From an uncultured Flavobacteriales bacterium (GTDB lineage Bacteria; Bacteroidota; Bacteroidia; Flavobacteriales_G; Salibacteraceae): a stretch of DNA of 64,000 nt. Below, one piece after another: positions 1 through 64,000 of the stretch. The notes under the pieces are model-generated. The model saw nothing but the letters and a program-made list of their open reading frames with translations, was not told the origin of the DNA and did not search any database. The translations under genes were made by a program, and so were the position numbers. Each line of letters begins with the position of its first letter. Position 1 is the first letter of the stretch. Where the stretch lies: the NCBI GenBank assembly GCA_937121175.1, contig CAKZKD010000002.1:310001-374000 (forward strand). Reading direction: 5' to 3'.

Positions 1-104
1 GAAAAAGTAAATGCGGTTATCATCAAACCGTGCGCTAAAAAAGGAAAGCGCTCTTTTTGGTAGATGTAAAATCGTTTGAAGAAAGGGAGGCTATTTTCTT
101 GCAT
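1..104 (-). CDS. Partial membrane protein, N-terminus only (UbiA-like candidate)
   Basis: The reading frame starts at an ATG (104-102) inside the last codons of the HMG-CoA reductase gene, overlapping it by 14 bp, and stays open to the window edge (34 codons). The visible N-terminus begins MQENSLPFFKRF and continues with YQKERFP, followed by a hydrophobic stretch that looks like a first membrane helix. The short basic lead with a YQKERFP-type motif resembles N-termini I associate with UbiA-like prenyltransferases of Bacteroidota, but too little is visible to be sure. The overlap implies translational coupling with the mevalonate-pathway gene upstream, which would suit an isoprenoid-using enzyme. 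Confidence 0.5.
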   Translation of the reverse strand, partial: MQENSLPFFKRFYIYQKERFPFLAHGLMITAFTF

Positions 105-1377
105 TCTTTCTTCCAAAAATTTTGTGTGCTTTAGTAAAATGACCTGCTGACATAGCCGCTGCAATTGAAATTTCGCCAGCTAAGGCAACTGCGCAGCATA
201 TTTCTGCAAATTTGGTTGCGTTGCCAACACCAGCGCAATTCATCATTGCTAAACACTCGTTTTGGGTAGCTAATCCAGTGCCTCCTCCAACGGTTCCAAC
301 AATTAGAGAAGGAAGTGTAAGTGACACATATAGGTCTCCGTTTTCTTTAACCTGCATTCGGGTAATGCCAACTGATGATTCAGAAACACAGGCAGCGTCT
401 TGACCACAGGCAATAAATAAGGCAGCCAACCCATTTGCAACATGACCTTGCGCACCAATGGCACCACTTTGCACTACGGCTAGGGTGGAGGATTGCCAGT
501 ATTCTGCAATTCCTTCTGGAGTTGATTTTAAAGTTTTTTCGACTACTGCTTTCGGTAAGTTGACTTCTGCAATTACTTTTTTACCGCGAGCACTACTAAA
601 CGAGAGTGCGGTGGCTTTTTTGTCGCCAGAATAATTGCTTTCTATGTACCATTCGATAGGAGTAATCGGAAAGTTTTCGAGAATAAATTGGCAAACGTTG
701 TCTGTACAAATGGTGACCATGTTTTGGCCAGAGGCATCGCCGGTGAAATAGCTAAAAGTTAGAATCACGCTATTTCCCTCAACGTGCGTATGCATTTCAG
801 AGAGTTGGGCGTAATTACTTGACTCGTTTACCACGCGTTTAAATTCCTCCATATTTTCATGCACCCATTTCACAAAAATCCCATTTTCAGCTAAAGAATT
901 AAACTTAAAATAAGGACTTCGCTGAACGCTTTGGGCTGTGCTGATTGTAGAGATTCCTCCACTTAATCGGCAGGCTTTCATACCTCGATTATACGATGCC
1001 ACCAATGCACCTTCTGATGTTGCCATGGGAACAAAATATTCACCTTTGGCGTTGGTTCCGTTAATTAGAATTGGGCCAGCGAGCCCAATAGGAATTTGCG
1101 CCATTCCTATGAAATTCTCAATATTTCCTTTCAATTCCTCTGGAGCTTCCATTGGTTTTGGATTGGAAATTTCATTCGTTTTTATACCTTTTTCTTTTAG
1201 ATATGCCAATCGGTTTTCTTGGTCTGTTTTGGAATAGCCAGCCGGAAAAGGGGTTGTATCGAGTTGCTCAATTTGTTCGGGCGAAAGCGGAGCCAATTGC
1301 TTTATAAACTCTTCTGGAGTGTATTGCTCTTCAATTCCTTTTACGACCTTCTGAACTATTTTTTGATTGTGTGACAT
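91..1377 (-). CDS. Hydroxymethylglutaryl-CoA reductase, class I-like
   Basis: This enzyme reduces HMG-CoA to mevalonate, the committed step of the mevalonate route to isoprenoids, in the cytoplasm. At 428 aa it matches the catalytic domain without any membrane anchor. Catalytic elements of the class I type are visible: Glu122 in SEGALVAS, the Lys253-Lys254 pair in GDKKATAL, Asp327 in ACGQDAAC, and His413 in AGHFTKAH near the C-terminus. GDASGQNM (213-220) and GTVGGGTGLATQ (361-372) are the expected substrate and cofactor loops. The gene overlaps the start of the next gene on the same strand by 14 bp, so the two are probably co-transcribed. The start is an ATG at 1377. The family assignment is secure; the cofactor preference (NADPH or NADH) cannot be read from here. 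Confidence 0.95.
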   Translation of the reverse strand: MSHNQKIVQKVVKGIEEQYTPEEFIKQLAPLSPEQIEQLDTTPFPAGYSKTDQENRLAYLKEKGIKTNEISNPKPMEAPEELKGNIENFIGMAQIPIGLAGPILINGTNAKGEYFVPMATSEGALVASYNRGMKACRLSGGISTISTAQSVQRSPYFKFNSLAENGIFVKWVHENMEEFKRVVNESSNYAQLSEMHTHVEGNSVILTFSYFTGDASGQNMVTICTDNVCQFILENFPITPIEWYIESNYSGDKKATALSFSSARGKKVIAEVNLPKAVVEKTLKSTPEGIAEYWQSSTLAVVQSGAIGAQGHVANGLAALFIACGQDAACVSESSVGITRMQVKENGDLYVSLTLPSLIVGTVGGGTGLATQNECLAMMNCAGVGNATKFAEICCAVALAGEISIAAAMSAGHFTKAHKIFGRKNARK

Positions 1378-1619
1378 TCACTGAGTTTTATGAATTCAAA
1401 TATTAAGTTTCTAAAGATAGCTTTACTTGCGAATATTGCAACTGAACACCGGGTTATTGCGATAATCAAGAAACGCTTGCAAACTCAAAGTGAAGCCTCT
1501 TTACATGTTCGGTCACGCTGCTTTTATTTCAGAACCTCATCCCAAATTACAACATAAAGCTATAACCCTTTGCGGAAAAGCACCCATCAATACGGAATCG
1601 AATTGGTTCTAATAATTTT

Positions 1620-3590
1620 TTAATTGATAATTATACGACCGGACGGCTTAGAAAGGGAAGCTACAATTTGGTCTAAAGTAATTTGATTTTTCAGCAAATC
1701 GATAGCTTTATCAACTTCACCAGCATCTTGGGCTTCCTTTAATTCTTTGGCATTATCGGATTTCATTTTAGCTACATTTTTTAGCTTAAACGAATAAATT
1801 GCTCCTTCAACCGCACGCTTCAGCTTGGCGGTTTCTTCGGTTACAATAATCTGGTGTTTACTCCAATCATGAAGTTCATATCTAGATGCGAGTAATTCCG
1901 CGGCGAGCCCACTTAATTCGGTATCAGTATCGTTGATTATTGAAGTTACATTCCAATTATCGCTGGCTAGCATTTCCTCCATTTTCGCCAACAATTTTAT
2001 ATGAGTTGGTTGTACAAAATCCATCTCATCGCGTTGTATTTCGTGAATAATGAATTGGGCAACATTTACCTCTAACTCTTCCTCTTCTTTGTAGAAAGTA
2101 ATCGATTGGTCGCCATAATTGAGAAGTATTCGTAACAAGTCTTTCTCTTGAGCATCTATATTGTCACCAAGACCAACAGCTCTATCCTGTTTGTTGTCTT
2201 CAAACCCATACAGTTCTTCTTCGGGCGGCATTTCTGGTGGAGGCATACCACCACCAAAGGATTTGTTTTTTTCTTGATGTTTTTTTCTTCGAACCTTATT
2301 GAGTTCGTTAATCAGCACTTTTTCAGATACATCCAATAAGTTGGAACACTCTTTAATATATACAGAGCGCGAAATTTCTTCTGGAATAAGTGCAATGGTT
2401 GATACAATGTCTTTTATAAGCCCAGCACGCTTTATTGGGTCACCTCCGATTTCCGAAAGCAACATGTTGGTCTTTGTCACTACAAAGTCCTTAGCATTCT
2501 TATTCAAATAGGATTGAATGTCTTCCAGGTCGTTTCCTTTTGCAAAGGAATCTGGATCTTCCCCTTCTGGAAAAGAGACCATTTTTACATTCATTCCTTC
2601 TTCCAAAATCATATCAATACCGCGGAAGGAAGCGCGAATACCTGCAGCATCTCCGTCGTATAGGAGGGTAATGTTGTTGGTGTAGCGTTTTATGAGCTTA
2701 ATCTGGTCTTGGGTTAGCGCGGTTCCTGATGATGAAACCACGTTTTTTATTCCCGATTGGTACATTTGAATTACATCAGTGTAACCTTCAACCAAATAAC
2801 AATTGTCCTCTTTAATAATTTCGCCTTTGGCAAAATAAATTCCATAAAGAACAGCACTCTTATTATATATGAGTGATTCCGGACTGTTTAAGTACTTTGG
2901 AATCTTCTTGTCTTTAAGTAATGTTCTTGCTCCAAAACCGAGAGGTCTTCCTGAAAGGTTGTGAATAGGAAAAATTACTCGACCTTTAAATCCGTCGTAA
3001 AATTTCTTGTCTCCTTTAGACGATTTTTTTATAAGCCCACTCGACTCTAAAAACTCCTCTTTATAACCGCTTTCAATTGCTGTTTTGTAGAAGTACTCCC
3101 ATTCATCTTTGGCATAGCCAAGTTTAAACTTGTCAATAGTTTCTTCCGAAAACCCTCGCTCCTTGAAATAACCGAGACCGATAGATTTGCCTTCGTCTGA
3201 ATTATGCAAGTTTTCTTGAAAATGTTTTTGAGCGTATTCGGTAACAATGTACAGGCTCTCTCGTTCGCTTTCGGCTTGTTTTTGTTCGTCAGTTTGCTCT
3301 TCTTCTTCCAGTTCAATGTTATACCGCTTCGCTAAAAAGCGCAGCGCCTCAGGAAAGGTAAAGTGTTCGTGTTCCATTAAAAACGAAGCAACGTTTCCTC
3401 CTTTTCCCGAACTAAAGTCCTTAAAAATTTGCTTTTCTGGAACTACATAAAAAGAAGGGGTCTTTTCGTTTGCGAATGGGCTAAGTCCTTTATACTGTCT
3501 TCCCGATTTCTTAATGTTCACAAAATCAGCAATGACATCCTCAATTTGAGCAGTCATTAATATTTCATCGACTTTGTGTTTTGGTATCAT
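1620..3590 (-). CDS. dnaG: DNA primase DnaG lacking zinc ligands
   Basis: DnaG synthesises RNA primers for the replisome. The 656-aa protein has an N-terminal CHC2-type region (about 35-70), an RNA-polymerase core with the TOPRIM motif VEGYTDV (Glu268) and the acidic DGD (Asp312, Asp314), and a long C-terminal part expected to contact the DnaB helicase. The N-terminal zinc-ribbon fold is recognisable from PF-NEKTPSF and GKGGNVASF. However, the positions that normally hold Cys, His, Cys and Cys carry Ser37, Ala40, Asp58 and Ser61, so no zinc site can form. From memory, flavobacterial DnaG proteins share this loss. The gene follows a terminator hairpin, so it probably has its own promoter. Start: ATG at 3590. 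Confidence 0.96.
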   Translation of the reverse strand: MIPKHKVDEILMTAQIEDVIADFVNIKKSGRQYKGLSPFANEKTPSFYVVPEKQIFKDFSSGKGGNVASFLMEHEHFTFPEALRFLAKRYNIELEEEEQTDEQKQAESERESLYIVTEYAQKHFQENLHNSDEGKSIGLGYFKERGFSEETIDKFKLGYAKDEWEYFYKTAIESGYKEEFLESSGLIKKSSKGDKKFYDGFKGRVIFPIHNLSGRPLGFGARTLLKDKKIPKYLNSPESLIYNKSAVLYGIYFAKGEIIKEDNCYLVEGYTDVIQMYQSGIKNVVSSSGTALTQDQIKLIKRYTNNITLLYDGDAAGIRASFRGIDMILEEGMNVKMVSFPEGEDPDSFAKGNDLEDIQSYLNKNAKDFVVTKTNMLLSEIGGDPIKRAGLIKDIVSTIALIPEEISRSVYIKECSNLLDVSEKVLINELNKVRRKKHQEKNKSFGGGMPPPEMPPEEELYGFEDNKQDRAVGLGDNIDAQEKDLLRILLNYGDQSITFYKEEEELEVNVAQFIIHEIQRDEMDFVQPTHIKLLAKMEEMLASDNWNVTSIINDTDTELSGLAAELLASRYELHDWSKHQIIVTEETAKLKRAVEGAIYSFKLKNVAKMKSDNAKELKEAQDAGEVDKAIDLLKNQITLDQIVASLSKPSGRIIIN

Positions 3591-3599
3591 TTAAAACTA

Positions 3600-3628
3600 A
3601 AAAGGAGCATACAAAGATGCTCCTTTTT
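3600..3628 (-). terminator. Stem-loop terminator after the 3650-4390 gene
   Basis: AAAAGGAGCAT (3600-3610) pairs with ATGCTCCTTTT after a six-base loop, with A and T runs on the two sides. It lies between the stop of the secreted-protein gene and the start of dnaG on the minus strand, separating the two transcripts. The symmetric arms would work in either direction. Confidence 0.8.
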
Positions 3629-3649
3629 TAAAAAATAGGTTGTGTTGAA

Positions 3650-4390
3650 TTATTCTACAATCACCTTTTTGGTAAACCGTTCTCCATCAACAAATAAATT
3701 TACAAAGTAGATTCCAGCATCCATTTGCTCGAAACTTAATTGCTCTTCAATATGCCCTTCTTTATTACTAAAGTCTTCAGACGTTACTTCATTGCCTAAA
3801 ACGTCAATAACTGAAACGCTCATGTCAACATTTTTTCTTGTAAAGAATTTTAAAGTTGCGTTTCCTTTAATTGGGTTTGGCAATACTTCAAATGATTGTT
3901 CTATTTCAATTTTTACCGATTCAATTGAAACAGTTGGATCTTTTACTGCAAAAAACACAACAGTATCATTGGATGAGAAGTTTGTTTCAGCAACCGCTAA
4001 GATGAATATTAGCGTATCACTATTTAAGTTACTCGCTGCACCGGGGTCAATCTTCCAAGTAAAATCATATTGTTGGTTTTGGCCAAGAGGAGAGCCGTTT
4101 GCGTTGGTGCAATTTTCAGATGAATTATAATCCCAGCTTGCATAACAGGTTTGGCAGTCACAGAATTGACCCTCTGTCCAAGTAGTTTTTTTTGGAATCA
4201 TATCGTCTCTCACAATTTCATAGGTAATGTCGAAATCGATTGTTCCTGAATTTTTAAGAGTTGATTTCGCTTCGTTCGAAAATTTATCAGGAGTAAGAAA
4301 AACGTAGGCAGTGTCAGTATCCAGCAATTGAGCGGATAAATCCACTGTATAAATTAGAGTAATTAACGATAGTAAAAGTCTGATTTTCAT
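3650..4390 (-). CDS. Secreted T9SS-sorted protein of unknown function
   Basis: A 246-aa protein with a Sec signal peptide (about 1-21, ending LSAQ), one beta-rich domain (about 22-160) and a C-terminal T9SS type A sorting domain (about 168-246; VLPNPIKGN ... GIYFVNLFVDGE ... KKVIVE). The middle domain resembles no family I can name. It has a compact cysteine cluster, FCDCQTC, followed by a further Cys in the ENCTN segment, which could be disulphides or a metal site. The protein is expected to be exported through the outer membrane and either anchored at the surface or released. It is transcribed alone and has a strong terminator. Confidence 0.85.
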   Translation of the reverse strand: MKIRLLLSLITLIYTVDLSAQLLDTDTAYVFLTPDKFSNEAKSTLKNSGTIDFDITYEIVRDDMIPKKTTWTEGQFCDCQTCYASWDYNSSENCTNANGSPLGQNQQYDFTWKIDPGAASNLNSDTLIFILAVAETNFSSNDTVVFFAVKDPTVSIESVKIEIEQSFEVLPNPIKGNATLKFFTRKNVDMSVSVIDVLGNEVTSEDFSNKEGHIEEQLSFEQMDAGIYFVNLFVDGERFTKKVIVE

Positions 4391-4487
4391 ATATTTAATT
4401 TAAGATAAATTTAAGACACAATTATACGAAAAATCTAATATATTTACCGTCTTGAATTTTTAAAGAATAAAAACAAAACAAAAAACT

Positions 4488-6797
4488 ATGAAAAAAATTT
4501 TACTATCGGTTGCATGTGTTGCGATGGCAGGATTTTCATTTGGTCAATTTTACCAAATACCTAATCCGAATGCTGGTGAAAATCCAGGTGGAATGAATAC
4601 AGATCCAGAATTTCCTCCAGGTGGTGGTGGAGCAGCAGGTTGGACAGTTATTGCAGCTGGACCTCAAACAACGTGGACTGCTTCACAAAACATTCCGTTC
4701 AGTTTTTCTTTTGACGGTGGAATGGTAAACTCATACAAAGTGCATCCAACTGGTTTGGTTACTTTTTCTCAAATGGCAACAGTTGCCGCTCCTGGAGCAC
4801 AAGCTGCTTTACCTACAACTAATATTCCTGACAGTACTATTTGTTTCTGGGGTATTTCCATAGGTGCAAATGATAATATTTTATCAAAAACTTTTGGTAC
4901 AGCACCAAACAGACAACATTGGATTCAATTCAATTCTGCTGTTTCTGCGGGTACTCAAGCTGGTTGGGTTTATGGAAGTATAGTTCTTGAAGAATCTACT
5001 GGAAAAATTCACGTTGTCGATCAAAGAATACAATGTGTTCAAGGAACAAGTGGTTGTGCAGGAAGACCTGCATTAACAGTAGGTGTTCAGGCGAGTTCAA
5101 CTAAGTTTGCTCAAAACGCTGCTTCTCCAAACTTTAATGGAACGGCTGGTAATGATGCTACTCCTGCTGATAACGGTTATACAACCTTTATTCCAGGTAG
5201 TCAACCAGCAAATAACATTCAGGTTACTGGCCTTGACATGACGCAATATTTAGTTCTGGGAAATGCTCCTTTTACGGTTAAAGGAAATCTAAGAAATTTA
5301 GGTTCACTTGCTCTTACTGGTCACGGTGTTTCTTATTCTGTTAATGGCGGAGCTGCTGTTTCAACAGTTACTGCTGGTCAAAATGTTGCTTCATTGGCAA
5401 CAGGCACATTCTCTTCTTCTACCGCTTGGACCCCAAGTGCTGCTGGAAATTATAACATAAAAGCTTGGACAAGCCTTCCTAATGGTTCTGTTGATGGAGA
5501 CGTTTCTGATGATACAGCATCTTTTGATGTTATTGTAGTAGATACTTTTATTCAAAGAAAACCTTTGTACGAAATTTTCACAAGTTCTACATGTGGACCT
5601 TGTCGTCCTGGAAACGAAAACTTTCACAATTTAACAGACCCAGATATTGGAAACTTTGTCTCAGTGAAATGGCAACAAGATTTCCCTGGTACTGGAGACC
5701 CATACGTTACTCAAGAATCTCTAGATAGAAGAGCGTATTACGGAATCAATTCTATTCCAAGAATGGAAATTGATGGTGCTTGGGATGGTAATGCTGCGTC
5801 ATTTACCAACCAACAACACGTTGATCAAAAGGCTATTCCAGCATTTGCTGCTATCAAGCCAAGATTTGTAAGAGTAGGGAAGAAAATTATGGTAGACGTA
5901 GAAGTAACTGCAGTTAGTGACATTACTGGAGCTAACAGGTTAATGGTTGCTGTAGTTGAAAAACTTACTACTAAAAACGTAAAGTCTAACGGTGAAACTG
6001 AATTCGAACACGTAATGAAGAAAATGTTGCCAGACGTTAACGGTACTTCATTAGGAAATCTAACGAAAAACCAAGTGGTGAATAGATCTTTAGAGTTCAC
6101 TTTTAATGGGGATTACAGGTTACCTGCTGATGGTCAAGCAGCTTCTATGATAAGTCATGGTGCTGAACATTCAGTTGAAGAATTTGATGATTTGGTTGTT
6201 GCAGTTTGGATGGAGTCTGGAAACGGAGTTGGAACTACAATTGTTCAAGCTGAAGAAGTTGAAGATTTTTGTACGACGTTAAGTGCTAACGCTTCTACTT
6301 CTCAAAAAGAAGGTTCTACTTCTGTTGCATGTGATGGCGAAGCTACTGCTGTTGCTCCAGGGCTTACAAATCCAACATTCTCATGGGATGACCCTAATGC
6401 TCAAACTTCTGGGGTTGCTACAGGATTATGCGATGGTAATTATACTGTAACCATTACTGATGAGTCTGGTTGTGAATTCTCAAGCTCAGTTAAGGTTACT
6501 AGTAAAGTTGAGATAGATACAACTACCGGAAATCCTGTAGGAGTTATTGAGAATTTATTGGATACCAAAGTTTCTCTTTATCCTAACCCTGCTAAGGACA
6601 ACTTTACAGTTGCACTTTCTAACTTAGATAACAATGTAGAAATTTCTATTGTTGACCTTTCAGGAAAAACAATTGAAACTCATACTGGTGTTAACGGAGA
6701 GAACAACATTTCTTTAGAGCATGTTGCTGCTGGAGTTTACACTATAAACATTGCTACTGAATCTGCTTCTGTAACAAGAAGATTGATTGTTGAGTAG
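4488..6797 (+). CDS. T9SS-sorted protein with thioredoxin-like (Omp28-like) domain
   Basis: This 769-aa exported protein has a signal peptide (about 1-19, ending FSFGQ) and an N-terminal beta-rich region, Gly- and Pro-rich near residues 25-50. A CARDB/Ig-like segment lies around 250-350. A thioredoxin-fold domain starts near 358 with the redox-like motif STCGPCR (Cys at about 369 and 372), in the style of Omp28-related proteins. A Cys-containing repeat around 590-680 resembles SprB/PKD-like modules (CDGEA ... CDGNYTVTITD). The last ~80 residues are a T9SS type A sorting domain (SLYPNPAKDN ... GVYTINI ... RRLIVE). It has a rho-independent terminator. A disulphide-handling role on the cell surface is inference from the CGPC motif. 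Confidence 0.85.
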   Translation: MKKILLSVACVAMAGFSFGQFYQIPNPNAGENPGGMNTDPEFPPGGGGAAGWTVIAAGPQTTWTASQNIPFSFSFDGGMVNSYKVHPTGLVTFSQMATVAAPGAQAALPTTNIPDSTICFWGISIGANDNILSKTFGTAPNRQHWIQFNSAVSAGTQAGWVYGSIVLEESTGKIHVVDQRIQCVQGTSGCAGRPALTVGVQASSTKFAQNAASPNFNGTAGNDATPADNGYTTFIPGSQPANNIQVTGLDMTQYLVLGNAPFTVKGNLRNLGSLALTGHGVSYSVNGGAAVSTVTAGQNVASLATGTFSSSTAWTPSAAGNYNIKAWTSLPNGSVDGDVSDDTASFDVIVVDTFIQRKPLYEIFTSSTCGPCRPGNENFHNLTDPDIGNFVSVKWQQDFPGTGDPYVTQESLDRRAYYGINSIPRMEIDGAWDGNAASFTNQQHVDQKAIPAFAAIKPRFVRVGKKIMVDVEVTAVSDITGANRLMVAVVEKLTTKNVKSNGETEFEHVMKKMLPDVNGTSLGNLTKNQVVNRSLEFTFNGDYRLPADGQAASMISHGAEHSVEEFDDLVVAVWMESGNGVGTTIVQAEEVEDFCTTLSANASTSQKEGSTSVACDGEATAVAPGLTNPTFSWDDPNAQTSGVATGLCDGNYTVTITDESGCEFSSSVKVTSKVEIDTTTGNPVGVIENLLDTKVSLYPNPAKDNFTVALSNLDNNVEISIVDLSGKTIETHTGVNGENNISLEHVAAGVYTINIATESASVTRRLIVE

Positions 6798-6823
6798 TAT
6801 TATTCTTTAATTACTTTTGAAAG

Positions 6824-6855
6824 CCCTTCTCCGTTCCGCGGAGAGGGGTTTTTTG
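6824..6855 (+). terminator. Rho-independent terminator
   Basis: CCCTTCTCCG (6824-6833) pairs, with one G-U pair, with CGGAGAGGGG (6839-6848) across a five-base loop and is followed by TTTTTTG. It lies 27 bp after the stop of the 769-aa secreted protein. Confidence 0.85.
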
Positions 6856-6945
6856 TTTAACAACTATTGGTTTACAATCTATATCATACAATCGACCACC
6901 CGGGTTTATTTATATGAACTTCGTTAATTGATTAAGATTTAGAAA

Positions 6946-8424
6946 ATGAAAAAAGTATTAGCAATTGTCTTGATATTTCAGACAGGAATTTCAGTGGCCA
7001 GTGAAAGTGGTTTGTCGAAAGACACTACCAAATTAAGTATTTCAGATTCGATTCTAAAACCTGTTTTTGCAGATTTAGAGGCTGTTCGAGTGTTGGATGA
7101 GGTCTATACTGAATACAGTAAAACCAATTTCATCTCGGATAAGAATTATGTAGATACTTCTAGTGAAATAACTCGAGAATTTGTTGAACTGAATGACTCT
7201 GTAATTCGAGCCAAGCTGAATTCACTTGATGAACAGACTCCTTTTTCACTTTCGTACAATGAACGCGTCAAAGCTTTTATTAATCTGTATGGCAATAAAA
7301 AGCGTGTTCTTACGGCTAAGGTTTTAGGGCTTAAGGACTACTATTTTCCTATGATGGAAGAGATGCTGGATAAATACAACATGCCTTATGAAATGAAATA
7401 TTTATCGATTGTAGAATCGGCTTTAAACCCAACAGCACGCAGTAGAGTTGGCGCTTCTGGTTTGTGGCAATTTATGTATAGCACGGGCAAAATATACGGC
7501 CTTAAAGTAACTTCATATATGGATGATCGTTATGACCCGTACAAATCAACTGAAGCGGCATGTAGATACTTAAGTTATTTAAATAAGTATTACGACGATT
7601 GGAACTTAGCGTTAGCCGCATACAATTGTGGCCCAGGAAATGTGAACAAAGCCATTCGCAGAAGTGGAGGAAAGAGAACGTATTGGGAAATTTATCCTTT
7701 TCTTCCAAGAGAAACTCGAGGTTACGTTCCTGCATTTATTGCGGTAAATTATGTAATGAGTCACCCCAACGACTTTAACATAAAACCAATTGCGCCACCT
7801 ACTACGCATTTCGACAATGACACGGTGCATATACAAGGGCCTTTAGACTTTAATCATCTTTCAAAAACATTAAATGTAAGCGTAGAGGATATTGCATATT
7901 TGAATCCTGTATATAAAATGAATTACATACCGAACGACGGAAAAATGCATGTTTTGAAACTACCTAAAGATAAGCTGGGGATTTTTGTATCAAATCAAGA
8001 TTCAATTATTGCAATGTATGCTCCTGAAGAAGATAAGTCTGAAGAGGTACTAGCAGCCCAAGAAAAATTAGAAGTATATCGAGTGAGAAATGGAGATTAC
8101 TTGGGTAAAATTGCTAGCCGATACGGCTGTTCCGTTCGTCAAATTAAAGAGTGGAATGGACTGCGCTCTAACAATCTAAAAATTGGTCAAAGACTGACGA
8201 TTTATACAAGAGGAAATGCACCCGTAAAGTCCAAACCCAAGCCAGTGATAGTTACTACCAAAAGCGGAAATTATGAGTATTACACCATTCGTTCGGGCGA
8301 TACATTATGGGATATTGCAAAAGCAAAAGGCCTTACAACCACTCAAATTAAAACGCTTAACCAGAATTTGAATGAACGCAAATTAAAGCCAGGCGATAAA
8401 ATTATCGTCGGTAAGAAAGGCTAA
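6946..8424 (+). CDS. Membrane-bound lytic transglycosylase with two LysM domains (MltD-like)
   Basis: This enzyme cleaves peptidoglycan glycan strands in the periplasm, producing 1,6-anhydromuropeptides. The 492-aa protein has a signal peptide (about 1-19). Its SLT domain (about 130-255) has catalytic Glu157 in SIVESALNP, GLWQFM (172-177) and AYNCGPGNV (225-233). Two LysM peptidoglycan-binding domains follow at about 378-421 and 445-489 (YRVRNGDYLGKIA, YTIRSGDTLWDIA). No lipobox Cys is evident, so it is probably soluble or associated with the wall through LysM. The stop overlaps the next start (TAATG), so it is translationally coupled to the DUF4837 lipoprotein. Confidence 0.93.
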   Translation: MKKVLAIVLIFQTGISVASESGLSKDTTKLSISDSILKPVFADLEAVRVLDEVYTEYSKTNFISDKNYVDTSSEITREFVELNDSVIRAKLNSLDEQTPFSLSYNERVKAFINLYGNKKRVLTAKVLGLKDYYFPMMEEMLDKYNMPYEMKYLSIVESALNPTARSRVGASGLWQFMYSTGKIYGLKVTSYMDDRYDPYKSTEAACRYLSYLNKYYDDWNLALAAYNCGPGNVNKAIRRSGGKRTYWEIYPFLPRETRGYVPAFIAVNYVMSHPNDFNIKPIAPPTTHFDNDTVHIQGPLDFNHLSKTLNVSVEDIAYLNPVYKMNYIPNDGKMHVLKLPKDKLGIFVSNQDSIIAMYAPEEDKSEEVLAAQEKLEVYRVRNGDYLGKIASRYGCSVRQIKEWNGLRSNNLKIGQRLTIYTRGNAPVKSKPKPVIVTTKSGNYEYYTIRSGDTLWDIAKAKGLTTTQIKTLNQNLNERKLKPGDKIIVGKKG

Positions 8425-9452
8425 TGGGTCAATTGAAAGCTTTCTTTTGTGTACTGTGTGCTTCCACTCTTTTTTTGGGTTGCGAAACGGATTCCTCTGA
8501 GTTTAAACCGGGTTATTCGGGCAGTTATGGCGAATTATTAGTTGTGGTTCCACAATCTATTTGGGATTCGCCCACAGGCGACAGCATATTCACTCTATTT
8601 AATAAGCCCCAATTTGGACTACCTCAGCAAGAGTCGCCATTTACAGTTATTCACGTTAAATCAGAAAAATTTTCGAGTGTTCTTACTAGCCATAGAAATG
8701 TTTTCTACGTAGATATTGAGAAAAAATATACTGGACAAGAACCTACGTATGTATTGCAAAAAAACAAGTGGGCAAAGGGTCAAGTAGTTGTCGAATTTAC
8801 CGCTCCTAATAGTTCATCCTTTATTGAGTTGTTAACTAAAGACATTGGTCACATTACTGGTCTTTTTGCAAATGCTGAACTCAATAGATTAATGTTGAAG
8901 AACAAAAAGTTTGGCAGTAAAGAATTGAACACTCAAATTCTTGAAAAGCAAGGACTAAAACTTTTTGTTCAAAAGGATATGCGAGTCGAAAAAAACAAAG
9001 ATGGAGTTCTTTGGCTAAGACTTGAACGTGAAATGCCTAAAGGCGGATACCAGCATCAAATCAGCCAAGGAATTTTAGTGTTCAAACAACCATACACATC
9101 CAAAATGCAATTTTTAGATACCAATATACGGGTTACAATAGATTCCATTTTAAAAGCTGAAATTCCCGGTCCAAATGTGGGCGATTATATGGGAGTAGCT
9201 GATACTTACATTCGACCAGATTATAGAGAGTCGAACTTTAAAAATAACTTCGCTAAATCCGCAGTTGGATTATGGGAAATGAAAGGCAATTTCTTTGGAG
9301 GACCATTTTACGAGTTGACCATTTTACACCCTAATAAACAAGAAATCGTTTACGTTTACGGTTATGTATTCGCACCTCAATTTAACAAAAGGGAGTACTT
9401 GCGAGAGGTAAAAGCGGTAATGCACTCTATAACATTCCCAGAACCTAAGTAA
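8424..9452 (+). CDS. DUF4837 family lipoprotein
   Basis: A 342-aa protein with a lipoprotein signal (LFLGC, Cys20), so it is probably anchored in a membrane facing the periplasm. The body begins GSYGELLVVVPQ and has the general look of the Bacteroidota family DUF4837, whose function is unknown. Its start shares one base with the stop of the lytic transglycosylase, which suggests a joint role in envelope or peptidoglycan turnover; that role is inference. The 3' end overlaps the convergent recO gene by 8 bp. Confidence 0.8.
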   Translation: MGQLKAFFCVLCASTLFLGCETDSSEFKPGYSGSYGELLVVVPQSIWDSPTGDSIFTLFNKPQFGLPQQESPFTVIHVKSEKFSSVLTSHRNVFYVDIEKKYTGQEPTYVLQKNKWAKGQVVVEFTAPNSSSFIELLTKDIGHITGLFANAELNRLMLKNKKFGSKELNTQILEKQGLKLFVQKDMRVEKNKDGVLWLRLEREMPKGGYQHQISQGILVFKQPYTSKMQFLDTNIRVTIDSILKAEIPGPNVGDYMGVADTYIRPDYRESNFKNNFAKSAVGLWEMKGNFFGGPFYELTILHPNKQEIVYVYGYVFAPQFNKREYLREVKAVMHSITFPEPK

Positions 9453-10158
9453 AAAGTTCTTTAAGGACAGATAGGGATTTTAAATTAGCTATACCTTCAA
9501 TGTGCAGTGCGTAATACCGAAGAATATTTTCTAAAACTACGCTGCGTTCCGGATTGTTCAATTCTACCTTAAAATTGAATCCATCCTCCAATAATTGTTT
9601 GATACGTTTACTATCACCGATTTCTAAATAATGTAAATGAACTGGCCGCAGAATGGTAAACTGACCTTCCGACAAATCAAAAAAGCTGCTTGTATGATCT
9701 TCGAATGTAACTGTAGGTTGAATACCAAGATACCGAGTAAATCGTAGTAGAAAAATCAAGTGAAAGTTGGCTTGATAACGTTCTTCAAATAGGTCTATTG
9801 AAGAAGAAACAAACTCAAATAAATTGGGATGTGCATCATTTTCTTTTAGTGATTTGGCAATGATTTCAGAAAGGAAAAAGGCGATAGCGGTTTGTTCCAT
9901 ATTAGTTCTAATCGAAACTCTTGGTTTCAAGGCCTTGACATTTCTTACTGAAGCTAAATTGGATTTTGGCGGTTTGTAGGTTTCAATTTCTACTTCGTTT
10001 AATGGAAATAGCTGGGCAAGCATACCTTTTTTGGCTCCTTTTGACCCTCTAAAAACAAAAGTTTCTAGCGCTCCTTTTTCGGTGAGCACCTTAACCATAA
10101 AACCAGATTCTTTAAACCTGATTTTCCATAAAAAAATTGCCTTTTGAGTAGCCTCCAC
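9445..10158 (-). CDS. recO: DNA repair protein RecO
   Basis: RecO loads RecA onto SSB-coated single-stranded DNA in the RecF(O)R recombinational repair pathway. The 237-aa length and layout fit: an N-terminal OB-fold (about 1-80; KAIFLWKIRFKESGFMVKVLTEKG) followed by a helical domain (LIFLLRFTRYLGIQP around 130-150). The C-terminal Cys zinc motif seen in some RecO proteins is absent. The start is a GTG at 10158. The gene is monocistronic and convergent with the DUF4837 gene, overlapping it by 8 bp. Confidence 0.88.
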   Translation of the reverse strand: MEATQKAIFLWKIRFKESGFMVKVLTEKGALETFVFRGSKGAKKGMLAQLFPLNEVEIETYKPPKSNLASVRNVKALKPRVSIRTNMEQTAIAFFLSEIIAKSLKENDAHPNLFEFVSSSIDLFEERYQANFHLIFLLRFTRYLGIQPTVTFEDHTSSFFDLSEGQFTILRPVHLHYLEIGDSKRIKQLLEDGFNFKVELNNPERSVVLENILRYYALHIEGIANLKSLSVLKELFT

Positions 10159-10224
10159 TTAGTAAATACAATGTATCATTAGAATACGAATTTCAATTAA
10201 AATCCGTACTTATGCATTTAGATA

Positions 10225-11826
10225 ATGAAATTTTTATTTAACATGCGACTAATATTAATGCTAGCGCTATGCACAGCTTCAATTGCATTATTTGCACAGC
10301 CGAATAACGGGTTTTTAACCTTAAATGGCGATACAAGTCAAGTAAACATTAAGTTGACCAAAACTCTCGGAAGCATTGATAAAACAATCGAGTTCTTTTT
10401 CGAAACCTGTGATAACAATGTTCGATTAAATAAAATGGGTCTGCTTACTTTTCCACAACAAGGAATTTCGGTGAGCTTAACGACTAATACAACTGGAAAC
10501 GCTGCGAACATTCAGGTTGAAAAATTGAACAATCCAAATTTCTCCGACATATATTCTGTGCCAATTTACAGACACAATTCTTGGAATCATTTTGCTATAG
10601 GATATCATGCGATAGACTCAACAATGAGCATTTATTTTAATGGAGATAGTTTAGGAACCAGTGACTCAGTATTATTGAATTCAAGTGAGTTTTTTGTTGG
10701 TGGATTAGTTACCGAGTATTTTAAAGGAAATGTTGATGATATTCGACTTTCTGACGGTGTAATTTATGGTGCAAGTTACGTTACACCAACAACTCTAGTA
10801 ACAAATGCCAGAACAGACAACCTCTTCCAGTTTGATGTTGAGCAATCTTCTGGTAAATTTATTTCCCTTGGAAATTCAATGGACACAGCTTACACGAGCA
10901 AAGGCACTTGGTTTATAGAAGAAATATCGGTTACGCCAGATACGGCTATCTGCAACGGAGACACACTGAAATTGTTAGCTTCCGGCGGTAGTAAATTCAG
11001 TTGGACGAGTAACAATAACTTGACCAACGATACGGTCTTCAACCCCAAGTTTGTTGGTAATAAGAGTGACACATTAGAGGTAAACATCTCAAACGAAAAT
11101 GGTTGTTTTAGCATGCAAACAATTGAAATTATTGTTGATGAAAAACCAGTAGTAAGCCTAGGAAACGACACTACTATTTGTGATGGGGATGTTCTATTAC
11201 TTGTTGCTGGAAACTTCAATCAATATTTGTGGTCGGATAATTCTACGGACTCTACCAATGCAGTTTCTACAGGCAAACACTGGGTTGAAATTGAAACAAC
11301 TAAGGGATGTAAAAATGCAGATACCATTGTAGTTGATAATTACGCTATTTCTACCTTCAATCTGGGAAATGATACACTCCTGCAAACAGGATTCACCTAC
11401 GAGCTAAAATTGCCTACTTACTTTTCATCCTACTTGTGGTCAACTGGAGAAACCACACCAACTATATTGGCTACTTTACCGCTTCCATACTCGGTTACGG
11501 TTACGGATACAAATGGCTGCACCGCTTCTGATGTAATTGCAATTAGCTATCCTCCGGTGAGTGTTACAGAAGAGAACTTAGAAAACCTTCAGGTTTATCC
11601 AAATCCTACAAATGGAATAATTACCGTTTCGGGATTTAGCAAAGACCAACAAACAAACATTGTGGTTTATAATAGCATGGGAAAACTCGTTAAAAGGCAT
11701 ACACCATTGAATCAAGAAGAAACCTTTGCTTTTCCAGCAGAAGCTCCAAATGGTATTTATTATCTGAAATTCGAAACTTCTAGCGAAGGTTCAAGTGCAG
11801 GAATTCAGATTATTTTGAGGCGATAA
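10225..11826 (+). CDS. T9SS-sorted LamG/Ig-like surface protein
   Basis: A 533-aa exported protein. It has a signal peptide (about 1-24, ending LFAQ) and a LamG/concanavalin-like domain (about 30-215; SMSIYFNGDSLG, GNVDDIRLSDGVIY). Three Ig/PKD-like modules follow between about 235 and 445, two of them starting with the TICNGD/TICDGD motif. The tail is a T9SS type A sorting domain (VYPNPTNG ... GIYYLKF). LamG folds commonly bind glycans or proteins, so an adhesive role is plausible but unproven. The 3' end overlaps the convergent SDR gene by 17 bp. Confidence 0.85.
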   Translation: MKFLFNMRLILMLALCTASIALFAQPNNGFLTLNGDTSQVNIKLTKTLGSIDKTIEFFFETCDNNVRLNKMGLLTFPQQGISVSLTTNTTGNAANIQVEKLNNPNFSDIYSVPIYRHNSWNHFAIGYHAIDSTMSIYFNGDSLGTSDSVLLNSSEFFVGGLVTEYFKGNVDDIRLSDGVIYGASYVTPTTLVTNARTDNLFQFDVEQSSGKFISLGNSMDTAYTSKGTWFIEEISVTPDTAICNGDTLKLLASGGSKFSWTSNNNLTNDTVFNPKFVGNKSDTLEVNISNENGCFSMQTIEIIVDEKPVVSLGNDTTICDGDVLLLVAGNFNQYLWSDNSTDSTNAVSTGKHWVEIETTKGCKNADTIVVDNYAISTFNLGNDTLLQTGFTYELKLPTYFSSYLWSTGETTPTILATLPLPYSVTVTDTNGCTASDVIAISYPPVSVTEENLENLQVYPNPTNGIITVSGFSKDQQTNIVVYNSMGKLVKRHTPLNQEETFAFPAEAPNGIYYLKFETSSEGSSAGIQIILRR

Positions 11827-12538
11827 GTTCTCTTAAGTCCACAAAAGGGTCGTTGTAATTTGAGGAATTAATATGGCCAACCAACATTTTCGCAGTCTCC
11901 TCAGGAGTTTGTAACAGTCCCGTTTCTTTCATTTCAATAAAACGTTCCACCATATCGAACTTTTCCTTTGGAGTGCTTCTAATCTTTTCTTGCATAGGAG
12001 ACTCAACTATTCCAGGAGCAATTGCTTGAATGGAAAACGCTTTTATATCGTTTATTTCAGCCTCTTCCTTTACCACCTCGGTCAACATATTCAAGCCTGC
12101 TTTAGTAGCACAATACATCCCCCAACCTGGATAAGGTGCAACAGAAGCGCCCGAACTAATATTCAAGATTATTTTCTCGGCTTCTTTGTCTTTATATGCA
12201 TTTAAAAAGTTATTGATTAGAATAGCCGGAGCAACTAAATTCAGTTTATAGGCATCGGCTAATTCCGATACGTCCAGTTCACCGTGATATCCAATTTCGC
12301 CAAGTGTTCCAGCATTATTGATTAAGAATACTTTATCAGCTTTAAAATGATCGCCAAATCGCACCTTTCCCGTTGAAACCTCATCGGTTAAATCTACTTG
12401 TTTGTGCACATAGTTCGGGTGCGATAATTCGCAATTTCTGCTGATGCCAACTACATGATTATCTTCATTTTTGAGTAATTCTTCGGCTAAAGCCATTCCT
12501 AGGCCAGACGAAGTTCCTGTAATATAAAATACGTTCAT
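11810..12538 (-). CDS. Short-chain dehydrogenase/reductase
   Basis: A 242-aa classical SDR. The Rossmann nucleotide-binding motif is TGTSSGLG (7-14), NNAG lies at 74-77, the catalytic Ser is near 128, and Tyr142 with Lys146 form YCATK. The proportions and the late segment (PGIVESPMQEKIRS) resemble the sepiapterin reductase/benzil reductase-like group, but the substrate cannot be read from the sequence. It starts 3 bp after the cystathionine synthase/lyase gene and is probably co-transcribed with it. Confidence 0.88.
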   Translation of the reverse strand: MNVFYITGTSSGLGMALAEELLKNEDNHVVGISRNCELSHPNYVHKQVDLTDEVSTGKVRFGDHFKADKVFLINNAGTLGEIGYHGELDVSELADAYKLNLVAPAILINNFLNAYKDKEAEKIILNISSGASVAPYPGWGMYCATKAGLNMLTEVVKEEAEINDIKAFSIQAIAPGIVESPMQEKIRSTPKEKFDMVERFIEMKETGLLQTPEETAKMLVGHINSSNYNDPFVDLRELIASK

Positions 12539-12541
12539 AGC

Positions 12542-13684
12542 TTATAGTTCTATCGCTTGTTTTAAATCTGCTATTAAATCTTCGGCGTCCTCAATTCCAA
12601 TGCTTAAGCGTATTAGTGAGTCTTTTATACCGTTTTTTTCTCTTTCTTCTTTTGGAATTGCTGCATGTGTCATTGACGCTGGATGGCCACACAGTGACTC
12701 CACTCCTCCAAGACTTTCTGCTAACGAAAATACTTTTACGTTCGATACAATTTTCTTTGCTGCATCATAATTATCGTCAATTGTGTTGAAGGAAACCATG
12801 CCTCCAAACCCACGCATTTGTGATTTTGCAATTTCATGATTAGGATGATTTACTAGACCTGGCCAATACATGTTGTCAATAGCCGAGTGATTATTCAAAA
12901 ACTCAGCGACTTTTTCACCGTTTTCGCAATGGCGTTGCATTCTAATATGTAATGTTTTTATTCCACGAAGTACTAAAAAGGCGTCCATCGGACCACAAAT
13001 AGCTCCTGACGAATTCTGAATAAAATAGAGTTTCTCCGCCAGCTTTTCATCATTTACAACCAAAGCTCCCATAACCACATCCGAATGTCCGCCAAGGTAT
13101 TTTGTTGCAGAATGCATAACTATATCTGCTCCAAAATCCAAAGGATTTTGTAAGTACGGACTTGCAAAAGTGTTGTCAACTCCTAGCAAACAATTGTGCT
13201 TTTTAGCAAAATGGGCTGCTTTGTTAAGGTCAATTAAATTCAACATTGGGTTTGTTGGGGTTTCTACCCATACCAACTTCGTTTTTTCATTCACCAAAGC
13301 ATCTAATTTCGAAAAATCATTCATTTCAGTAAAATGAAACTTTATACCAAACTTCTCAAAAACTTGAGTGAATAATCTGTAGCTTCCTCCATATAAATCG
13401 CCAGTTGATATAACCTCATCTCCAGGGTTTAGCAATTTAAGTATTGCGTCAATGGCCGCCATTCCACTGCCAAAACACAACCCATATTTTCCATTTTCAA
13501 TGGCCGCTAAATTTTTCTCAAGAGCGTCTCGCGTCGGATTTTTGCTTCTACTGTATTCGTAACCTTGGTGTTCTCCTGGCCTTGGTTGATGATAAGTAGT
13601 GGTTTGATAAATTGGAGTCATGATGGCACCAGTGGCTGGGTCAGGGCTTAATCCTCCGTGAATTACTTTGGTTCCTATTTTCAT
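12542..13684 (-). CDS. Cystathionine gamma-synthase/gamma-lyase family PLP enzyme
   Basis: This is a trans-sulfuration enzyme that links or splits cystathionine in methionine/cysteine metabolism. The 380-aa length is typical. Visible landmarks are the Tyr/Arg of YEYSRSKNPTR (42-52), GSGMAAI (72-78), the PLP-contacting Asp170 in VDNTFASP and the Schiff-base Lys195 in HSATKYLGGH. The C-terminal SLGGVESL and HAAIPKEER segments are those of the Cys/Met metabolism family. Synthase and lyase cannot be separated from these motifs. It heads a two-gene unit with the SDR. Start: ATG at 13684. Confidence 0.92.
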   Translation of the reverse strand: MKIGTKVIHGGLSPDPATGAIMTPIYQTTTYHQPRPGEHQGYEYSRSKNPTRDALEKNLAAIENGKYGLCFGSGMAAIDAILKLLNPGDEVISTGDLYGGSYRLFTQVFEKFGIKFHFTEMNDFSKLDALVNEKTKLVWVETPTNPMLNLIDLNKAAHFAKKHNCLLGVDNTFASPYLQNPLDFGADIVMHSATKYLGGHSDVVMGALVVNDEKLAEKLYFIQNSSGAICGPMDAFLVLRGIKTLHIRMQRHCENGEKVAEFLNNHSAIDNMYWPGLVNHPNHEIAKSQMRGFGGMVSFNTIDDNYDAAKKIVSNVKVFSLAESLGGVESLCGHPASMTHAAIPKEEREKNGIKDSLIRLSIGIEDAEDLIADLKQAIEL

Positions 13685-13752
13685 GCTTACAATTCCCGTT
13701 TCGAATTCATCTCAAATGTAACGTTTAATGTAGTTTTTCCTAATTTGGACTT

Positions 13753-14538
13753 ATGAACAAAACAGTCTGCTATAGCATATTATCGCTTTCAATAATTGGA
13801 ATCTTTTCCTGCTCTGAATCCAATGAGGTCGTAGAACAAAAAGAAACTGGTCACTTAAAAATTGAGCAAATACAGCTAACCCATGAATTGGACAATGATT
13901 CTTATGATAATTCTGAACTTACCGTGCAATTGGAGTTTCCGAAGTTGGTTAGAACCGACTCGAATATGGTAAACACGATTCTGCTTCAAGAAAAAAGTCG
14001 TAGAATGAACAAGTCTGCAATAACAGACAGCATTTTTGAGGATAATCAAAGGGTATTAAGTCAATTAGAAACTGCATACCAACAATTTAAGCGCGATTTT
14101 CCTGAAATTGATACGCAATGGTATTTAGATAGAAAACTTGATGTCGTTGCCGAAGAAACTGACTATCTGACGTTGAGGTTTGAAGAGAGTAGTTTTCTAG
14201 GTGGAGCCCATCCAACCCAACTAATTTTCTTTACCTCTTATGATAAGAAAACGGGCAAACACCTATATCTAAAAGACTTGTTTACAAGTAATGAAATTGA
14301 CATGCTAAAAACACTGGCTAAGAAACAATTCCTAAATCAGAAAGGACTGAAAATAGGTGATGATTTAGAGGCAAATGGCTGGTTTTTTCCAAATGGGGCA
14401 TTTGCATTAAGCAGTAATTTCTGCAAAACGGAGAGTACTTTAATTCTATTTTACAATCGGTACGATATTGGCAGTTATGCCGCTGGTGCAACTCAATTAG
14501 AAATAGATTTGAAAAACTTAGTTGAACATGAGTCATAA
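13753..14538 (+). CDS. Lipoprotein with DUF3298/DUF4163-type domains
   Basis: A 261-aa protein with a lipoprotein-type signal (SIIGIFSC, Cys20). The body shows the layout of DUF4163 followed by DUF3298: a central FEESSFLGGAHPTQ segment (the GGAHP motif, also found in RsiV) and then KTGKHLYLKDLFT. These domains occur in envelope proteins and anti-sigma factors. No sigma factor gene is adjacent, so its role is unknown. It probably faces the periplasm. Confidence 0.8.
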   Translation: MNKTVCYSILSLSIIGIFSCSESNEVVEQKETGHLKIEQIQLTHELDNDSYDNSELTVQLEFPKLVRTDSNMVNTILLQEKSRRMNKSAITDSIFEDNQRVLSQLETAYQQFKRDFPEIDTQWYLDRKLDVVAEETDYLTLRFEESSFLGGAHPTQLIFFTSYDKKTGKHLYLKDLFTSNEIDMLKTLAKKQFLNQKGLKIGDDLEANGWFFPNGAFALSSNFCKTESTLILFYNRYDIGSYAAGATQLEIDLKNLVEHES

Positions 14539-14542
14539 AAAA

Positions 14543-14567
14543 AGGCAGTTGATTAAATCAACTGCCT
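14543..14567. terminator. Perfect stem-loop after the DUF3298 gene
   Basis: AGGCAGTTGAT (14543-14553) and ATCAACTGCCT (14557-14567) form a perfect 11-bp stem with a three-base loop, 5 bp after the stop. The T-run lies on the minus-strand side. On the plus strand it would act as a 3'-end stabiliser or weak terminator. Confidence 0.65.
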
Positions 14568-14573
14568 GATAAT

Positions 14574-14660
14574 AAAAAGGGGGCTCAACTTCACTTCTTC
14601 ATAATAATTGCTTAACACCCAAAATCTAACTATGAAAAATCATGCTCACACCCCCTTTTT
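14574..14660 (+). other. Long-range inverted repeat closing a ~67-nt segment
   Basis: AAAAAGGGGG (14574-14583) is perfectly complementary to CCCCCTTTTT (14651-14660), with further T after it. The enclosed segment contains an ATG at 14632 that opens a 14-codon reading frame (MKNHAHTPFFSMLA). It may be a structured leader, a small RNA with its own terminator, or a degenerate repeat. It sits between the DUF3298 and DUF2147 genes. Confidence 0.45.
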
Positions 14661-14702
14661 TAGTATGCTTGCATAGTATTAACGTAAAGGAATAGAAAAA
14701 GT

Positions 14703-14710
14703 TATTTTTG
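14703..14710 (+). promoter_or_regulatory. Candidate -7 element TATTTTTG
   Basis: An exact match to the Bacteroidota -7 consensus TANNTTTG, 17 nt before the ATG of the DUF2147 gene. I see no TTG at the expected -33 spacing. Confidence 0.4.
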
Positions 14711-14727
14711 AATTAAATTAATTAACA

Positions 14728-15165
14728 ATGATTAAGAAAGGGTCTATTTTACTGGGATTAATGATATTGAGTGCTTTGGTTTGGGCTCAAAATGCAAACA
14801 ACGTAATTGGAGTATGGAAAACCATCGACGATGAAACAGGAGAGGCAAAATCTCATGTCGAATTGTTTATGAAAGGTGATAAACTGTTCGGAAAGGTGGT
14901 AAAAATTCTAAACCCAGCTAAGGTTGATAATGTTTGCGAATTGTGCGAGGACGAGCGAAAAGACCAAAAAATAATGGGAATGGAAATCGTGCAAAACATG
15001 GAATGGGATGAGGACGAGTGGGACGAAGGAACTATTCTTGATCCAAACAAAGGTTCTGTTTACGATTGCAAACTATGGTTGGAAGAAGACGATAAAAACA
15101 AACTGTACGTTAGAGGTTACATTGCTTTTATTTTCCGTACTCAGAACTGGTACAGAGTACAATAA
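14728..15165 (+). CDS. DUF2147 domain secreted protein
   Basis: A 145-aa protein with a signal peptide (about 1-20, ending VWAQ) followed by a single DUF2147 domain: IGVWKTIDDETGE at the start, GKVVKI in the middle and the closing LYVRGYIAF. The family is a small periplasmic beta-barrel-like fold of unknown function. A CELCED motif and an acidic stretch (EWDEDEWDEG) are seen around 70-108. The next gene begins 9 bp after the stop, and a terminator-like hairpin lies just inside it. Confidence 0.85.
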   Translation: MIKKGSILLGLMILSALVWAQNANNVIGVWKTIDDETGEAKSHVELFMKGDKLFGKVVKILNPAKVDNVCELCEDERKDQKIMGMEIVQNMEWDEDEWDEGTILDPNKGSVYDCKLWLEEDDKNKLYVRGYIAFIFRTQNWYRVQ

Positions 15166-15174
15166 CGCTGCAGT

Positions 15175-16305
15175 TTGACCTTTAAAAATATAATAATAGC
15201 CCAATTTATTTGGGCTTTTTTTAGTTGTAACAGCGACCAAACGACAAGAGTTCCAAAGGTTGAAGCACCGTCCGTCCCGGCAGTATTAAGCAATCAACAA
15301 AAGGCTTTAGCACAGTCGCTCGACAGTCTTGTTAGCAGGCGTAACCGTCAAGGTATTTTTAATGGTGTGGTGTTAGTTGCAGAATATGGCTTGCCTATTT
15401 ATTGCAAAGCCTACGGGTATTCAAACTTTAGAACAAAAGAGCTGCTCACCGAACACTCTGTTTTTCAGTTGGCTTCTGTTTCTAAAATGTTCACGGCTTC
15501 AGCCATACTGCTACTACAACAACAAGGGTACTTGTCAGTAAACGACAGTATTAAGTCTATTATTCCTGATTTTCCGTACGATGGACTAATTATTCGGCAT
15601 CTACTTACTCACCGTAGTGGTTTACCTCGTTATATGGTGGTGAGCGATGAACATTGGCCACGAGACAGCATGCTAACTAATGAAGATATGCATGAAGTGA
15701 TGGTAAATCATCCGCCCAAAAAGTATTTTTCGCCCGATTTTAGATTCAATTATCAAAATGTAAATTATGCTTATCTAGCACTTATTGTAGAACGTGTTTC
15801 AGGCATGAGTTTCGATAATTACGTTCGTGATAATATTTTTGAACCTCTTGGCATGTTTGATTCTAGGGTGTATTCTGGAAAAAAACAACCCGACATTACA
15901 GGTGCTGTTATTGGTCATATTTACAGACGCCCAAGAGTGGTTTTACCAACTGAAAACTATATAAATGGGGTAACTGGAGATAAAGGTGTCTATAGCTCTG
16001 TTTACGATTTGCTAAAATTTGACCAGGCCCTATACACGGATACTTTTTTAACCGAAGACTCCAAAAGACTTATGTTTCATCCTTGGACCCAGTGGCGAAG
16101 AGGGAAAAAAGACAGTTATGGTTTCGGTTTTCGCATATCTACATTCGAGAAAGATCAGTTGATATACCATCACGGATGGTGGAATGGATTCAAGACTTCC
16201 TTTATGCGCTATACAAATAGTAAACGGACGGTACTTGTTTTAACCAATAGAGACCGAAAGCTTTCTATTACGAAAGAAATCCAGCAGCTGCTGTTTCCAG
16301 ATTAA
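15175..16305 (+). CDS. Serine hydrolase, beta-lactamase class C/PBP family lipoprotein
   Basis: A 376-aa periplasmic hydrolase of the AmpC/esterase/D-alanyl-peptidase superfamily. The nucleophile motif is SVSK (Ser101, Lys104), the second motif is YQN (193-195), and HHG (332-334) occupies the KTG-box position. It has a lipoprotein-like signal (WAFFSC, Cys18). The first usable start is a TTG at 15175, because an in-frame stop lies 12 bp upstream (the stop of the preceding gene) and no ATG occurs before the catalytic domain. A terminator-like hairpin overlaps codons 8-16. The substrate is unknown; peptidoglycan peptides or small esters are family possibilities. Confidence 0.88.
   Translation: MTFKNIIIAQFIWAFFSCNSDQTTRVPKVEAPSVPAVLSNQQKALAQSLDSLVSRRNRQGIFNGVVLVAEYGLPIYCKAYGYSNFRTKELLTEHSVFQLASVSKMFTASAILLLQQQGYLSVNDSIKSIIPDFPYDGLIIRHLLTHRSGLPRYMVVSDEHWPRDSMLTNEDMHEVMVNHPPKKYFSPDFRFNYQNVNYAYLALIVERVSGMSFDNYVRDNIFEPLGMFDSRVYSGKKQPDITGAVIGHIYRRPRVVLPTENYINGVTGDKGVYSSVYDLLKFDQALYTDTFLTEDSKRLMFHPWTQWRRGKKDSYGFGFRISTFEKDQLIYHHGWWNGFKTSFMRYTNSKRTVLVLTNRDRKLSITKEIQQLLFPD
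15198..15222 (+). terminator. Intrinsic-terminator hairpin inside the serine hydrolase 5' coding region
   Basis: AGCCCAA (15198-15204) pairs with TTGGGCT (15210-15216) across a TTTAT loop, and seven T follow (15216-15222). This is a textbook terminator 32 bp after the DUF2147 stop, yet it lies within the signal-peptide codons of the serine hydrolase. It may terminate most transcription from the upstream promoter and let some through. Confidence 0.65.
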
Positions 16306-16308
16306 GGA

Positions 16309-17262
16309 TTAATCCTTACCCCAATTTTCGAACTCTTCCTTAGACAACAGTTCTGGAAAGAACATTCTCCGTTGATAACTTGGGTGAAGGTATTTTTTCC
16401 ATTCGCTACCACCCGTTGCGGCTTTTACTTCCTTGCCATGTTCAAGATAATGCTCCGCTGTTCTTAAATGAACTAGCGGCCACTTAACATTGAAAATTTG
16501 GTCGAATTCTTTCATCAAGGCAATAAGCTCAGGCGTTTTCTCATCTTGGGGTAAGCTCAGGTATTGCTGCCATAAATTTCGTTTTTGATAACGATGGGCT
16601 AGTTTCCGGAACGTCTTCATGTACTTTTCTTCAAACTGTTTGAGTGTCAATGATTTTTTGCCGGTTTTATGATCAAGCCCAGCCATTTGCCAATAAATCC
16701 ATTTGAACAGTTCATCATGATCTTCGCTGCCCTTTAGTTCATCTTTCTTTCGGTTCATGACCAAATTCCAAAGGTCGGTGCAGTAAAATTCAATTTCTCT
16801 AAAAGTGGCGGATTGAAAACCAGAAGCAGGGGTTAAAGTATGTCTAAACTTTCCGTATTGTGCGGGGTCCATACCTTCACGCATCACGTCAAAACTCATT
16901 TGTGCTACTTCTGTATATCGCTTAGCCCGTTTAATTTTTTCAAAAAGCACCGAACCGGAAACTCCACCTTCTGCAGTTGCCTGTTCCAATTCGTGGGTAA
17001 CTAGTTTTAGTAGTAATTCTGTCACTTGATGATACATCAAGAAAATCATTTCGTCAGGAAAATGAGTCCTAGTTTTTTGAAGACTGAACAGCGCATCAAC
17101 CTGAATGTAATCCCAATAATTTATTGCTTTTGCATGCAGCAAACCTTCAAGGTAGGCCTCAATGGGTTGCTCTTCGGTTGCGTACTTTTCTTCAAGATGT
17201 AGTAGTAGTTCTTCTTTTCGAGTCATAGTAGGAAATTGATGGGTCAAATTTGGTTTTTTCAT
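16309..17262 (-). CDS. Tryptophan 2,3-dioxygenase family protein
   Basis: This haem enzyme opens the indole ring of tryptophan to N-formylkynurenine, the first step of the kynurenine pathway. Residues below are counted from the longest reading frame (GTG at 17307, 332 aa). FPDEMIFLMYHQVTELLLKL holds the substrate-side His93. RHTLTPASGFQSATFRE (155-171) carries the FR motif. The C-terminal WPLVH (His280) is the likely proximal haem ligand, and AATGGSEWKKYL matches the GTGG loop. I prefer the ATG at 17262; another ATG at 17226 also fits. No kynurenine hydrolase or monooxygenase gene lies in the window. It is convergent with the serine hydrolase (3-bp gap). Confidence 0.85.
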   Translation of the reverse strand: MKKPNLTHQFPTMTRKEELLLHLEEKYATEEQPIEAYLEGLLHAKAINYWDYIQVDALFSLQKTRTHFPDEMIFLMYHQVTELLLKLVTHELEQATAEGGVSGSVLFEKIKRAKRYTEVAQMSFDVMREGMDPAQYGKFRHTLTPASGFQSATFREIEFYCTDLWNLVMNRKKDELKGSEDHDELFKWIYWQMAGLDHKTGKKSLTLKQFEEKYMKTFRKLAHRYQKRNLWQQYLSLPQDEKTPELIALMKEFDQIFNVKWPLVHLRTAEHYLEHGKEVKAATGGSEWKKYLHPSYQRRMFFPELLSKEEFENWGKD

Positions 17263-17309
17263 TTCATGTAAATGCTGATTTATATCACTATTCAATTTGG
17301 TGTTCACTT

Positions 17310-17317
17310 TACCTTTG
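17310..17317 (+). promoter_or_regulatory. Candidate -7 element TACCTTTG
   Basis: An exact TANNTTTG match 20 nt before the ATG of the secreted 328-aa protein. It sits in the 5' region shared with the divergent dioxygenase gene, overlapping the longest possible dioxygenase start region. Confidence 0.4.
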
Positions 17318-17337
17318 TTGAAATATATTAGATAATT

Positions 17338-18324
17338 ATGAGACTGACTACTACTTCAATTTCCATTATTTGCACACTGGTTACAATTTCCCTAAATGCT
17401 CAGGTAAAAATCGAATTGGATGATGCACTTAAAATTTCATCGAGTACCATCTACAAAACAATGTCAGATACACTTGAGATTTCTCCAATTAAACCTGGAT
17501 CGGCTGGAGCAAACGTTATTTGGGATTTTCGAGGAATAAATGGAGTATCGGACACCCTTAATATTGCCCCAGTAGGTAACTCGGATACTTTAAGTTGGAA
17601 TTTGTCGAGTGCAAAACATAAATATAGATACAGGCTTATTAATAACAGTGAGCTAAGGCAAATTATAAGTTACCCTCAACGAGATTATGCAGTAAAATTT
17701 AAAACTCCATTGAACTATTTGGATAAAATGGAAGGGCCACAAATGAGCCACTGGTACGATACATCATGGGTAGATGGATATGGTAACGTAGTTTTAGACG
17801 ATACAACGTTTAACAACTGTTTAAGGGTAAAAGTTACACACAGAGATTGGCATCCTGACTTTTCGGGTTATACTAATTATTACTATTATTTTACAGAGGG
17901 AATGGGTTCGTATGTTGCCAGGGTTGTGGTGACTGAAGCAAAGGAAACACTCGGTTTTCCACCAACTGAGGATTCAAGTTATACCAACTCAATTAGTGTT
18001 GTGAATATAAAACAATCCAAATTATTACCCAATTCTCCACTAAACCCAAATGCGGTTTTTAATCCGGTTGGGGTTGAAGATAATGCAGAGTTTGAAGGGT
18101 TTGTAGTATTTCCAAATCCTGCAACTGGAAGGGTGAATATATCAATAGGATTAATTGAAGCTTCTGAAATTAAAATTTACAATCTAATGGGTGCTCTAGT
18201 GCATCACTCTCTTGCTAATTCCAAAGAGGTTGAAATTGACGTATCAACTCTTAAAACTGGAGTTTACTCAGTTGTGGTAGGCACCTCCGATAAATACTAC
18301 TCAACAAGGTTAGTAATTGAATAA
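17338..18324 (+). CDS. Secreted T9SS-sorted protein of unknown function
   Basis: A 328-aa exported protein. It has a signal peptide (about 1-21, ending SLNAQ), a beta-rich domain with many aromatic residues (about 22-230) and a C-terminal T9SS type A sorting domain (VVFPNPATGRVNISIG ... GVYSVVVG ... RLVIE). The central domain is not one I recognise. A globin gene starts 8 bp after its stop on the same strand, so the two may share a transcript. Confidence 0.82.
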   Translation: MRLTTTSISIICTLVTISLNAQVKIELDDALKISSSTIYKTMSDTLEISPIKPGSAGANVIWDFRGINGVSDTLNIAPVGNSDTLSWNLSSAKHKYRYRLINNSELRQIISYPQRDYAVKFKTPLNYLDKMEGPQMSHWYDTSWVDGYGNVVLDDTTFNNCLRVKVTHRDWHPDFSGYTNYYYYFTEGMGSYVARVVVTEAKETLGFPPTEDSSYTNSISVVNIKQSKLLPNSPLNPNAVFNPVGVEDNAEFEGFVVFPNPATGRVNISIGLIEASEIKIYNLMGALVHHSLANSKEVEIDVSTLKTGVYSVVVGTSDKYYSTRLVIE

Positions 18325-18332
18325 CTGACAAT

Positions 18333-18716
18333 ATGAATGACATTGAATCTCGCGAAGACATAGCCCACTTGGTAACCACATTTTACGATAAAATTAAAAT
18401 TGAGCCGACCCTAGGTCCAATTTTTATTCGGGCAATTCACGATTGGCCAACGCACATTGAACACCTAACCGATTTTTGGCAATCGCAATTGTTGTTCAAT
18501 AAACGATTTAGAGGTAACCCCGCAGAAGCTCATGTTAAAGTAGATAAAGCGGAAGGCCACTCAATTACACCCGAACATTTTGGGCTGTGGATGAATTTAT
18601 GGTTTGAAACGATTGACGAATTATTTGAGGGGGAAATCGCGGAAAGAGCTAAACGAAATGCACGAAAGATGAACACCAATCTGTACCTTAAAATTTGGGA
18701 AGCTAGGCAGGTTTAA
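18333..18716 (+). CDS. Group III truncated haemoglobin
   Basis: A 127-aa small haem protein of the 2-over-2 globin fold. Landmarks are LVTTFYDKIKIEPTLGPIF at the start, FWQSQLLF in the middle, the proximal-His candidate His67 in AEAHVKVD and the following HFGLWMNLWFETI, all in the group III order. The function in this group (oxygen or NO handling, redox chemistry) is not settled. The gene lies 8 bp after a secreted-protein gene, and its stop abuts that of the convergent M1 peptidase with no gap. Confidence 0.9.
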   Translation: MNDIESREDIAHLVTTFYDKIKIEPTLGPIFIRAIHDWPTHIEHLTDFWQSQLLFNKRFRGNPAEAHVKVDKAEGHSITPEHFGLWMNLWFETIDELFEGEIAERAKRNARKMNTNLYLKIWEARQV

Positions 18717-20654
18717 TTAGTGTTTTATAATCCGCTGCCTGGCTGTTTTATTATCCGATGATAGTTCAATAAAATACACGCCACTATTAAGTTGTTCCAG
18801 GTCAACCTCACCTTCTTCTGAGTTCATTATTCCATTGAGTACTAATGTTCCATTCGAATTAGTAATTGTGTAACGAAGGTCCTCTTCCACTATGCCGCTA
18901 ACTCTAACCTGAATTATCGATGAACTTGGACTAGGAAAAACTGTAAAGCCTATGGTGTGCTCCGCTATTTTAGCATCAATTCCAACCACATGAGTTCCTT
19001 CTCTAACGTCTCTACCACCGATTAATGCATTGTAGTCGGGGTCGATTTTTACGCTATCTGGTATTCTTCCAAACTTTCGGACAAAAGTTTCATTTGCTTG
19101 TGTAATTGGCAAATAAAAATCGAAGCGGTTACCATTCAAATACACTGCAACATTCAAATCCATATCGAATAATGGAGAAGCATTGGTGCTTTTCATTTGT
19201 TCAACATCAAAAATAATATTGCTGTTTATCATGTTGTATTTAAGTAAGTAATTTGGATGACCTTCTCCTCTGTACCAGTCGTCAAAAAATTCCTTTAAGT
19301 CTCTTCCGCTTGCAGATTCTAAATGTGATTGAAGTTGTTCGGTAACCGCAAAATCATAGGATAATTTAGGATCAGTAATAAAATTTCGGATTCCCGAAAA
19401 GAATGCCTGATCACCAATTTGATGCCTTAACGTATTTAACACCAATGCGCCTTTATTGTAGGTAAGCCTGCTGCTAAAAAGTATGTTGAAATTATTGGTG
19501 TCAACCGGAAATACAGAGCCGTTGTTGTTGGAAGTAACCCAGTTATTGGTGTTAATCTTCCATTGCATCCAATCTCTATCTCCGAATCCTTTTTCATAAG
19601 TAAGGGCTGTGAGATAAGTGGCAAAACTTTCGTTGAGCCATAAATCTTCCCAAGAACCGCAGGTAATTTTATTTCCAAACCATTGATGAGCCAATTCATG
19701 TGCAACCAAGGGTTGATTTAGGTCGTACATGTGTGACATAGTTTGATGTTCCATTCCCCCTCCAATACTCGTTTGAACATGCCCATAATGTTCCCTTTTG
19801 AAAGGATATTCACCAAAAAGTGAATCGAACAACTGAAAGGTTTCTCGCAAATGACCACTCATGTACGAAACCCAAGGTAATTGATCATCGAATATGTAAT
19901 TCTCTACTCGAACCGTATCGTATGGCCAAATAATGTCTTGAGAGATATGGTTGTAATCTCCTATTGAAAAAGCCAATAAATAAAATGCCATTGGGTAAGT
20001 GTGTTTCCAATGTGTAACTGCTTTTGAGCGAGAACTATCTACTCGTTGTAATAGACCATTTGAAACACCAGTGAATTGTTTAGGATGCAATAAGTAGATG
20101 TCTGCAGAATCAATTTTATCCTGCAAAGTCATGATACAAGGCCACCAATAGCGCGCACCGTACGGTTCGCTTCTGGTCCATACATGTTTGTTGTCTGATT
20201 GAAAGTAGCTTCTTATATCGGCCCCATCAGGTGTTCCATTATAGACTATTCTTATTCGATGCTTAACTCCAGTAACATGGGTTCTACTTAGGGGAATAAC
20301 CAAAAAATTGTTTTCTCGATACGATTTTGTGTTCAGTGTAAAATCATCTTGAACCGTTGTGACCCTCATCAATTTATTGGAATCAAAGTCCAACCAGAGT
20401 GTATCAATATTCTTGCTTACTGTATAAGAGATAGTAACATCACCATAAATTGTTTGTCGATTGGGTTCAGCATCCATGCGCATTAAAACATGAGTAACAT
20501 CAATAAATGGTGCAGATGGGGCATCACTTCTAGAGGCAATTTCGCTTAATGGCGTTCTTTCCTGTTCGTGAAATTTTTGTTCTACATCATAAACATGCTG
20601 TGCAGAAAGAAAACAGCTTGAAAGGATGGCAATTATTGCAATTAATGACTTCAT
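18717..20654 (-). CDS. M1 family metallopeptidase with T9SS sorting domain
   Basis: A 645-aa exported zinc aminopeptidase. It has a signal peptide (about 1-18), an M1 N-terminal beta domain and a catalytic domain with HELAH (His319, Glu320, His323) and the third ligand Glu342 in NESFATYL. The substrate-binding loop reads GGGMEHQT (298-305) in place of GAMEN. The protein ends in a T9SS type A sorting domain (GFTVFPSPSSSI ... GVYFIEL). I chose the ATG at 20654, where the signal peptide starts; the frame is open to a TTG at 20678. It probably degrades peptides at the cell surface for nutrition. Confidence 0.92.
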   Translation of the reverse strand: MKSLIAIIAILSSCFLSAQHVYDVEQKFHEQERTPLSEIASRSDAPSAPFIDVTHVLMRMDAEPNRQTIYGDVTISYTVSKNIDTLWLDFDSNKLMRVTTVQDDFTLNTKSYRENNFLVIPLSRTHVTGVKHRIRIVYNGTPDGADIRSYFQSDNKHVWTRSEPYGARYWWPCIMTLQDKIDSADIYLLHPKQFTGVSNGLLQRVDSSRSKAVTHWKHTYPMAFYLLAFSIGDYNHISQDIIWPYDTVRVENYIFDDQLPWVSYMSGHLRETFQLFDSLFGEYPFKREHYGHVQTSIGGGMEHQTMSHMYDLNQPLVAHELAHQWFGNKITCGSWEDLWLNESFATYLTALTYEKGFGDRDWMQWKINTNNWVTSNNNGSVFPVDTNNFNILFSSRLTYNKGALVLNTLRHQIGDQAFFSGIRNFITDPKLSYDFAVTEQLQSHLESASGRDLKEFFDDWYRGEGHPNYLLKYNMINSNIIFDVEQMKSTNASPLFDMDLNVAVYLNGNRFDFYLPITQANETFVRKFGRIPDSVKIDPDYNALIGGRDVREGTHVVGIDAKIAEHTIGFTVFPSPSSSIIQVRVSGIVEEDLRYTITNSNGTLVLNGIMNSEEGEVDLEQLNSGVYFIELSSDNKTARQRIIKH

Positions 20655-20722
20655 TTCGCAATTATAAGGCTTTAACAATGAGTAATTTGATACTAATAGA
20701 CATATCTGTTTATTTGGTTGTG

Positions 20723-20730
20723 TAAATTTG
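20723..20730 (+). promoter_or_regulatory. Candidate -7 element TAAATTTG
   Basis: An exact TANNTTTG match ending only 4 nt before the ATG of the redoxin gene. Transcription would begin at or next to the start codon, giving a leaderless or nearly leaderless message. Confidence 0.45.
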
Positions 20731-20734
20731 ATTT

Positions 20735-21937
20735 ATGGCAATAAATAGAATTCTCCAGGCATTTTTAGTACTCCTTGTTTGCAGTTGTACAATCGAAAAC
20801 CAGAACGAACTGGCAGAAGAATGGCGAGGCAATTTGCAACTAAATGATTCGATAAACTTACCTGTAGATTTTGGAATACACTTTTCAGAACTTGACTCCA
20901 TTTTAACGCTCAAAAATGGTAAGGAAGATTTAAGTTATAGGATAGAAAGATCTAATGATGAAGGATTTCAAGTTAGACTTGAGCCCTACAACTCGGAGCT
21001 GTATTTCAAAGTAGATGGTGATAAACTCACTGGAGAATGGCGATACCTAGTCAAGGGTCCAGAGTATATAATTGGGTTCGAGGCTATACCAGTTAAAGAC
21101 AGTCAAGTTGAATTTCGTTCGGAGAAAACTGAAAAATATCAGGTTCAATTTGGGGAGGGTAAAAATGCATATCCAGCAATCTTGCTAATGCAACAAGACA
21201 AGAATCAACTTCGAGGAACTTTTAAAACCGAAACAGGAGATTACCGGTTTTTAGCAGGTGAGCAAAACAATGAAACTATATCGCTTTCTTGCTTCGATGG
21301 TGCGCATGCATTCGTTTTCACGGCTACAATCAAAGGAGATAGTTTAATCAACGGTGTTTTTTATTCTGGAAACCATTATTCCGATTCTTGGACAGCTTTT
21401 GCTAACGATTCTTTTGAATTGACAGACCCAACAAAACTTACTAAAGTGGTAGCTGATTCTACTTTTCGATTTTCTTTAAAAAGTGCAGATGGAAGATGGA
21501 TAAACGAGAAAAACTATGATTTAAATAACCGTGTGACGTGTATTCAAATTATGGGTACATGGTGTCCGAATTGTAAGGATGAAACAGAGTTTTTAAAACA
21601 AGTTCGAAGAAAGTACCCGAAAGATAAAGTACAGGTATTTGCAGCCGCTTTTGAGTATGAAAAGGACACACTAAAAGCATTCAACCGAATAAAAAAATAT
21701 TCCGAGTCTATGGAAATGAACTACCCTATTTATTATGGTGGGGGAACCAGTAAGAATAGGGTCACAGATGTTTTTCCAGATTTGGATAAGGTTATTTCAT
21801 ATCCGACATTGATTATTTTGGATAAAAACGGCAAACCACAATTAGTGCATACTGGTTTTAATGGTCCAGCAACAGACGAGTACCAGCATTTTGAAGAAGA
21901 CACCTACTCGCTTATTGATAGTTTAATCCTAAATTAG
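20735..21937 (+). CDS. TlpA-like thiol redoxin lipoprotein
   Basis: A 400-aa protein with a lipoprotein-like signal (LVLLVCSC, Cys at 16 and 18). An N-terminal region (about 25-230) looks like a two-part beta domain. The C-terminal thioredoxin-fold domain of the TlpA/AhpC-TSA type has the active site WCPNC (Trp276, Cys277, Cys280). It probably acts as a periplasmic disulphide reductase. It is followed at 4 bp by a hypothetical exported protein, then an FKBP prolyl isomerase, forming a three-gene unit consistent with extracytoplasmic protein folding. Confidence 0.86.
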   Translation: MAINRILQAFLVLLVCSCTIENQNELAEEWRGNLQLNDSINLPVDFGIHFSELDSILTLKNGKEDLSYRIERSNDEGFQVRLEPYNSELYFKVDGDKLTGEWRYLVKGPEYIIGFEAIPVKDSQVEFRSEKTEKYQVQFGEGKNAYPAILLMQQDKNQLRGTFKTETGDYRFLAGEQNNETISLSCFDGAHAFVFTATIKGDSLINGVFYSGNHYSDSWTAFANDSFELTDPTKLTKVVADSTFRFSLKSADGRWINEKNYDLNNRVTCIQIMGTWCPNCKDETEFLKQVRRKYPKDKVQVFAAAFEYEKDTLKAFNRIKKYSESMEMNYPIYYGGGTSKNRVTDVFPDLDKVISYPTLIILDKNGKPQLVHTGFNGPATDEYQHFEEDTYSLIDSLILN

Positions 21938-21941
21938 ACGC

Positions 21942-22847
21942 ATGAAATTTTTATTTACACTTTGCCTAGGCGTTCTGCTCTCACTATCATCAAACGCACA
22001 GTTTTTTGCTGCACTTACCGAACGTGTAGAAAAAGCAAAAGACAGAATTCTATTAATTGAAAAAGGTGATTTTGAATGCAACGATGATATTGAAAATTAC
22101 TTCGAAAAGCACTGGACTTTCGGTAAAGGTATTGAGATCAAAACCGTTGAAGAGATTAATGCTTTATTAACCCCAGACGATGCTTTTAAATACATGGTGT
22201 TAACCGGCGATCGAAAAATGGAAGCAAAACTAAATGGGTCTTCTGCTGCGGAAGTTATTGGTATGGTTTTGTATTTAGGCGAAAATGCCATGGTGCGAAA
22301 CAACATTAACATTGACCGAAAGTTTGTTTTTAAGGTCTCTTTTCCTTCTTGCGTGGTTAGCGAGGCTGAGGTTGTGTTTGTCTGTCAGCATTTCAATACG
22401 TATTTGGCCAAACCACAAGACAATAACCAAAAGAAAACGGTAATTGATAAAGAAAAAACAAAGAGCATTGAAAAACTCACTTTGTTGATTCCGGATAACT
22501 CAACCGAACTAGACATGGCCGCTGTAAAAAAGGCATACAAATACCCGGTAGAGTTGGTTTCTGCATCAGAAATTGCAACTAAAATTTTAACCCAAGCACT
22601 AGGTTTTGCCTATTTGAACATACTTTGGAGTGATAAGCGTTTTGCTTGGGAATCTGCAATAATTAGTTGTCAAAACGGTGAAGTACTGGCTACGGCTAAA
22701 AACGACTATTTCAAGGCATCCTTGAATAAAAAGAAGTGGGACAAAACAACTCAGCCCTTAGCCATTTGCCGAAGTAAATCTAAACTGGCTGCTTATGAAA
22801 TTAAAATGTTGAACAAAGCAGTACAAACTGCACTAGAAGCACAATAA
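21942..22847 (+). CDS. Hypothetical exported protein
   Basis: A 301-aa protein with a clear signal peptide (about 1-19, ending SSNAQ) and no domain I recognise. The body is mixed alpha/beta and rich in Lys and Asn, with isolated cysteines in FECND, PSCVV and FVCQH. It lies between the redoxin and FKBP genes, overlaps the FKBP start by one base (TAATG) and so belongs to an envelope protein-folding operon. That context is the only hint of function. Confidence 0.75.
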   Translation: MKFLFTLCLGVLLSLSSNAQFFAALTERVEKAKDRILLIEKGDFECNDDIENYFEKHWTFGKGIEIKTVEEINALLTPDDAFKYMVLTGDRKMEAKLNGSSAAEVIGMVLYLGENAMVRNNINIDRKFVFKVSFPSCVVSEAEVVFVCQHFNTYLAKPQDNNQKKTVIDKEKTKSIEKLTLLIPDNSTELDMAAVKKAYKYPVELVSASEIATKILTQALGFAYLNILWSDKRFAWESAIISCQNGEVLATAKNDYFKASLNKKKWDKTTQPLAICRSKSKLAAYEIKMLNKAVQTALEAQ

Positions 22848-23254
22848 TGAAAGCAGTAACTCTTCTATTCGGATTAATTATTTCTTTAGCCTCAATTGCT
22901 CAAGACACCGTAAAAACTGCATCTGGGTTACAAATAATTACCCTACAAAAAGGTGATGGCGAAAAACCACAAGTTGGCCAAGAAGTAAAGGTTAAGTATC
23001 TAGGTTTTTTAGAAAATGAGGAGGTGTTTGATGAATCGCCAGGGTTCAAATACGTTCTTGGAGATAAAACCATTATTCCGGGTTGGAACGAGGCTTTGCA
23101 ACAGATGCGTTTACACGAAAAAGCCATTATTATTCTTCCGCCGCACTTAGCTTATGGCGAAAAAGGTAGTAGAGATGAGTATGAGCCGGACAAGTATTCT
23201 ATTCCCCCAAATTCAACCATTTTGTTCGAAATGACTTTGCTTAAGATTAAGTAA
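22847..23254 (+). CDS. FKBP-type peptidyl-prolyl cis-trans isomerase, exported
   Basis: A 135-aa protein with a signal peptide (about 1-18) and a single FKBP domain. Recognisable parts are GQEVKVKYLGFLENEEVFDES, PGWNEALQQM, PPHLAYGEKG and the closing PPNSTILFEMTLLKI. It would speed proline isomerisation during folding of exported proteins. It is the last gene of a three-gene unit with the redoxin and the hypothetical protein. The start codon shares one base with the upstream stop. Confidence 0.93.
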   Translation: MKAVTLLFGLIISLASIAQDTVKTASGLQIITLQKGDGEKPQVGQEVKVKYLGFLENEEVFDESPGFKYVLGDKTIIPGWNEALQQMRLHEKAIIILPPHLAYGEKGSRDEYEPDKYSIPPNSTILFEMTLLKIK

Positions 23255-23277
23255 AGAGGATTCCAATATTAGAAAAA

Positions 23278-23349
23278 GGTCAGCTGAACTCGTTTTGGCA
23301 TCTCAACCACCGCTCTATCTAGATGCTGAAATAAATTCAGCATGACGCG
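23278..23349. repeat. REP-like palindromic repeat, copy 1
   Basis: ATGCTGAA (23323-23330) and TTCAGCAT (23336-23343) form a perfect 8-bp stem followed by GAC. A degenerate partner, GTCAGCTGAACTCGTTTTGG, lies upstream from 23279. Related copies occur near 38391, 45570 and 55306, all between genes. They look like dispersed non-coding repeats. Confidence 0.7.
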
Positions 23350-23369
23350 TGAGATGGGACAGAACCCAC

Positions 23370-23377
23370 TATTTTTG
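23370..23377 (+). promoter_or_regulatory. Candidate lysS -7 element TATTTTTG
   Basis: An exact TANNTTTG match 22 nt before the ATG at 23400. It lies inside the open reading frame extension that begins with a GTG at 23349, which argues that the ATG is the true start. Confidence 0.5.
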
Positions 23378-23399
23378 CAGCCTTAAAATCGAGACGAAT

Positions 23400-25136
23400 A
23401 TGAGTTTGCAATTATCTGAACAGGAAATAGTTAGAAGAGAAGCACTGGACAAAATGCGTGCTTTAGGAATAGATCCTTATCCTGCTGCAAAGTTTGATGT
23501 TAACGCCAACACCAAAGACATTCTTGCTAATTACAAGGAAGGTTCGGAAGATTACAAAGCTGTTTCGATTGCTGGTAGAGTAATGTCTAAGCGAGTTATG
23601 GGCAAAGCGTCTTTTGCGGAATTGCAAGATTCAGAAGGCCGAATGCAAGTTTACATTGCCCGCGATGAAATCTGCCCAGAAGAAGACAAAACACTGTACA
23701 ATGACGTTTTTAAAAAGCTAGTTGATATCGGCGATTTTGTTGGTCTTAAAGGCTATGTTTTCACTACGCAAGTTGGCGAAACATCCCTGTTTGTCACCGA
23801 TTTTAAAGTATTGAGTAAATCATTGCGCCCGTTACCCATCGTAAAAACAGATGCCGACGGAAACGTTCATGATGCATTTGTTGACCCAGAATTAAGATAC
23901 CGTCAGCGTTACGTTGATTTGGTGGTAAACGATGGTGTAAAAGACACGTTCATTAAAAGGAATCGCATTATGACCGCCATGCGAAAGTTCTTTAACGACA
24001 AAGGGTATTTAGAAGTTGAAACCCCAATCTTGCAGCCAATTCCTGGGGGTGCTGCAGCCCGTCCGTTTATGACGCATCATAATGCATTGGATATTCCATT
24101 GTATTTAAGAATCGCAAACGAATTGTACTTAAAACGGTTGATTGTCGGTGGTTTTGATGGTGTTTACGAGTTTGCCAAGGACTTCAGAAATGAAGGAATG
24201 GACCGAACACACAATCCTGAATTTACGGTAATGGAAATCTACGTAGCCTACAAAGACTACAATTGGATGATGGACTTCACCGAAAAAATGTTGGAGACAG
24301 TGAGTATTGCAGCCAACGGAACTACAAAAGCTACAATTGGTGAAAACGAAGTAGATTTTAAAGCACCCTATGCTCGTGTGCCAATGCTTACGGCCATAAA
24401 GGACCACACGGGTTACGACCTGAATGGAAAATCGGAAGATGAAATTCGAAAGATTGCTGCAGACCTTGGTTTGGAGGTTGACGAATCGATGGGAAAAGGA
24501 AAGTTAATCGACGAAATTTTTGGTGAAAAATGTGAGCACAAGTACATACAACCCACCTTCATTACGGATTACCCCAAAGAAATGTCTCCATTATGTAAAA
24601 AACACCGCGATGATGATTCGCTTACTGAGCGTTTTGAGCTAATGGTAAATGGTAAGGAATTGGCCAATGCCTATACAGAGCTAAACGATCCTATTGACCA
24701 ACGAGAGCGTTTTGAAGAGCAAATGAAACTCTCTGAAAAGGGTGATGATGAAGCTATGTTCATAGATCAAGACTTTTTACGCGCTTTGGAATACGGAATG
24801 CCGCCTACTTCTGGAATGGGAATCGGAATTGATAGATTGTGTATGTTTTTGACCAATAGCCCGAGTATTCAAGATGTCTTGTTTTTCCCTCAAATGCGAC
24901 CAGAAAAGTTTGAAGCTGCAACTAACCCCGAAAAGGTTATTGAATTGACGGAAAACGAAAAAACTATTTTCGACATTCTCAAGGAAAACGATCGCATGAA
25001 CATCACCGAGCTAAAAACTCAAGCTGGCCTTAGCGGAAAGGGTTGGGATAAAGGCATGAAAGGTTTAGCAAAACATGGCGTGACTAAGGTTGAGAAAACG
25101 GAAGAAGGTGTTTTTGTTGAGGTTGTGCATCAATAA
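23400..25136 (+). CDS. lysS: Lysyl-tRNA synthetase, class II
   Basis: This enzyme charges tRNA-Lys in the cytoplasm. It has an N-terminal OB-fold anticodon-binding domain (about 40-165) and a class II catalytic core with motif 2 around FRNEGMDRTHNPEFT and motif 3 around GMGIGIDRL (about 472-480). The 578-aa protein exceeds the usual ~500. The extra ~60 C-terminal residues (from about 516; NEKTIFDILKEN ... LKTQAGLSGKGWDKGM) look like a small winged-helix-type appendage that I associate with Bacteroidota LysRS. The frame is open to a GTG at 23349, but the ATG at 23400 fits family N-termini and has a -7 element just upstream. Confidence 0.96.
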   Translation: MSLQLSEQEIVRREALDKMRALGIDPYPAAKFDVNANTKDILANYKEGSEDYKAVSIAGRVMSKRVMGKASFAELQDSEGRMQVYIARDEICPEEDKTLYNDVFKKLVDIGDFVGLKGYVFTTQVGETSLFVTDFKVLSKSLRPLPIVKTDADGNVHDAFVDPELRYRQRYVDLVVNDGVKDTFIKRNRIMTAMRKFFNDKGYLEVETPILQPIPGGAAARPFMTHHNALDIPLYLRIANELYLKRLIVGGFDGVYEFAKDFRNEGMDRTHNPEFTVMEIYVAYKDYNWMMDFTEKMLETVSIAANGTTKATIGENEVDFKAPYARVPMLTAIKDHTGYDLNGKSEDEIRKIAADLGLEVDESMGKGKLIDEIFGEKCEHKYIQPTFITDYPKEMSPLCKKHRDDDSLTERFELMVNGKELANAYTELNDPIDQRERFEEQMKLSEKGDDEAMFIDQDFLRALEYGMPPTSGMGIGIDRLCMFLTNSPSIQDVLFFPQMRPEKFEAATNPEKVIELTENEKTIFDILKENDRMNITELKTQAGLSGKGWDKGMKGLAKHGVTKVEKTEEGVFVEVVHQ

Positions 25137-25141
25137 CTCAT

Positions 25142-26176
25142 TTAGTAAAGAAGAAGCTTCTCATTCTTGAGTAGCACACCTTCCCGAAATACCTGAATAA
25201 AGTAAACTCCTGGCTTTTCCCGAAGTTCGATTTCATAGGATTCAGAATTGGAAATAACTTGTTGGGAAACTAACTTTCCAGTAACATCCACTATTCTTAT
25301 TGAAACATCCTTTACAACAGCTTCAAACTCCAAATAGACTTTTCCGCTACTTGGATTAGGATAAATAGTTAATGATTGGGTATTTACAAGTTCTATATGA
25401 GAGACGGTAACACTAGTGTCGCTGGTGTCATTACTATTTGGCGTAGCACACGACTTCTTTTTAAATAATGTGTCAATTTGCGCAGCATCAAGCTCTTCAG
25501 AGTAGATGGCTAAATCATCGATACTTCCATTAAAATATTGAATTCCCTGATTTCGATTGCCAAGAGCCACATATTTATCGGTAGTTGAATAACCGGCATT
25601 TGGATTCACTATGGCATTTGAGTCCACGAGCATTCCATCAATGTATAATTTTACTGCGTTTTTTCCTCTTGTACAAACAAGATGATACCACGTATTAACT
25701 TGAGGAAGAGTTGAGCTCTTAGCAACATCAGGATGGTCAGGGTTTGGAGCAATAAAATCATCATAACTGGAAAAAACCCAGCCTGTTCGGCCTATATAGC
25801 TGTTAGTTAGTAATATGGTTTGATCCATTGGTGGGCCGCTAACTTGAAGAACGCACGATGCAGATCCACTACTTGGGTTTTGCGCAACATTTACCCACAA
25901 AGAATATGAAAATTCATCAAGGTTAAAATATTGCTGATGAGGTAAAGTAATACTTTGGTTAATGCCATTAAATGAATACGCACTATTGGTATCACCAAAC
26001 CTATTGGTGGTTAAAGTTGCTGAGTTGGTAACAGCATCGTTTCCATTGCTAGTTTGGTCTTGTGCATTGCCATTGAAACAATGTTCAGATACTAAGGATT
26101 GCGCCAGTGTTGTATTGGGTAAAGTCAGAAAAATTGATAGTACAATTAATGAATAAAGAAGATTACAGATTTTCAT
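25142..26176 (-). CDS. T9SS-sorted LamG-domain protein
   Basis: A 344-aa exported protein. It has a signal peptide (about 1-25, ending TTLAQ) and a LamG/concanavalin-like domain covering about 28-240, with typical wording: YSFNGINQSITLP, WYHLVCTRGKNAVKLYIDG and GSIDDLAIYSEELDAAQI. A short linker leads to a T9SS type A sorting domain (TIYPNPSSGKVYLEF ... GVYFIQVF). It is probably a surface protein binding carbohydrate or protein. It is convergent with lysS (5-bp gap). Confidence 0.86.
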   Translation of the reverse strand: MKICNLLYSLIVLSIFLTLPNTTLAQSLVSEHCFNGNAQDQTSNGNDAVTNSATLTTNRFGDTNSAYSFNGINQSITLPHQQYFNLDEFSYSLWVNVAQNPSSGSASCVLQVSGPPMDQTILLTNSYIGRTGWVFSSYDDFIAPNPDHPDVAKSSTLPQVNTWYHLVCTRGKNAVKLYIDGMLVDSNAIVNPNAGYSTTDKYVALGNRNQGIQYFNGSIDDLAIYSEELDAAQIDTLFKKKSCATPNSNDTSDTSVTVSHIELVNTQSLTIYPNPSSGKVYLEFEAVVKDVSIRIVDVTGKLVSQQVISNSESYEIELREKPGVYFIQVFREGVLLKNEKLLLY

Positions 26177-26218
26177 AGAGTTGAAATTTGGTTTAAACTA
26201 AAACGTAAAAGTAAAAAA

Positions 26219-26246
26219 CCCTGAAAAGTAGAGTCACTCTTCAGGG
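26219..26246 (-). terminator. Terminator after the TonB-family gene
   Basis: CCCTGAA (26219-26225) pairs with TTCAGGG (26240-26246). On the minus strand the stem is followed by a run of T (the A-run at 26213-26218), as expected for the gene that stops at 26278. Confidence 0.75.
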
Positions 26247-26277
26247 CTTTTGTAAAATAAAACTAGTGCAATCCAAC

Positions 26278-27096
26278 CTAATTTCTCAGAACAAACCGGA
26301 TGGGTATTCTATACCGTACCGCAACGTTTCTGTTGTATTGTTTAGCTGGTTTCATGCAAGGTAACGATTCAACAACACGTTTTGCTTCTTTTTTAAAACC
26401 ATATTCAGTGTTGTTTTCAATAGTAACTTCAGTCACCTTTCCGTTTTCATCAACAATGTAATTTACTAATGCAGTACCTTGCTTTCCTTGATCTTTTTCT
26501 TGCCTTGGGTAACGCAGATTCTTATGAAGAAATACTTGAATCTTTTCGTTGTTGCAAGCTTCTCTTGCAACTTTTGTGGGCAAATGAGCACATTCGCAAA
26601 ACAAGGGCAACATGCTTTCTGATTCCATGGCAACAGAGAATGGGTTTCCGGCAATATCAACATCACCTTCATCGGGTTCTTCATCAGAAAAATCACCAAT
26701 ATCATTTGGGTCGAAATTACTTTCTGAGCCGAGCATGTCAAGCAATTTGGCTTTATACCCATCGTCATCAATTACTTTAAAATCTGCGAAGTTTTTAGAA
26801 ATCCTTTTTTTATTAGCAATCGGTTCGCTCAGTTCTATTTTTTTCGCCTTTCGAACTGTAATAGGAATTAACTCCGGCATTTCGGGTACTTCTAATCCAA
26901 TACCTGTATCTACAATTACATATTCTTTACTTATCCGCCATTCAAAAGCAACAAGTGTAACCGAAAGGCCAATTACTAAGGCTAACCAAAAATGGTTGAG
27001 CACCTTTAAACGAGAAGGTGGTTTTGGTTTATCGATTATCGATTTTGCGATTTTTTGGTCGTTTTCAGGGGCTGGATTTAACGCTTGCTTTTTCAT
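26278..27096 (-). CDS. TonB family energy-transducing protein
   Basis: A 272-aa inner-membrane protein that transmits proton-motive force to outer-membrane receptors. It has a cytoplasmic N-terminus, one membrane helix (about 35-55; FWLALVIGLSVTLVAF), a periplasmic linker with VPEMPELIP, and a C-terminal TonB domain (about 185-272; RYPRQEKDQGKQGTALVNYIVDEN ... PIRFVLRN). The linker is short and acidic, unlike the long Pro/Lys-rich linker of E. coli TonB. ExbB/ExbD genes are not nearby; several TonB paralogues per genome are usual in this phylum. Confidence 0.88.
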   Translation of the reverse strand: MKKQALNPAPENDQKIAKSIIDKPKPPSRLKVLNHFWLALVIGLSVTLVAFEWRISKEYVIVDTGIGLEVPEMPELIPITVRKAKKIELSEPIANKKRISKNFADFKVIDDDGYKAKLLDMLGSESNFDPNDIGDFSDEEPDEGDVDIAGNPFSVAMESESMLPLFCECAHLPTKVAREACNNEKIQVFLHKNLRYPRQEKDQGKQGTALVNYIVDENGKVTEVTIENNTEYGFKKEAKRVVESLPCMKPAKQYNRNVAVRYRIPIRFVLRN

Positions 27097-27160
27097 AAGT
27101 CCTTGTATTTAGTGAAACATAGACGTTTCTATACAAAGACTCTGCCGTGTTAATGAAATG

Positions 27161-27742
27161 TTAATCCGAGGGCTGAATTTCGTGCAATACTCTTTCAATC
27201 TGCACCATGTGCCTCACGTTATGACCAATAGCAAAACGAAAGGCATCGCCTGTTTTAAATCTAAAAATAGGGCCTAACGTGGAGGTTACTTTTCCTTTGT
27301 TGAGGTCGATTTTTTTGGCACGTTCGAGCAATTCAACAGTTGTCTGATTCATTGTAATAAACTCCTCCAAACTTCTGTGTTTTTTAGTCTTTGCCAATTT
27401 CGGTTCAAAAAAGAAAAAGGTTTTCATGGAGTTACTCAACGTTCCATCTTTTTTAGGCAAAATTCCGGTAGAGAATTTCTCACCGAAAAAACCCGGTTTA
27501 AATTCATAATCTTCCTGGGTAGGCGCAACTTTTTCCAACTCTGGAATCAATTTTTCAAGACGCTTTATGTAATGACCTGAGCTTAGGTTCATGTGTTCTA
27601 GGCATTCCAAAATTGACCAACGTTTTGGAGAAGGACGCTGTAGTAATTTATCTACAGGAAGAGGTGCAATTTGTGTTTCAGTAAAATGCTCAATCTTTCC
27701 AATCTCAGCTAATAAACCTTCAATGAGTTCTTGTCCGCTCAT
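27161..27742 (-). CDS. DinB family protein
   Basis: A 193-aa four-helix-bundle protein of the DinB/YfiT superfamily. The signature WSILECLEHMN (about 41-51) and a late IGHNVRHMVQIERV supply His residues that could form the metal site of this fold. Members act as thiol-dependent transferases or hydrolases; the substrate is unknown. It lies 52 bp after a Crp/Fnr regulator on the same strand. A paralogue sits behind another Crp/Fnr gene at 39094-39639. Confidence 0.85.
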   Translation of the reverse strand: MSGQELIEGLLAEIGKIEHFTETQIAPLPVDKLLQRPSPKRWSILECLEHMNLSSGHYIKRLEKLIPELEKVAPTQEDYEFKPGFFGEKFSTGILPKKDGTLSNSMKTFFFFEPKLAKTKKHRSLEEFITMNQTTVELLERAKKIDLNKGKVTSTLGPIFRFKTGDAFRFAIGHNVRHMVQIERVLHEIQPSD

Positions 27743-27794
27743 GGTTTTGTTTTCAAAAGTAGATTGCTTTTTAGGTGAATGTAATTGATATAGA

Positions 27795-28361
27795 TCAAGA
27801 TTTTGCTCTCAATCGACTAAACGTTTCTGGGGTCATACCTAAATATGAAGCAATGTGTTTTTGAGGAACCAATTGCAGCAAATGTTTAGAACGTTTTAGT
27901 AGCATGTTATATCGTTCTTCAGAAGTAAACGACATCATTTCCATTTCTCGGGTTGCACGCATGGTTAATAGCTCCTCCAATATTAATCGACCCCACCGCT
28001 CCATTATTGGGCAATTGGCGTAGATTTTTTGTAAGTCTGGGTGGCTAATCCGGAATAGTTGACTATTCGATAATGCTTGTATCGCCATTCTACTTGGTTT
28101 TCGGGTAATGAAAGATTCGTAACCACCTGACCAACTATGGTTATAAGAAAAACCGAGGCAAACCTCATTTTCTTCTTTGTTGAAGTAAAGTCGTTGAACT
28201 CCATTTTTTACAATGTAGAAGTAGTCTTCAATTTGCCCCTCGCGAGTAATGAATTCGCCTTTTGTGAACGATACTTCTTCCCACTTTGGTTGAATTATAG
28301 CCCAATCGCTATCTGAAAGGGCTATATATTTTGAAATTTTATGTCTTACTATTTGACTCAA
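27795..28361 (-). CDS. Crp/Fnr family transcriptional regulator
   Basis: A 188-aa protein with an N-terminal cyclic-nucleotide-binding-like beta barrel (about 20-110; FTKGEFITREGQIEDYFYIVKNG) and a short C-terminal helix-turn-helix (VPQKHIASYLGMTPETFSRLRAK). The N-domain lacks the full cAMP-binding cassette, so the ligand is unknown. The start is TTG, embedded in the asd stop (TTGA, 4-bp overlap), so translation is coupled to asd. It is followed by a DinB gene, an arrangement repeated at 39-40 kb. Confidence 0.88.
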   Translation of the reverse strand: MSQIVRHKISKYIALSDSDWAIIQPKWEEVSFTKGEFITREGQIEDYFYIVKNGVQRLYFNKEENEVCLGFSYNHSWSGGYESFITRKPSRMAIQALSNSQLFRISHPDLQKIYANCPIMERWGRLILEELLTMRATREMEMMSFTSEERYNMLLKRSKHLLQLVPQKHIASYLGMTPETFSRLRAKS

Positions 28362-29350
28362 TCGACGAGGTTGTTTTCAATTAAATATTCCGCAATTTGC
28401 ACCGCATTCGTTGCTGCACCTTTTCTAAGGTTATCGGCAACTATCCACATGTTTACTGTATTGTTTTGGGTGAAGTCTCTTCGAATTCTACCGACGAAAG
28501 TCTCGTTTTTTTGGTGTGCATTGATTGGCATTGGATACACGTTATTTCTTGGGTCATCTTGAACCACAATACCGGGTGCATTTTCTAGAATATGCACCAA
28601 TTCTGTGTCATTGTATTCTTGCAAAAACTCAATATTCACCGATTCACTATGGCCACCAACTACAGGCACGCGAACGGCAGTAGCCGTCACCAAAATGTTA
28701 TCGTCGTGAAGTATCTTTTTGGTTTCGTTTACCAATTTCATTTCTTCTTTGGTGTATCCATTATCAAGGAATTCATCGCAGTGCGGCAAACAGTTTTGGT
28801 TTATTGGATGTGGATAGGCCATTTCTCCTTTTATTCCAGCTTTTTCGTTTTCTAATTGTTCAACTGCCTTAACTCCAGTTCCGCTAATAGATTGGTAGGT
28901 TGATATGACAACTCGTTTAAGTCCGTATTGTCGCTCAAGTGGAGCAAGAACCATTACCAGTTGAATGGTAGAACAGTTTGGATTTGCAATAATCTTATGT
29001 TCTCTAGTAAGTTGGTTGGCATTGATTTCAGGTACAATTAACGGAATGAATTGACCCATTCTCCAAGCTGAGGAATTGTCTATAACAGTTGTACCAACTT
29101 CGGCAAATTTTGGTGCCCATTCCAACGAGGTAGAACCTCCTGCACTAAAAATAGCTATAGACGGTTTTGCCTCAAGTGCGGCCTGTAAACCTACAACCGA
29201 ATACTCTTTGCCTTTGACAGAAATTTGCTTACCAATCGATTTTTCAGAGGCAACTAAAATGAGTTCAGTTATTTGAATGTTGAATTCTTCCAACACTTTC
29301 AACATCTCTTGGCCTACCATTCCGGTAGCACCTACAACGGCTATTTTCAT
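28358..29350 (-). CDS. asd: Aspartate-semialdehyde dehydrogenase
   Basis: This enzyme reduces beta-aspartyl phosphate to aspartate semialdehyde, the branch point for lysine/diaminopimelate, threonine and methionine synthesis. The 330-aa protein has the N-terminal NADP-binding motif GATGMVG (7-13), the catalytic Cys126 in ANPNCSTIQ and a downstream His in VPVVGGHSESVNIE. The length and motifs are typical of the bacterial form. Start: ATG at 29350. It overlaps the Crp/Fnr gene by 4 bp at its 3' end. Confidence 0.96.
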   Translation of the reverse strand: MKIAVVGATGMVGQEMLKVLEEFNIQITELILVASEKSIGKQISVKGKEYSVVGLQAALEAKPSIAIFSAGGSTSLEWAPKFAEVGTTVIDNSSAWRMGQFIPLIVPEINANQLTREHKIIANPNCSTIQLVMVLAPLERQYGLKRVVISTYQSISGTGVKAVEQLENEKAGIKGEMAYPHPINQNCLPHCDEFLDNGYTKEEMKLVNETKKILHDDNILVTATAVRVPVVGGHSESVNIEFLQEYNDTELVHILENAPGIVVQDDPRNNVYPMPINAHQKNETFVGRIRRDFTQNNTVNMWIVADNLRKGAATNAVQIAEYLIENNLVD

Positions 29351-29397
29351 GCTAATTTGTTAATGCATTTGTAAAGAATCTCAAAGGTAGGAATACT

Positions 29398-29405
29398 TAC
29401 TTTTG
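29398..29405 (+). promoter_or_regulatory. Candidate -7 element TACTTTTG
   Basis: An exact TANNTTTG match 13 nt before the ATG of the 1135-aa surface protein. A TTTG at 29368-29371 lies further upstream than the usual -33 spacing. Confidence 0.4.
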
Positions 29406-29418
29406 AGCCTCTGAAAGT

Positions 29419-32400
29419 ATGAAAAGAAAACTGTTCATATTACTGTTTTGTGTTGGTCTTGTTACAACTGGAGTGGCACAGTTTCAGGATAATTTTTCGG
29501 ATGGAGATTTTACCACTAATCCAACCTGGGTAGGCGATGATTCGCTGTTTATTGTTAATGCCAGTAATGAATTACAACTTGCCGATTCTAACCTTTCAAA
29601 TTCCACAACCTACTTAAGCACTGCAAGTAAAGCCATAAGTAATGCAACATGGGAGTTTAAGTTTAAATGCGGCTTTCCACCCTCAAGTTCAAATTTTGCA
29701 GAGGTACATTTGATTTCTGACCAACCTGATGTGTCTGGAAACAACAGCGGTTATTATGTCCAAATTGGAAGCGAAACGGGAACCACCGACAAAGTCACAC
29801 TTTATAAATCTACCAATGGGAGCAAATCTTCCGTAATATCTGGAAGAGCAGGAACGGTAGGTAGAAATCCAGAAGGGTGGATTAAAGTAACTAGAGATAG
29901 TATAGGAAATTGGGAGTTGTTTCTAGATACTTCGGCATCTAAATCGGGGTATATTAGTGAAGGAACAGCTCTTAATACCGATCATATTTCGGGAAATTAT
30001 TTTGGAATTCAATGCAAATACACTAGTGGTCGTCGGTACTTGTTTTTCTTTGATTCTATTTCTGTTTCTGGTACGTTTTACACCGATACTCTAAAGCCAA
30101 CAATCACAAATCTATCCGTCAACTCCTCAACAGAATTGGAGTTAGATTTTTCGGAAAATGTGGAGGCGATTTCAGGGCTTTCTGCAGCTAATTACAGTGC
30201 CAATAATGGTATCGGAACTCCAAGCAATGTGCAGTTCAAAGGCACCGATTCATCAGTTGTTCAGCTAGTTTTTTCCACCGCTTTTACCAATGGTGTAACG
30301 AATCAACTTACCGTGCAAAATATCGAAGACAATAATGGAAATGTGATGGTGTCCTCTAGTAGAGGTTTTCAGTTTACTAAGCTAGATACCGCGGTTCTAG
30401 GAGACTTACAGATAAATGAGATAATGGCTGATCCAAACCCACCAGTTGCTTTACCGGCGAATATAGATTGGGTGGAGATCTACAATTCAAGTTCTAAGTC
30501 TTTTTCTCTGAAAGGTTGGACTTTTTGGGATAAAACAAGTTCAAGCCGAGACACTTTGCCCGATGAAGTTATTGCACCGGGTGAATACGTTGTTTTGTGC
30601 GATAAAGCAGATTCCGCTGACCTTGACCCTGTTAGTGGGCGTTTAATTTTAATGGAAGGGTTTCCGTCTTTAAATATTGATAATGAAATTGTTACCTTAA
30701 GAAACCAATTTGGAATTATAATCGATGAGGTGAATTATTTTAAGTCTTGGTACGGTTCTGAAGAAACTGAAGACGGTGGATTTACATTGGAAAAGATTAA
30801 TCCAAACCATCCTTGTTCAGGAAGTTCAAATTGGAAGGCCTCAACCGACTTGACTGGCGGAACGCCTGGAAAAGTAAATAGTGTTTATGATCTTACACCC
30901 GATACAGAAAGGCCAACTCTGGTATCGGCCCAAATTATTGATTTGAATACGGTAAGGGTCACCTTTTCTAAATTACTGGATAGTGCGACGGTTGTTAATG
31001 CAAATTTTATAGGATTGTCAGTTTCGCAGGCCGTGGTTACAGGTGCTCGAAGCGAAAGCGCAACACTTGTTCTTAATTCCACTTTGGAGGAAGGTGTTGT
31101 TTACAACCTTTCAATGACCGGAGCATCCGATTGTTTTGGAAATTTGATTACCGACAATATGGTGAGTCTGGGAATAGGAAAAACACCTTTGGTTCATCAG
31201 GTTGTAATCAATGAGATATTTCCGGTACCCGATGTACAGATTAACGCTTTGTTTGAGTCCGAGTTTGTTGAATTACATAACACCACGACTTCATTAATTG
31301 GGCTTGATGACTGCTTTTTTTCAGATGTAAGTTCCGATGCCGCATTGTCTGGAATTATTATTGAGCCAAATGAATTTGTCATTATTTGCGAAAATTCAGC
31401 AGTATCGGAAATGTCTGCATACGGAAAAGCGTTTGGCGTTTCAAGTTGGCCATCCTTAAACAATTCAGGAGATATTCTCAGCCTAACTTGCAAAACTGAG
31501 GTAATTCATACGGTTGCTTATGATGATGACTGGTATTTAGTTGAAGGTAAGAAGGAAGGCGGATGGTCTTTGGAGCAAATTGATGCGAGTAATCCATGTG
31601 GAGGTTCATTAAACTGGAAGGGTTCGCTTGCAGAAAAGAAGGCCACACCTGGAAAAGATAATTCCGTTGCAGGTGTTCTTAAAGATGAGAATGCACCGGT
31701 TATTGTAGCAACAAATGCAATTAACGATTCTACTTTGTTGGTCGAATTCGACGAGAATATTTCATTATCCAGTTTTACCGATGTTGCCTTCAGTATTTCA
31801 CCAACGATTGACGTTTCATTTGATTCGCTGCAAGGAAACAACGCTTTGGTTCTAAGTATAGGCAAAGCCATAACAACCAGAACGATTTACACATTGACCG
31901 TTGATGGAATTGAAGACTGCAACGGAAACAAATTGCTGGATGGAACAATTATGTTTGGTTTACCAGAAACCGCAGAGGTGTCTGATTTGGTGATAAATGA
32001 AATTCTATTCGACCCAAAGTCAACTGTATCAACAGATTTTGTGGAGATTTATAATCGAAGCGAAAAAATCATTGATTTAAACGGGTGGTTCATTGCAGAT
32101 TTTGACATTAATAAAGACACATTAGATGGTTTTCAGGAAATAGCAACTAAACCAACATCAATATTACCAAACCAGTTTAGAGTAATTAGTAAAGAAACAA
32201 ATGATGTTTTAGAACACTATCCTACCTCGGATAAAAATGTCTTTTTAGAAATTACCAGTATGCCTTCTTATCCGAATGATGAAGGAACGGTAGTCTTGCT
32301 TAATGACTCAGGGTTAGTTGTAGATAGGGTAGAGTATAACGCTGATTTTCATCACGTAATTATTAAAAACCCAGAAGGCATTAGCCTTGAGCGTTTGGAT

Positions 32401-32826
32401 TATGAACGCCCTTCAACCGATGAAACCAACTGGCATAGTGCTGCCGAAACAGTAGGTTTTGCTACACCGGGAGTGGAGAATTCTCAATTTGTGACCGCAA
32501 CTGATTTCTCCGAAAATGTAACTCTTGAACCACAAACTTTTTCACCTGATAACGACGGATTCGACGATGTTTTAAATATCAATTACAGTTTTGATGCACC
32601 TGGTGCAGTTGCCAACGTAGAAATTGTGGATACAGATGGACGTCAAGTTTATACACTAACACAGAACGAGGTGCTGGCAACCTCTGGCACAATAACATGG
32701 GACGGCGCAACTGATTCTGGTCTAAAGGCGCGCTCAGGCATGTACATTATTTACTTCGAAATCTTCGACGATAAGGGCAACACACAGCACTTTAAAAAGG
32801 CTTGTGTATTGGCATTGAAATTTTAA
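29419..32826 (+). CDS. Large exported protein with three Ig-like/lamin-tail modules
   Basis: A 1135-aa exported protein with a signal peptide (about 1-20, ending GVAQ). A LamG-like N-terminal domain (about 22-215) is followed by three alternating pairs of an SbsA/Big_5-type Ig-like domain and a lamin-tail domain (LTD). Each LTD starts with a variant of LQINEIMADP, VVINEIFPVP or LVINEILFDP and contains a VEIYN or VELHN strand. The C-terminus (about 1035-1135; QTFSPDNDGFDDVLNINY ... WDGATDSGLKARSGMYI) is a FlgD-like tail of the kind used for type B T9SS export. Bacterial LTD proteins are often surface-exposed or linked to nucleases; no nuclease domain is present here. Confidence 0.83.
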   Translation: MKRKLFILLFCVGLVTTGVAQFQDNFSDGDFTTNPTWVGDDSLFIVNASNELQLADSNLSNSTTYLSTASKAISNATWEFKFKCGFPPSSSNFAEVHLISDQPDVSGNNSGYYVQIGSETGTTDKVTLYKSTNGSKSSVISGRAGTVGRNPEGWIKVTRDSIGNWELFLDTSASKSGYISEGTALNTDHISGNYFGIQCKYTSGRRYLFFFDSISVSGTFYTDTLKPTITNLSVNSSTELELDFSENVEAISGLSAANYSANNGIGTPSNVQFKGTDSSVVQLVFSTAFTNGVTNQLTVQNIEDNNGNVMVSSSRGFQFTKLDTAVLGDLQINEIMADPNPPVALPANIDWVEIYNSSSKSFSLKGWTFWDKTSSSRDTLPDEVIAPGEYVVLCDKADSADLDPVSGRLILMEGFPSLNIDNEIVTLRNQFGIIIDEVNYFKSWYGSEETEDGGFTLEKINPNHPCSGSSNWKASTDLTGGTPGKVNSVYDLTPDTERPTLVSAQIIDLNTVRVTFSKLLDSATVVNANFIGLSVSQAVVTGARSESATLVLNSTLEEGVVYNLSMTGASDCFGNLITDNMVSLGIGKTPLVHQVVINEIFPVPDVQINALFESEFVELHNTTTSLIGLDDCFFSDVSSDAALSGIIIEPNEFVIICENSAVSEMSAYGKAFGVSSWPSLNNSGDILSLTCKTEVIHTVAYDDDWYLVEGKKEGGWSLEQIDASNPCGGSLNWKGSLAEKKATPGKDNSVAGVLKDENAPVIVATNAINDSTLLVEFDENISLSSFTDVAFSISPTIDVSFDSLQGNNALVLSIGKAITTRTIYTLTVDGIEDCNGNKLLDGTIMFGLPETAEVSDLVINEILFDPKSTVSTDFVEIYNRSEKIIDLNGWFIADFDINKDTLDGFQEIATKPTSILPNQFRVISKETNDVLEHYPTSDKNVFLEITSMPSYPNDEGTVVLLNDSGLVVDRVEYNADFHHVIIKNPEGISLERLDYERPSTDETNWHSAAETVGFATPGVENSQFVTATDFSENVTLEPQTFSPDNDGFDDVLNINYSFDAPGAVANVEIVDTDGRQVYTLTQNEVLATSGTITWDGATDSGLKARSGMYIIYFEIFDDKGNTQHFKKACVLALKF

Positions 32827-32845
32827 TGTTAACGTAATGTACCTC

Positions 32846-32868
32846 AGCACAAAAAAGTGCTTTCTTTG
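32846..32868 (+). terminator. Weak stem-loop terminator
   Basis: AGCAC (32846-32850) and GTGCT (32857-32861) enclose six A and are followed by TTCTTTG, 20 bp after the stop of the 1135-aa gene. A short stem, but well placed. Confidence 0.4.
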
Positions 32869-32890
32869 CAAAAAATTTAACTAGATAAAA

Positions 32891-35800
32891 ATGAAAAAAC
32901 TTACTTCTTTATTATTAACGGTTTTTGCTAGCGCAATATGCTTTGGGCAGATTGTAATTTCAGAAATCAATTACAATAGCCCAGGAGTGGACTCCTTGGA
33001 GTTTATTGAATTCTACAATAAAACGAACGCTGGAATTAATATGACTAATTACACCATGAAAGCTGGTGTTGTTTATACTTTCCCAAATGTGACAATTCCA
33101 GCACATGGTTATTTGGTAATATCCTTAGATTCAGTTGCTATGCAAAACGGACTAGGCGTTACTACATACGAATGGACTTCTGGAAATTTGGTAAACTCTA
33201 GTGAAGATGTTGTTCTCGGTGACGCTTCTGGTGTCACTATTGATTCAGTAAAGTATGACGATGGTTCACCTTGGCCTTCTGCGGCTGATGGTTCAGGTCC
33301 ATCTTTGGTTTTCTGTGATACTGCTTTAGATAATACTTTGGCATCAAGCTGGCAAGCGTCAACTTTTTCCCATGCTGGTGCTCCTAGCGTTATGGCTTCT
33401 CCGGGTATGGCTGATTCTGTGTGTTTTACTACGCCTCCTCCGCCAGTTGTTCCTCAATTAAGAGCAATTGGATTGGTTGCTAACGACAACGTTGTTGGAG
33501 TGCCTGATTCTATGGGTCTGAAGTGCATTCTAGCAGGTGTTGTTCACGGAATAAATATGGGTGGTTCTTCAACTCAGTTTGTCCTTTATGATGGAACTGG
33601 TGCAGTTGTCGTTAGAAAAAGTGGTGGTTTTACACCAAGCTATACAGTTTCTGAGGGTGATTCTATGGCTGTTGTCGGCACGGTTGGGCAATGGAATGGT
33701 TTAACTCAGTTTAATGCTGATACTATTTTAGCGACAATTACAGGAGGAATGGTCAGAACGCCTATGAAGGTTGCTAAGCCAGATGCTTCTACAGAGTCTC
33801 GATTAATTAGAATTGATAGTGTTACTATAGTAGGCGGTACATGGCCAGCACCGGGAAACAGCACAAACATTTCTGTTGAAACTCCAGCAATGGATACGAT
33901 AACCATGAGGATAGATAGAAATGGAGAGGTTGATGATAGCGTAACTACTGCTCCAATTGGTATGTTTAGCATTATTGGATACGGTGGTCAATTTGACAAC
34001 AGCTCACCATATACTTCTGGTTACCAGATTGTTCCTCAAGTAAAAGGTCACATTATTGAAGTGCCGGTTTGTGGTATTCCAACTGGAGCTGCTGCGGCTC
34101 AAGCTTCTCCTACTTCTGCGAGATTAACGTGGACATCAGGTAGCGGAACTTCAACTATTCAATATGGTGCTCAAGGTTTTACACCAGGAACGGGTACTAT
34201 AGTAAATAACACTGTTAGCCCATATATTCTGAACAGTTTAACTACAGGAAATTCTTACGATATCTATGTTAGAGATACATGTAGCAACGGATTGAACTCT
34301 GGTTGGATTGGACCCGTAACTATTTCATTAAGTGCTTCTCCAACTATTAGTGATATTTGGAGAACAAGCTCAACGAACATTATGGTAGCTTATACAGACT
34401 CAATGGACAACACAAGTGCAACTTCTACTTCACGTTATAAAGGAATTGCAGGATTGACAAGTGTTGCGCTTAACGGTTCTAACGATACAGCAACTCTTAC
34501 CTATGGAGCTCCATTTGCTAATGGTGTTCAAAACACACTAACCATTGACAGTGTCATGAATGCAACAGCAGTAATGCTTGACACGACTTATACGTATGAG
34601 TTTGTATATAATAACACTACACCAAGTATCGTAATTTCTGAAATTATGTACAACGATCGCTCAGGTGGCTTTAGTGGTGATACGCTTGAATATATTGAAA
34701 TTCATAATGCTGGTGCAACGATGGCCAACATAGGTGGGATGGAAGTTATTCAAGGATTTAATTTTATTGCACCTGCTGGAGCAATGCTTCCTCCCGGTTC
34801 ATATTTGGTAATTGCTCGTAATCGAGCGGCTCATGCAACTGTTTTTGGTAACAATTTGGCACTGGAATGGACTAGTGGTAGTTTGTCTAACGGTGGTGAG
34901 GATGTTATCATCGTTAATTCAGAAAATGACACCATTGATGTAGTTGATTACGATCCAAACTGGATTGGTGATGCAAATGGAAACGGTTCCTCAATAGTAT
35001 TGTGTGATGTAAGTTCAGATAATAACGTTGGAAGCAGCTGGGGCACAGAGCCTGCATTGTTTGCTACGAGTGGCTATTTTGCTTCTCCTGGAGTAGCAAA
35101 TACATGTCGTCCTCCATTTGTGGCGCCATTATATACAATTGCTGCGATTTCCACGGTTGATGCAGCTACAGGTGTAGCAGATAGTAACCAAGTAAAATGT
35201 ACGGTTAGAGGATTAGTTGCTTCGAATCAGTACAGTGCTACTGGTGCTTCTGGACCTGATGTTCAATTTGCTTTAATTGAAGCAGACAACAGTGCTGGTA
35301 TAACAGCGATTTCGTTTTCTAATTCTGTGGATTTAGGTTATAGCCCAACACTAGGCGATAGTGTACAGGCTTATGGAACGGTTAGTCAGTTTAGAGGTCT
35401 ATTGCAATTTAATATGGATTCTGTAAAATTAATTTCTCAAGGACATGCAATGCCTGCTCCTGAAATGATTGATACAGTTGCTGAAAATAACGAATCAAGA
35501 ATTTTACGAATCATGAATGTAATTGTTGCGGATACCGCTCAGTGGCCTGCTGCTGGTAGTGATGCAAATGTTGATATCGTGAATATGAATGGTGATACTA
35601 TTACCATGCGTATTGACCAACACACTAATACAGTTGCCACTTGGATGGACGCTCCACTAGGAAGATTTAATGTTATGGGAATAGGTGGCCAGTTTAGTTC
35701 TACTAATTTGGATGGATATCAAATCTTACCTCGTTTCGATACTGATATTGACACAGTTATTGTTCAGCCAAATTGTCCTCCTCCTGCTGAAGTTACCAAT

Positions 35801-36271
35801 TCAAATGTTACTGATAGTAGTGCAGACATTGCTTGGAACGGACCTGGTACAACTTGGAATATTGGATGGGCAAAAGGACATTCTTCTACAATGCCAACAG
35901 ACAGCACAATGGGAATTACAGCTAACCCTTATACTTTGACAGGATTAGATACGAATACACACTACCACGTTTGGGTACAAAGTGTTTGTGGTTTAAATGT
36001 AAGCGCATGGGTTGGGCCAACAATGATCAAAACGCTTGCAACTGGATTAGAAGAAATCGCTAATGCAGAAAAGTTGGTTATTTTCCCTAATCCAAACAAT
36101 ACTGGCGTTCTTCGATTGAACATTACTACTGATGTTGTTATCAGAAACTTACTTGGGCAACCAGTACTTTCTGTAACTAATACTGATGAAGTTGATATCA
36201 ATGAACTAGATAAAGGAGTTTATTTAGTTGAAGCAGCTGAAGGAGATACAGTAAAGCTTATCGTTGAATAG
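32891..36271 (+). CDS. Large T9SS-sorted protein with a twofold LTD/OB/FN3 repeat
   Basis: A 1126-aa exported protein with a signal peptide (about 1-19, ending CFGQ). It is built as two similar halves. Each has a lamin-tail domain (IVISEINYNSPGVDSLEFIEF and IVISEIMYNDRSGGF), a segment of OB-fold/DUF5689-like type (QFNADTI and QFNMDSV; MDTITMRIDRNG and GDTITMRIDQHT; GYGGQF and GIGGQF) and a fibronectin type III-like domain (CGIPTGAAAAQ and CPPPAEVTNSN). A T9SS type A sorting domain closes the protein (VIFPNPNNTG ... GVYLVEAAEG). It follows the other LTD protein by 64 bp on the same strand. An adhesive or matrix role is plausible but unproven. Confidence 0.83.
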   Translation: MKKLTSLLLTVFASAICFGQIVISEINYNSPGVDSLEFIEFYNKTNAGINMTNYTMKAGVVYTFPNVTIPAHGYLVISLDSVAMQNGLGVTTYEWTSGNLVNSSEDVVLGDASGVTIDSVKYDDGSPWPSAADGSGPSLVFCDTALDNTLASSWQASTFSHAGAPSVMASPGMADSVCFTTPPPPVVPQLRAIGLVANDNVVGVPDSMGLKCILAGVVHGINMGGSSTQFVLYDGTGAVVVRKSGGFTPSYTVSEGDSMAVVGTVGQWNGLTQFNADTILATITGGMVRTPMKVAKPDASTESRLIRIDSVTIVGGTWPAPGNSTNISVETPAMDTITMRIDRNGEVDDSVTTAPIGMFSIIGYGGQFDNSSPYTSGYQIVPQVKGHIIEVPVCGIPTGAAAAQASPTSARLTWTSGSGTSTIQYGAQGFTPGTGTIVNNTVSPYILNSLTTGNSYDIYVRDTCSNGLNSGWIGPVTISLSASPTISDIWRTSSTNIMVAYTDSMDNTSATSTSRYKGIAGLTSVALNGSNDTATLTYGAPFANGVQNTLTIDSVMNATAVMLDTTYTYEFVYNNTTPSIVISEIMYNDRSGGFSGDTLEYIEIHNAGATMANIGGMEVIQGFNFIAPAGAMLPPGSYLVIARNRAAHATVFGNNLALEWTSGSLSNGGEDVIIVNSENDTIDVVDYDPNWIGDANGNGSSIVLCDVSSDNNVGSSWGTEPALFATSGYFASPGVANTCRPPFVAPLYTIAAISTVDAATGVADSNQVKCTVRGLVASNQYSATGASGPDVQFALIEADNSAGITAISFSNSVDLGYSPTLGDSVQAYGTVSQFRGLLQFNMDSVKLISQGHAMPAPEMIDTVAENNESRILRIMNVIVADTAQWPAAGSDANVDIVNMNGDTITMRIDQHTNTVATWMDAPLGRFNVMGIGGQFSSTNLDGYQILPRFDTDIDTVIVQPNCPPPAEVTNSNVTDSSADIAWNGPGTTWNIGWAKGHSSTMPTDSTMGITANPYTLTGLDTNTHYHVWVQSVCGLNVSAWVGPTMIKTLATGLEEIANAEKLVIFPNPNNTGVLRLNITTDVVIRNLLGQPVLSVTNTDEVDINELDKGVYLVEAAEGDTVKLIVE

Positions 36272-36293
36272 ATAAAGTTTAATCTTTAAAAGT

Positions 36294-36326
36294 AAAGCCC
36301 ATTTCTGAAAAGGAGTGGGCTTTTTT
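36294..36326 (+). terminator. Rho-independent terminator
   Basis: AAAGCCCA (36294-36301) pairs with TGGGCTTT (36316-36323), followed by TTTG, 23 bp after the stop of the 1126-aa protein. Confidence 0.85.
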
Positions 36327-36381
36327 GTTTTCAAATAATCAATTCAGGTCGAATACTTATTATTGCAGCATACTGCATTAG

Positions 36382-37623
36382 TTGGATTATTCTGATACAA
36401 GCTTGAAACACCACAATACAGAAAAGGTATTTAGCGAATCTTTAGACAAACAGATGCTTGACTTATTAATTAAGTCAGTATTTGGAATAGCCTTTATACT
36501 GGGACTGGCCGCGTTCATATTTGGACACACTGAGTATGCTTTAATTAATGGAGTTTTAGCCGGAGTTTGTGTCGTGCTCTATCTAGTAAATCAAAAAGGT
36601 TTTTTTAAACCCGTTTTTTGGGTTGGTATTACCTCCCTATCTCTTACAATGGTATATTACACTTACCATTTTGGTTTTATCAACTCGCATCTTTATTTGC
36701 TTGCAGGCATAGTAATCTTATCGTATTTCAACAGAAATACAAAGTACGTAATTGAATTCCTATGGGGTGTTGCAGGATTGTTGTTCGTAATAGCTCATTA
36801 TTTTCTAAAAAGTTCTGGTAAAATATCAGACCTAGGAGAATTGGAGGAATTGTTGTTTTATCCCAATGTGGTTTTATCTATGGTCCTTCTTTATTTGGCA
36901 ACTAATCTTTATCGAAAGAAACAACAGGCGCAACGACTTGAATTACACGAATCTATTAAGGTAAAAGATAAATTACTTTCTATTCTTTCTCATGATTTGA
37001 GAACTCCTTTCGGCAATCTTCAGGGAATCATTCAATTAATAGAAATGAATGGGATTTCGAAGAGTGAATTAGACGAAAGTCTAGTGGATATTAAGGCGAA
37101 CTTATCAGCCTCCCAATCAATGTTGGACAATGTATTGATGTGGGTTTCTACTCAACGTAAAGATTTGAGTATAAATCAAGAAGAGGTAGTTTTATGTAGA
37201 CTAGTTGAGGAGAATTTTGAGTTACAAAGAACCAGGGCTAACCGCAAGGGAATTGAGCTAAAGTCAACAATATCCGACGTTAGAGTAACATCGGATAAGG
37301 TAATGTTGAATTCTATTCTTCATAATTTAATTTCCAACGGCATTAAATTTTCACCAAAAAATTCGGGTAGAGTAGAAATTGATATACAGGAAAAAGATAG
37401 CATGTATCAAATGTCTGTTAAGGACAACGGTAAAGGTATTCCTAAAGAAAAATTAAAAGGTCTGTTTACAACCCAAAAAAGTGAATTAGGCTCTGAAAAC
37501 GAAGAGGGTTTCGGAATCGGATTGCAGTTGGTTTATGATTTGTGCAATCAACTAAATATTCAGATTAAAGTGGACTCAGAGCTTGATAAGTGGACAAAGT
37601 TCACGCTTAACATTCCTAAGTAA
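36382..37623 (+). CDS. Orphan sensor histidine kinase, multi-pass membrane type
   Basis: A 413-aa membrane kinase. About six hydrophobic helices occupy residues 27-175 with almost no periplasmic loop, followed by a short coiled linker. The HisKA domain has the phospho-acceptor His204 in LSHDLRTP. The HATPase domain has an N box (HNLISNGIKFSP), a G1 box (DNGKGIPKEK) and a G2 box (GFGIGLQLVYDLC). No response-regulator gene is adjacent. The longest frame starts with TTG at 36382; an in-frame ATG at 36454 (residue 25) directly precedes the first helix and is a good alternative. The signal sensed is unknown but is probably in or at the membrane. Confidence 0.88.
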   Translation: MDYSDTSLKHHNTEKVFSESLDKQMLDLLIKSVFGIAFILGLAAFIFGHTEYALINGVLAGVCVVLYLVNQKGFFKPVFWVGITSLSLTMVYYTYHFGFINSHLYLLAGIVILSYFNRNTKYVIEFLWGVAGLLFVIAHYFLKSSGKISDLGELEELLFYPNVVLSMVLLYLATNLYRKKQQAQRLELHESIKVKDKLLSILSHDLRTPFGNLQGIIQLIEMNGISKSELDESLVDIKANLSASQSMLDNVLMWVSTQRKDLSINQEEVVLCRLVEENFELQRTRANRKGIELKSTISDVRVTSDKVMLNSILHNLISNGIKFSPKNSGRVEIDIQEKDSMYQMSVKDNGKGIPKEKLKGLFTTQKSELGSENEEGFGIGLQLVYDLCNQLNIQIKVDSELDKWTKFTLNIPK

Positions 37624-37646
37624 ACCAACATTTTTATAGGGTTTAG

Positions 37647-38264
37647 CTAAAAGTTAAATCCAAAATGTAGTCCTGGTTCCGCAAAAAAGAACTTACCCCA
37701 TTTATCGTCTAATACCTTAAACTCTGCTGGCATTTCCGTGTGATAAATCCGCTGGGTTATGGCCAATGACGGTTCAATAAAAAATCGGTCTTTAAATAGT
37801 TTGAAATGATACCCCAAGCGGTAGGTGTTTAAGATTTGAAAGCCTTCATCGATTTTAACTTCGTTGCTGTCCACAAAATTTTGTGTTGCATTCATTACAT
37901 GAACCCCCGCATATAAACCTTTCCATAAAAACCTTTGATAAGCAACAGCAACACCAATCTCTCTTACGTAACCCGGGAATTGCTCTTCTGGTGCTTCAAA
38001 AGATTTACCATAAGGAATGCCTAAAGACCAAGCGTATTTCCAGGTTTTAAATTCCAATGAAACTACGTCTTTTGGAGTTAGACGGTAGCCTATATTGAGT
38101 TGCACAAAATCGGGTCGGTTGCTTTGAGCAAAATTGCCAAGCATAAAAAAGGTGCTACCAATAAAACACTTTTTGTAGGTACTATCTTGTTCTGAGTACT
38201 GTGGGAATATTGGATTTAACCAAACGCTACCAAATAAGATTACTGTTGTAATTTTTAATTTCAT
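37647..38264 (-). CDS. Exported outer-membrane beta-barrel candidate
   Basis: A 205-aa protein with a signal peptide (about 1-21, ending IFPQ). Alternating strands rich in aromatic residues follow (LNIGYRLTPKDVVSLEFKTW, YRLGYHFKLFKDRFFIEPSLA), and it ends in Phe (GLHFGFNF), the usual closing residue of an outer-membrane barrel. I cannot name a family. I chose the ATG at 38264, where the signal peptide starts; the frame extends to a TTG at 38294. Confidence 0.75.
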   Translation of the reverse strand: MKLKITTVILFGSVWLNPIFPQYSEQDSTYKKCFIGSTFFMLGNFAQSNRPDFVQLNIGYRLTPKDVVSLEFKTWKYAWSLGIPYGKSFEAPEEQFPGYVREIGVAVAYQRFLWKGLYAGVHVMNATQNFVDSNEVKIDEGFQILNTYRLGYHFKLFKDRFFIEPSLAITQRIYHTEMPAEFKVLDDKWGKFFFAEPGLHFGFNF

Positions 38265-38390
38265 GTTGTCCTTCTTTACAATTTTGAAGGCCAAAGATGA
38301 AAATGAGCGGTGCTAAAAAACGTTCACTTAAGTTAAGAAAGTAGTTCTTAAAAAGTTAGCAATTGAAATTTTTCATTGATGGGGCTGCGA

Positions 38391-38420
38391 AGAGATACTG
38401 AACCAAGTTCAGCATGACCC
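38391..38420. repeat. REP-like palindromic repeat, copy 2
   Basis: GATACTGAA (38394-38402) and TTCAGCATGAC (38408-38418) form an imperfect stem. It has the same ending (TTCAGCATGAC) as the copy at 23323 and lies between the barrel protein and a Crp/Fnr gene. Confidence 0.65.
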
Positions 38421-38440
38421 GTAGCTATATGCCAAAACAA

Positions 38441-39022
38441 TTAGCTTTTACTTTTTTTAATGATACGAGCGCGAAGCCTGCTCAAAGATTGGGGCTTTAC
38501 GCCAATGAAACTCGCTAGTTGGTGTTGTGGAACACGCTGCATAAGATCAGGCCTTTTTTCGAGTAAACTCAAGTAGCGTTGCTCAGGGGTTGCTATTTTA
38601 AAATCGTCAAAATTAATTTGTTGCTTTGCCAATAATTCTTCAGATAATACACGGCAAAGGGTTTCAAATTTTGGAAATTTCTCAAAGATTTCTGCTTCCA
38701 TGCTTGGGTCGGAAACCGTTAGAATACAATCTTCTGAAGTTGACACAAAATATTCGGAGGGTTGCTTGGTCAGCACGCAAACAGGGGTTAACCCCTCCAT
38801 TTCGGTATAAAACGCTGTGGTTTTTTCTTCTCCTTCTAGAACGTAGTAGCTGCGTAAGCACCCTTCTAAAACAAAGTAACCGTCAGACGAGCGGTCACCT
38901 TCCGCAAGGAGAACGGTTCCTTTTTTTACAGTTTTAAAAATGTTGAGATCGACAAGAGCAGCTTTCTCTTTTTCGGTGAGCGCAACATATTTAGAAATAA
39001 AATCGAAAAGTAATTCTTGCAT
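38441..39022 (-). CDS. Crp/Fnr family transcriptional regulator
   Basis: A 193-aa regulator with an N-terminal cyclic-nucleotide-binding-like barrel (VKKGTVLLAEGDRSSDGYFVLEG) and a C-terminal helix-turn-helix (VPQHQLASFIGVKPQSLSRLRARI). It belongs to the same subgroup as the regulators at 27795 and 39695. It is third in the cluster Crp-DinB-Crp, 71 bp after the DinB gene. Ligand and targets are unknown. Confidence 0.87.
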   Translation of the reverse strand: MQELLFDFISKYVALTEKEKAALVDLNIFKTVKKGTVLLAEGDRSSDGYFVLEGCLRSYYVLEGEEKTTAFYTEMEGLTPVCVLTKQPSEYFVSTSEDCILTVSDPSMEAEIFEKFPKFETLCRVLSEELLAKQQINFDDFKIATPEQRYLSLLEKRPDLMQRVPQHQLASFIGVKPQSLSRLRARIIKKSKS

Positions 39023-39093
39023 TGAAATTCAAATTTGAGATACAAACTAAGCATTATGCAAACAATTAATCGTAATCTAATTGACAGATTCTT

Positions 39094-39639
39094 TTAGTTA
39101 ATTGGAATCCGTTTTGCTTGTATAATATGTCGCTCATTATGGAAAACCAAAAACCGAAGCGTATCTCCTAACCTCAGTTTAATAAGCTTAGAAAGCGAAA
39201 TTGCAGTTTTTACGTTCTTTAAGTTTACTTCTCGAGACTCGTTTAGTAGGTTTTTAAGCGTTTCTAGCTGTTTAATGAACTGGTCCAGAGAAGTGGAGTT
39301 TAAATTAGAATTCGTTGGATCCATGGCTCTTGTAGCCTTCATTTTCTTTTTGCCATCTACTTTGATAACACCCACAAAATATTCTCCAAGTATTCCGCTT
39401 TTAAATTGAAGGTTTCCTGTTTTTTTATTGGCCTTCAGCAATTGCTTTTCAATTTCTGGGAGATAAAACTTTCCGTACAGGTTTAGGTGTTCAATGCACT
39501 CCAAAATGCTCCAGCTTTCAGGTGACGTTTTGTAGTTGAGTTGTTTGGCTGAAAGCCGTTTAAAAGACCGAATATCATTTAATGCAACGTTGGTTAAACG
39601 CGCAAGTTCTACGATTAATTTTTCTTGTTCAATTTTCAT
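39094..39639 (-). CDS. DinB family protein, paralogue 2
   Basis: A 181-aa DinB-superfamily four-helix protein. It shares WSILECIEHLN and a late FHNERHIIQAKRI with the copy at 27161-27742, and the central FKSGILGEYFVGVIKVDGKK segment is also recognisably the same. The ATG at 39639 is preferred over a TTG at 39657. It sits directly downstream of a Crp/Fnr gene, as the first copy does. The enzymatic substrate is unknown. Confidence 0.84.
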   Translation of the reverse strand: MKIEQEKLIVELARLTNVALNDIRSFKRLSAKQLNYKTSPESWSILECIEHLNLYGKFYLPEIEKQLLKANKKTGNLQFKSGILGEYFVGVIKVDGKKKMKATRAMDPTNSNLNSTSLDQFIKQLETLKNLLNESREVNLKNVKTAISLSKLIKLRLGDTLRFLVFHNERHIIQAKRIPIN

Positions 39640-39694
39640 AGTTTTCCTTTTGAACAAAGCTGTATTGTTTCTAAAACTTTTGTCTTGACTGAAA

Positions 39695-40231
39695 TCAAGA
39701 TTTTCGGATTCTACTGAGCGTTTCTGGATTCATTCTGAGGTAGCGTGCAATGTACTTTAGTGGAACGTGTTGGAATAAGTTAGGACTTCTTTTTAGCACT
39801 CTTTCTAGTCGCTTCGCCGGAGAATCAATCAGCAAATCAACTTCTCTGTCCAGTTGCTGAACCAAAATGGTTTTCAGAAATTGAGCATAATTTTCACTTT
39901 CGTCAGTAATACGCTCAATTATGGCTCTAGAAATTACCTTGACCTTGGTTTGCCGGATAGCCTCAATGTATAATTCCGAAGGTACTTTATCAAAAAAGGA
40001 AGACATGGAGTTGAGCACGGAACCGTTGTAACTCAAACGAATTATTTTTTCTTCGTACTCTGATAAGTAAAATACTTTTACGGCTCCCTCATCAATTAGG
40101 TAAAGGTTGTTTTCTATTTCACCTTCTTGCAATAAAAACTCGCCTTTTTTGTAGGTTTTTTCCTTTGAGCTGCGCTCAAAAGCCTGCATGATTTGATAGG
40201 TAAAATCGAGTTTATTTATTTCGGGATTCAA
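39695..40231 (-). CDS. Crp/Fnr family transcriptional regulator
   Basis: A 178-aa regulator with a cyclic-nucleotide-binding-like barrel (YKKGEFLLQEGEIENNLYLIDEG) and a helix-turn-helix (VPLKYIARYLRMNPETLSRIRK). The frame opens with a TTG two bases after the methyltransferase stop, so it is probably coupled; an ATG at 40189 is an alternative. It precedes the DinB paralogue and is the counterpart of the Crp gene at 27795-28361. Confidence 0.86.
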   Translation of the reverse strand: MNPEINKLDFTYQIMQAFERSSKEKTYKKGEFLLQEGEIENNLYLIDEGAVKVFYLSEYEEKIIRLSYNGSVLNSMSSFFDKVPSELYIEAIRQTKVKVISRAIIERITDESENYAQFLKTILVQQLDREVDLLIDSPAKRLERVLKRSPNLFQHVPLKYIARYLRMNPETLSRIRKS

Positions 40232-40233
40232 GA

Positions 40234-40803
40234 CTACTTTTTTTGTGCAATCAGAACAATAGAATCATTGGGCTCAAACTCTTCATACAATTCCATGGAT
40301 AATATTTCAAATTTTGTTTCGAACTCTTTTTTAAGCTCCTCTTTGTTGTGGGAATTCACAAACATGCCTTTAAATTCTTCAGTGCCTTCACCTTTCCAAA
40401 ACGAGTGACAGATTACCCCATTTGGGTTTAAGATTTCAGCCTGTCGTGCAACGGATTGAACCAGCTCTTCATCCGTTAAATGGTGAAGCACCTTGTTTGA
40501 ATAAATCCCGTCAAATTTCACTTCTGTATCTAACGTCGCCGCATCCAATTCAATAAAATTACCTGACGGATTTTGTGCTTTCAAATGACTCAAAAAAGCT
40601 TCTGACATGTCTGAGCCAGTAACCTCATAGCCTTTGCTAAGAATTTGCCAATCCGTACCAGGGCCAGAACCTAATTCCAAAACTGAAGAACCTTCTTTTA
40701 GGAACTCCTTGAACTTGTTTACTAGCGGCTCACTATTCACGTCCTTAGCAGCGGCAATGTATTCTTTTACCGATTTACTAGAACTGTAGTACTCCTGTTT
40801 CAT
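40234..40803 (-). CDS. Class I SAM-dependent methyltransferase
   Basis: A 189-aa Rossmann-type methyltransferase with the SAM-binding motif I VLELGSGPGTDW (about 40-51), the following acidic residue in GSDMS, and a motif with GIYSNKVLHHL. It is of the methyltransferase 11/25 type that acts on small molecules; the substrate is unknown. Its start overlaps the stop of the PH-domain gene by 4 bp (ATGA), and its own stop is 2 bp from the next Crp gene, so all belong to one transcript. Confidence 0.85.
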   Translation of the reverse strand: MKQEYYSSSKSVKEYIAAAKDVNSEPLVNKFKEFLKEGSSVLELGSGPGTDWQILSKGYEVTGSDMSEAFLSHLKAQNPSGNFIELDAATLDTEVKFDGIYSNKVLHHLTDEELVQSVARQAEILNPNGVICHSFWKGEGTEEFKGMFVNSHNKEELKKEFETKFEILSMELYEEFEPNDSIVLIAQKK

Positions 40804-41339
40804 GATTTATTGGCTTTAAGTTCAACTTCAATATTCTTAAGTGTTTGAGCTATTTCCTGCAATAGAACAGTATCTCCTTTTGGAGTAGCAGGGCTAAGTC
40901 CAGCATCTTGTTTTAGTAATTGTCGTTGAGCTAAAACCTTTTCTCTGAAGTCTTTTGCTTCGATTATACCAATCAGCGTTAAATCTCCACCGGTACGATT
41001 GCCTTGCCCGCCTGCGGTTTCAATTTCTAAAATTGCCAATCCAAATATGCGAAGTAATGGGCCTTCTTTAAACGTCAAATCTTGAATATTCTCAAGCGGA
41101 ATGGTCTTTTCAACGGTAAAGATTACTCCTTTTTTAAATTTTAAAGTTTCCTTGTTTAGTTGGCAATCCAAAGCATTGAATTGTTTTTTTGTCCAATAAT
41201 TACCCAAACCTAGAATCCAAAAAACGAGAAATGCCCACCCAATGAAAGGAAATAGCCCAATGATACAGCCAATAACAAAAAAGTAAGTTTTGATTTTTGG
41301 GTTGAAGGAGGGTTTGAATATTAATTCTGAGTTTTCCAT
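40800..41339 (-). CDS. Membrane protein with bacterial PH (bPH2/YdbS-like) domain
   Basis: A 179-aa protein with two adjacent hydrophobic helices (about 18-48; FFVIGCIIGLFPFIGWAFLVFWILGLG), then a bacterial pleckstrin-homology domain (about 55-125; KKGVIFTVEKTIPLENIQDLTFKEGPLLRIFGLAILEIETAG) and a charged tail. The arrangement matches YdbS/YdbT-type proteins, whose function is poorly known. It heads a run of five same-strand genes (PH protein, methyltransferase, Crp, DinB, Crp). Start: ATG at 41339. Confidence 0.82.
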   Translation of the reverse strand: MENSELIFKPSFNPKIKTYFFVIGCIIGLFPFIGWAFLVFWILGLGNYWTKKQFNALDCQLNKETLKFKKGVIFTVEKTIPLENIQDLTFKEGPLLRIFGLAILEIETAGGQGNRTGGDLTLIGIIEAKDFREKVLAQRQLLKQDAGLSPATPKGDTVLLQEIAQTLKNIEVELKANKS

Positions 41340-41474
41340 AGAATCAAAAATACGGTTAGAAAATGAACTGTGAAATTGAATAATAGCTACAAGCTATTAT
41401 TCAATAGATAACTATAGTGACAAAGCAAAATTTAAAATCTGTTGTTTGCTCAAATAAATCTCAGTTACGGCTCA

Positions 41475-41554
41475 ACGTGTACACTTTTCTCGATTTTTTG
41501 TACATGTTAGACTCCATGTATATACTTTTTAAGTAAAATGTATACATGTTTATT
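41475..41554. repeat. Fic-flanking direct repeat, downstream copy
   Basis: An ~80-bp sequence matching 42738-42816 in the same orientation. It contains two dyads: ACGTGTACA with TGTACATGT (41475-41507), and CATGTATA with TATACATG (41515-41548, perfect arms). It lies about 50 bp beyond the fic stop, in the 263-bp gap between fic and the PH-domain gene. No gene is visible in that gap. Confidence 0.75.
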
Positions 41555-41602
41555 TTCTGTTTTTCTTCTGATTGCTCTTCGGGAGTTGTCTGTTCAGAAC
41601 AG

Positions 41603-42688
41603 TTAGGTTGTATTGTTTTTCAATAGTGAAAACAGTTGGTGATTTAGAAAATAATTGCTTCTTCCTATTTTTATTTTAACCAAGATGCCCATTGCTGAAA
41701 GAGTTTCTAAGTATTTGCGAGCAGTCTGCCGTGAGACGTGCAAATCTGATTGAAGCAAGGCAATTTTTGAATATGGATGCCTAAAGAGATTATTAATCAA
41801 ATCCTGACTGTACATTCTAGGTTGCTCTTTCCGAATTCTGAGCTTAAGTTCTTGCATTAGCTTTTTAATAGCTTTTATTTGGCTAACGGTCTGGATACTG
41901 GTTTCCTCAACAGCAGAAAGCATATAAATAAGCCATTCCTCCCAGTTTTTAGTATCTCTAGTAGATTGCAGTAATTGGTAATACTCACTTCTGTTTTTTA
42001 ATAGGTATCTACTTAAATAAAGAATAGGTAGGTTTAGTAAATCTTGCTGAATGAGATACAGGATATTTATTATTCTACCCGTTCTGCCATTACCGTCATA
42101 GAAAGGATGAATGCTCTCGAATTGGTGGTGAATAATAGCCATTTTTATCAACGGGTCTATTTCCAGAATTTCAGCGTCGTTGATAAAAACTTCTAGATTC
42201 GACATTAAGGTTTGAATAACCTCCGGCTTTTGTGGCGGAATATAGACAACCTCTTGGGTCGCATCATTAATAAGCTTTGTCCCAGCTTGTCTCCTAAACC
42301 CGGCATTGTTTCCTTCTATTATTTCTTGTATATCTTTTATCAGTTTGAGGTTCAGTATTCCTTGTTCTTGAATTTTACTAAACCCGTATTTAAGAGCCTC
42401 AGCATACCGATATACTTCTTTAGAGGCCGGAGAGGGAAATTTAGATTCCGACGCAACACCTTGATATACCTCATCGTGGGTGGTTACAATATTCTCAATT
42501 CCAGAACTGTCTTTTGCCTCTTGAATCGAGAGTGTGTCTATAAGAATTCGCTCGTTGGGAATTGAACTGGCCACACCTTTTAATTCTGCCAAGGCTGCCC
42601 TTGCAGAGGCCAGCTTTTTTAGAACCGTTCGGGTTTCTAATAGATGGGCTTCTAAACCATCAGGAAGAATATTTATTGAGTAACTCAT
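41603..42688 (-). CDS. Fic family protein (AMP-transferase) with winged helix-turn-helix
   Basis: A 361-aa enzyme expected to transfer AMP or a similar group to Ser/Thr/Tyr hydroxyls. Order: a Fic N-terminal domain with the autoinhibitory motif SSGIEN (61-66, Glu65), the catalytic motif HPFYDGNGRTGR (194-205, His194), and a C-terminal winged helix-turn-helix (about 295-350; VSRQTARKYLETL). This class II layout means the protein inhibits itself until the Glu is displaced. I chose the ATG at 42688; the frame is open to 42727. TGTACA palindromes lie on both sides of the gene, and its own DNA-binding domain may act on them. Confidence 0.92.
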   Translation of the reverse strand: MSYSINILPDGLEAHLLETRTVLKKLASARAALAELKGVASSIPNERILIDTLSIQEAKDSSGIENIVTTHDEVYQGVASESKFPSPASKEVYRYAEALKYGFSKIQEQGILNLKLIKDIQEIIEGNNAGFRRQAGTKLINDATQEVVYIPPQKPEVIQTLMSNLEVFINDAEILEIDPLIKMAIIHHQFESIHPFYDGNGRTGRIINILYLIQQDLLNLPILYLSRYLLKNRSEYYQLLQSTRDTKNWEEWLIYMLSAVEETSIQTVSQIKAIKKLMQELKLRIRKEQPRMYSQDLINNLFRHPYSKIALLQSDLHVSRQTARKYLETLSAMGILVKIKIGRSNYFLNHQLFSLLKNNTT

Positions 42689-42737
42689 GGGTAAATTGAT
42701 ATGTACAATTATCAAATAAATATACACTTTAAGCGTG

Positions 42738-42816
42738 ACGTGTACACTTTTTCCGATTTTTTGTACACGTCAGCTTCTACGTGTACACTTTTTTCGGAAT
42801 TGTGTACATGAATTTT
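42738..42816. repeat. Fic-flanking direct repeat, upstream copy, with palindromes
   Basis: This copy lies 49 bp upstream of the fic ATG. Its first palindrome has perfect 10-bp arms, GACGTGTACA (42737-42746) and TGTACACGTC (42762-42771). The second has ACGTGTACAC (42779-42788) and GTGTACATG (42802-42810). Additional half-sites ATGTACA (42701) and TATACAC (42721) lie between it and the gene. It may be an operator, a recombination site, or both. Confidence 0.75.
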
Positions 42817-42854
42817 TCGTGTGGTAATTTGAAATTCGAATGCAACGCAACCAT

Positions 42855-43060
42855 ACAAATCTTTAAAATCAACGTCATTCCGGAATCGTTAATGAACAAA
42901 ACAAAGAATGAGTTTTAGTGAATTAGATATCCGGAATCTCCTTTTTATTCGTGTTTTACCTTGGTAGATAACAGATTCCGTATAACTATCTTACAAATTT
43001 TCCTTTCGTCAAATTGTTCGATTACGCTTACGGGATGACGAGCGGAATGGAAGGCTTAGG
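42855..43060. repeat. ~205-bp palindromic direct repeat, copy A
   Basis: It is closely similar to 43898-44103 throughout, in the same orientation and exactly 1043 bp apart at the left end. The outer ends CGTCATTCC (42873) and GGGATGACG (43032) are inverted repeats, and an inner pair GGAATCT/AGATTCC adds a second dyad. It fills most of the 367-bp gap between fic and the toxin-like gene, and its right end overlaps that gene's last codons. Confidence 0.75.
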
Positions 43061-43661
43061 TTGTTATAAGTTTAGATAAACTAGGAACTTTACTTTGTAA
43101 AAATGGCGAAAATGGTTGGCTATGCACAAAACTCCCCTGTTCATAGGTTAAGATGTGACTGGGAGTTTTTTTGTATGCGTTGGTATCAAATAATTGAATG
43201 GAATCAAAGAAAGGCCAATGTTCATTAAGATGTTTATAGCCAAGATTAAACCTAGATTCAATCTCCTTATCAGGAACAAAATGACCACCATTTTCAACCC
43301 TTATTGCGACTCGTTTTTTTGCTTGCTCAATAGAATCTAGACAAAAAAATATAAGCTCTAAATTGAAGTTGTTTTGTTTGAACTTTTCAGGCCAAAATAA
43401 AGGAGTTGAGTTAAATTTAGTTTCATAACAAAAATTTAGCTATTCTCCAATGGCCTTATCAACCTGAAACTCAAGCTCAGTTCTTGAAAGATTATGGGCC
43501 ATCCTGTCTCTGAATTCAGAATCACGGAGTTGGTTGTAATACCTTAGGAATACTTTGTCGTAATCAAAAACCTCGGTATTGGAAGGAGAAAGAGCTTTAG
43601 AGAAGGAAGATTTGCCAGAACCGTTACAGCCAGCGATGACTAATAATGTTGGTTTAGACAT
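43056..43661 (-). pseudogene. Zeta-toxin-like P-loop kinase gene with one in-frame amber codon
   Basis: The frame opens with an ATG at 43661 and encodes a Walker A motif, GCNGSGKSS (11-19). A TAG at codon 74 (43440-43442) interrupts it. The same frame then runs on without another stop for 127 codons, showing CYETKFNSTPLFWPE, a run to RVAIRVENGGHFVP (117-130, the GGH motif of zeta-type toxins) and a TAA at 43056. The total of 201 codons plus stop suits this family. No ATG is available after the TAG. Either the gene is inactivated, or the TAG is a reading error or is suppressed. Zeta-type proteins phosphorylate UDP-amino sugars or related targets. Confidence 0.82.
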
Positions 43662-43815
43662 TAAACTGAGGGGCAGGTTTAGGATTCTGATTGATTTTTC
43701 CTTGCCGTTGCTTGAATTCGTATACTTCTATTTCTTTTTGAATTCTAGGCATTTCCGCCTTCATTTTATTTTGAAGTTCTTTAATACGTTCTAGTACTTT
43801 TTCCTTAGAAGTCAT
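43654..43815 (-). CDS. Small antitoxin-like protein upstream of the zeta-toxin-like gene
   Basis: A 53-aa frame (ATG 43815, TAA 43654-43656) that overlaps the start of the toxin-like gene by 8 bp, the classic order for a toxin-antitoxin operon. The protein is highly charged and predicted helical for its first ~40 residues (KEKVLERIKELQNKMKAEM), with a Pro/Asn-rich tail (NPKPAPQFNV). I recognise no named family; the antitoxin role is inferred from size, charge and position. It is intact, unlike its partner. Confidence 0.7.
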   Translation of the reverse strand: MTSKEKVLERIKELQNKMKAEMPRIQKEIEVYEFKQRQGKINQNPKPAPQFNV

Positions 43816-43897
43816 ATCACAAAAATACTAATATTGATTTAATTCAATTTTATGGGGTTGTACCATTTGAGTTCTTTAATTAAAATTTGTTCGTCAA

Positions 43898-44103
43898 ACA
43901 AATATTTAAAATCAACGTCATTCCGGAATCGTTAATGAACTAAACGAAGAATGAGTTTTAGTGAATTAGATATCCGGAATCTCCTTTTTACTGGAGTGTC
44001 TAATGCGTTAAATAACAGATTCCGTATAACTATCTCACAAAATTTCCTTTCGTCAAATTGTTCGATTACGTCTACGGAATGACGGTTTGAATGGAAGGTT
44101 TGG
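43898..44103. repeat. ~205-bp palindromic direct repeat, copy B
   Basis: The second copy of the element at 42855. Its outer ends CGTCATTCC (43916) and GGAATGACG (44075) are perfect 9-bp inverted repeats. Together the two copies bracket the antitoxin/toxin pair. It occupies most of the 359-bp gap between that locus and the next T9SS gene; no gene is visible in the rest of the gap. Confidence 0.75.
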
Positions 44104-44174
44104 GAATAAAAAGGTTTTAGAATAAGTGGTGGAGCGCAATGAAATGGCACCTAAAATCCATGCATAACTACTTG

Positions 44175-45398
44175 TTAATTAACTGTATAACGAAGATTCT
44201 CATTCACGGAAATTCCATTTAATATAACAGTATAAATTCCTGGAGGAAGTGCAACATTAAAGTTTAATATCATGGAATTAACTTGGGTTTCAATTGAAGA
44301 ATGTGCCGCTTCAAACACTTGCTTTCCTTCTGAATTAATTATTTGAATTTCCAGATTTTCACCTGTAATATTTTTAAATTCTAATGAAATTTGGTCGCCA
44401 TTTCCCGGATTGGGGAAAACCCCAGCGTAAGAATTAGAAATGGTCTCGTTTTCAAAGCGCTTTTCGGTTTTAATGATTTCAAAAGTTTCTTGCTTTCCAT
44501 TAAAGTCAGTTTGGGTGAGCCTAAAATAATTGGTTGCGTGTACCTCGGTTTCATACAAAACCGAATAACTGTTTGGTGTATTGGAATTGCCTGCGCCGTA
44601 AACTGTTTCAAATGATTCAAAGTTTAACCCGTCAGGCGAGTATTCAATGATAAAATAGTCGTTGTTTATTTCAGATTCAGTTTCCCAGATAACCTTTATA
44701 CGATTTTCTGAAATAAATTCGCTTGAAAAATTAGTAAGGCTTATCGGTAGCGCTGGGCCAGGGCCGAAACAACATGGAGGTGAATTACAATCAGTGGAAG
44801 AACCAAAAGCTTCTGATGAATTCCTGAAATCTAATGCACCATCGGAACACATGCGGCCAACTCCAGTAATATTACCACTATTTCTACCAGTGATTTCGTT
44901 ATCAACCTGAATATTCCCGTCTATTGTCCCTTCAAAACTGCCTGTGAACTCGAGATCACCGCTTATTAGTAACGCAGCACAATTGGCAACAGTAATAGTC
45001 CCATCGTTCTGAAAATCAGCATCGCCACCAACTACAATGGAATCACATCCATTTAGGGTTACGTTAGCAAAGTTTCTAATCTCAAAGTCACCACCTAAAA
45101 TTATTTTCCCAGAAACATCAAAGTTTCCAGTTCCCCTAATGTCTAAATTATAATTGCTACCACCAGCATTGTCAGTAATGCTACCTGAATTAGTGAGGGT
45201 ATAGTTACCGTTAAAAACCGTAATATTTTGGTCCATTGTCATTGCATGACTTATGGTTGCGGTGCCACCGTTGGCGGGAACGCCGTTTGTCCAATTTCCT
45301 GGAGTACTCCAATTTCCAGCAGAGGAGGAAGCTGTAACTTGCGCAACAATGCTTGTAATACACAGGAGTGGTATAAAAAGAACAAAAATGGTTCTCAT
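44175..45398 (-). CDS. T9SS-sorted protein with beta-helix-like N-terminus
   Basis: A 407-aa exported protein with a signal peptide (about 1-20). Residues 25-200 form short repeated strands rich in Asn, Gly and Ile (GNWTNGVPANGG, GNFDVSGKIILGG, DFEIRNFANVTLNG) that suggest a right-handed beta-helix. A segment of the type ALPISLTNFSSEF ... NNDYFIIEYSPDGLNF, frequent in T9SS cargo, follows. The protein ends in a type A sorting domain (GVFPNPGNGDQISLEF ... GIYTVILNG). Its function is unknown. It is transcribed alone. Confidence 0.83.
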   Translation of the reverse strand: MRTIFVLFIPLLCITSIVAQVTASSSAGNWSTPGNWTNGVPANGGTATISHAMTMDQNITVFNGNYTLTNSGSITDNAGGSNYNLDIRGTGNFDVSGKIILGGDFEIRNFANVTLNGCDSIVVGGDADFQNDGTITVANCAALLISGDLEFTGSFEGTIDGNIQVDNEITGRNSGNITGVGRMCSDGALDFRNSSEAFGSSTDCNSPPCCFGPGPALPISLTNFSSEFISENRIKVIWETESEINNDYFIIEYSPDGLNFESFETVYGAGNSNTPNSYSVLYETEVHATNYFRLTQTDFNGKQETFEIIKTEKRFENETISNSYAGVFPNPGNGDQISLEFKNITGENLEIQIINSEGKQVFEAAHSSIETQVNSMILNFNVALPPGIYTVILNGISVNENLRYTVN

Positions 45399-45522
45399 AA
45401 ATCTAAGGTGGAATCGGTATTTAATAATTCACTAAAGTACTAATTACTAGCCGAATGACCGAAAAACTAAATGGCTTTTTTATGGCACTTTCTCGATCTG
45501 GATACATTTTACCAAGCATCAA

Positions 45523-45556
45523 AAAACCCCAAATCACTTTCGCAATTTGGGGTTTT
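45523..45556 (-). terminator. Terminator of the RND efflux operon
   Basis: AAAACCCCAAAT (45523-45534) and ATTTGGGGTTTT (45545-45556) form a perfect 12-bp stem with a ten-base loop and A/T runs on both sides. It is placed downstream of the RND permease stop and upstream of the 407-aa gene, and could act in both directions. Confidence 0.82.
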
Positions 45557-45569
45557 ACCATTTTTTTAT

Positions 45570-45643
45570 GAGATACTGAACAGCTATTTCACTGCACGAA
45601 CGCCAACCGCGTTCGTGTGTTCAATTAAGCTTTCAGCATGACC
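45570..45643. repeat. REP-like palindromic repeat, copy 3 with inner hairpin
   Basis: It opens AGATACTGAA and closes TTTCAGCATGAC like the other copies, but about 50 bp are inserted between the arms. The insert holds its own perfect hairpin, CACGAACGC with GCGTTCGTG around a CAACC loop (about 45595-45617). Confidence 0.6.
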
Positions 45644-45659
45644 GACCAACCTAATCAAC

Positions 45660-48600
45660 TTAACCTTTAAACCCAGCCAACTTGTACTTAAAACGAATAA
45701 GTAGGTAGTACATAACTGGTACAATAACCAAAGTCAAGAATGTTGCGAAAGACAAACCAAAGATTACCGTCCAACTCATGGGTCCCCAGAACATAACGTT
45801 GTCACCGCCGAAATAAATATCAGGGTTCCAATCGGCTAGTAATTTAAAGAAGTCAATGTTCATTCCGGTTGCCAATGGCAGGAGTCCCAGAACAGTTGTA
45901 ATTGCCGTAAGCAACACGGGGCGTAAACGAGTTTTCCCACCTTCCATTAAGCAGCGAATAACTTCTGCAACAGGTAGTTTCGCTTTTTCTTCCATACCCA
46001 ATTCTTCTCTTCTTCGCTCCATTACCAAATTGGTGTAGTCAATGAGTACAATGGCGTTGTTTACCACAATTCCGGCAAGCGAAATAATACCAATCATGGT
46101 CATGATAACTACAAAGTCCATTCGGAAAATAACCAAGCCCATAAACACTCCAATAAGTGAGAATACCACCGAACCAACAATGATAATTGGTGTGCTCAAA
46201 GAGTTGAATTGAGATACAATGATTAGGAATATTAAGAACACGGCAATCATAAGCGCATTACCTAAGAAAGCCATTTCTTTCGCCTGTTCTTCTTGCTCAC
46301 CAGTGAAATTAATATTGTTTTCTTCAGGAAGATTATAATCTTCCATTACCTCTTTTATTTCAGCAACAACTTCGTTCGGGTTATAACCATCCAACACGTT
46401 AGAGGTTATGGTAATCATACGGCTCATGTTCTTACGTTTTACCGAAGAATAAGTACTCGTTTTCTTAGCCGTAGCAATGGCAGAAATAGGAATCTGACGA
46501 ATCTGACCATTAGTCTGGTCTCGGAAAGTGATTTTCTGATTCATCAATTTGTCCGCATCGTATCGATACTTGTCTTGCAATCGAACTACAATATCATAAT
46601 CGTCTTCACCATCCTTGAAAGTAGAAACTTCCTGACCAAATAAAGAAGTTCTAAGTGTTGAACCAATTTGGTAGGTTGACACATTAAAACGACGTGCTTT
46701 TTTACGATCAACTTCAATCAAATACTCGGGCTTACCAACTTCAACATCCAATTTCAACTCTTCAATTCCACCAATGTTTTTTCCATTGATGAAGCTCTTG
46801 ATATTTTCCGCTTGAGCAATTAAGCCGTTGTAATCGTCGCCGGTAATTTCAATGTTAATGGGCTTTCCAACCGGAGGTCCGTCAGAGTTTTTATCCACGG
46901 TAACTTGAATACCTGGAATCCCTTTTACAATTTTTCGAATTTCGTCCATAACGTCAGAGGTCATTATACCTCGGCGATACTGGAATTCAACAAAACTTAC
47001 TGAAATTCTTGCTTTGTGTGGCGTATTTGCCATACTTGGCCCCTGCGCTGGATCAGACGTTCCTTCTCCAACTTGAGCAATAACCGATTTTACCAAAAAG
47101 TTGTTTCCAGTTCCGTGAATGTCTTCACCAGATGGGTCTTCAAACTTTTTTACGTAATCATTAATTCTTATTTCAAGCTCCTTAGTAATCTCGTTGGTTT
47201 GCTCAATATCTGTCCCAATTGGAGCTTCAATAAATATGTTTACGTATTGCGGTTGCCCAAGAGGGAAGTAAATCACTTTTGGAGGGAAAACGCCCATCAT
47301 AACAAAGGAGAAAAACAAGAAGAAGATGGCTCCAAAGAAAAACCAAAGTGGATTTTTTCTTCTAAAAGCAAATCCTAAAAAGTTGTTGTAAGACTCCTCT
47401 AAAGCAGGCAATAATTTCATTTGAAACCATTTGGTCGCAGGAGAAAGCAAATAGAAATTAGCAAAAGAAATTACTCCGCTTATTATTAGTAAACTACCAA
47501 AAGATTTTGCGTCAATTGCACGCATTAAGAACCCAATTATGATCAATGAAAGTCCAATAATTGCCAATCGTTTTGGATTGGTTTTTTTCTCTTCTACCTT
47601 CATCAATACTGAAGTCAGTACCGGGTTAATTACCAAAGCAACGAATAACGACGAACCTAAAACTGTCATTAAGGTAATCGGCAGCCAGAACATAAATTCT
47701 CCCATTAGACCAGGCCAGACCGCAAGTGGTAAAAACGCTGCCAACGTAGTGGCAGTAGACGCGATAATTGGCCAAGCAACTTCACCTACACCATACTTTG
47801 CAGCGTCGATAGGGTTCATGCCTTCTTTGTCCATGAGTCGATATATGTTTTCGACCACCACAATTCCATTATCTACGAGCATACCTAAGGCTAGAATTAG
47901 AGAGAAAAGTACCATCATGTTTAGGGTAACACCAACGGCGCCCAAAATGAACATAGAAAGGAACATACTCAATGGGATGGCAACTCCAACGAACAATGCA
48001 TTACGCAAGCCAAGGAAGAAAAGCAATACTAGAATTACCAGCAGCATACCGAAAATGATACTGTTTTCCAATTCCGAAACCATTCTTCTGGTTACATCGC
48101 TTTGGTCATTGGTAATGGTAATGGTAACGTCGTCGGGAATAACGTGTTCCTTCGCATTTTCTATAATTTTTGAAATACTTTCAGATGCGTTGATCAAGTT
48201 TTCACCAGCTCGTTTTTTTACATCGACCATTACAACCGATTTTTTGTATTCACGGGCATAACTTGTTTTTTCAGCCTCTTCAAAAACAACATCGGCAATG
48301 TCTCGTAAGTAAACAATGTCAAATTTTTCTTGCTTTACAGTAACGTCTTCTAGCTCAGCAGCGTTTTTGAAATCTCCAACCACACGAACCGTTCTTCTTA
48401 GGTCATCGTTCAGAATATCGCCACCTGAAATTGTAATGTTTTCTTGTTGAATTGCCGCAGCAATGTCGTTGAAACCAATTTGCATGGCCTCCATTTTAGC
48501 GAGGTCAACGTTTACCTTCATTTCTTTTTCGGTAACACCACGAACATCAACTTCAGTAATTTCAGGAAGCATTTCAATTTTATCTTCCAAGTATTCAGCG

Positions 48601-49112
48601 TATTCTTTTAACTGATCAACCGAATAATCACCCGAAAGGTTAATGTTCAGAATAGGCATCATTTCCGACATGTTCATTTCGAAAATGTTAGGATCTGCGG
48701 GTAAATCGTTAGGGAAATCAGGATCTCCTTTTGCGATATCAACCTTATCCTTAACTTTTCTCAAAGCCTCTTCAGGAGAAACACTAAAGTCAAATTCAAT
48801 GAATATGGTAGAATAACCTTGCACTGAAGTTGAGGTCATTTTATCGATACCTGAAATAGATTTTATCTCTTTTTCAAGTGGTCGAGTAATCAATTTTTCA
48901 ATATCAGCGGCAGAGTTTCCAGGGTAAGGAGTTCCTACGTAAATCTGCGGAATTACTACCTCAGGAAAACTTTCTCTTGGCATATTAATGTAGGTGCTAA
49001 CACCCGCCAGAAGAATAATTCCGGTAATTACATATACCGTCATTCGGTTCTTGATAGAAGCCGATGAAAGACCGAACTCTTTCAATAAGCCTTTTATTTT
49101 ATCTGTTCCCAT
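45660..49112 (-). CDS. RND efflux transporter permease subunit
   Basis: A 1150-aa inner-membrane proton/drug antiporter of the AcrB/MexB type. It shows the duplicated RND layout, with PRESFPEVVIP near the start and TM4 reading LGMLVDNGIVVVENI. One Asp remains where AcrB has two adjacent Asp; the second is Asn. IVVNNAIVLIDYTN lies in TM10. About 80 extra residues with two additional hydrophobic segments lie between the two halves (LAIIGLSLIIIGFLM, LLIISGVISFANFYLL). It is the last gene of a TetR-TolC-adaptor-permease operon and ends in a strong terminator. The substrate range is unknown. Confidence 0.95.
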   Translation of the reverse strand: MGTDKIKGLLKEFGLSSASIKNRMTVYVITGIILLAGVSTYINMPRESFPEVVIPQIYVGTPYPGNSAADIEKLITRPLEKEIKSISGIDKMTSTSVQGYSTIFIEFDFSVSPEEALRKVKDKVDIAKGDPDFPNDLPADPNIFEMNMSEMMPILNINLSGDYSVDQLKEYAEYLEDKIEMLPEITEVDVRGVTEKEMKVNVDLAKMEAMQIGFNDIAAAIQQENITISGGDILNDDLRRTVRVVGDFKNAAELEDVTVKQEKFDIVYLRDIADVVFEEAEKTSYAREYKKSVVMVDVKKRAGENLINASESISKIIENAKEHVIPDDVTITITNDQSDVTRRMVSELENSIIFGMLLVILVLLFFLGLRNALFVGVAIPLSMFLSMFILGAVGVTLNMMVLFSLILALGMLVDNGIVVVENIYRLMDKEGMNPIDAAKYGVGEVAWPIIASTATTLAAFLPLAVWPGLMGEFMFWLPITLMTVLGSSLFVALVINPVLTSVLMKVEEKKTNPKRLAIIGLSLIIIGFLMRAIDAKSFGSLLIISGVISFANFYLLSPATKWFQMKLLPALEESYNNFLGFAFRRKNPLWFFFGAIFFLFFSFVMMGVFPPKVIYFPLGQPQYVNIFIEAPIGTDIEQTNEITKELEIRINDYVKKFEDPSGEDIHGTGNNFLVKSVIAQVGEGTSDPAQGPSMANTPHKARISVSFVEFQYRRGIMTSDVMDEIRKIVKGIPGIQVTVDKNSDGPPVGKPINIEITGDDYNGLIAQAENIKSFINGKNIGGIEELKLDVEVGKPEYLIEVDRKKARRFNVSTYQIGSTLRTSLFGQEVSTFKDGEDDYDIVVRLQDKYRYDADKLMNQKITFRDQTNGQIRQIPISAIATAKKTSTYSSVKRKNMSRMITITSNVLDGYNPNEVVAEIKEVMEDYNLPEENNINFTGEQEEQAKEMAFLGNALMIAVFLIFLIIVSQFNSLSTPIIIVGSVVFSLIGVFMGLVIFRMDFVVIMTMIGIISLAGIVVNNAIVLIDYTNLVMERRREELGMEEKAKLPVAEVIRCLMEGGKTRLRPVLLTAITTVLGLLPLATGMNIDFFKLLADWNPDIYFGGDNVMFWGPMSWTVIFGLSFATFLTLVIVPVMYYLLIRFKYKLAGFKG

Positions 49113-49142
49113 TTTGTTATTTGTTAATGGTTAAGTACCGAA

Positions 49143-50279
49143 TTATTTCTGAATTTCTACCAATTCACCGTTGCGAATACTTCGAGCACCTTTGTCAACG
49201 ATTTTTTCACTTCCTCGAAGTCCAGATTTTATAAGCGCTTTTCCTTGGTAGGTCATTCCTACTTCAACAATCTGCTTTTTCACCACGTATGCGTCTTGTG
49301 TTTTGTTAACCACAAAAACGTAGCGTTTGTCGTTTGCTCCATCCATAACTAAAGAAGAGTTAAGGACCACGGCAGTATCTTGACTGAAATCATTGATGTT
49401 AATCAACGCCACCATATTTGGTTTTAGAATATTGTCGCTATTCGGAACATTTACCCGAATCTTAAACGTTCTGTTGTTTGGGTTGATGTAGTTTCCAAGA
49501 CGCTCAATTTTTGAATCTCTTTCCATATCCAAAGAAGGAAAACCAATTACTACATCATCTCCCGCTTTCACTTTTCCGATGTAATTCTCAGAAATATCAG
49601 CCTCTATATACATGTTGGTTAAGTTCAATAATCGAACTATCGGCATGCCTGGCATTGCCATCTCACCTTCTTTTGGGAAAATTTCGTCCACAATACCTGC
49701 GAAAGGCGCGGTAACGTTTCCTTTAGCAATGTTAGCTTGCAATGCAGCCAAACTATTTTGTAGGGCATCTCTATTGTTCTTGGTTTGCAAGTACTGCATC
49801 TCAGAACCAATTTTTTGATCCCAAAGATTTTTAGTTTTCTTGAATGTAGTTTCCGCCAGTTCCAAGCGAGTTTTCAATTCAGCTTCTTGCTCACGCATGG
49901 CTTGTACATCCATTATAGCTATGGTTTGTCCTTTAGAAACTTGCTGACCCTCTTTTACCTTAATGGCGGTAATTGTTGCGCCTATTTCTGGATAAATCTG
50001 GGCGTTTTGATCAGAAGAAAGTGAGCCATACACTTGAAAATAATGATTGAAAGGCTCAACCGAAACATCTGCAGTAGAAATTAGTGCAAGTGCTTTAGTG
50101 GTATCCAATTCAGAAATTCTTAGCTCAATTTCAGCTAATCTAGAACCAATGGTTGACTTTACTCCTTTGAGTGAATCTTTCTCTATTTTAAGCATAGAAA
50201 GTTCGTCGGTAGCTACTTGTTGTTCAGTGCATGACATCATGAACAATGTTGCTAGAAAAAATACAGTTATCTGTTTCAT
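49143..50279 (-). CDS. RND efflux periplasmic adaptor (membrane fusion protein)
   Basis: A 378-aa adaptor linking the RND permease to the TolC channel. It has a lipoprotein-like signal (LFMMSC), an N-terminal coiled coil (about 22-60), barrel-sandwich/lipoyl halves (QIYPEIGATITAIKVKEGQQVSKGQTIAIMD and GNVTAPFAGIVDEIFPKEGE), a helical hairpin between them and a beta-barrel domain after. I chose the ATG at 50279, where the signal starts; an upstream ATG at 50312 adds 11 residues. It lies 30 bp before the permease gene. Confidence 0.92.
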   Translation of the reverse strand: MKQITVFFLATLFMMSCTEQQVATDELSMLKIEKDSLKGVKSTIGSRLAEIELRISELDTTKALALISTADVSVEPFNHYFQVYGSLSSDQNAQIYPEIGATITAIKVKEGQQVSKGQTIAIMDVQAMREQEAELKTRLELAETTFKKTKNLWDQKIGSEMQYLQTKNNRDALQNSLAALQANIAKGNVTAPFAGIVDEIFPKEGEMAMPGMPIVRLLNLTNMYIEADISENYIGKVKAGDDVVIGFPSLDMERDSKIERLGNYINPNNRTFKIRVNVPNSDNILKPNMVALININDFSQDTAVVLNSSLVMDGANDKRYVFVVNKTQDAYVVKKQIVEVGMTYQGKALIKSGLRGSEKIVDKGARSIRNGELVEIQK

Positions 50280-50314
50280 TTTAGTGTGTATTAGGGTGTA
50301 TTTAGTTTTCATTT

Positions 50315-51667
50315 CTATTTAGTTCCTAGGGCGTAATCCAAATCAGCTTTTGCTTGAATAACTTCGATTACGGTCATTATGTAATTCATTTGCGATTGTA
50401 GGTATTGGTTTTCCGTTTGTGTCAATTCAACACTGCTCGACATTCCTTCGGAATATTTTATTTGAGTTTGGTCTTTTATTTTCTTGGCTAACTCTAAATT
50501 TTTCGTTGAGTTATCCAATTTGTAAATCGCTGTTTCGTACGCACTTTTTTTGTTGGCCATGTCTAAGAAAAGACCTTCTTCCGTTTGCGTCATGCGCAAG
50601 TTGGCTTGTTCTAACCCAACTTTTGCTTGCTGAATTTTGTTGTGGCGAGCACCACCAGCAAAAATTGGAACGTTTAATTGAACGCCTAAAATTGCAGTAG
50701 GAAACCACTTTCCGTCGCTGGAGAAGTGATTGAAATCATTGCCAAACGAGTTCCCTTCGTAAACGAAGTTTCCGTAAAGCTTTGGGTAGTTACCCATTTT
50801 CTCGTTGCTCAGCGTTAGCTCTTGAGCTCGAAGATTAACTGTTGCCGCTCTATAATCAACATGGTTTTCAATATTTAATTTGGCATTTAAATTCGCCTCT
50901 TTGTCAGAAAATGGGTTCTTAATGTCATCCAATTTTTCGGTAAGTGTAATGTCTGTCTTTATTGGCATTCCCATAGTAAACTTTAGCATGTCCGTGGCTA
51001 CTTTCTGCTGATTTTCGGTTTGCATTTTTAAGTTCTGGGTATTTAATAGCAATAACCTCAATTGGTCCACATCCTTCTCTTCCATAAAGCCAGCTTTGAA
51101 CATTGCATCAGCTTCGTCCACCATTTTCTGGAGTTGTGTCTCGTTTGTACCAATAAGCTTTGCGTTTTCTTCTGAGGCCAGCACCATTCCATAGGCTTTG
51201 GTAACGTCTCTTGAAATTTCCGCCTGAGTTTTAGCTTGTTGTGCTTGAACCAATTCTTTATAGGTTTTAGAAGCCTTTAAACCCACTAGGTACGAACCGT
51301 CAAATAACAATTGAGTTGCGGTAATTCCAGCTTTCATGTTGCTCGGTAATCCAAACTGAAATTCTAAGAATTCATCGTCTGGCGCAGCAGGATTGAATGA
51401 ACTAGCTGGGGCTAACTGAACCGGAATTTCTAAGAAGTAATTGTAGGATGCACTCGCGTTAATCTGCGGTAAACCCATTCCGGTTACTTCCTTTACACGC
51501 TGTTCCGCCTTTTGCACGTCCATCATGGCGCTTTTTGAGAAGTAGGAGTTCTCGGCAGCGTATTCTTTAGCCTCCTTGAGGCTAAAAGATGTCTTTTTAT
51601 CATCTGCTTGCCCAAACAGCAAAGTGTTCAGAAATAGCGTGATAAATAGAGTTGTGGGTGTTTTCAT
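50315..51667 (-). CDS. TolC family outer-membrane efflux channel
   Basis: A 450-aa protein with a signal peptide (about 1-20). Two long helical repeats of the outer-membrane efflux protein family make the trimeric tunnel (SLKEAKEYAAENS early, LELAKKIKDQTQIKYSEGMSSSVELTQTENQYLQSQ late). It completes the tripartite pump with the adaptor and permease that follow. It lies 8 bp after the TetR gene, so the regulator is the first gene of the operon. Confidence 0.93.
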   Translation of the reverse strand: MKTPTTLFITLFLNTLLFGQADDKKTSFSLKEAKEYAAENSYFSKSAMMDVQKAEQRVKEVTGMGLPQINASASYNYFLEIPVQLAPASSFNPAAPDDEFLEFQFGLPSNMKAGITATQLLFDGSYLVGLKASKTYKELVQAQQAKTQAEISRDVTKAYGMVLASEENAKLIGTNETQLQKMVDEADAMFKAGFMEEKDVDQLRLLLLNTQNLKMQTENQQKVATDMLKFTMGMPIKTDITLTEKLDDIKNPFSDKEANLNAKLNIENHVDYRAATVNLRAQELTLSNEKMGNYPKLYGNFVYEGNSFGNDFNHFSSDGKWFPTAILGVQLNVPIFAGGARHNKIQQAKVGLEQANLRMTQTEEGLFLDMANKKSAYETAIYKLDNSTKNLELAKKIKDQTQIKYSEGMSSSVELTQTENQYLQSQMNYIMTVIEVIQAKADLDYALGTK

Positions 51668-51675
51668 TTGTCTAT

Positions 51676-52296
51676 TTAGTTTGAGTGTTTTTTTACTTTT
51701 TCTTTTAGGTATTCAATTCCTTTCTCAGAGGCTAAACCACGAATGTGATAGCGGAAGGTTTCTAAATACACATCTGCAAAAGGAGTTCCTTCTGGAAACA
51801 ATTCTTGGTGAAAGAAATCGTCCATTCTTGCAAGATAAACCCCCGTAAGAATTGGGATATTGAGGTCTGCTCTGTACAATCCCTGTTCTATTCCCCGTTG
51901 CATGTTTGACGAAACCCATTCCTTTACAACGGTCATTTTGTAATCTTGAAAGCTTTTCATGGCTTCCGGATAATACTTCTGAAGGTCATACATTACTGAA
52001 GGGTGCACATTTTTCAGTTGGTCTACGATTACCTTAGAAATTTCAAAGTTTTCGTCAATTGCGTTTAACTTTTGCTCAATGCATGCTTCCATAGCACACA
52101 CTTCCATCTCATGATGATATTCCATTCCCCGTAGCACGAGTTCCTTTTTATCACTTACGTATTTGTAAATGGTTTTTTTAGAAACACCTAAGTGACGGGC
52201 CAAATCGTCCATAGTTACACTGCGTATTCCATATTTCATGAATACCTGTAATGCTCCTATTAAAATCTGTTGAAACTTGTCGTCTATTTTTTCCAC
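51676..52296 (-). CDS. TetR/AcrR family transcriptional regulator
   Basis: A 206-aa repressor-type protein. The N-terminal helix-turn-helix is typical (QILIGALQVFMKYGIRSVTMDDLARHLGVSKKTIYKYVSDK, about 9-49), and a ligand-binding helical domain follows. The start is GTG at 52296. It is the first gene of the efflux operon and probably represses that operon. A 28-bp imperfect palindrome 30 bp upstream (52326-52353) is the obvious candidate operator. The ligand is unknown. Confidence 0.93.
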   Translation of the reverse strand: MEKIDDKFQQILIGALQVFMKYGIRSVTMDDLARHLGVSKKTIYKYVSDKKELVLRGMEYHHEMEVCAMEACIEQKLNAIDENFEISKVIVDQLKNVHPSVMYDLQKYYPEAMKSFQDYKMTVVKEWVSSNMQRGIEQGLYRADLNIPILTGVYLARMDDFFHQELFPEGTPFADVYLETFRYHIRGLASEKGIEYLKEKVKKHSN

Positions 52297-52325
52297 GGCG
52301 CGAATGTATATGAAAAAAACACCAT

Positions 52326-52353
52326 GGAAACGTTTTTAGTAAAAATAGTTTCC
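52326..52353. promoter_or_regulatory. Candidate TetR operator, 28-bp imperfect palindrome
   Basis: The outer arms are GGAAAC (52326-52331) and GTTTCC (52348-52353), and T-rich and A-rich inner halves mirror each other. Two further GTTTC half-sites follow at 52357 and 52366. It sits 30-57 bp upstream of the regulator's GTG start, where a promoter is expected. Confidence 0.55.
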
Positions 52354-52528
52354 TTCGTTTCCGGAGTTTCTTTGTTTTTTTACATTGTAAGATGAACTGC
52401 AACTTGGTACTTGATTTAAAAGAAGTATCATAAAGAAACTGAGTAGCTAATGCCTAAACTTTCGAACACTGCCTTAAAAATGAATTGATTTATTGCCGCA
52501 AGGTGCGCATCGACAACCCTTAGAATGG

Positions 52529-53656
52529 TTATTCAAAAAATAACTCCGCGGTAACGCCATCCAATAGCACTTTACCTGTAGAAGTAATTGCCAGTCGATT
52601 CTCTGTTTTTTCAAGTAACCCTTTGCTGATAGAACTTTGGCTTTCTTTCATCAATTGCTCATCAGCTTTCTCACCAAAGTTCGATCTAAAATGCTGTAAA
52701 TTAATGCCTTCAACGGTTCTAAGCCCAGTCAGAATAAACTCATTGATGCTGTCAATTTCTGAAAGGATTTCGGTTTCAGAATAGCTTTTACCTTTACGCA
52801 TCGAGTCAACGTATTTTTTAGTGTTCGCAATGTTCCAGCTTCTAGAATTGCCATTAAATGAATGAGCAGAAGGCCCAAAACCAACATAATGTGTGCCTTT
52901 CCAATAACTAGAATTGTGTTGTGAACGATATCCTTTTTTAGCAAAATTAGATGTTTCGTAATGCTCAAACCCAGCAGTGTTTAGTGAAGAAACCAAGGTG
53001 TTATGTTGCATCACTATTTCTTCGTCAGACGGGATATTGACTCTTCCCTTAGCTACCGAATGAGCGAGTGGGGTACCCTTTTCAATGGTCAAATTATAGG
53101 CAGAAATGTGTTCAGGGTTAAGTTTTAAAGCTTTCTTGATGTTGCTTTTCCAATCCTTCAAACTCGAATTAGGTAAGCCATATATTAGGTCAATACTTAA
53201 GTTTTTGAAACCAACACCTCGCGCAATCGAAACACACTGTTCAGCTTCCTTACAGTTATGCGCTCGATTCATTAACTCCAAATCTTCGTTTTTAAAGGAT
53301 TGGATTCCTATACTTAAGCGATTCACCCCAATATTATAAAGTGACTGTAAGTAATCTCTTGAAAGATTATCTGGGTTGGACTCGACTGTTATTTCTGGTT
53401 TTTCCGAAACGTTATAATGCTGTTTTACGCAGTCAATTATCGTATTTAATTCTCTCGTTTCAAGCTGACTTGGTGTACCTCCACCAAAATAAATGGTTTC
53501 AACTACTTGGTTATTGAGGTAAGCAGGTTTTGATTCAATTTCCGAGAGCAGTGCGGTTAAAAAATCAGCTTTATTGAGTAGGTGAGTAGTGAAGTAAAAA
53601 TCGCAATAGCTACACGCTTGTTTGCAAAACGGAATATGAACATAAACTCCAGCCAT
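52529..53656 (-). CDS. hemW: Radical SAM haem chaperone HemW
   Basis: A 375-aa protein of the HemN/HemW family. The radical SAM cysteines are Cys11, Cys15 and Cys18 in PFCKQACSYCDF, followed by FGGGTPSQL (SAM-binding GGE-like segment), VESNP and a HemN C-terminal domain (ISAYNLTIEKGTPLA, FILTGLRTVEGI). The length (375) and the missing N-terminal extension favour HemW, which inserts haem into respiratory proteins, over coproporphyrinogen dehydrogenase HemN. It is transcribed separately from the TetR operon. Confidence 0.88.
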   Translation of the reverse strand: MAGVYVHIPFCKQACSYCDFYFTTHLLNKADFLTALLSEIESKPAYLNNQVVETIYFGGGTPSQLETRELNTIIDCVKQHYNVSEKPEITVESNPDNLSRDYLQSLYNIGVNRLSIGIQSFKNEDLELMNRAHNCKEAEQCVSIARGVGFKNLSIDLIYGLPNSSLKDWKSNIKKALKLNPEHISAYNLTIEKGTPLAHSVAKGRVNIPSDEEIVMQHNTLVSSLNTAGFEHYETSNFAKKGYRSQHNSSYWKGTHYVGFGPSAHSFNGNSRSWNIANTKKYVDSMRKGKSYSETEILSEIDSINEFILTGLRTVEGINLQHFRSNFGEKADEQLMKESQSSISKGLLEKTENRLAITSTGKVLLDGVTAELFFE

Positions 53657-53686
53657 TTTGGTAATTAGTTAATTTTTTTAATGCGA

Positions 53687-53752
53687 TAATTTGATAATTC
53701 AGAGGGATACTTCATTATTATCTAATTGCCAAATTGTTCAATTATCAAATTA
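53687..53752 (-). terminator. Inverted repeat between the histidine kinase and hemW
   Basis: TAATTTGATAATT (53687-53699) and AATTATCAAATTA (53740-53752) are perfect 13-bp arms enclosing 40 bp. It begins 3 bp from the kinase stop. It is A/T-only apart from one G-C pair, so it may be a terminator, a 3'-end structure or a repeat remnant. Confidence 0.5.
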
Positions 53753-53755
53753 ATT

Positions 53756-55264
53756 CTAAGCTCTATGCAGAGTAATTCGGAAAGTTGTCCCTTCATTGAC
53801 CTTAGAAGACTTTACTATAATTTTACCGCTATGATATTCTTCTATTATGCGCTTAGATAGGGTTAGTCCAAGACCCCATCCACGTTTTTTGGAAGTAACA
53901 CCGGGATTAAACACATTCTTTTTGTGCTGGGCTGTCATTCCTTTTCCAGTGTCTTCTAAATCCAGATGTATGAACTCATTTTCTTCCACAATATTCATAG
54001 TAATATTACCCTTACCGCTCATGGCATCAATGGCATTACGAACTAGATTTTCCATAACCCAGTTAAACAAAGCTTCATTCATTTTTACCAAGCGATTGCC
54101 AGAGGTGTGGTCTTTTATACTAAAAATAACTTTCTTAGAACTTCGCACTTCATGATAAGCAATAGCTCTTGTGAGTACTTCTTTTAAATCCAAAGGTTTC
54201 AATTCGGGAACCGAGCCAATTTTTGAGAATCTATCCGTAATAATTTCTAGCCGTTTTACATCTTTTTCTAGTTCGTTGGCTAGGGTCATGTCTTCACCTT
54301 TGGACTTAATGTATTCAACCCAACCGAGTAAAGAACTCAGTGGAGTTCCCAATTGATGAGCCGTTTCTTTTGCCATACCAACCCATACTCGGTTTTGTTC
54401 TGCTCGTCTAGAAGTACTGAAGAAATAGTAGCCAATCAGAATGAATAATCCGACTACTCCAAATTGAATAAAAGGGTAGTAGCGCAATTGTGTTAAAATC
54501 CAAGAGTCTTGGTACATTACATAACTTTCTTGGTCTTGAAGCATGATTTTAATCGGTGTATTAGCTGCTTTCATATCTTCAATTAATTGCTTTATTTTTT
54601 CTGGAGAATTGACAGCGGTAGAGTCAATATTTCCTTTGAATAGAATCTTGTCTTGGGTTGTATTTGTGACGACTGTTGGGACACTTGCGCTGTTAGAAAC
54701 CACCTCGCTAATAAAGGACTGTTGCAAGTCTGAAAATGTCTGTTTTAACTCTTCAAACAGCCTAGAATCTTTATAGTATAAATAATCTAGTTGGTCGCCT
54801 AAATATTTTATTTCAATAGGATCGTAGAGCGCTTTCATTTTTGCAATTTCTTTCTGAATTGCTTTTTCATCTCCTTTCATTTTTTCAGGAAGATTCCGAT
54901 ATGCCTTTATTTTACCATCTGAGCCTGTTTGAATAACTGGAACTGTGGTATTGTCTGTTAAAATTTTGGTTAGAAATGGTAAGTCAACATTGTTGGAGAT
55001 ATTTGACAAGCGCTTATTTGCTTCTACCCAGAGTTCAACTTTCTTGCGCTCTTCTTCTCGGAGTTCGCGAAACAAACGTTCTGTATAGTTTACCAAACGT
55101 GCTTTTTTCTTTACCGCTTCGGCCCACAACTCGACTTGTTTTCGTTGTTCTTTGGATATGTTTTGAACCAATCGATTGGTATACCAGAACGATAAAGCAA
55201 TGATTACAGCAGCGAAAGCTAATAAGAGCTTTTTCCAGTTTTGTTTTTGTCTGTAGATATCCAT
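53756..55264 (-). CDS. Sensor histidine kinase with duplicated periplasmic sensor
   Basis: A 502-aa membrane kinase. One helix lies at about 13-30, followed by a charged segment with two copies of a KVELW-containing motif. Two similar ~78-residue sensor repeats follow (about 97-174 and 184-261), then a second helix at 263-282. The HisKA-like domain has His303 in AHQLGTPLSSLLGW, and the HATPase domain has NAIDAMSGKGN, DTGKGM and GWGLGLTLSKRII. The H box with QLG rather than DLR is a type I associate with Bacteroidota kinases. No response regulator lies next to it. The signal is unknown. Confidence 0.9.
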   Translation of the reverse strand: MDIYRQKQNWKKLLLAFAAVIIALSFWYTNRLVQNISKEQRKQVELWAEAVKKKARLVNYTERLFRELREEERKKVELWVEANKRLSNISNNVDLPFLTKILTDNTTVPVIQTGSDGKIKAYRNLPEKMKGDEKAIQKEIAKMKALYDPIEIKYLGDQLDYLYYKDSRLFEELKQTFSDLQQSFISEVVSNSASVPTVVTNTTQDKILFKGNIDSTAVNSPEKIKQLIEDMKAANTPIKIMLQDQESYVMYQDSWILTQLRYYPFIQFGVVGLFILIGYYFFSTSRRAEQNRVWVGMAKETAHQLGTPLSSLLGWVEYIKSKGEDMTLANELEKDVKRLEIITDRFSKIGSVPELKPLDLKEVLTRAIAYHEVRSSKKVIFSIKDHTSGNRLVKMNEALFNWVMENLVRNAIDAMSGKGNITMNIVEENEFIHLDLEDTGKGMTAQHKKNVFNPGVTSKKRGWGLGLTLSKRIIEEYHSGKIIVKSSKVNEGTTFRITLHRA

Positions 55265-55301
55265 GGGGTGCTAAATTAGCTAGAGTACGATTATTAAACA
55301 T

Positions 55302-55461
55302 ATTCATGCTGAATTTATTTCAGCATCTCTGTTTATTCCCGTATGGGATTCTAAAACTAGTTTAGAATGACAGTAAGGGAATGGCGAATGTGTCTTGGGT
55401 ACGTCATTCCATAAGATTAGTTAAGTTGGTTTTCTAAGAAGAAAACCAAAACGAAACTTCT
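55302..55461. repeat. REP-like composite repeat, copy 4
   Basis: ATGCTGAA (55306-55313) and TTCAGCAT (55319-55326) form the same stem as the 23323 copy, in inverted orientation relative to the genes. The motif GGGATTCTAAAACTAG-TTTAGAATGAC follows (55345-55371). A second unit starts CGTCATTCC (55402), contains the hairpin GGTTTTCT-AGAAAACC (55428-55447) and ends TATGGAATCT (55463-55472). This fills most of the 271-bp gap between the kinase and truB. Confidence 0.65.
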
Positions 55462-55494
55462 GTATGGAATCTAAAAGCTTAACCCAAGAACAAT

Positions 55495-56223
55495 TTAATC
55501 TTGATTTGTTGTCTGTTCAATTAACTCAATCGTTTCTTCAACAGTCTTCGAGTCATCAATGCAATAATCTCCAATCGCAGTCCTTCGCAACTCCGACAAA
55601 AACCCACCACAACCCAAAGCTTTTCCAAAATCATGGGCTAAACTTCTGATGTAAGTTCCCTTTGAGCAAGTTACTTCAAACGTACAATCAAGTCCATTTT
55701 CGACTAATTTGCTTGGGGTGATATCAGTTATTTTAAATTCAAAAATCTCAATTTCTCTAGCGGGTAAATCAGCAGACTTGCCTTGGCGAGCCAACTCGTA
55801 AGACTTTTTTCCATTCTTTTTTATCGCGCTAAAATCAGGGGGGAATTGTTGAATTTTTCCTGTGAATGGATTTGTTGCTTCCAGCAATTCTTCTTTCGAA
55901 AATTCTCGTGAAATTCCACTCGGAATTATCGCTGTTTCGAGGTCATAACTTGGGGTAGTGCCACCTAAGGTAATGGTTCCCGTGTAAGTCTTGGGCATGC
56001 CCATGTAATCGTTTATAGTTTTGGTTTTTTTGCCCGTGCAGATTATGAGCAAGCCTGTTGCTAGAGGGTCTAACGTTCCTGCATGGCCAACCTTGTGTTT
56101 TTTTACTCCAAGACATCGTTTCAGATTGTAGCGAAGTTTGTTCACAACATCAAACGATGTCCAGTTCAATGGTTTGTCTAATAAAAGAACGCTCCCCTCT
56201 TCGAAGTTTGGAAGTTCTGACAT
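55495..56223 (-). CDS. truB: tRNA pseudouridine-55 synthase TruB
   Basis: This enzyme converts U55 of the T-psi-C loop of most tRNAs to pseudouridine. The 242-aa form contains only the catalytic domain with the motif GHAGTLDPLATGLL and its catalytic Asp52. It has no C-terminal PUA-like extension, so it is shorter than the ~310-aa E. coli protein; short forms are common in this phylum. I chose the ATG at 56223, which gives the typical start; the frame is open to a TTG at 56256 that would overlap uppP. It is the last gene of the ftsX-DUF3098-uppP-truB unit. Confidence 0.94.
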   Translation of the reverse strand: MSELPNFEEGSVLLLDKPLNWTSFDVVNKLRYNLKRCLGVKKHKVGHAGTLDPLATGLLIICTGKKTKTINDYMGMPKTYTGTITLGGTTPSYDLETAIIPSGISREFSKEELLEATNPFTGKIQQFPPDFSAIKKNGKKSYELARQGKSADLPAREIEIFEFKITDITPSKLVENGLDCTFEVTCSKGTYIRSLAHDFGKALGCGGFLSELRRTAIGDYCIDDSKTVEETIELIEQTTNQD

Positions 56224-56230
56224 AGAAATC

Positions 56231-57037
56231 TTAAATAGAGAATGCGATAGCCACAATACCAGCTACCAAACAGTACAAAGCGAAGTATTGTAACTTACTT
56301 TTCTTCACCAATTGAATCATCCAAGTACAAGCTAATAATCCGCTTAAAAATGCAGCTATAAATCCTGCAATAAGAGCAACTGGCGCAACGGAGTCCGGTG
56401 CAGCCATTCCTGCTTGTTGCAACTCAACATAGTCTTTAACGTCTAATAACGTGGCACCTAAAATCAATGGAATCACCATTAAGAAAGAGAATCGAGCAGC
56501 TCTACTTCTACTTACCCCAAGCATTAAAGCAATGGAGATTGTAGCACCTGAACGAGATATTCCCGGTAAAATAGCAATGGCTTGAACGACACCAATTAGA
56601 ATAGCAGGGATATAACTGATTTTTCCTTTTTTACGTTTGATTTTAGTGGTCATAAACAACAGCAGCGCTGTTATAAGCAACATAAAACCAACTAATAAGA
56701 TGTTCCCGTCAAAAAACTCTTCTATTTCAGATTTGTACAGTAACCCAACTAATCCGGCTGGAACCATAGAGATAATGATATACAAAATGTATTGGCGGCC
56801 AGCATTCCATAATCTGGGTTCAAATAGTAATTTAATGAGCATCCAAATATCCATTCTGTAAATGATAATGGTACTCAAAGAAGTAGCAGCATGGACCACA
56901 ATGGAGAATAATAGCGGGTCAGCCATTTCGACGCCCAGAATAACTTTTCCGAGTTCAATATGTCCCGAACTACTTACAGGCAAAAACTCGGTTAGTCCTT
57001 GAATAAGTCCGAGGATTATGGCTTCAATTATACTCAC
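56231..57037 (-). CDS. uppP: Undecaprenyl-diphosphatase UppP (BacA)
   Basis: A 268-aa integral membrane phosphatase that regenerates undecaprenyl phosphate, the lipid carrier of peptidoglycan precursors. Both signature loops are present: EFLPVSSSGHIELG (about 17-30) and ILPGISRSGATISIALMLG (around 160). Seven to eight hydrophobic helices and the usual length agree. Raised expression of this family gives bacitracin tolerance in other bacteria. It lies 14 bp after DUF3098 and 7 bp before truB. Confidence 0.96.
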   Translation of the reverse strand: MSIIEAIILGLIQGLTEFLPVSSSGHIELGKVILGVEMADPLLFSIVVHAATSLSTIIIYRMDIWMLIKLLFEPRLWNAGRQYILYIIISMVPAGLVGLLYKSEIEEFFDGNILLVGFMLLITALLLFMTTKIKRKKGKISYIPAILIGVVQAIAILPGISRSGATISIALMLGVSRSRAARFSFLMVIPLILGATLLDVKDYVELQQAGMAAPDSVAPVALIAGFIAAFLSGLLACTWMIQLVKKSKLQYFALYCLVAGIVAIAFSI

Positions 57038-57051
57038 TTGATACTATGGAA

Positions 57052-57291
57052 TTATTGTGCTTTTGGTCGCTTGAAAATGCCCACCATTACAATAGCAAAT
57101 CCAATAAGAACCACAGTAGGTGCAACCGTAATTCTTCGGGCACTAAACACTTCTGGGTTAAAGACAGCGGGGTCATCAGAACCTCCACCAGACATTAAAA
57201 TAAAACCAATAATTACAGTTGCTAATCCTGCGGCTAGCAAAATGTAATTGATTTTTTCGAATACAAATCCTTTCTCGTTTTCTTGACTCAT
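57052..57291 (-). CDS. DUF3098 small membrane protein
   Basis: A 79-aa protein with two hydrophobic helices (about 15-32 and 55-72; INYILLAAGLATVIIGFILMSGG and VAPTVVLIGFAIVMVGIF) joined by a short polar loop, ending in charged residues. It matches the small family DUF3098, found between ftsX and uppP in many Bacteroidota. The function is unknown; its constant neighbours suggest a part in division or wall synthesis. Confidence 0.85.
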   Translation of the reverse strand: MSQENEKGFVFEKINYILLAAGLATVIIGFILMSGGGSDDPAVFNPEVFSARRITVAPTVVLIGFAIVMVGIFKRPKAQ

Positions 57292-57295
57292 AATA

Positions 57296-58174
57296 TTAGC
57301 TGTAAAGTTTGTCTGTTTTCATGCGCAAGTATTTTCGCACTGCCAAACTGGTACTAATCCATGTAATAATAATTCCCAACAAAAGTACCATTCCAAACAA
57401 AGATGCAACCATTTCTACATCCTGAATTGCAAAAAGTTCAGGTAATTTTTGCTGTAAGTAGAACAGAAGCCCTATCAGTAAAGAGATAGAAATCATAGCT
57501 CCATAAATTCCATTCAAAATTCCGCGCCACACAAATGGCCTTCGAATAAAACCAGGTGTAGCACCAACCAGCTGCATTGTTTTAATAATAAATCGCTTGG
57601 AATACAGCGCCAATCGTATGCTATTGTTGATAAGTGCAATCGCAATAATTAAAAGCAAAAGGCTAAAAACAACAATGACCATAGAGATATTTTTGATGTT
57701 TTCACTCACCAATGAAACCAAATCTCGCTGATAAAAAACTTCTTTTATTCTTGGGTTTTTCAATAAATCCGCTTCAATCCAACTCAGACTATCTGGATTG
57801 GCGTATTCCGCATTCAACCGAACTTCAATGGAAGCAAGTAAAGGATTGTACCCCAAAAAATCAACAAAATCTTCGCCTAGGTCTGCCGTGAGTTCCTTAG
57901 CAGCGCGTTCTTTATCAATGTATTCAGTAGCTTTTACGTAATCGGCAGCATCCAAGGATTTTTGGAACTTTACAATGTCCACTTCCTTTACTTGGTCTTT
58001 TAGAATTACCGAGAAACCAATGTTTTCTTTAACATAGTTTGAAACGCGTTTCGCTTGTAAGAGTATCATTCCTAAAATTCCGAGCATAAAAAGCACCAAA
58101 CTGATACTGATTATTGCAGTGAAATAAGACGAGTTTAATCGTTTTTTAGAAAAGCGTTCTTCCGCTGTAGCCAT
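57296..58174 (-). CDS. ftsX: Cell division protein FtsX
   Basis: A 292-aa permease-like subunit of the FtsEX complex, which links division to peptidoglycan hydrolase activation. It has a cytoplasmic lead, a first helix (about 18-40), an extracytoplasmic domain (about 50-170) and a C-terminal FtsX/ABC permease domain with three helices (INNSIRLALYSKRFIIKTMQLVGATPGFIRRPF). ftsE is not in the window, which is common in this phylum. It heads the ftsX-DUF3098-uppP-truB unit. Start: ATG at 58174. Confidence 0.94.
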   Translation of the reverse strand: MATAEERFSKKRLNSSYFTAIISISLVLFMLGILGMILLQAKRVSNYVKENIGFSVILKDQVKEVDIVKFQKSLDAADYVKATEYIDKERAAKELTADLGEDFVDFLGYNPLLASIEVRLNAEYANPDSLSWIEADLLKNPRIKEVFYQRDLVSLVSENIKNISMVIVVFSLLLLIIAIALINNSIRLALYSKRFIIKTMQLVGATPGFIRRPFVWRGILNGIYGAMISISLLIGLLFYLQQKLPELFAIQDVEMVASLFGMVLLLGIIITWISTSLAVRKYLRMKTDKLYS

Positions 58175-58243
58175 AGGGTTTAGAGTGTTCCTTGGTCGGC
58201 TAAAATAAGCATTTAATCAAGGGAGCTAAGGAGAGAGTAATGT

Positions 58244-58251
58244 TACTTTTG
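58244..58251 (+). promoter_or_regulatory. Candidate leuS -7 element TACTTTTG
   Basis: An exact TANNTTTG match in the region between the divergent ftsX and leuS genes, 40 nt before the leuS ATG. Confidence 0.4.
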
Positions 58252-58291
58252 TACACTTTTTTGTAAATAAAATACGCCTTAAATTTTGGGT

Positions 58292-60871
58292 ATGAACGGA
58301 TACGATTTTAGTACTATAGAAGCGAAATGGAGAGCCAAATGGCAACAAGATGAGGTTTACAGAGTAGATAATAACTCGGACAAACCAAAATTCTATGTTT
58401 TAGATATGTTTCCGTATCCTTCAGGTGCCGGACTGCATGTTGGGCACCCGCTTGGCTACATAGCTTCCGATATTTATTCGCGTTACAAAAGAGCAAATGG
58501 ATATAATGTATTGCACCCGATGGGTTATGATGCATTTGGATTGCCAGCAGAACAATATGCGATTCAAACCGGACAACACCCAGCAAAAACAACCGAAGCA
58601 AATATTACTCGTTACCGTGAGCAACTCGATTTAATTGGATTTTCGTACGATTGGAGCAGAGAAGTTAGAACCAGCGACCCTAAATATTACAAATGGACGC
58701 AGTGGATTTTTATCCAATTGTTCAATTCTTGGTTCAATAACGACGTTCAAAAGGCAGAAAAAATTGAAACTTTAATTTCAATTTTCGAAAAAGAGGGGAA
58801 TGCTACTGTAAATGCTGCTACCGATGCTGAGGTTGTTTTCTCAGCCGAAGAATGGAAGTTGTTTTCGGAGAAAAAGCAGCAAGAAATTTTGTTGGATTAT
58901 CGATTGACCTACATTTCTAACAGTGTGGTGAATTGGTGCCCTGCCTTAGGAACTGTTCTGGCGAATGACGAAATAAAAGATGGCGTGTCAGAACGTGGAG
59001 GTCACCCCGTTGAGCAGCGAAAAATGCGCCAGTGGAGTATGCGAATTTCTGCTTATTCAGAGCGTTTGTTACAAGGTCTGAACGATTTAGATTGGACCGA
59101 TTCGCTTAAAGAAATTCAACGCAACTGGATTGGTAAAAGTGTTGGAGCGGCAGTTCATTTTCAAGTGGCAGACTCAAGCCATAAACTAGAAATATTCACT
59201 ACCCGGCCAGACACCATTTTTGGAGCAACTTTTATGGTAATTGCGCCAGAACATGAGTTGGTCGGGGAATTGACTTCAGCTGAACAAAAAAGTGCAGTCG
59301 AAGAATACATAACCCAAGCCAAAGCTAAAACAGAGCGCGATAGAATGTCTGACGTAAAAAACATAACCGGTGTTTTTACGGGAAGTTATGTGGAGCATCC
59401 TTTTTCTGGTGAAAAATTACCGATATGGATTGCGGATTACGTTTTAGCAGGCTACGGAACAGGAGCTGTAATGGCGGTTCCGAGTGGCGACCAGCGCGAT
59501 TGGGATTTTGCAAACCATTTTGATTTGCCAATTCCAGCCGTAATTGAAGGTTCAGATGTATCTGAGGGTGCGAATGAAGACAAGGGCGGCAAGCTGATTA
59601 ATTCAGACTTTTTGAATGGCATGAAAGTAAAAGATGCCATTAAAAAAATGTTGTTCGAATTGGAATCGAAGGGCATTGGAGAAAAACAAGTAAATTATCG
59701 AATGCGTGACGCAGTTTTTAGCCGTCAGCGGTATTGGGGAGAGCCAGTTCCGATGTATTTCAAAGATGGCGTGCCTTATCCCGTAGCCGAAAAAGATTTG
59801 CCGATTGTACTTCCGGAAGTGGATAGATATTTACCCACCGAAGACGGAGACCCACCTTTGGGTAACGCAAAAGATTTTAATTATTCACCCGAAGGAGATT
59901 CCGAATCGTATCCCATTGAACTGAACACCATGCCCGGTTGGGCGGGAAGTTCTTGGTACTTTATGCGTTATATGGATGCGAACAATTCTAACGAATTTGT
60001 ATCGAAAGAAGCTATTGATTATTGGCAAAACGTAGATGTGTATTTGGGTGGAGCTGAGCACGCAACGGGTCACTTGTTGTACTTCCGTTTTTGGACTAAG
60101 GTTCTGAATGATTTGGGGTTAGTTCCATTTGATGAGCCAGCTAAAAAGCTGATTAATCAAGGGATGATTCAAGCAGAGGACGGTCAGAAAATGAGTAAAC
60201 GTTACGGAAACGTGGTGAATCCTGATGATGTTATTGGGGAATTTGGAGCAGACACACTTCGTTTGCACGAAATGTTTCTTGGGCCAATTGAACAACACAA
60301 ACCATGGAATACAAAAGGGATTGAGGGCGTTTATCGTTTCTTGAAAAAACTGTGGCGATTGTTACATGACAACGAAGGTAATTTCGTGATTTCTGAAGAA
60401 AAGCCTTCTAAAGATGAATTAAAAACACTGCATAAAACGATAAAAAAGGTAAGCGATGACAACGAACGTTTTTCGTTCAATACTTCGGTTTCTACTTTTA
60501 TGATTGCAGTAAATGAGCTTTCTGATTTAAAGTGCAATAAGCGAGAAATCATTGAGTCCTTATTGGTGTTAATGCACCCTCACACACCTTATATCACCGA
60601 AGAAATTTGGTCTAAAATGGGTCACGAAAAAAGCATCGTATTTGCCGAATGGCCAGTATTTGATGAAAGTCATTTAATTGAAAGTAGCTACGCTTATCCT
60701 GTTTCATTTAATGGAAAAATGCGGTTCAAAATGGAGTTACCATTAGATATGTCTAAAGAAGACATTGAAAAAACAGTTCTTGAATCAGACAATGCTGCTA
60801 AATATTTAGAAGGAAAATCACCCAAAAAGGTAATTGTTGTTCCAGGAAAAATTGTCAATATCGTTCTTTAA
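58292..60871 (+). CDS. leuS: Leucyl-tRNA synthetase
   Basis: A class I synthetase charging tRNA-Leu. The 859-aa protein has the HIGH-type motif HVGH (49-52), the WCP segment at 215, a CP1 editing domain ([14 protein letters not shown] region) and a KMSKS-type motif that reads KMSKR (633-637). An extra ~50-residue hydrophilic segment (about 152-205) lies before the WCPALGTVL element, compared with the E. coli enzyme. The ATG at 58292 is preferred over a TTG six bases upstream. It is divergent from ftsX. Confidence 0.97.
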
Positions 60872-60892
60872 TCTTACTAAATATTGAATTGA

Positions 60893-60945
60893 TAACCCTC
60901 CCCTTCATCCCCTCCCGTTGGAGGGGAGTCAATCCAACCCATTAG
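60893..60945. repeat. C/G-rich intergenic repeat with hairpin
   Basis: CCCCTCC (60909-60915) and GGAGGGG (60920-60926) form a stem with loop CGTT, flanked by further ACCCTCCCC and AGGGGAG tracts. The G/C-rich block stands out from the A/T-rich surroundings between leuS and the receptor gene. It may be a dispersed repeat fragment or a terminator without a T-run. Confidence 0.5.
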
Positions 60946-61001
60946 GGGAGATGTTGAGAACGAAATGATAAGGAGAATGTAAAATTGATACTAGATTAAA
61001 A

Positions 61002-62978
61002 ATGAAATACACTCTAACACTCACTCTATCGATACTCTTTTTATTCGTAAATGGTCAAGAAGTCGATACTACCATTGAAATAAAAGCTTTTACCGTTCAA
61101 GGAATTAGACAAGATGATTCCTTACAAAACCAACCTTCGAATCCCTACTTAATAGATAAAGATGAGGTTCAAAATACGGCCGTTCAATCTACTTCAGATT
61201 TACTAGATAATGCAGTCGGAGTTGACATTAGGAGTAGGAGTGGATTGGGTGTTCAGTGTGATTTGAGCATTCGAGGTGGTACTTACGACCAATCGTTATT
61301 GATGATTGATGGCGTAAAATTATCGGACCCGCAGACAGGGCATCACATGATGAATGCACCGCTTTTCATTGACCAAGTAGAACGGGTTGAGCAAATTAAC
61401 AATGGAGGTTCACGCTGGTTTGGGCCATACGCATTTAGTGGAGCAGTAAACTTGATTACTAAAAGAGCAGACTCTAATAATATGCAGCTTCGGCTTACAG
61501 GAGGTGAATACGGGTATTTAGATGCAGGTATTTCTGGTTCGGGAGTAACTGAAAACACAAGTACGACCGTAAGTTTGAATAGACGCCAGAGCTTTGGTTA
61601 CATCAGTAACACTGATTTTGAAATGAACAACTTGTTTGTGAGTTCGAATGTGGATGTTAAAGACATGACCTTCAAGTTTAACGGAGGTATTACCGATAAA
61701 GAATTTGGTGCACAGAACTTTTACACGGCTAATTTTCCTAGTCAATTTGAGGCGACAAGGACGTACTTCGCTTCACTACAAACCACATTGGATTACGGTA
61801 AGCTTAAGGTAACGCCGAGAGCTTATTACAGAAGACATTACGACCGTTTTGAGTTGTTTAGAGAAGGAGACAATTGGTATCAGCAACGTGGTGAGTTTTT
61901 GGTTTTAGAAAGAGCTCAAGATACGGTTCCGGGTTGGTACGGTGGCCCAAATTATCATAGAAGTGAGGTTAGGGCAGGAGAACTCAACTTGGCTTACACC
62001 TCAAAGTTTGGTAAAACCTACATCGGAGGAGAATACCGTCACGAATTGGTGTGGAGTAATAACCTAGGAGAGCCTTCAGATACTGTGGAAGATTATGGAA
62101 ATGCGGTTTACACTAAAGCTGCTGATAGAGAAAATGCCAGTTTGTTTTTTGAGCATAATGTGCGTTTAAAAAAGTTTAGAATATCGGCTGGTTTACTGGC
62201 TAACTTTCACTCGGATTATGGAAGCGATGTGTTTCCAGGTGCTGACGTAAGCTATGAATTGACCAACAAAATGGATGTGTTTGCCGGAGCTAATCGAAAT
62301 ATGCGCTTCCCAACTTTCACAGACCTGTATTATAATTTGGGTGGAGCTGTTGGAAGTATTGATTTAGTACCAGAGCAATCTCAGAATTACCAATTGGGAT
62401 TGAAATACAGAAACTCATGGTTCAGCGGAACAGTAACTGGATTTTACCGTCAAGGACAAAACCTAATTGATTGGGTACGATTGAATGGGTCAACAGTTAC
62501 TGAAGCAGCTAACCTAACAGCAGTAAATTTTATTGGAGTTGAAACCGAAGGACGAATAAACTTGAAAGAATTGTACAAATCAAAAGATGCTTTTTTTAAT
62601 GGATTAACGGTTCGTTATACCGGAATGTCAGCCGATCAATCTAGTGCAGGTTTTGAGTCGAATTATGTACTGGATTATTTAAAGCATAAACTATTTGTTG
62701 GTGTTGACCATTCGTTAACAGGACGACTAAGTATGTCGTGGAATATAAAATATCAGTACAGAGAGGGTGGATACTTTAGTGGTACAACAGAAATTCCGTT
62801 TGGTGGATATACATTGGTTGACGTTAGATTGTATCAGCAAACAAAATTGGCGTACTGGTTTATTGAAGTGGCGAACTTATTCAATCAACAATACGAAGAT
62901 ATTGGGTTTGTGGTGCAGCCTGGCAGATGGTTGAGAGCGGGAGTGAAATACAATATCGGATTTAAGAAGAAGAGTTAG
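61002..62978 (+). CDS. TonB-dependent outer-membrane receptor (BtuB-like)
   Basis: A 658-aa receptor with a signal peptide (about 1-18). The plug domain (about 45-160; LLDNAVGVDIRSRSGLGVQCDLSIRGG, DGVKLSDPQTGHH) is followed by a 22-strand-type beta barrel ending IGFKKKS. There is no N-terminal carboxypeptidase-like domain, unlike SusC-type receptors. The size and plug wording recall cobalamin or siderophore receptors, but the ligand cannot be read. Energy would come from TonB-ExbBD; a TonB-like gene lies at 26278 in this window. I see no riboswitch in the 130 bp upstream. Confidence 0.9.
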   Translation: MKYTLTLTLSILFLFVNGQEVDTTIEIKAFTVQGIRQDDSLQNQPSNPYLIDKDEVQNTAVQSTSDLLDNAVGVDIRSRSGLGVQCDLSIRGGTYDQSLLMIDGVKLSDPQTGHHMMNAPLFIDQVERVEQINNGGSRWFGPYAFSGAVNLITKRADSNNMQLRLTGGEYGYLDAGISGSGVTENTSTTVSLNRRQSFGYISNTDFEMNNLFVSSNVDVKDMTFKFNGGITDKEFGAQNFYTANFPSQFEATRTYFASLQTTLDYGKLKVTPRAYYRRHYDRFELFREGDNWYQQRGEFLVLERAQDTVPGWYGGPNYHRSEVRAGELNLAYTSKFGKTYIGGEYRHELVWSNNLGEPSDTVEDYGNAVYTKAADRENASLFFEHNVRLKKFRISAGLLANFHSDYGSDVFPGADVSYELTNKMDVFAGANRNMRFPTFTDLYYNLGGAVGSIDLVPEQSQNYQLGLKYRNSWFSGTVTGFYRQGQNLIDWVRLNGSTVTEAANLTAVNFIGVETEGRINLKELYKSKDAFFNGLTVRYTGMSADQSSAGFESNYVLDYLKHKLFVGVDHSLTGRLSMSWNIKYQYREGGYFSGTTEIPFGGYTLVDVRLYQQTKLAYWFIEVANLFNQQYEDIGFVVQPGRWLRAGVKYNIGFKKKS

Positions 62979-62981
62979 CCA

Positions 62982-63632
62982 TTACTTGGTACCGTTAAAA
63001 CGGATAGTCCAAGGAATGCTGTCGTTTATTGGGTCAATTCCTGAAAGTGTAAACGAAAGACTAGTTGATGTATGTACATAAGACCCTGTTAGCGTAGTTA
63101 AGCCCTTTATTCTATCGACGCTTTGATTCGTAAATTCCGAAAAAGTAAAGTTATTGTTAGTTCCAATTGGACGAGAGTCAAACCCACCTCTTGGCATCGT
63201 TACTCTCATTCTTTTATGGTCAATGGCATAAATATCGCAAACTCCTTCATAGATTAATCCGCGGTCCGGGTCTGTTGAGTACTGCTCCACATAAGTTCCT
63301 TTAAATTGGCCTTGTACCAAGTTTGTGGTGAAAATTTTGGTTACATTTAAAAACCGAACCAATTCATCGCTGCCATTTTCTCCATTTACTTTAAGGGTAA
63401 TCTTAAAGTCACTTTCGTAACCATAGGTATGTTCAGGGCTTGGTTGGTCCGAGAAATTTCCGTCTCCAAAATCCCACTCATACCCACTGGCTTTTTCTGA
63501 ACAGTCCTTAAATTTTACAGGCTCGTTTACCTCAACAATGTCCTCTGGTAGCACGAAACATGCCACAGGACGCTGTTTTCTACAACCAAAGGTTACTATG
63601 GTAAGTCCAAAAAGAAGTAAATAAATACGCAT
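62982..63632 (-). CDS. PKD-domain lipoprotein
   Basis: A 216-aa protein with a lipoprotein signal (TIVTFGC, Cys17). One PKD domain (about 25-105) shows the typical YEWDFGDGNFSD and PSPEHTYGYESDF wording, and a C-terminal beta-rich domain follows (about 110-216). It is expected on the membrane facing the periplasm or the cell surface. I chose the ATG at 63632, where the signal peptide begins; an ATG at 63653 adds seven residues. It is convergent with the receptor gene (3-bp gap). The function is unknown. Confidence 0.82.
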   Translation of the reverse strand: MRIYLLLFGLTIVTFGCRKQRPVACFVLPEDIVEVNEPVKFKDCSEKASGYEWDFGDGNFSDQPSPEHTYGYESDFKITLKVNGENGSDELVRFLNVTKIFTTNLVQGQFKGTYVEQYSTDPDRGLIYEGVCDIYAIDHKRMRVTMPRGGFDSRPIGTNNNFTFSEFTNQSVDRIKGLTTLTGSYVHTSTSLSFTLSGIDPINDSIPWTIRFNGTK

Positions 63633-63654
63633 TGTATCTGCAAAATTAGCCATA

Positions 63655-63682
63655 AAAAAAGGGAAGTTAACTTCCCTTTTTT
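63655..63682 (-). terminator. Perfect palindromic terminator
   Basis: AAAAAAGGGAAGTT (63655-63668) and AACTTCCCTTTTTT (63669-63682) are perfectly complementary. It is placed 22 bp after the stop of the foldase gene at 63705 on the minus strand. The stem can function in both directions. Confidence 0.85.
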
Positions 63683-63704
63683 GAAACTCTATTTAAAGGT
63701 GTTT

Positions 63705-64000
63705 TTAATAAAATTTTGAACGATTATCTACAATTCCAGCGTTTTCCTTTAATGCCTCAAAAACTTCCACATCAATTCTAGACTCGAAGCTTCTTGCCAT
63801 CTCATCTTGAATAAAGGTTAAGTCAGTAGCCTCTGGGACTTCTGTAATTTCATCTACACGAACTACATAAACACCATTTTCTCCAACGATAGCTTCTGAT
63901 ATTTGACCTTGTGGCAATCCAAAAAGAATTCCCATAACTTTAGATTCAGGTCCGATTCCTGCAACAGAGAACATGTTAAAGGAAATTTGATTGGCCGACT
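63705..64000 (-). CDS. PpiD/SurA-like peptidyl-prolyl isomerase, C-terminal part
   Basis: The frame is open to the right edge, so only the last ~98 residues are seen. They include GILFGLPQGQISEAIVGENGVYVVRVDEITEVPEA, which matches the end of a parvulin/SurA-type PPIase domain, followed by a charged helix (QDEMARSFESRIDVEVFEALKENAGIVDNRSKFY). This fits the membrane-anchored periplasmic foldase PpiD with its SurA-like N-terminus outside the window. It is followed by a strong terminator. Confidence 0.8.
   Translation of the reverse strand, partial: SANQISFNMFSVAGIGPESKVMGILFGLPQGQISEAIVGENGVYVVRVDEITEVPEATDLTFIQDEMARSFESRIDVEVFEALKENAGIVDNRSKFY

Follow-up and report, generated by a model that had tools for sequence, protein, structure and literature searches.

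Terminator-like hairpin in the signal-peptide codons of a Salibacteraceae serine hydrolase, a probable partial terminator of the preceding DUF2147 gene

In the 64,000-nucleotide stretch analyzed here (the window), from an uncultured bacterium of the Salibacteraceae, the signal-peptide codons of a serine hydrolase lipoprotein also spell a hairpin and T-run with the form of an intrinsic terminator. The hydrolase gene follows a DUF2147 gene, and we consider it probable, at roughly 70%, that the element is that gene's own intrinsic terminator, acting partially within a two-gene operon and lowering hydrolase output. Compared across genomes, the hairpin seems less an accident than a built-in control of output, because it is nearly unchanged in four genomes and because the same arrangement occurs at other gene pairs. 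Judged from the alignments, start-proximal terminator-like hairpins are a class and not a single case. The parts of the locus are as follows.

14703 to 14710, plus strand: TAnnTTTG (TATTTTTG), candidate Bacteroidota-type -7 promoter box of the DUF2147-hydrolase operon, called by consensus match only
14728 to 15165, plus strand: DUF2147 gene (PF09917), first of the pair; the pair is also present in the congeneric genomes G001, G002, and G003 and in G005 and G008
15166 to 15174, plus strand: spacer from the DUF2147 stop to the TTG start; its length is 9 nt in each of the four congeneric genomes, whereas its sequence differs
15175 to 16305, plus strand: serine hydrolase lipoprotein gene (PF00144), TTG start, second of the pair; TTG conserved in four species
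15198 to 15216, plus strand: terminator-like hairpin, 7-bp stem AGCCCAA/TTGGGCT and 5-nt loop TTTAT; stem invariant in four species
15216 to 15222, plus strand: T-run (U-tract), seven T, coding for FF of the signal peptide; invariant in four species

Inspection of the sequence places hairpin and T-run together at 15198-15222, beginning 32 nt past the TAA of the DUF2147 gene and 23 nt into the hydrolase open reading frame. The arms lie at 15198-15204 (AGCCCAA) and 15210-15216 (TTGGGCT) around a loop at 15205-15209 (TTTAT), and the first of the seven T is also the last base of the stem, which leaves six T beyond it. This is the layout of an intrinsic terminator, a GC-containing hairpin followed directly by a U-tract (four GC pairs, loop of five, six T). 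The stem is modest (7 bp, 4 GC pairs), and the isolated hairpin folds at -10.1 kcal/mol. Translation of the 376-aa frame assigns residues 8-16 (IAQFIWAFF) to the hairpin and T-run. An initial annotation of this DNA had described a 7-bp stem, a five-base loop, and seven T at 32 bp from the DUF2147 stop, encoding residues 8-16; its dimensions, coordinates, and codon assignment are correct, with one T shared by stem and tract. An Rfam search of the region returned no family above the cut-off, and folding it gave no stable competing or antiterminator structure. No leader ORF besides the hydrolase gene itself and no ribosome stall motif was found at the locus.

The frame at 15175-16305 matches PF00144 with E=1.4e-51. 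Its TTG lies 9 nt past the DUF2147 TAA, in the same frame, and the next in-frame ATG falls inside the catalytic SVSKM motif. The hydrolases of G001-G003 have the same 9-nt spacer and TTG, show no indel between the TTG and the end of the hairpin, and carry the lipoprotein-type FFSC cysteine; that of G002 has no ATG, GTG, or other TTG ahead of the catalytic region. By this comparison the TTG, already proposed as the start of a frame with no ATG before the catalytic domain, is the only usable hydrolase start, and the signal lies in the coding sequence of a real signal peptide. An alternative start or a frameshift is ruled out by the conserved TTG and by the G002 gene. As for transcription, each of the four congeneric genomes has the TAnnTTTG box 24-25 nt ahead of the DUF2147 ATG, and no second TAnnTTTG is common to them as far as about 400 nt inside the hydrolase gene; the window's own genome (G000) alone has one additional match at -224. 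An internal promoter was rejected, since the interval from the DUF2147 promoter to the hydrolase gene contains no TAnnTTTG. The proposal that transcription from the DUF2147 promoter meets the hairpin agrees with this sole shared consensus box, since full-length transcripts starting there would have to cross the element; that transcription would mostly stop there, as was also proposed, stays a prediction.

Comparison with related genomes, suggested at the outset as a check, finds stem and T-run unchanged in congeneric species whose synonymous sites are otherwise saturated. The three congeneric hydrolases are 78-79% identical in protein to that of the window, and about 0.41 of the fourfold-degenerate third positions of the CDS are identical among G000, G002, and G003. 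Against this background, 25 of the 27 hairpin and T-run bases are invariant in four species, and the two changes both fall in the loop. The hairpin is the best conserved 27-nt segment of the CDS (6 of 1102 segments reach that score, all overlapping it). In three lineages the six multi-codon residues encoded by stem and T-run all use identical codons, for which p~2e-4 given the residues, an estimate based on the gene's own rates and small per-residue counts. The invariance of the stem means that it gives no covariation information. A more distant relative, G005, has the same gene pair, with an ATG 3 nt past the stop, and at the same site and in the same signal peptide an unrelated terminator-like hairpin (AAAGGTC-TTTTA-GGCCTTT-TTTTT). 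G008 has the same pair and no hairpin, and terminators after DUF2147 in other genera followed no common pattern among the plus-strand loci surveyed. All genomes compared are draft or metagenome assemblies, and gene calls and hairpin scans were made with simple scripts. At a further locus (L008, in G014), the reading frame of the DUF2147-linked hydrolase is interrupted close to the N-terminus by an in-frame stop or frameshift, and its signal-peptide hairpin lacks a T-run.

How much of this could the peptide produce by itself? When codons at this site were resampled with the peptide preserved, 31% of draws formed some terminator and 1.6% formed one of this strength. Given the peptide, a hairpin as strong has p~0.004 in G005 and p~0.016 in the window; the window value is the weaker because IAQFIWAFF itself favors a hairpin. 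The 454 kb covered of the window's own contig contain one start-proximal terminator, with 1.3 expected, and G001 has 14, with 3.2 expected, an excess inflated by misplaced starts, for example after a tRNA. Such counting within a single genome is uninformative, and it is the cross-species sequence comparison that decides.

An orthologue screen covered 2.45 Mb in total (G000, 454 kb; G001, 1.2 Mb; G002, 0.8 Mb) and required a hairpin-plus-T motif to lie inside aligned coding sequence in both partners. The first 40 codons contained the motif in 2 of 436, 2 of 243, and 3 of 249 orthologue pairs; the same screen found it in 3 of 3297, 2 of 1826, and 1 of 1899 later 40-codon blocks. The first-block matches represent three distinct loci, namely the window hydrolase, lptC (TIGR04409), and what we take to be a GH3-like gene. 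A separate scan of G001 found three further hairpins that are kept in all four species: in an M1-peptidase signal peptide, in a KdsC-like HAD gene preceded by a CBS-domain gene, and in a formyltransferase-like gene whose TTG is conserved. Of the six embedded hairpins, three fall within signal peptides. TTG-only starts account for about 3-6% of orthologue pairs, and a TTG as the hallmark of embedded terminators is suggestive only.

L238-L241, L244-L247: M1-peptidase signal peptide and TTG-started formyltransferase-like gene, with first-codon hairpins in the four congeneric genomes

On sequence grounds the case for lptC is stronger than the window's own. Where lptC follows a TPR gene, 13 of 20 genomes, representing three families, have a hairpin in its signal-peptide zone, and about 76 later blocks contain none. 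The hairpin sequences differ between genomes (L290-L309), with compensatory changes. Both-side changes occur at 5 of 14 pairs among five lptC sequences (2 of 500 shuffles reach 5), the lptC covariation score is reached by none of 500 shuffles, and the KdsC-like stem has 14 both-side-change cells in eight sequences (0 of 500 shuffles); these figures come from sets selected for having hairpins, with shuffles that ignore relatedness. Slid-partner controls gave much lower covariation at both loci. The lptC gene of the window's own genome (L293, G000:C2:377474-378016, minus strand) lies about 3.5 kb past the window's right end. In the KdsC-like genes (L222-L225, L229, L231-L233), the hairpin lies within codons for KGGxF(I/V)xxPF and covaries across genera, and the genera without it mostly lack the F after P.

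Placement also points to the upstream gene. In stretches of G000, G001, and G002, ordinary terminators of the genus lie a median of 24 nt past the stop codon, mostly 20-30 nt. The embedded hairpins lie 32 nt (window) and 24-42 nt (lptC) past the upstream stop, and because these distances are terminator-like, they resemble a terminator of the upstream gene in front of which the next gene's start has been placed. The sharp peak at 20-30 nt hints at a fixed ribosome shadow and perhaps at transcription-translation coupling.

We propose that the DUF2147 gene and the hydrolase lipoprotein gene form a two-gene operon read from the box at 14703-14710, the hydrolase starting so near that the DUF2147 terminator would double as signal-peptide codons. 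Most polymerases would stop at about 15217-15224 and leave a DUF2147-only message, and a minority would read through to give the two-gene message, holding the hydrolase at a low, fixed ratio; the TTG start would lower its output further. The alignments support the anatomy, the conservation, the sole shared consensus box upstream, and the recurrence with compensatory changes at the lptC and KdsC-like genes. In E. coli, with nearly the geometry of this locus, Li et al. found that a terminator 28 bp past a stop codon retained ~90% efficiency and that translation cost one 30 bp past a second AUG only ~10%; ribosomes from the second AUG met no stop on the terminated RNA, and upstream expression fell to about half (PMC4824070). 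Within the first 100 bp of an ORF, terminators function since the ribosome has not yet caught up (PMC4824070), and partial terminators between genes are an established means of setting operon ratios (PMC9045158). This geometry, together with the known ratio-setting terminators, is why we favor a constitutive partial terminator. By analogy with another phylum, the window element should terminate largely independently of translation, and the weak TTG start would limit the loading of ribosomes onto terminated, stop-less messages. Weighing against this reading are the modest stem, the readiness of the peptide to form some hairpin, the chance-level count on the window's own contig, the lack of covariation in an invariant stem, and the G008 pair that does without a hairpin.

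The initial annotation had instead envisaged an attenuator built from coding sequence, whose hairpin translating ribosomes could melt. Ribosomes reinitiating at the TTG would cover or melt the stem, and readthrough would rise with hydrolase translation. The stop-to-TTG spacing, conserved at 9 nt, would be suitable for reinitiation, sensitivity could come from a weak start codon, half of the embedded hairpins are in signal peptides, and the peaked stop-to-terminator spacing hints that ribosomes closely trail RNA polymerase in this genus. Nevertheless, we think such gating unlikely. A ribosome at the DUF2147 stop is too distant to reach a stem 32 nt downstream, one initiated at the TTG normally arrives after RNA polymerase has passed, and the equivalent engineered arrangement in E. 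coli cost termination only ~10% (PMC4824070). The locus also yielded no stall motif, leader peptide, or antiterminator fold. What is supported of the attenuator is the terminator-like signal in signal-peptide codons, not the translational gate.

Other readings place less weight on termination or more on regulation. Hairpins near start codons or at 3' ends can lower initiation or protect and process ends, and at 23 nt into the ORF this one could protect or process the DUF2147 3' end or lower hydrolase initiation, with termination incidental. This seems to us quite unlikely, more so than gating, given that the T-run is kept together with the stem in the window and that members of the class combine a hairpin and a T-rich tract, with a terminator-like spacing from the upstream stop. 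Less likely still, and highly speculative, is a Flavobacteriales class of regulatory terminators that occupy the opening codons of envelope genes (lptC, lipoproteins, a secreted peptidase) and whose readthrough would depend on the way ribosomes engage the nascent signal peptide, such that export status would feed back on transcription. We give the least credence, and very little, to chance, that is, a T-rich signal-peptide sequence that happens to fold and is retained with the peptide. The 31% of resamplings and the own-contig count speak for it, but synonymous positions are frozen in the hairpin while the rest of the gene is saturated, an unrelated hairpin occupies the same site in G005, and the lptC and KdsC-like stems covary.

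The constitutive partial terminator that we favor has several known counterparts. Partial intra-operon terminators in ABC importer operons of cellulolytic Clostridia likewise place a hairpin and U-rich tract between co-transcribed genes and allow partial passage, but they are intergenic, whereas that of the window is built from the second gene's codons (PMC9045158). The engineered tR2 of plasmid W48 in E. coli also sits ~30 bp past a start codon, that of an operon's downstream ORF; it is synthetic with an AUG start (PMC4824070), whereas the window element is natural, conserved, and preceded by a TTG. Leader-peptide attenuators (pyrBI, amino-acid operons) share a terminator near or inside a translated region, but no leader peptide, alternative antiterminator fold, or set of sensing codons was found here, and the translated region is the gene itself. 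Premature 3' ends inside E. coli coding sequences, some at the start, are similar in position, although those are RNA data from one species with many ends arising via Rho or processing (PMC7815308), and the evidence for the window case is comparative and drawn from sequence. A search of open-access papers found no account of conserved terminators embedded near gene starts in Bacteroidota.

A terminator within a coding sequence is commonly taken as noise or an annotation error. The conserved ones favor the opening codons of a packed pair's second gene, where protein sequence and transcription control share bases, and this sharing constrains signal-peptide evolution. Embedded terminators also offer a reason for the weak start codons associated with them, namely fewer non-stop ribosomes. 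For operon prediction and gene-start calling in Bacteroidota, a terminator should not count as a gene boundary.

A noncoding segment of about 100 nt that precedes the DUF2147 promoter (window positions 14570-14670) is highly conserved in the four species. This segment is single copy in the genome and has no Rfam match above the cut-off. It is bounded by AAGGGGG and CCCCCTTTTTT, its ends seem to covary, and it may be a small RNA or structured element.
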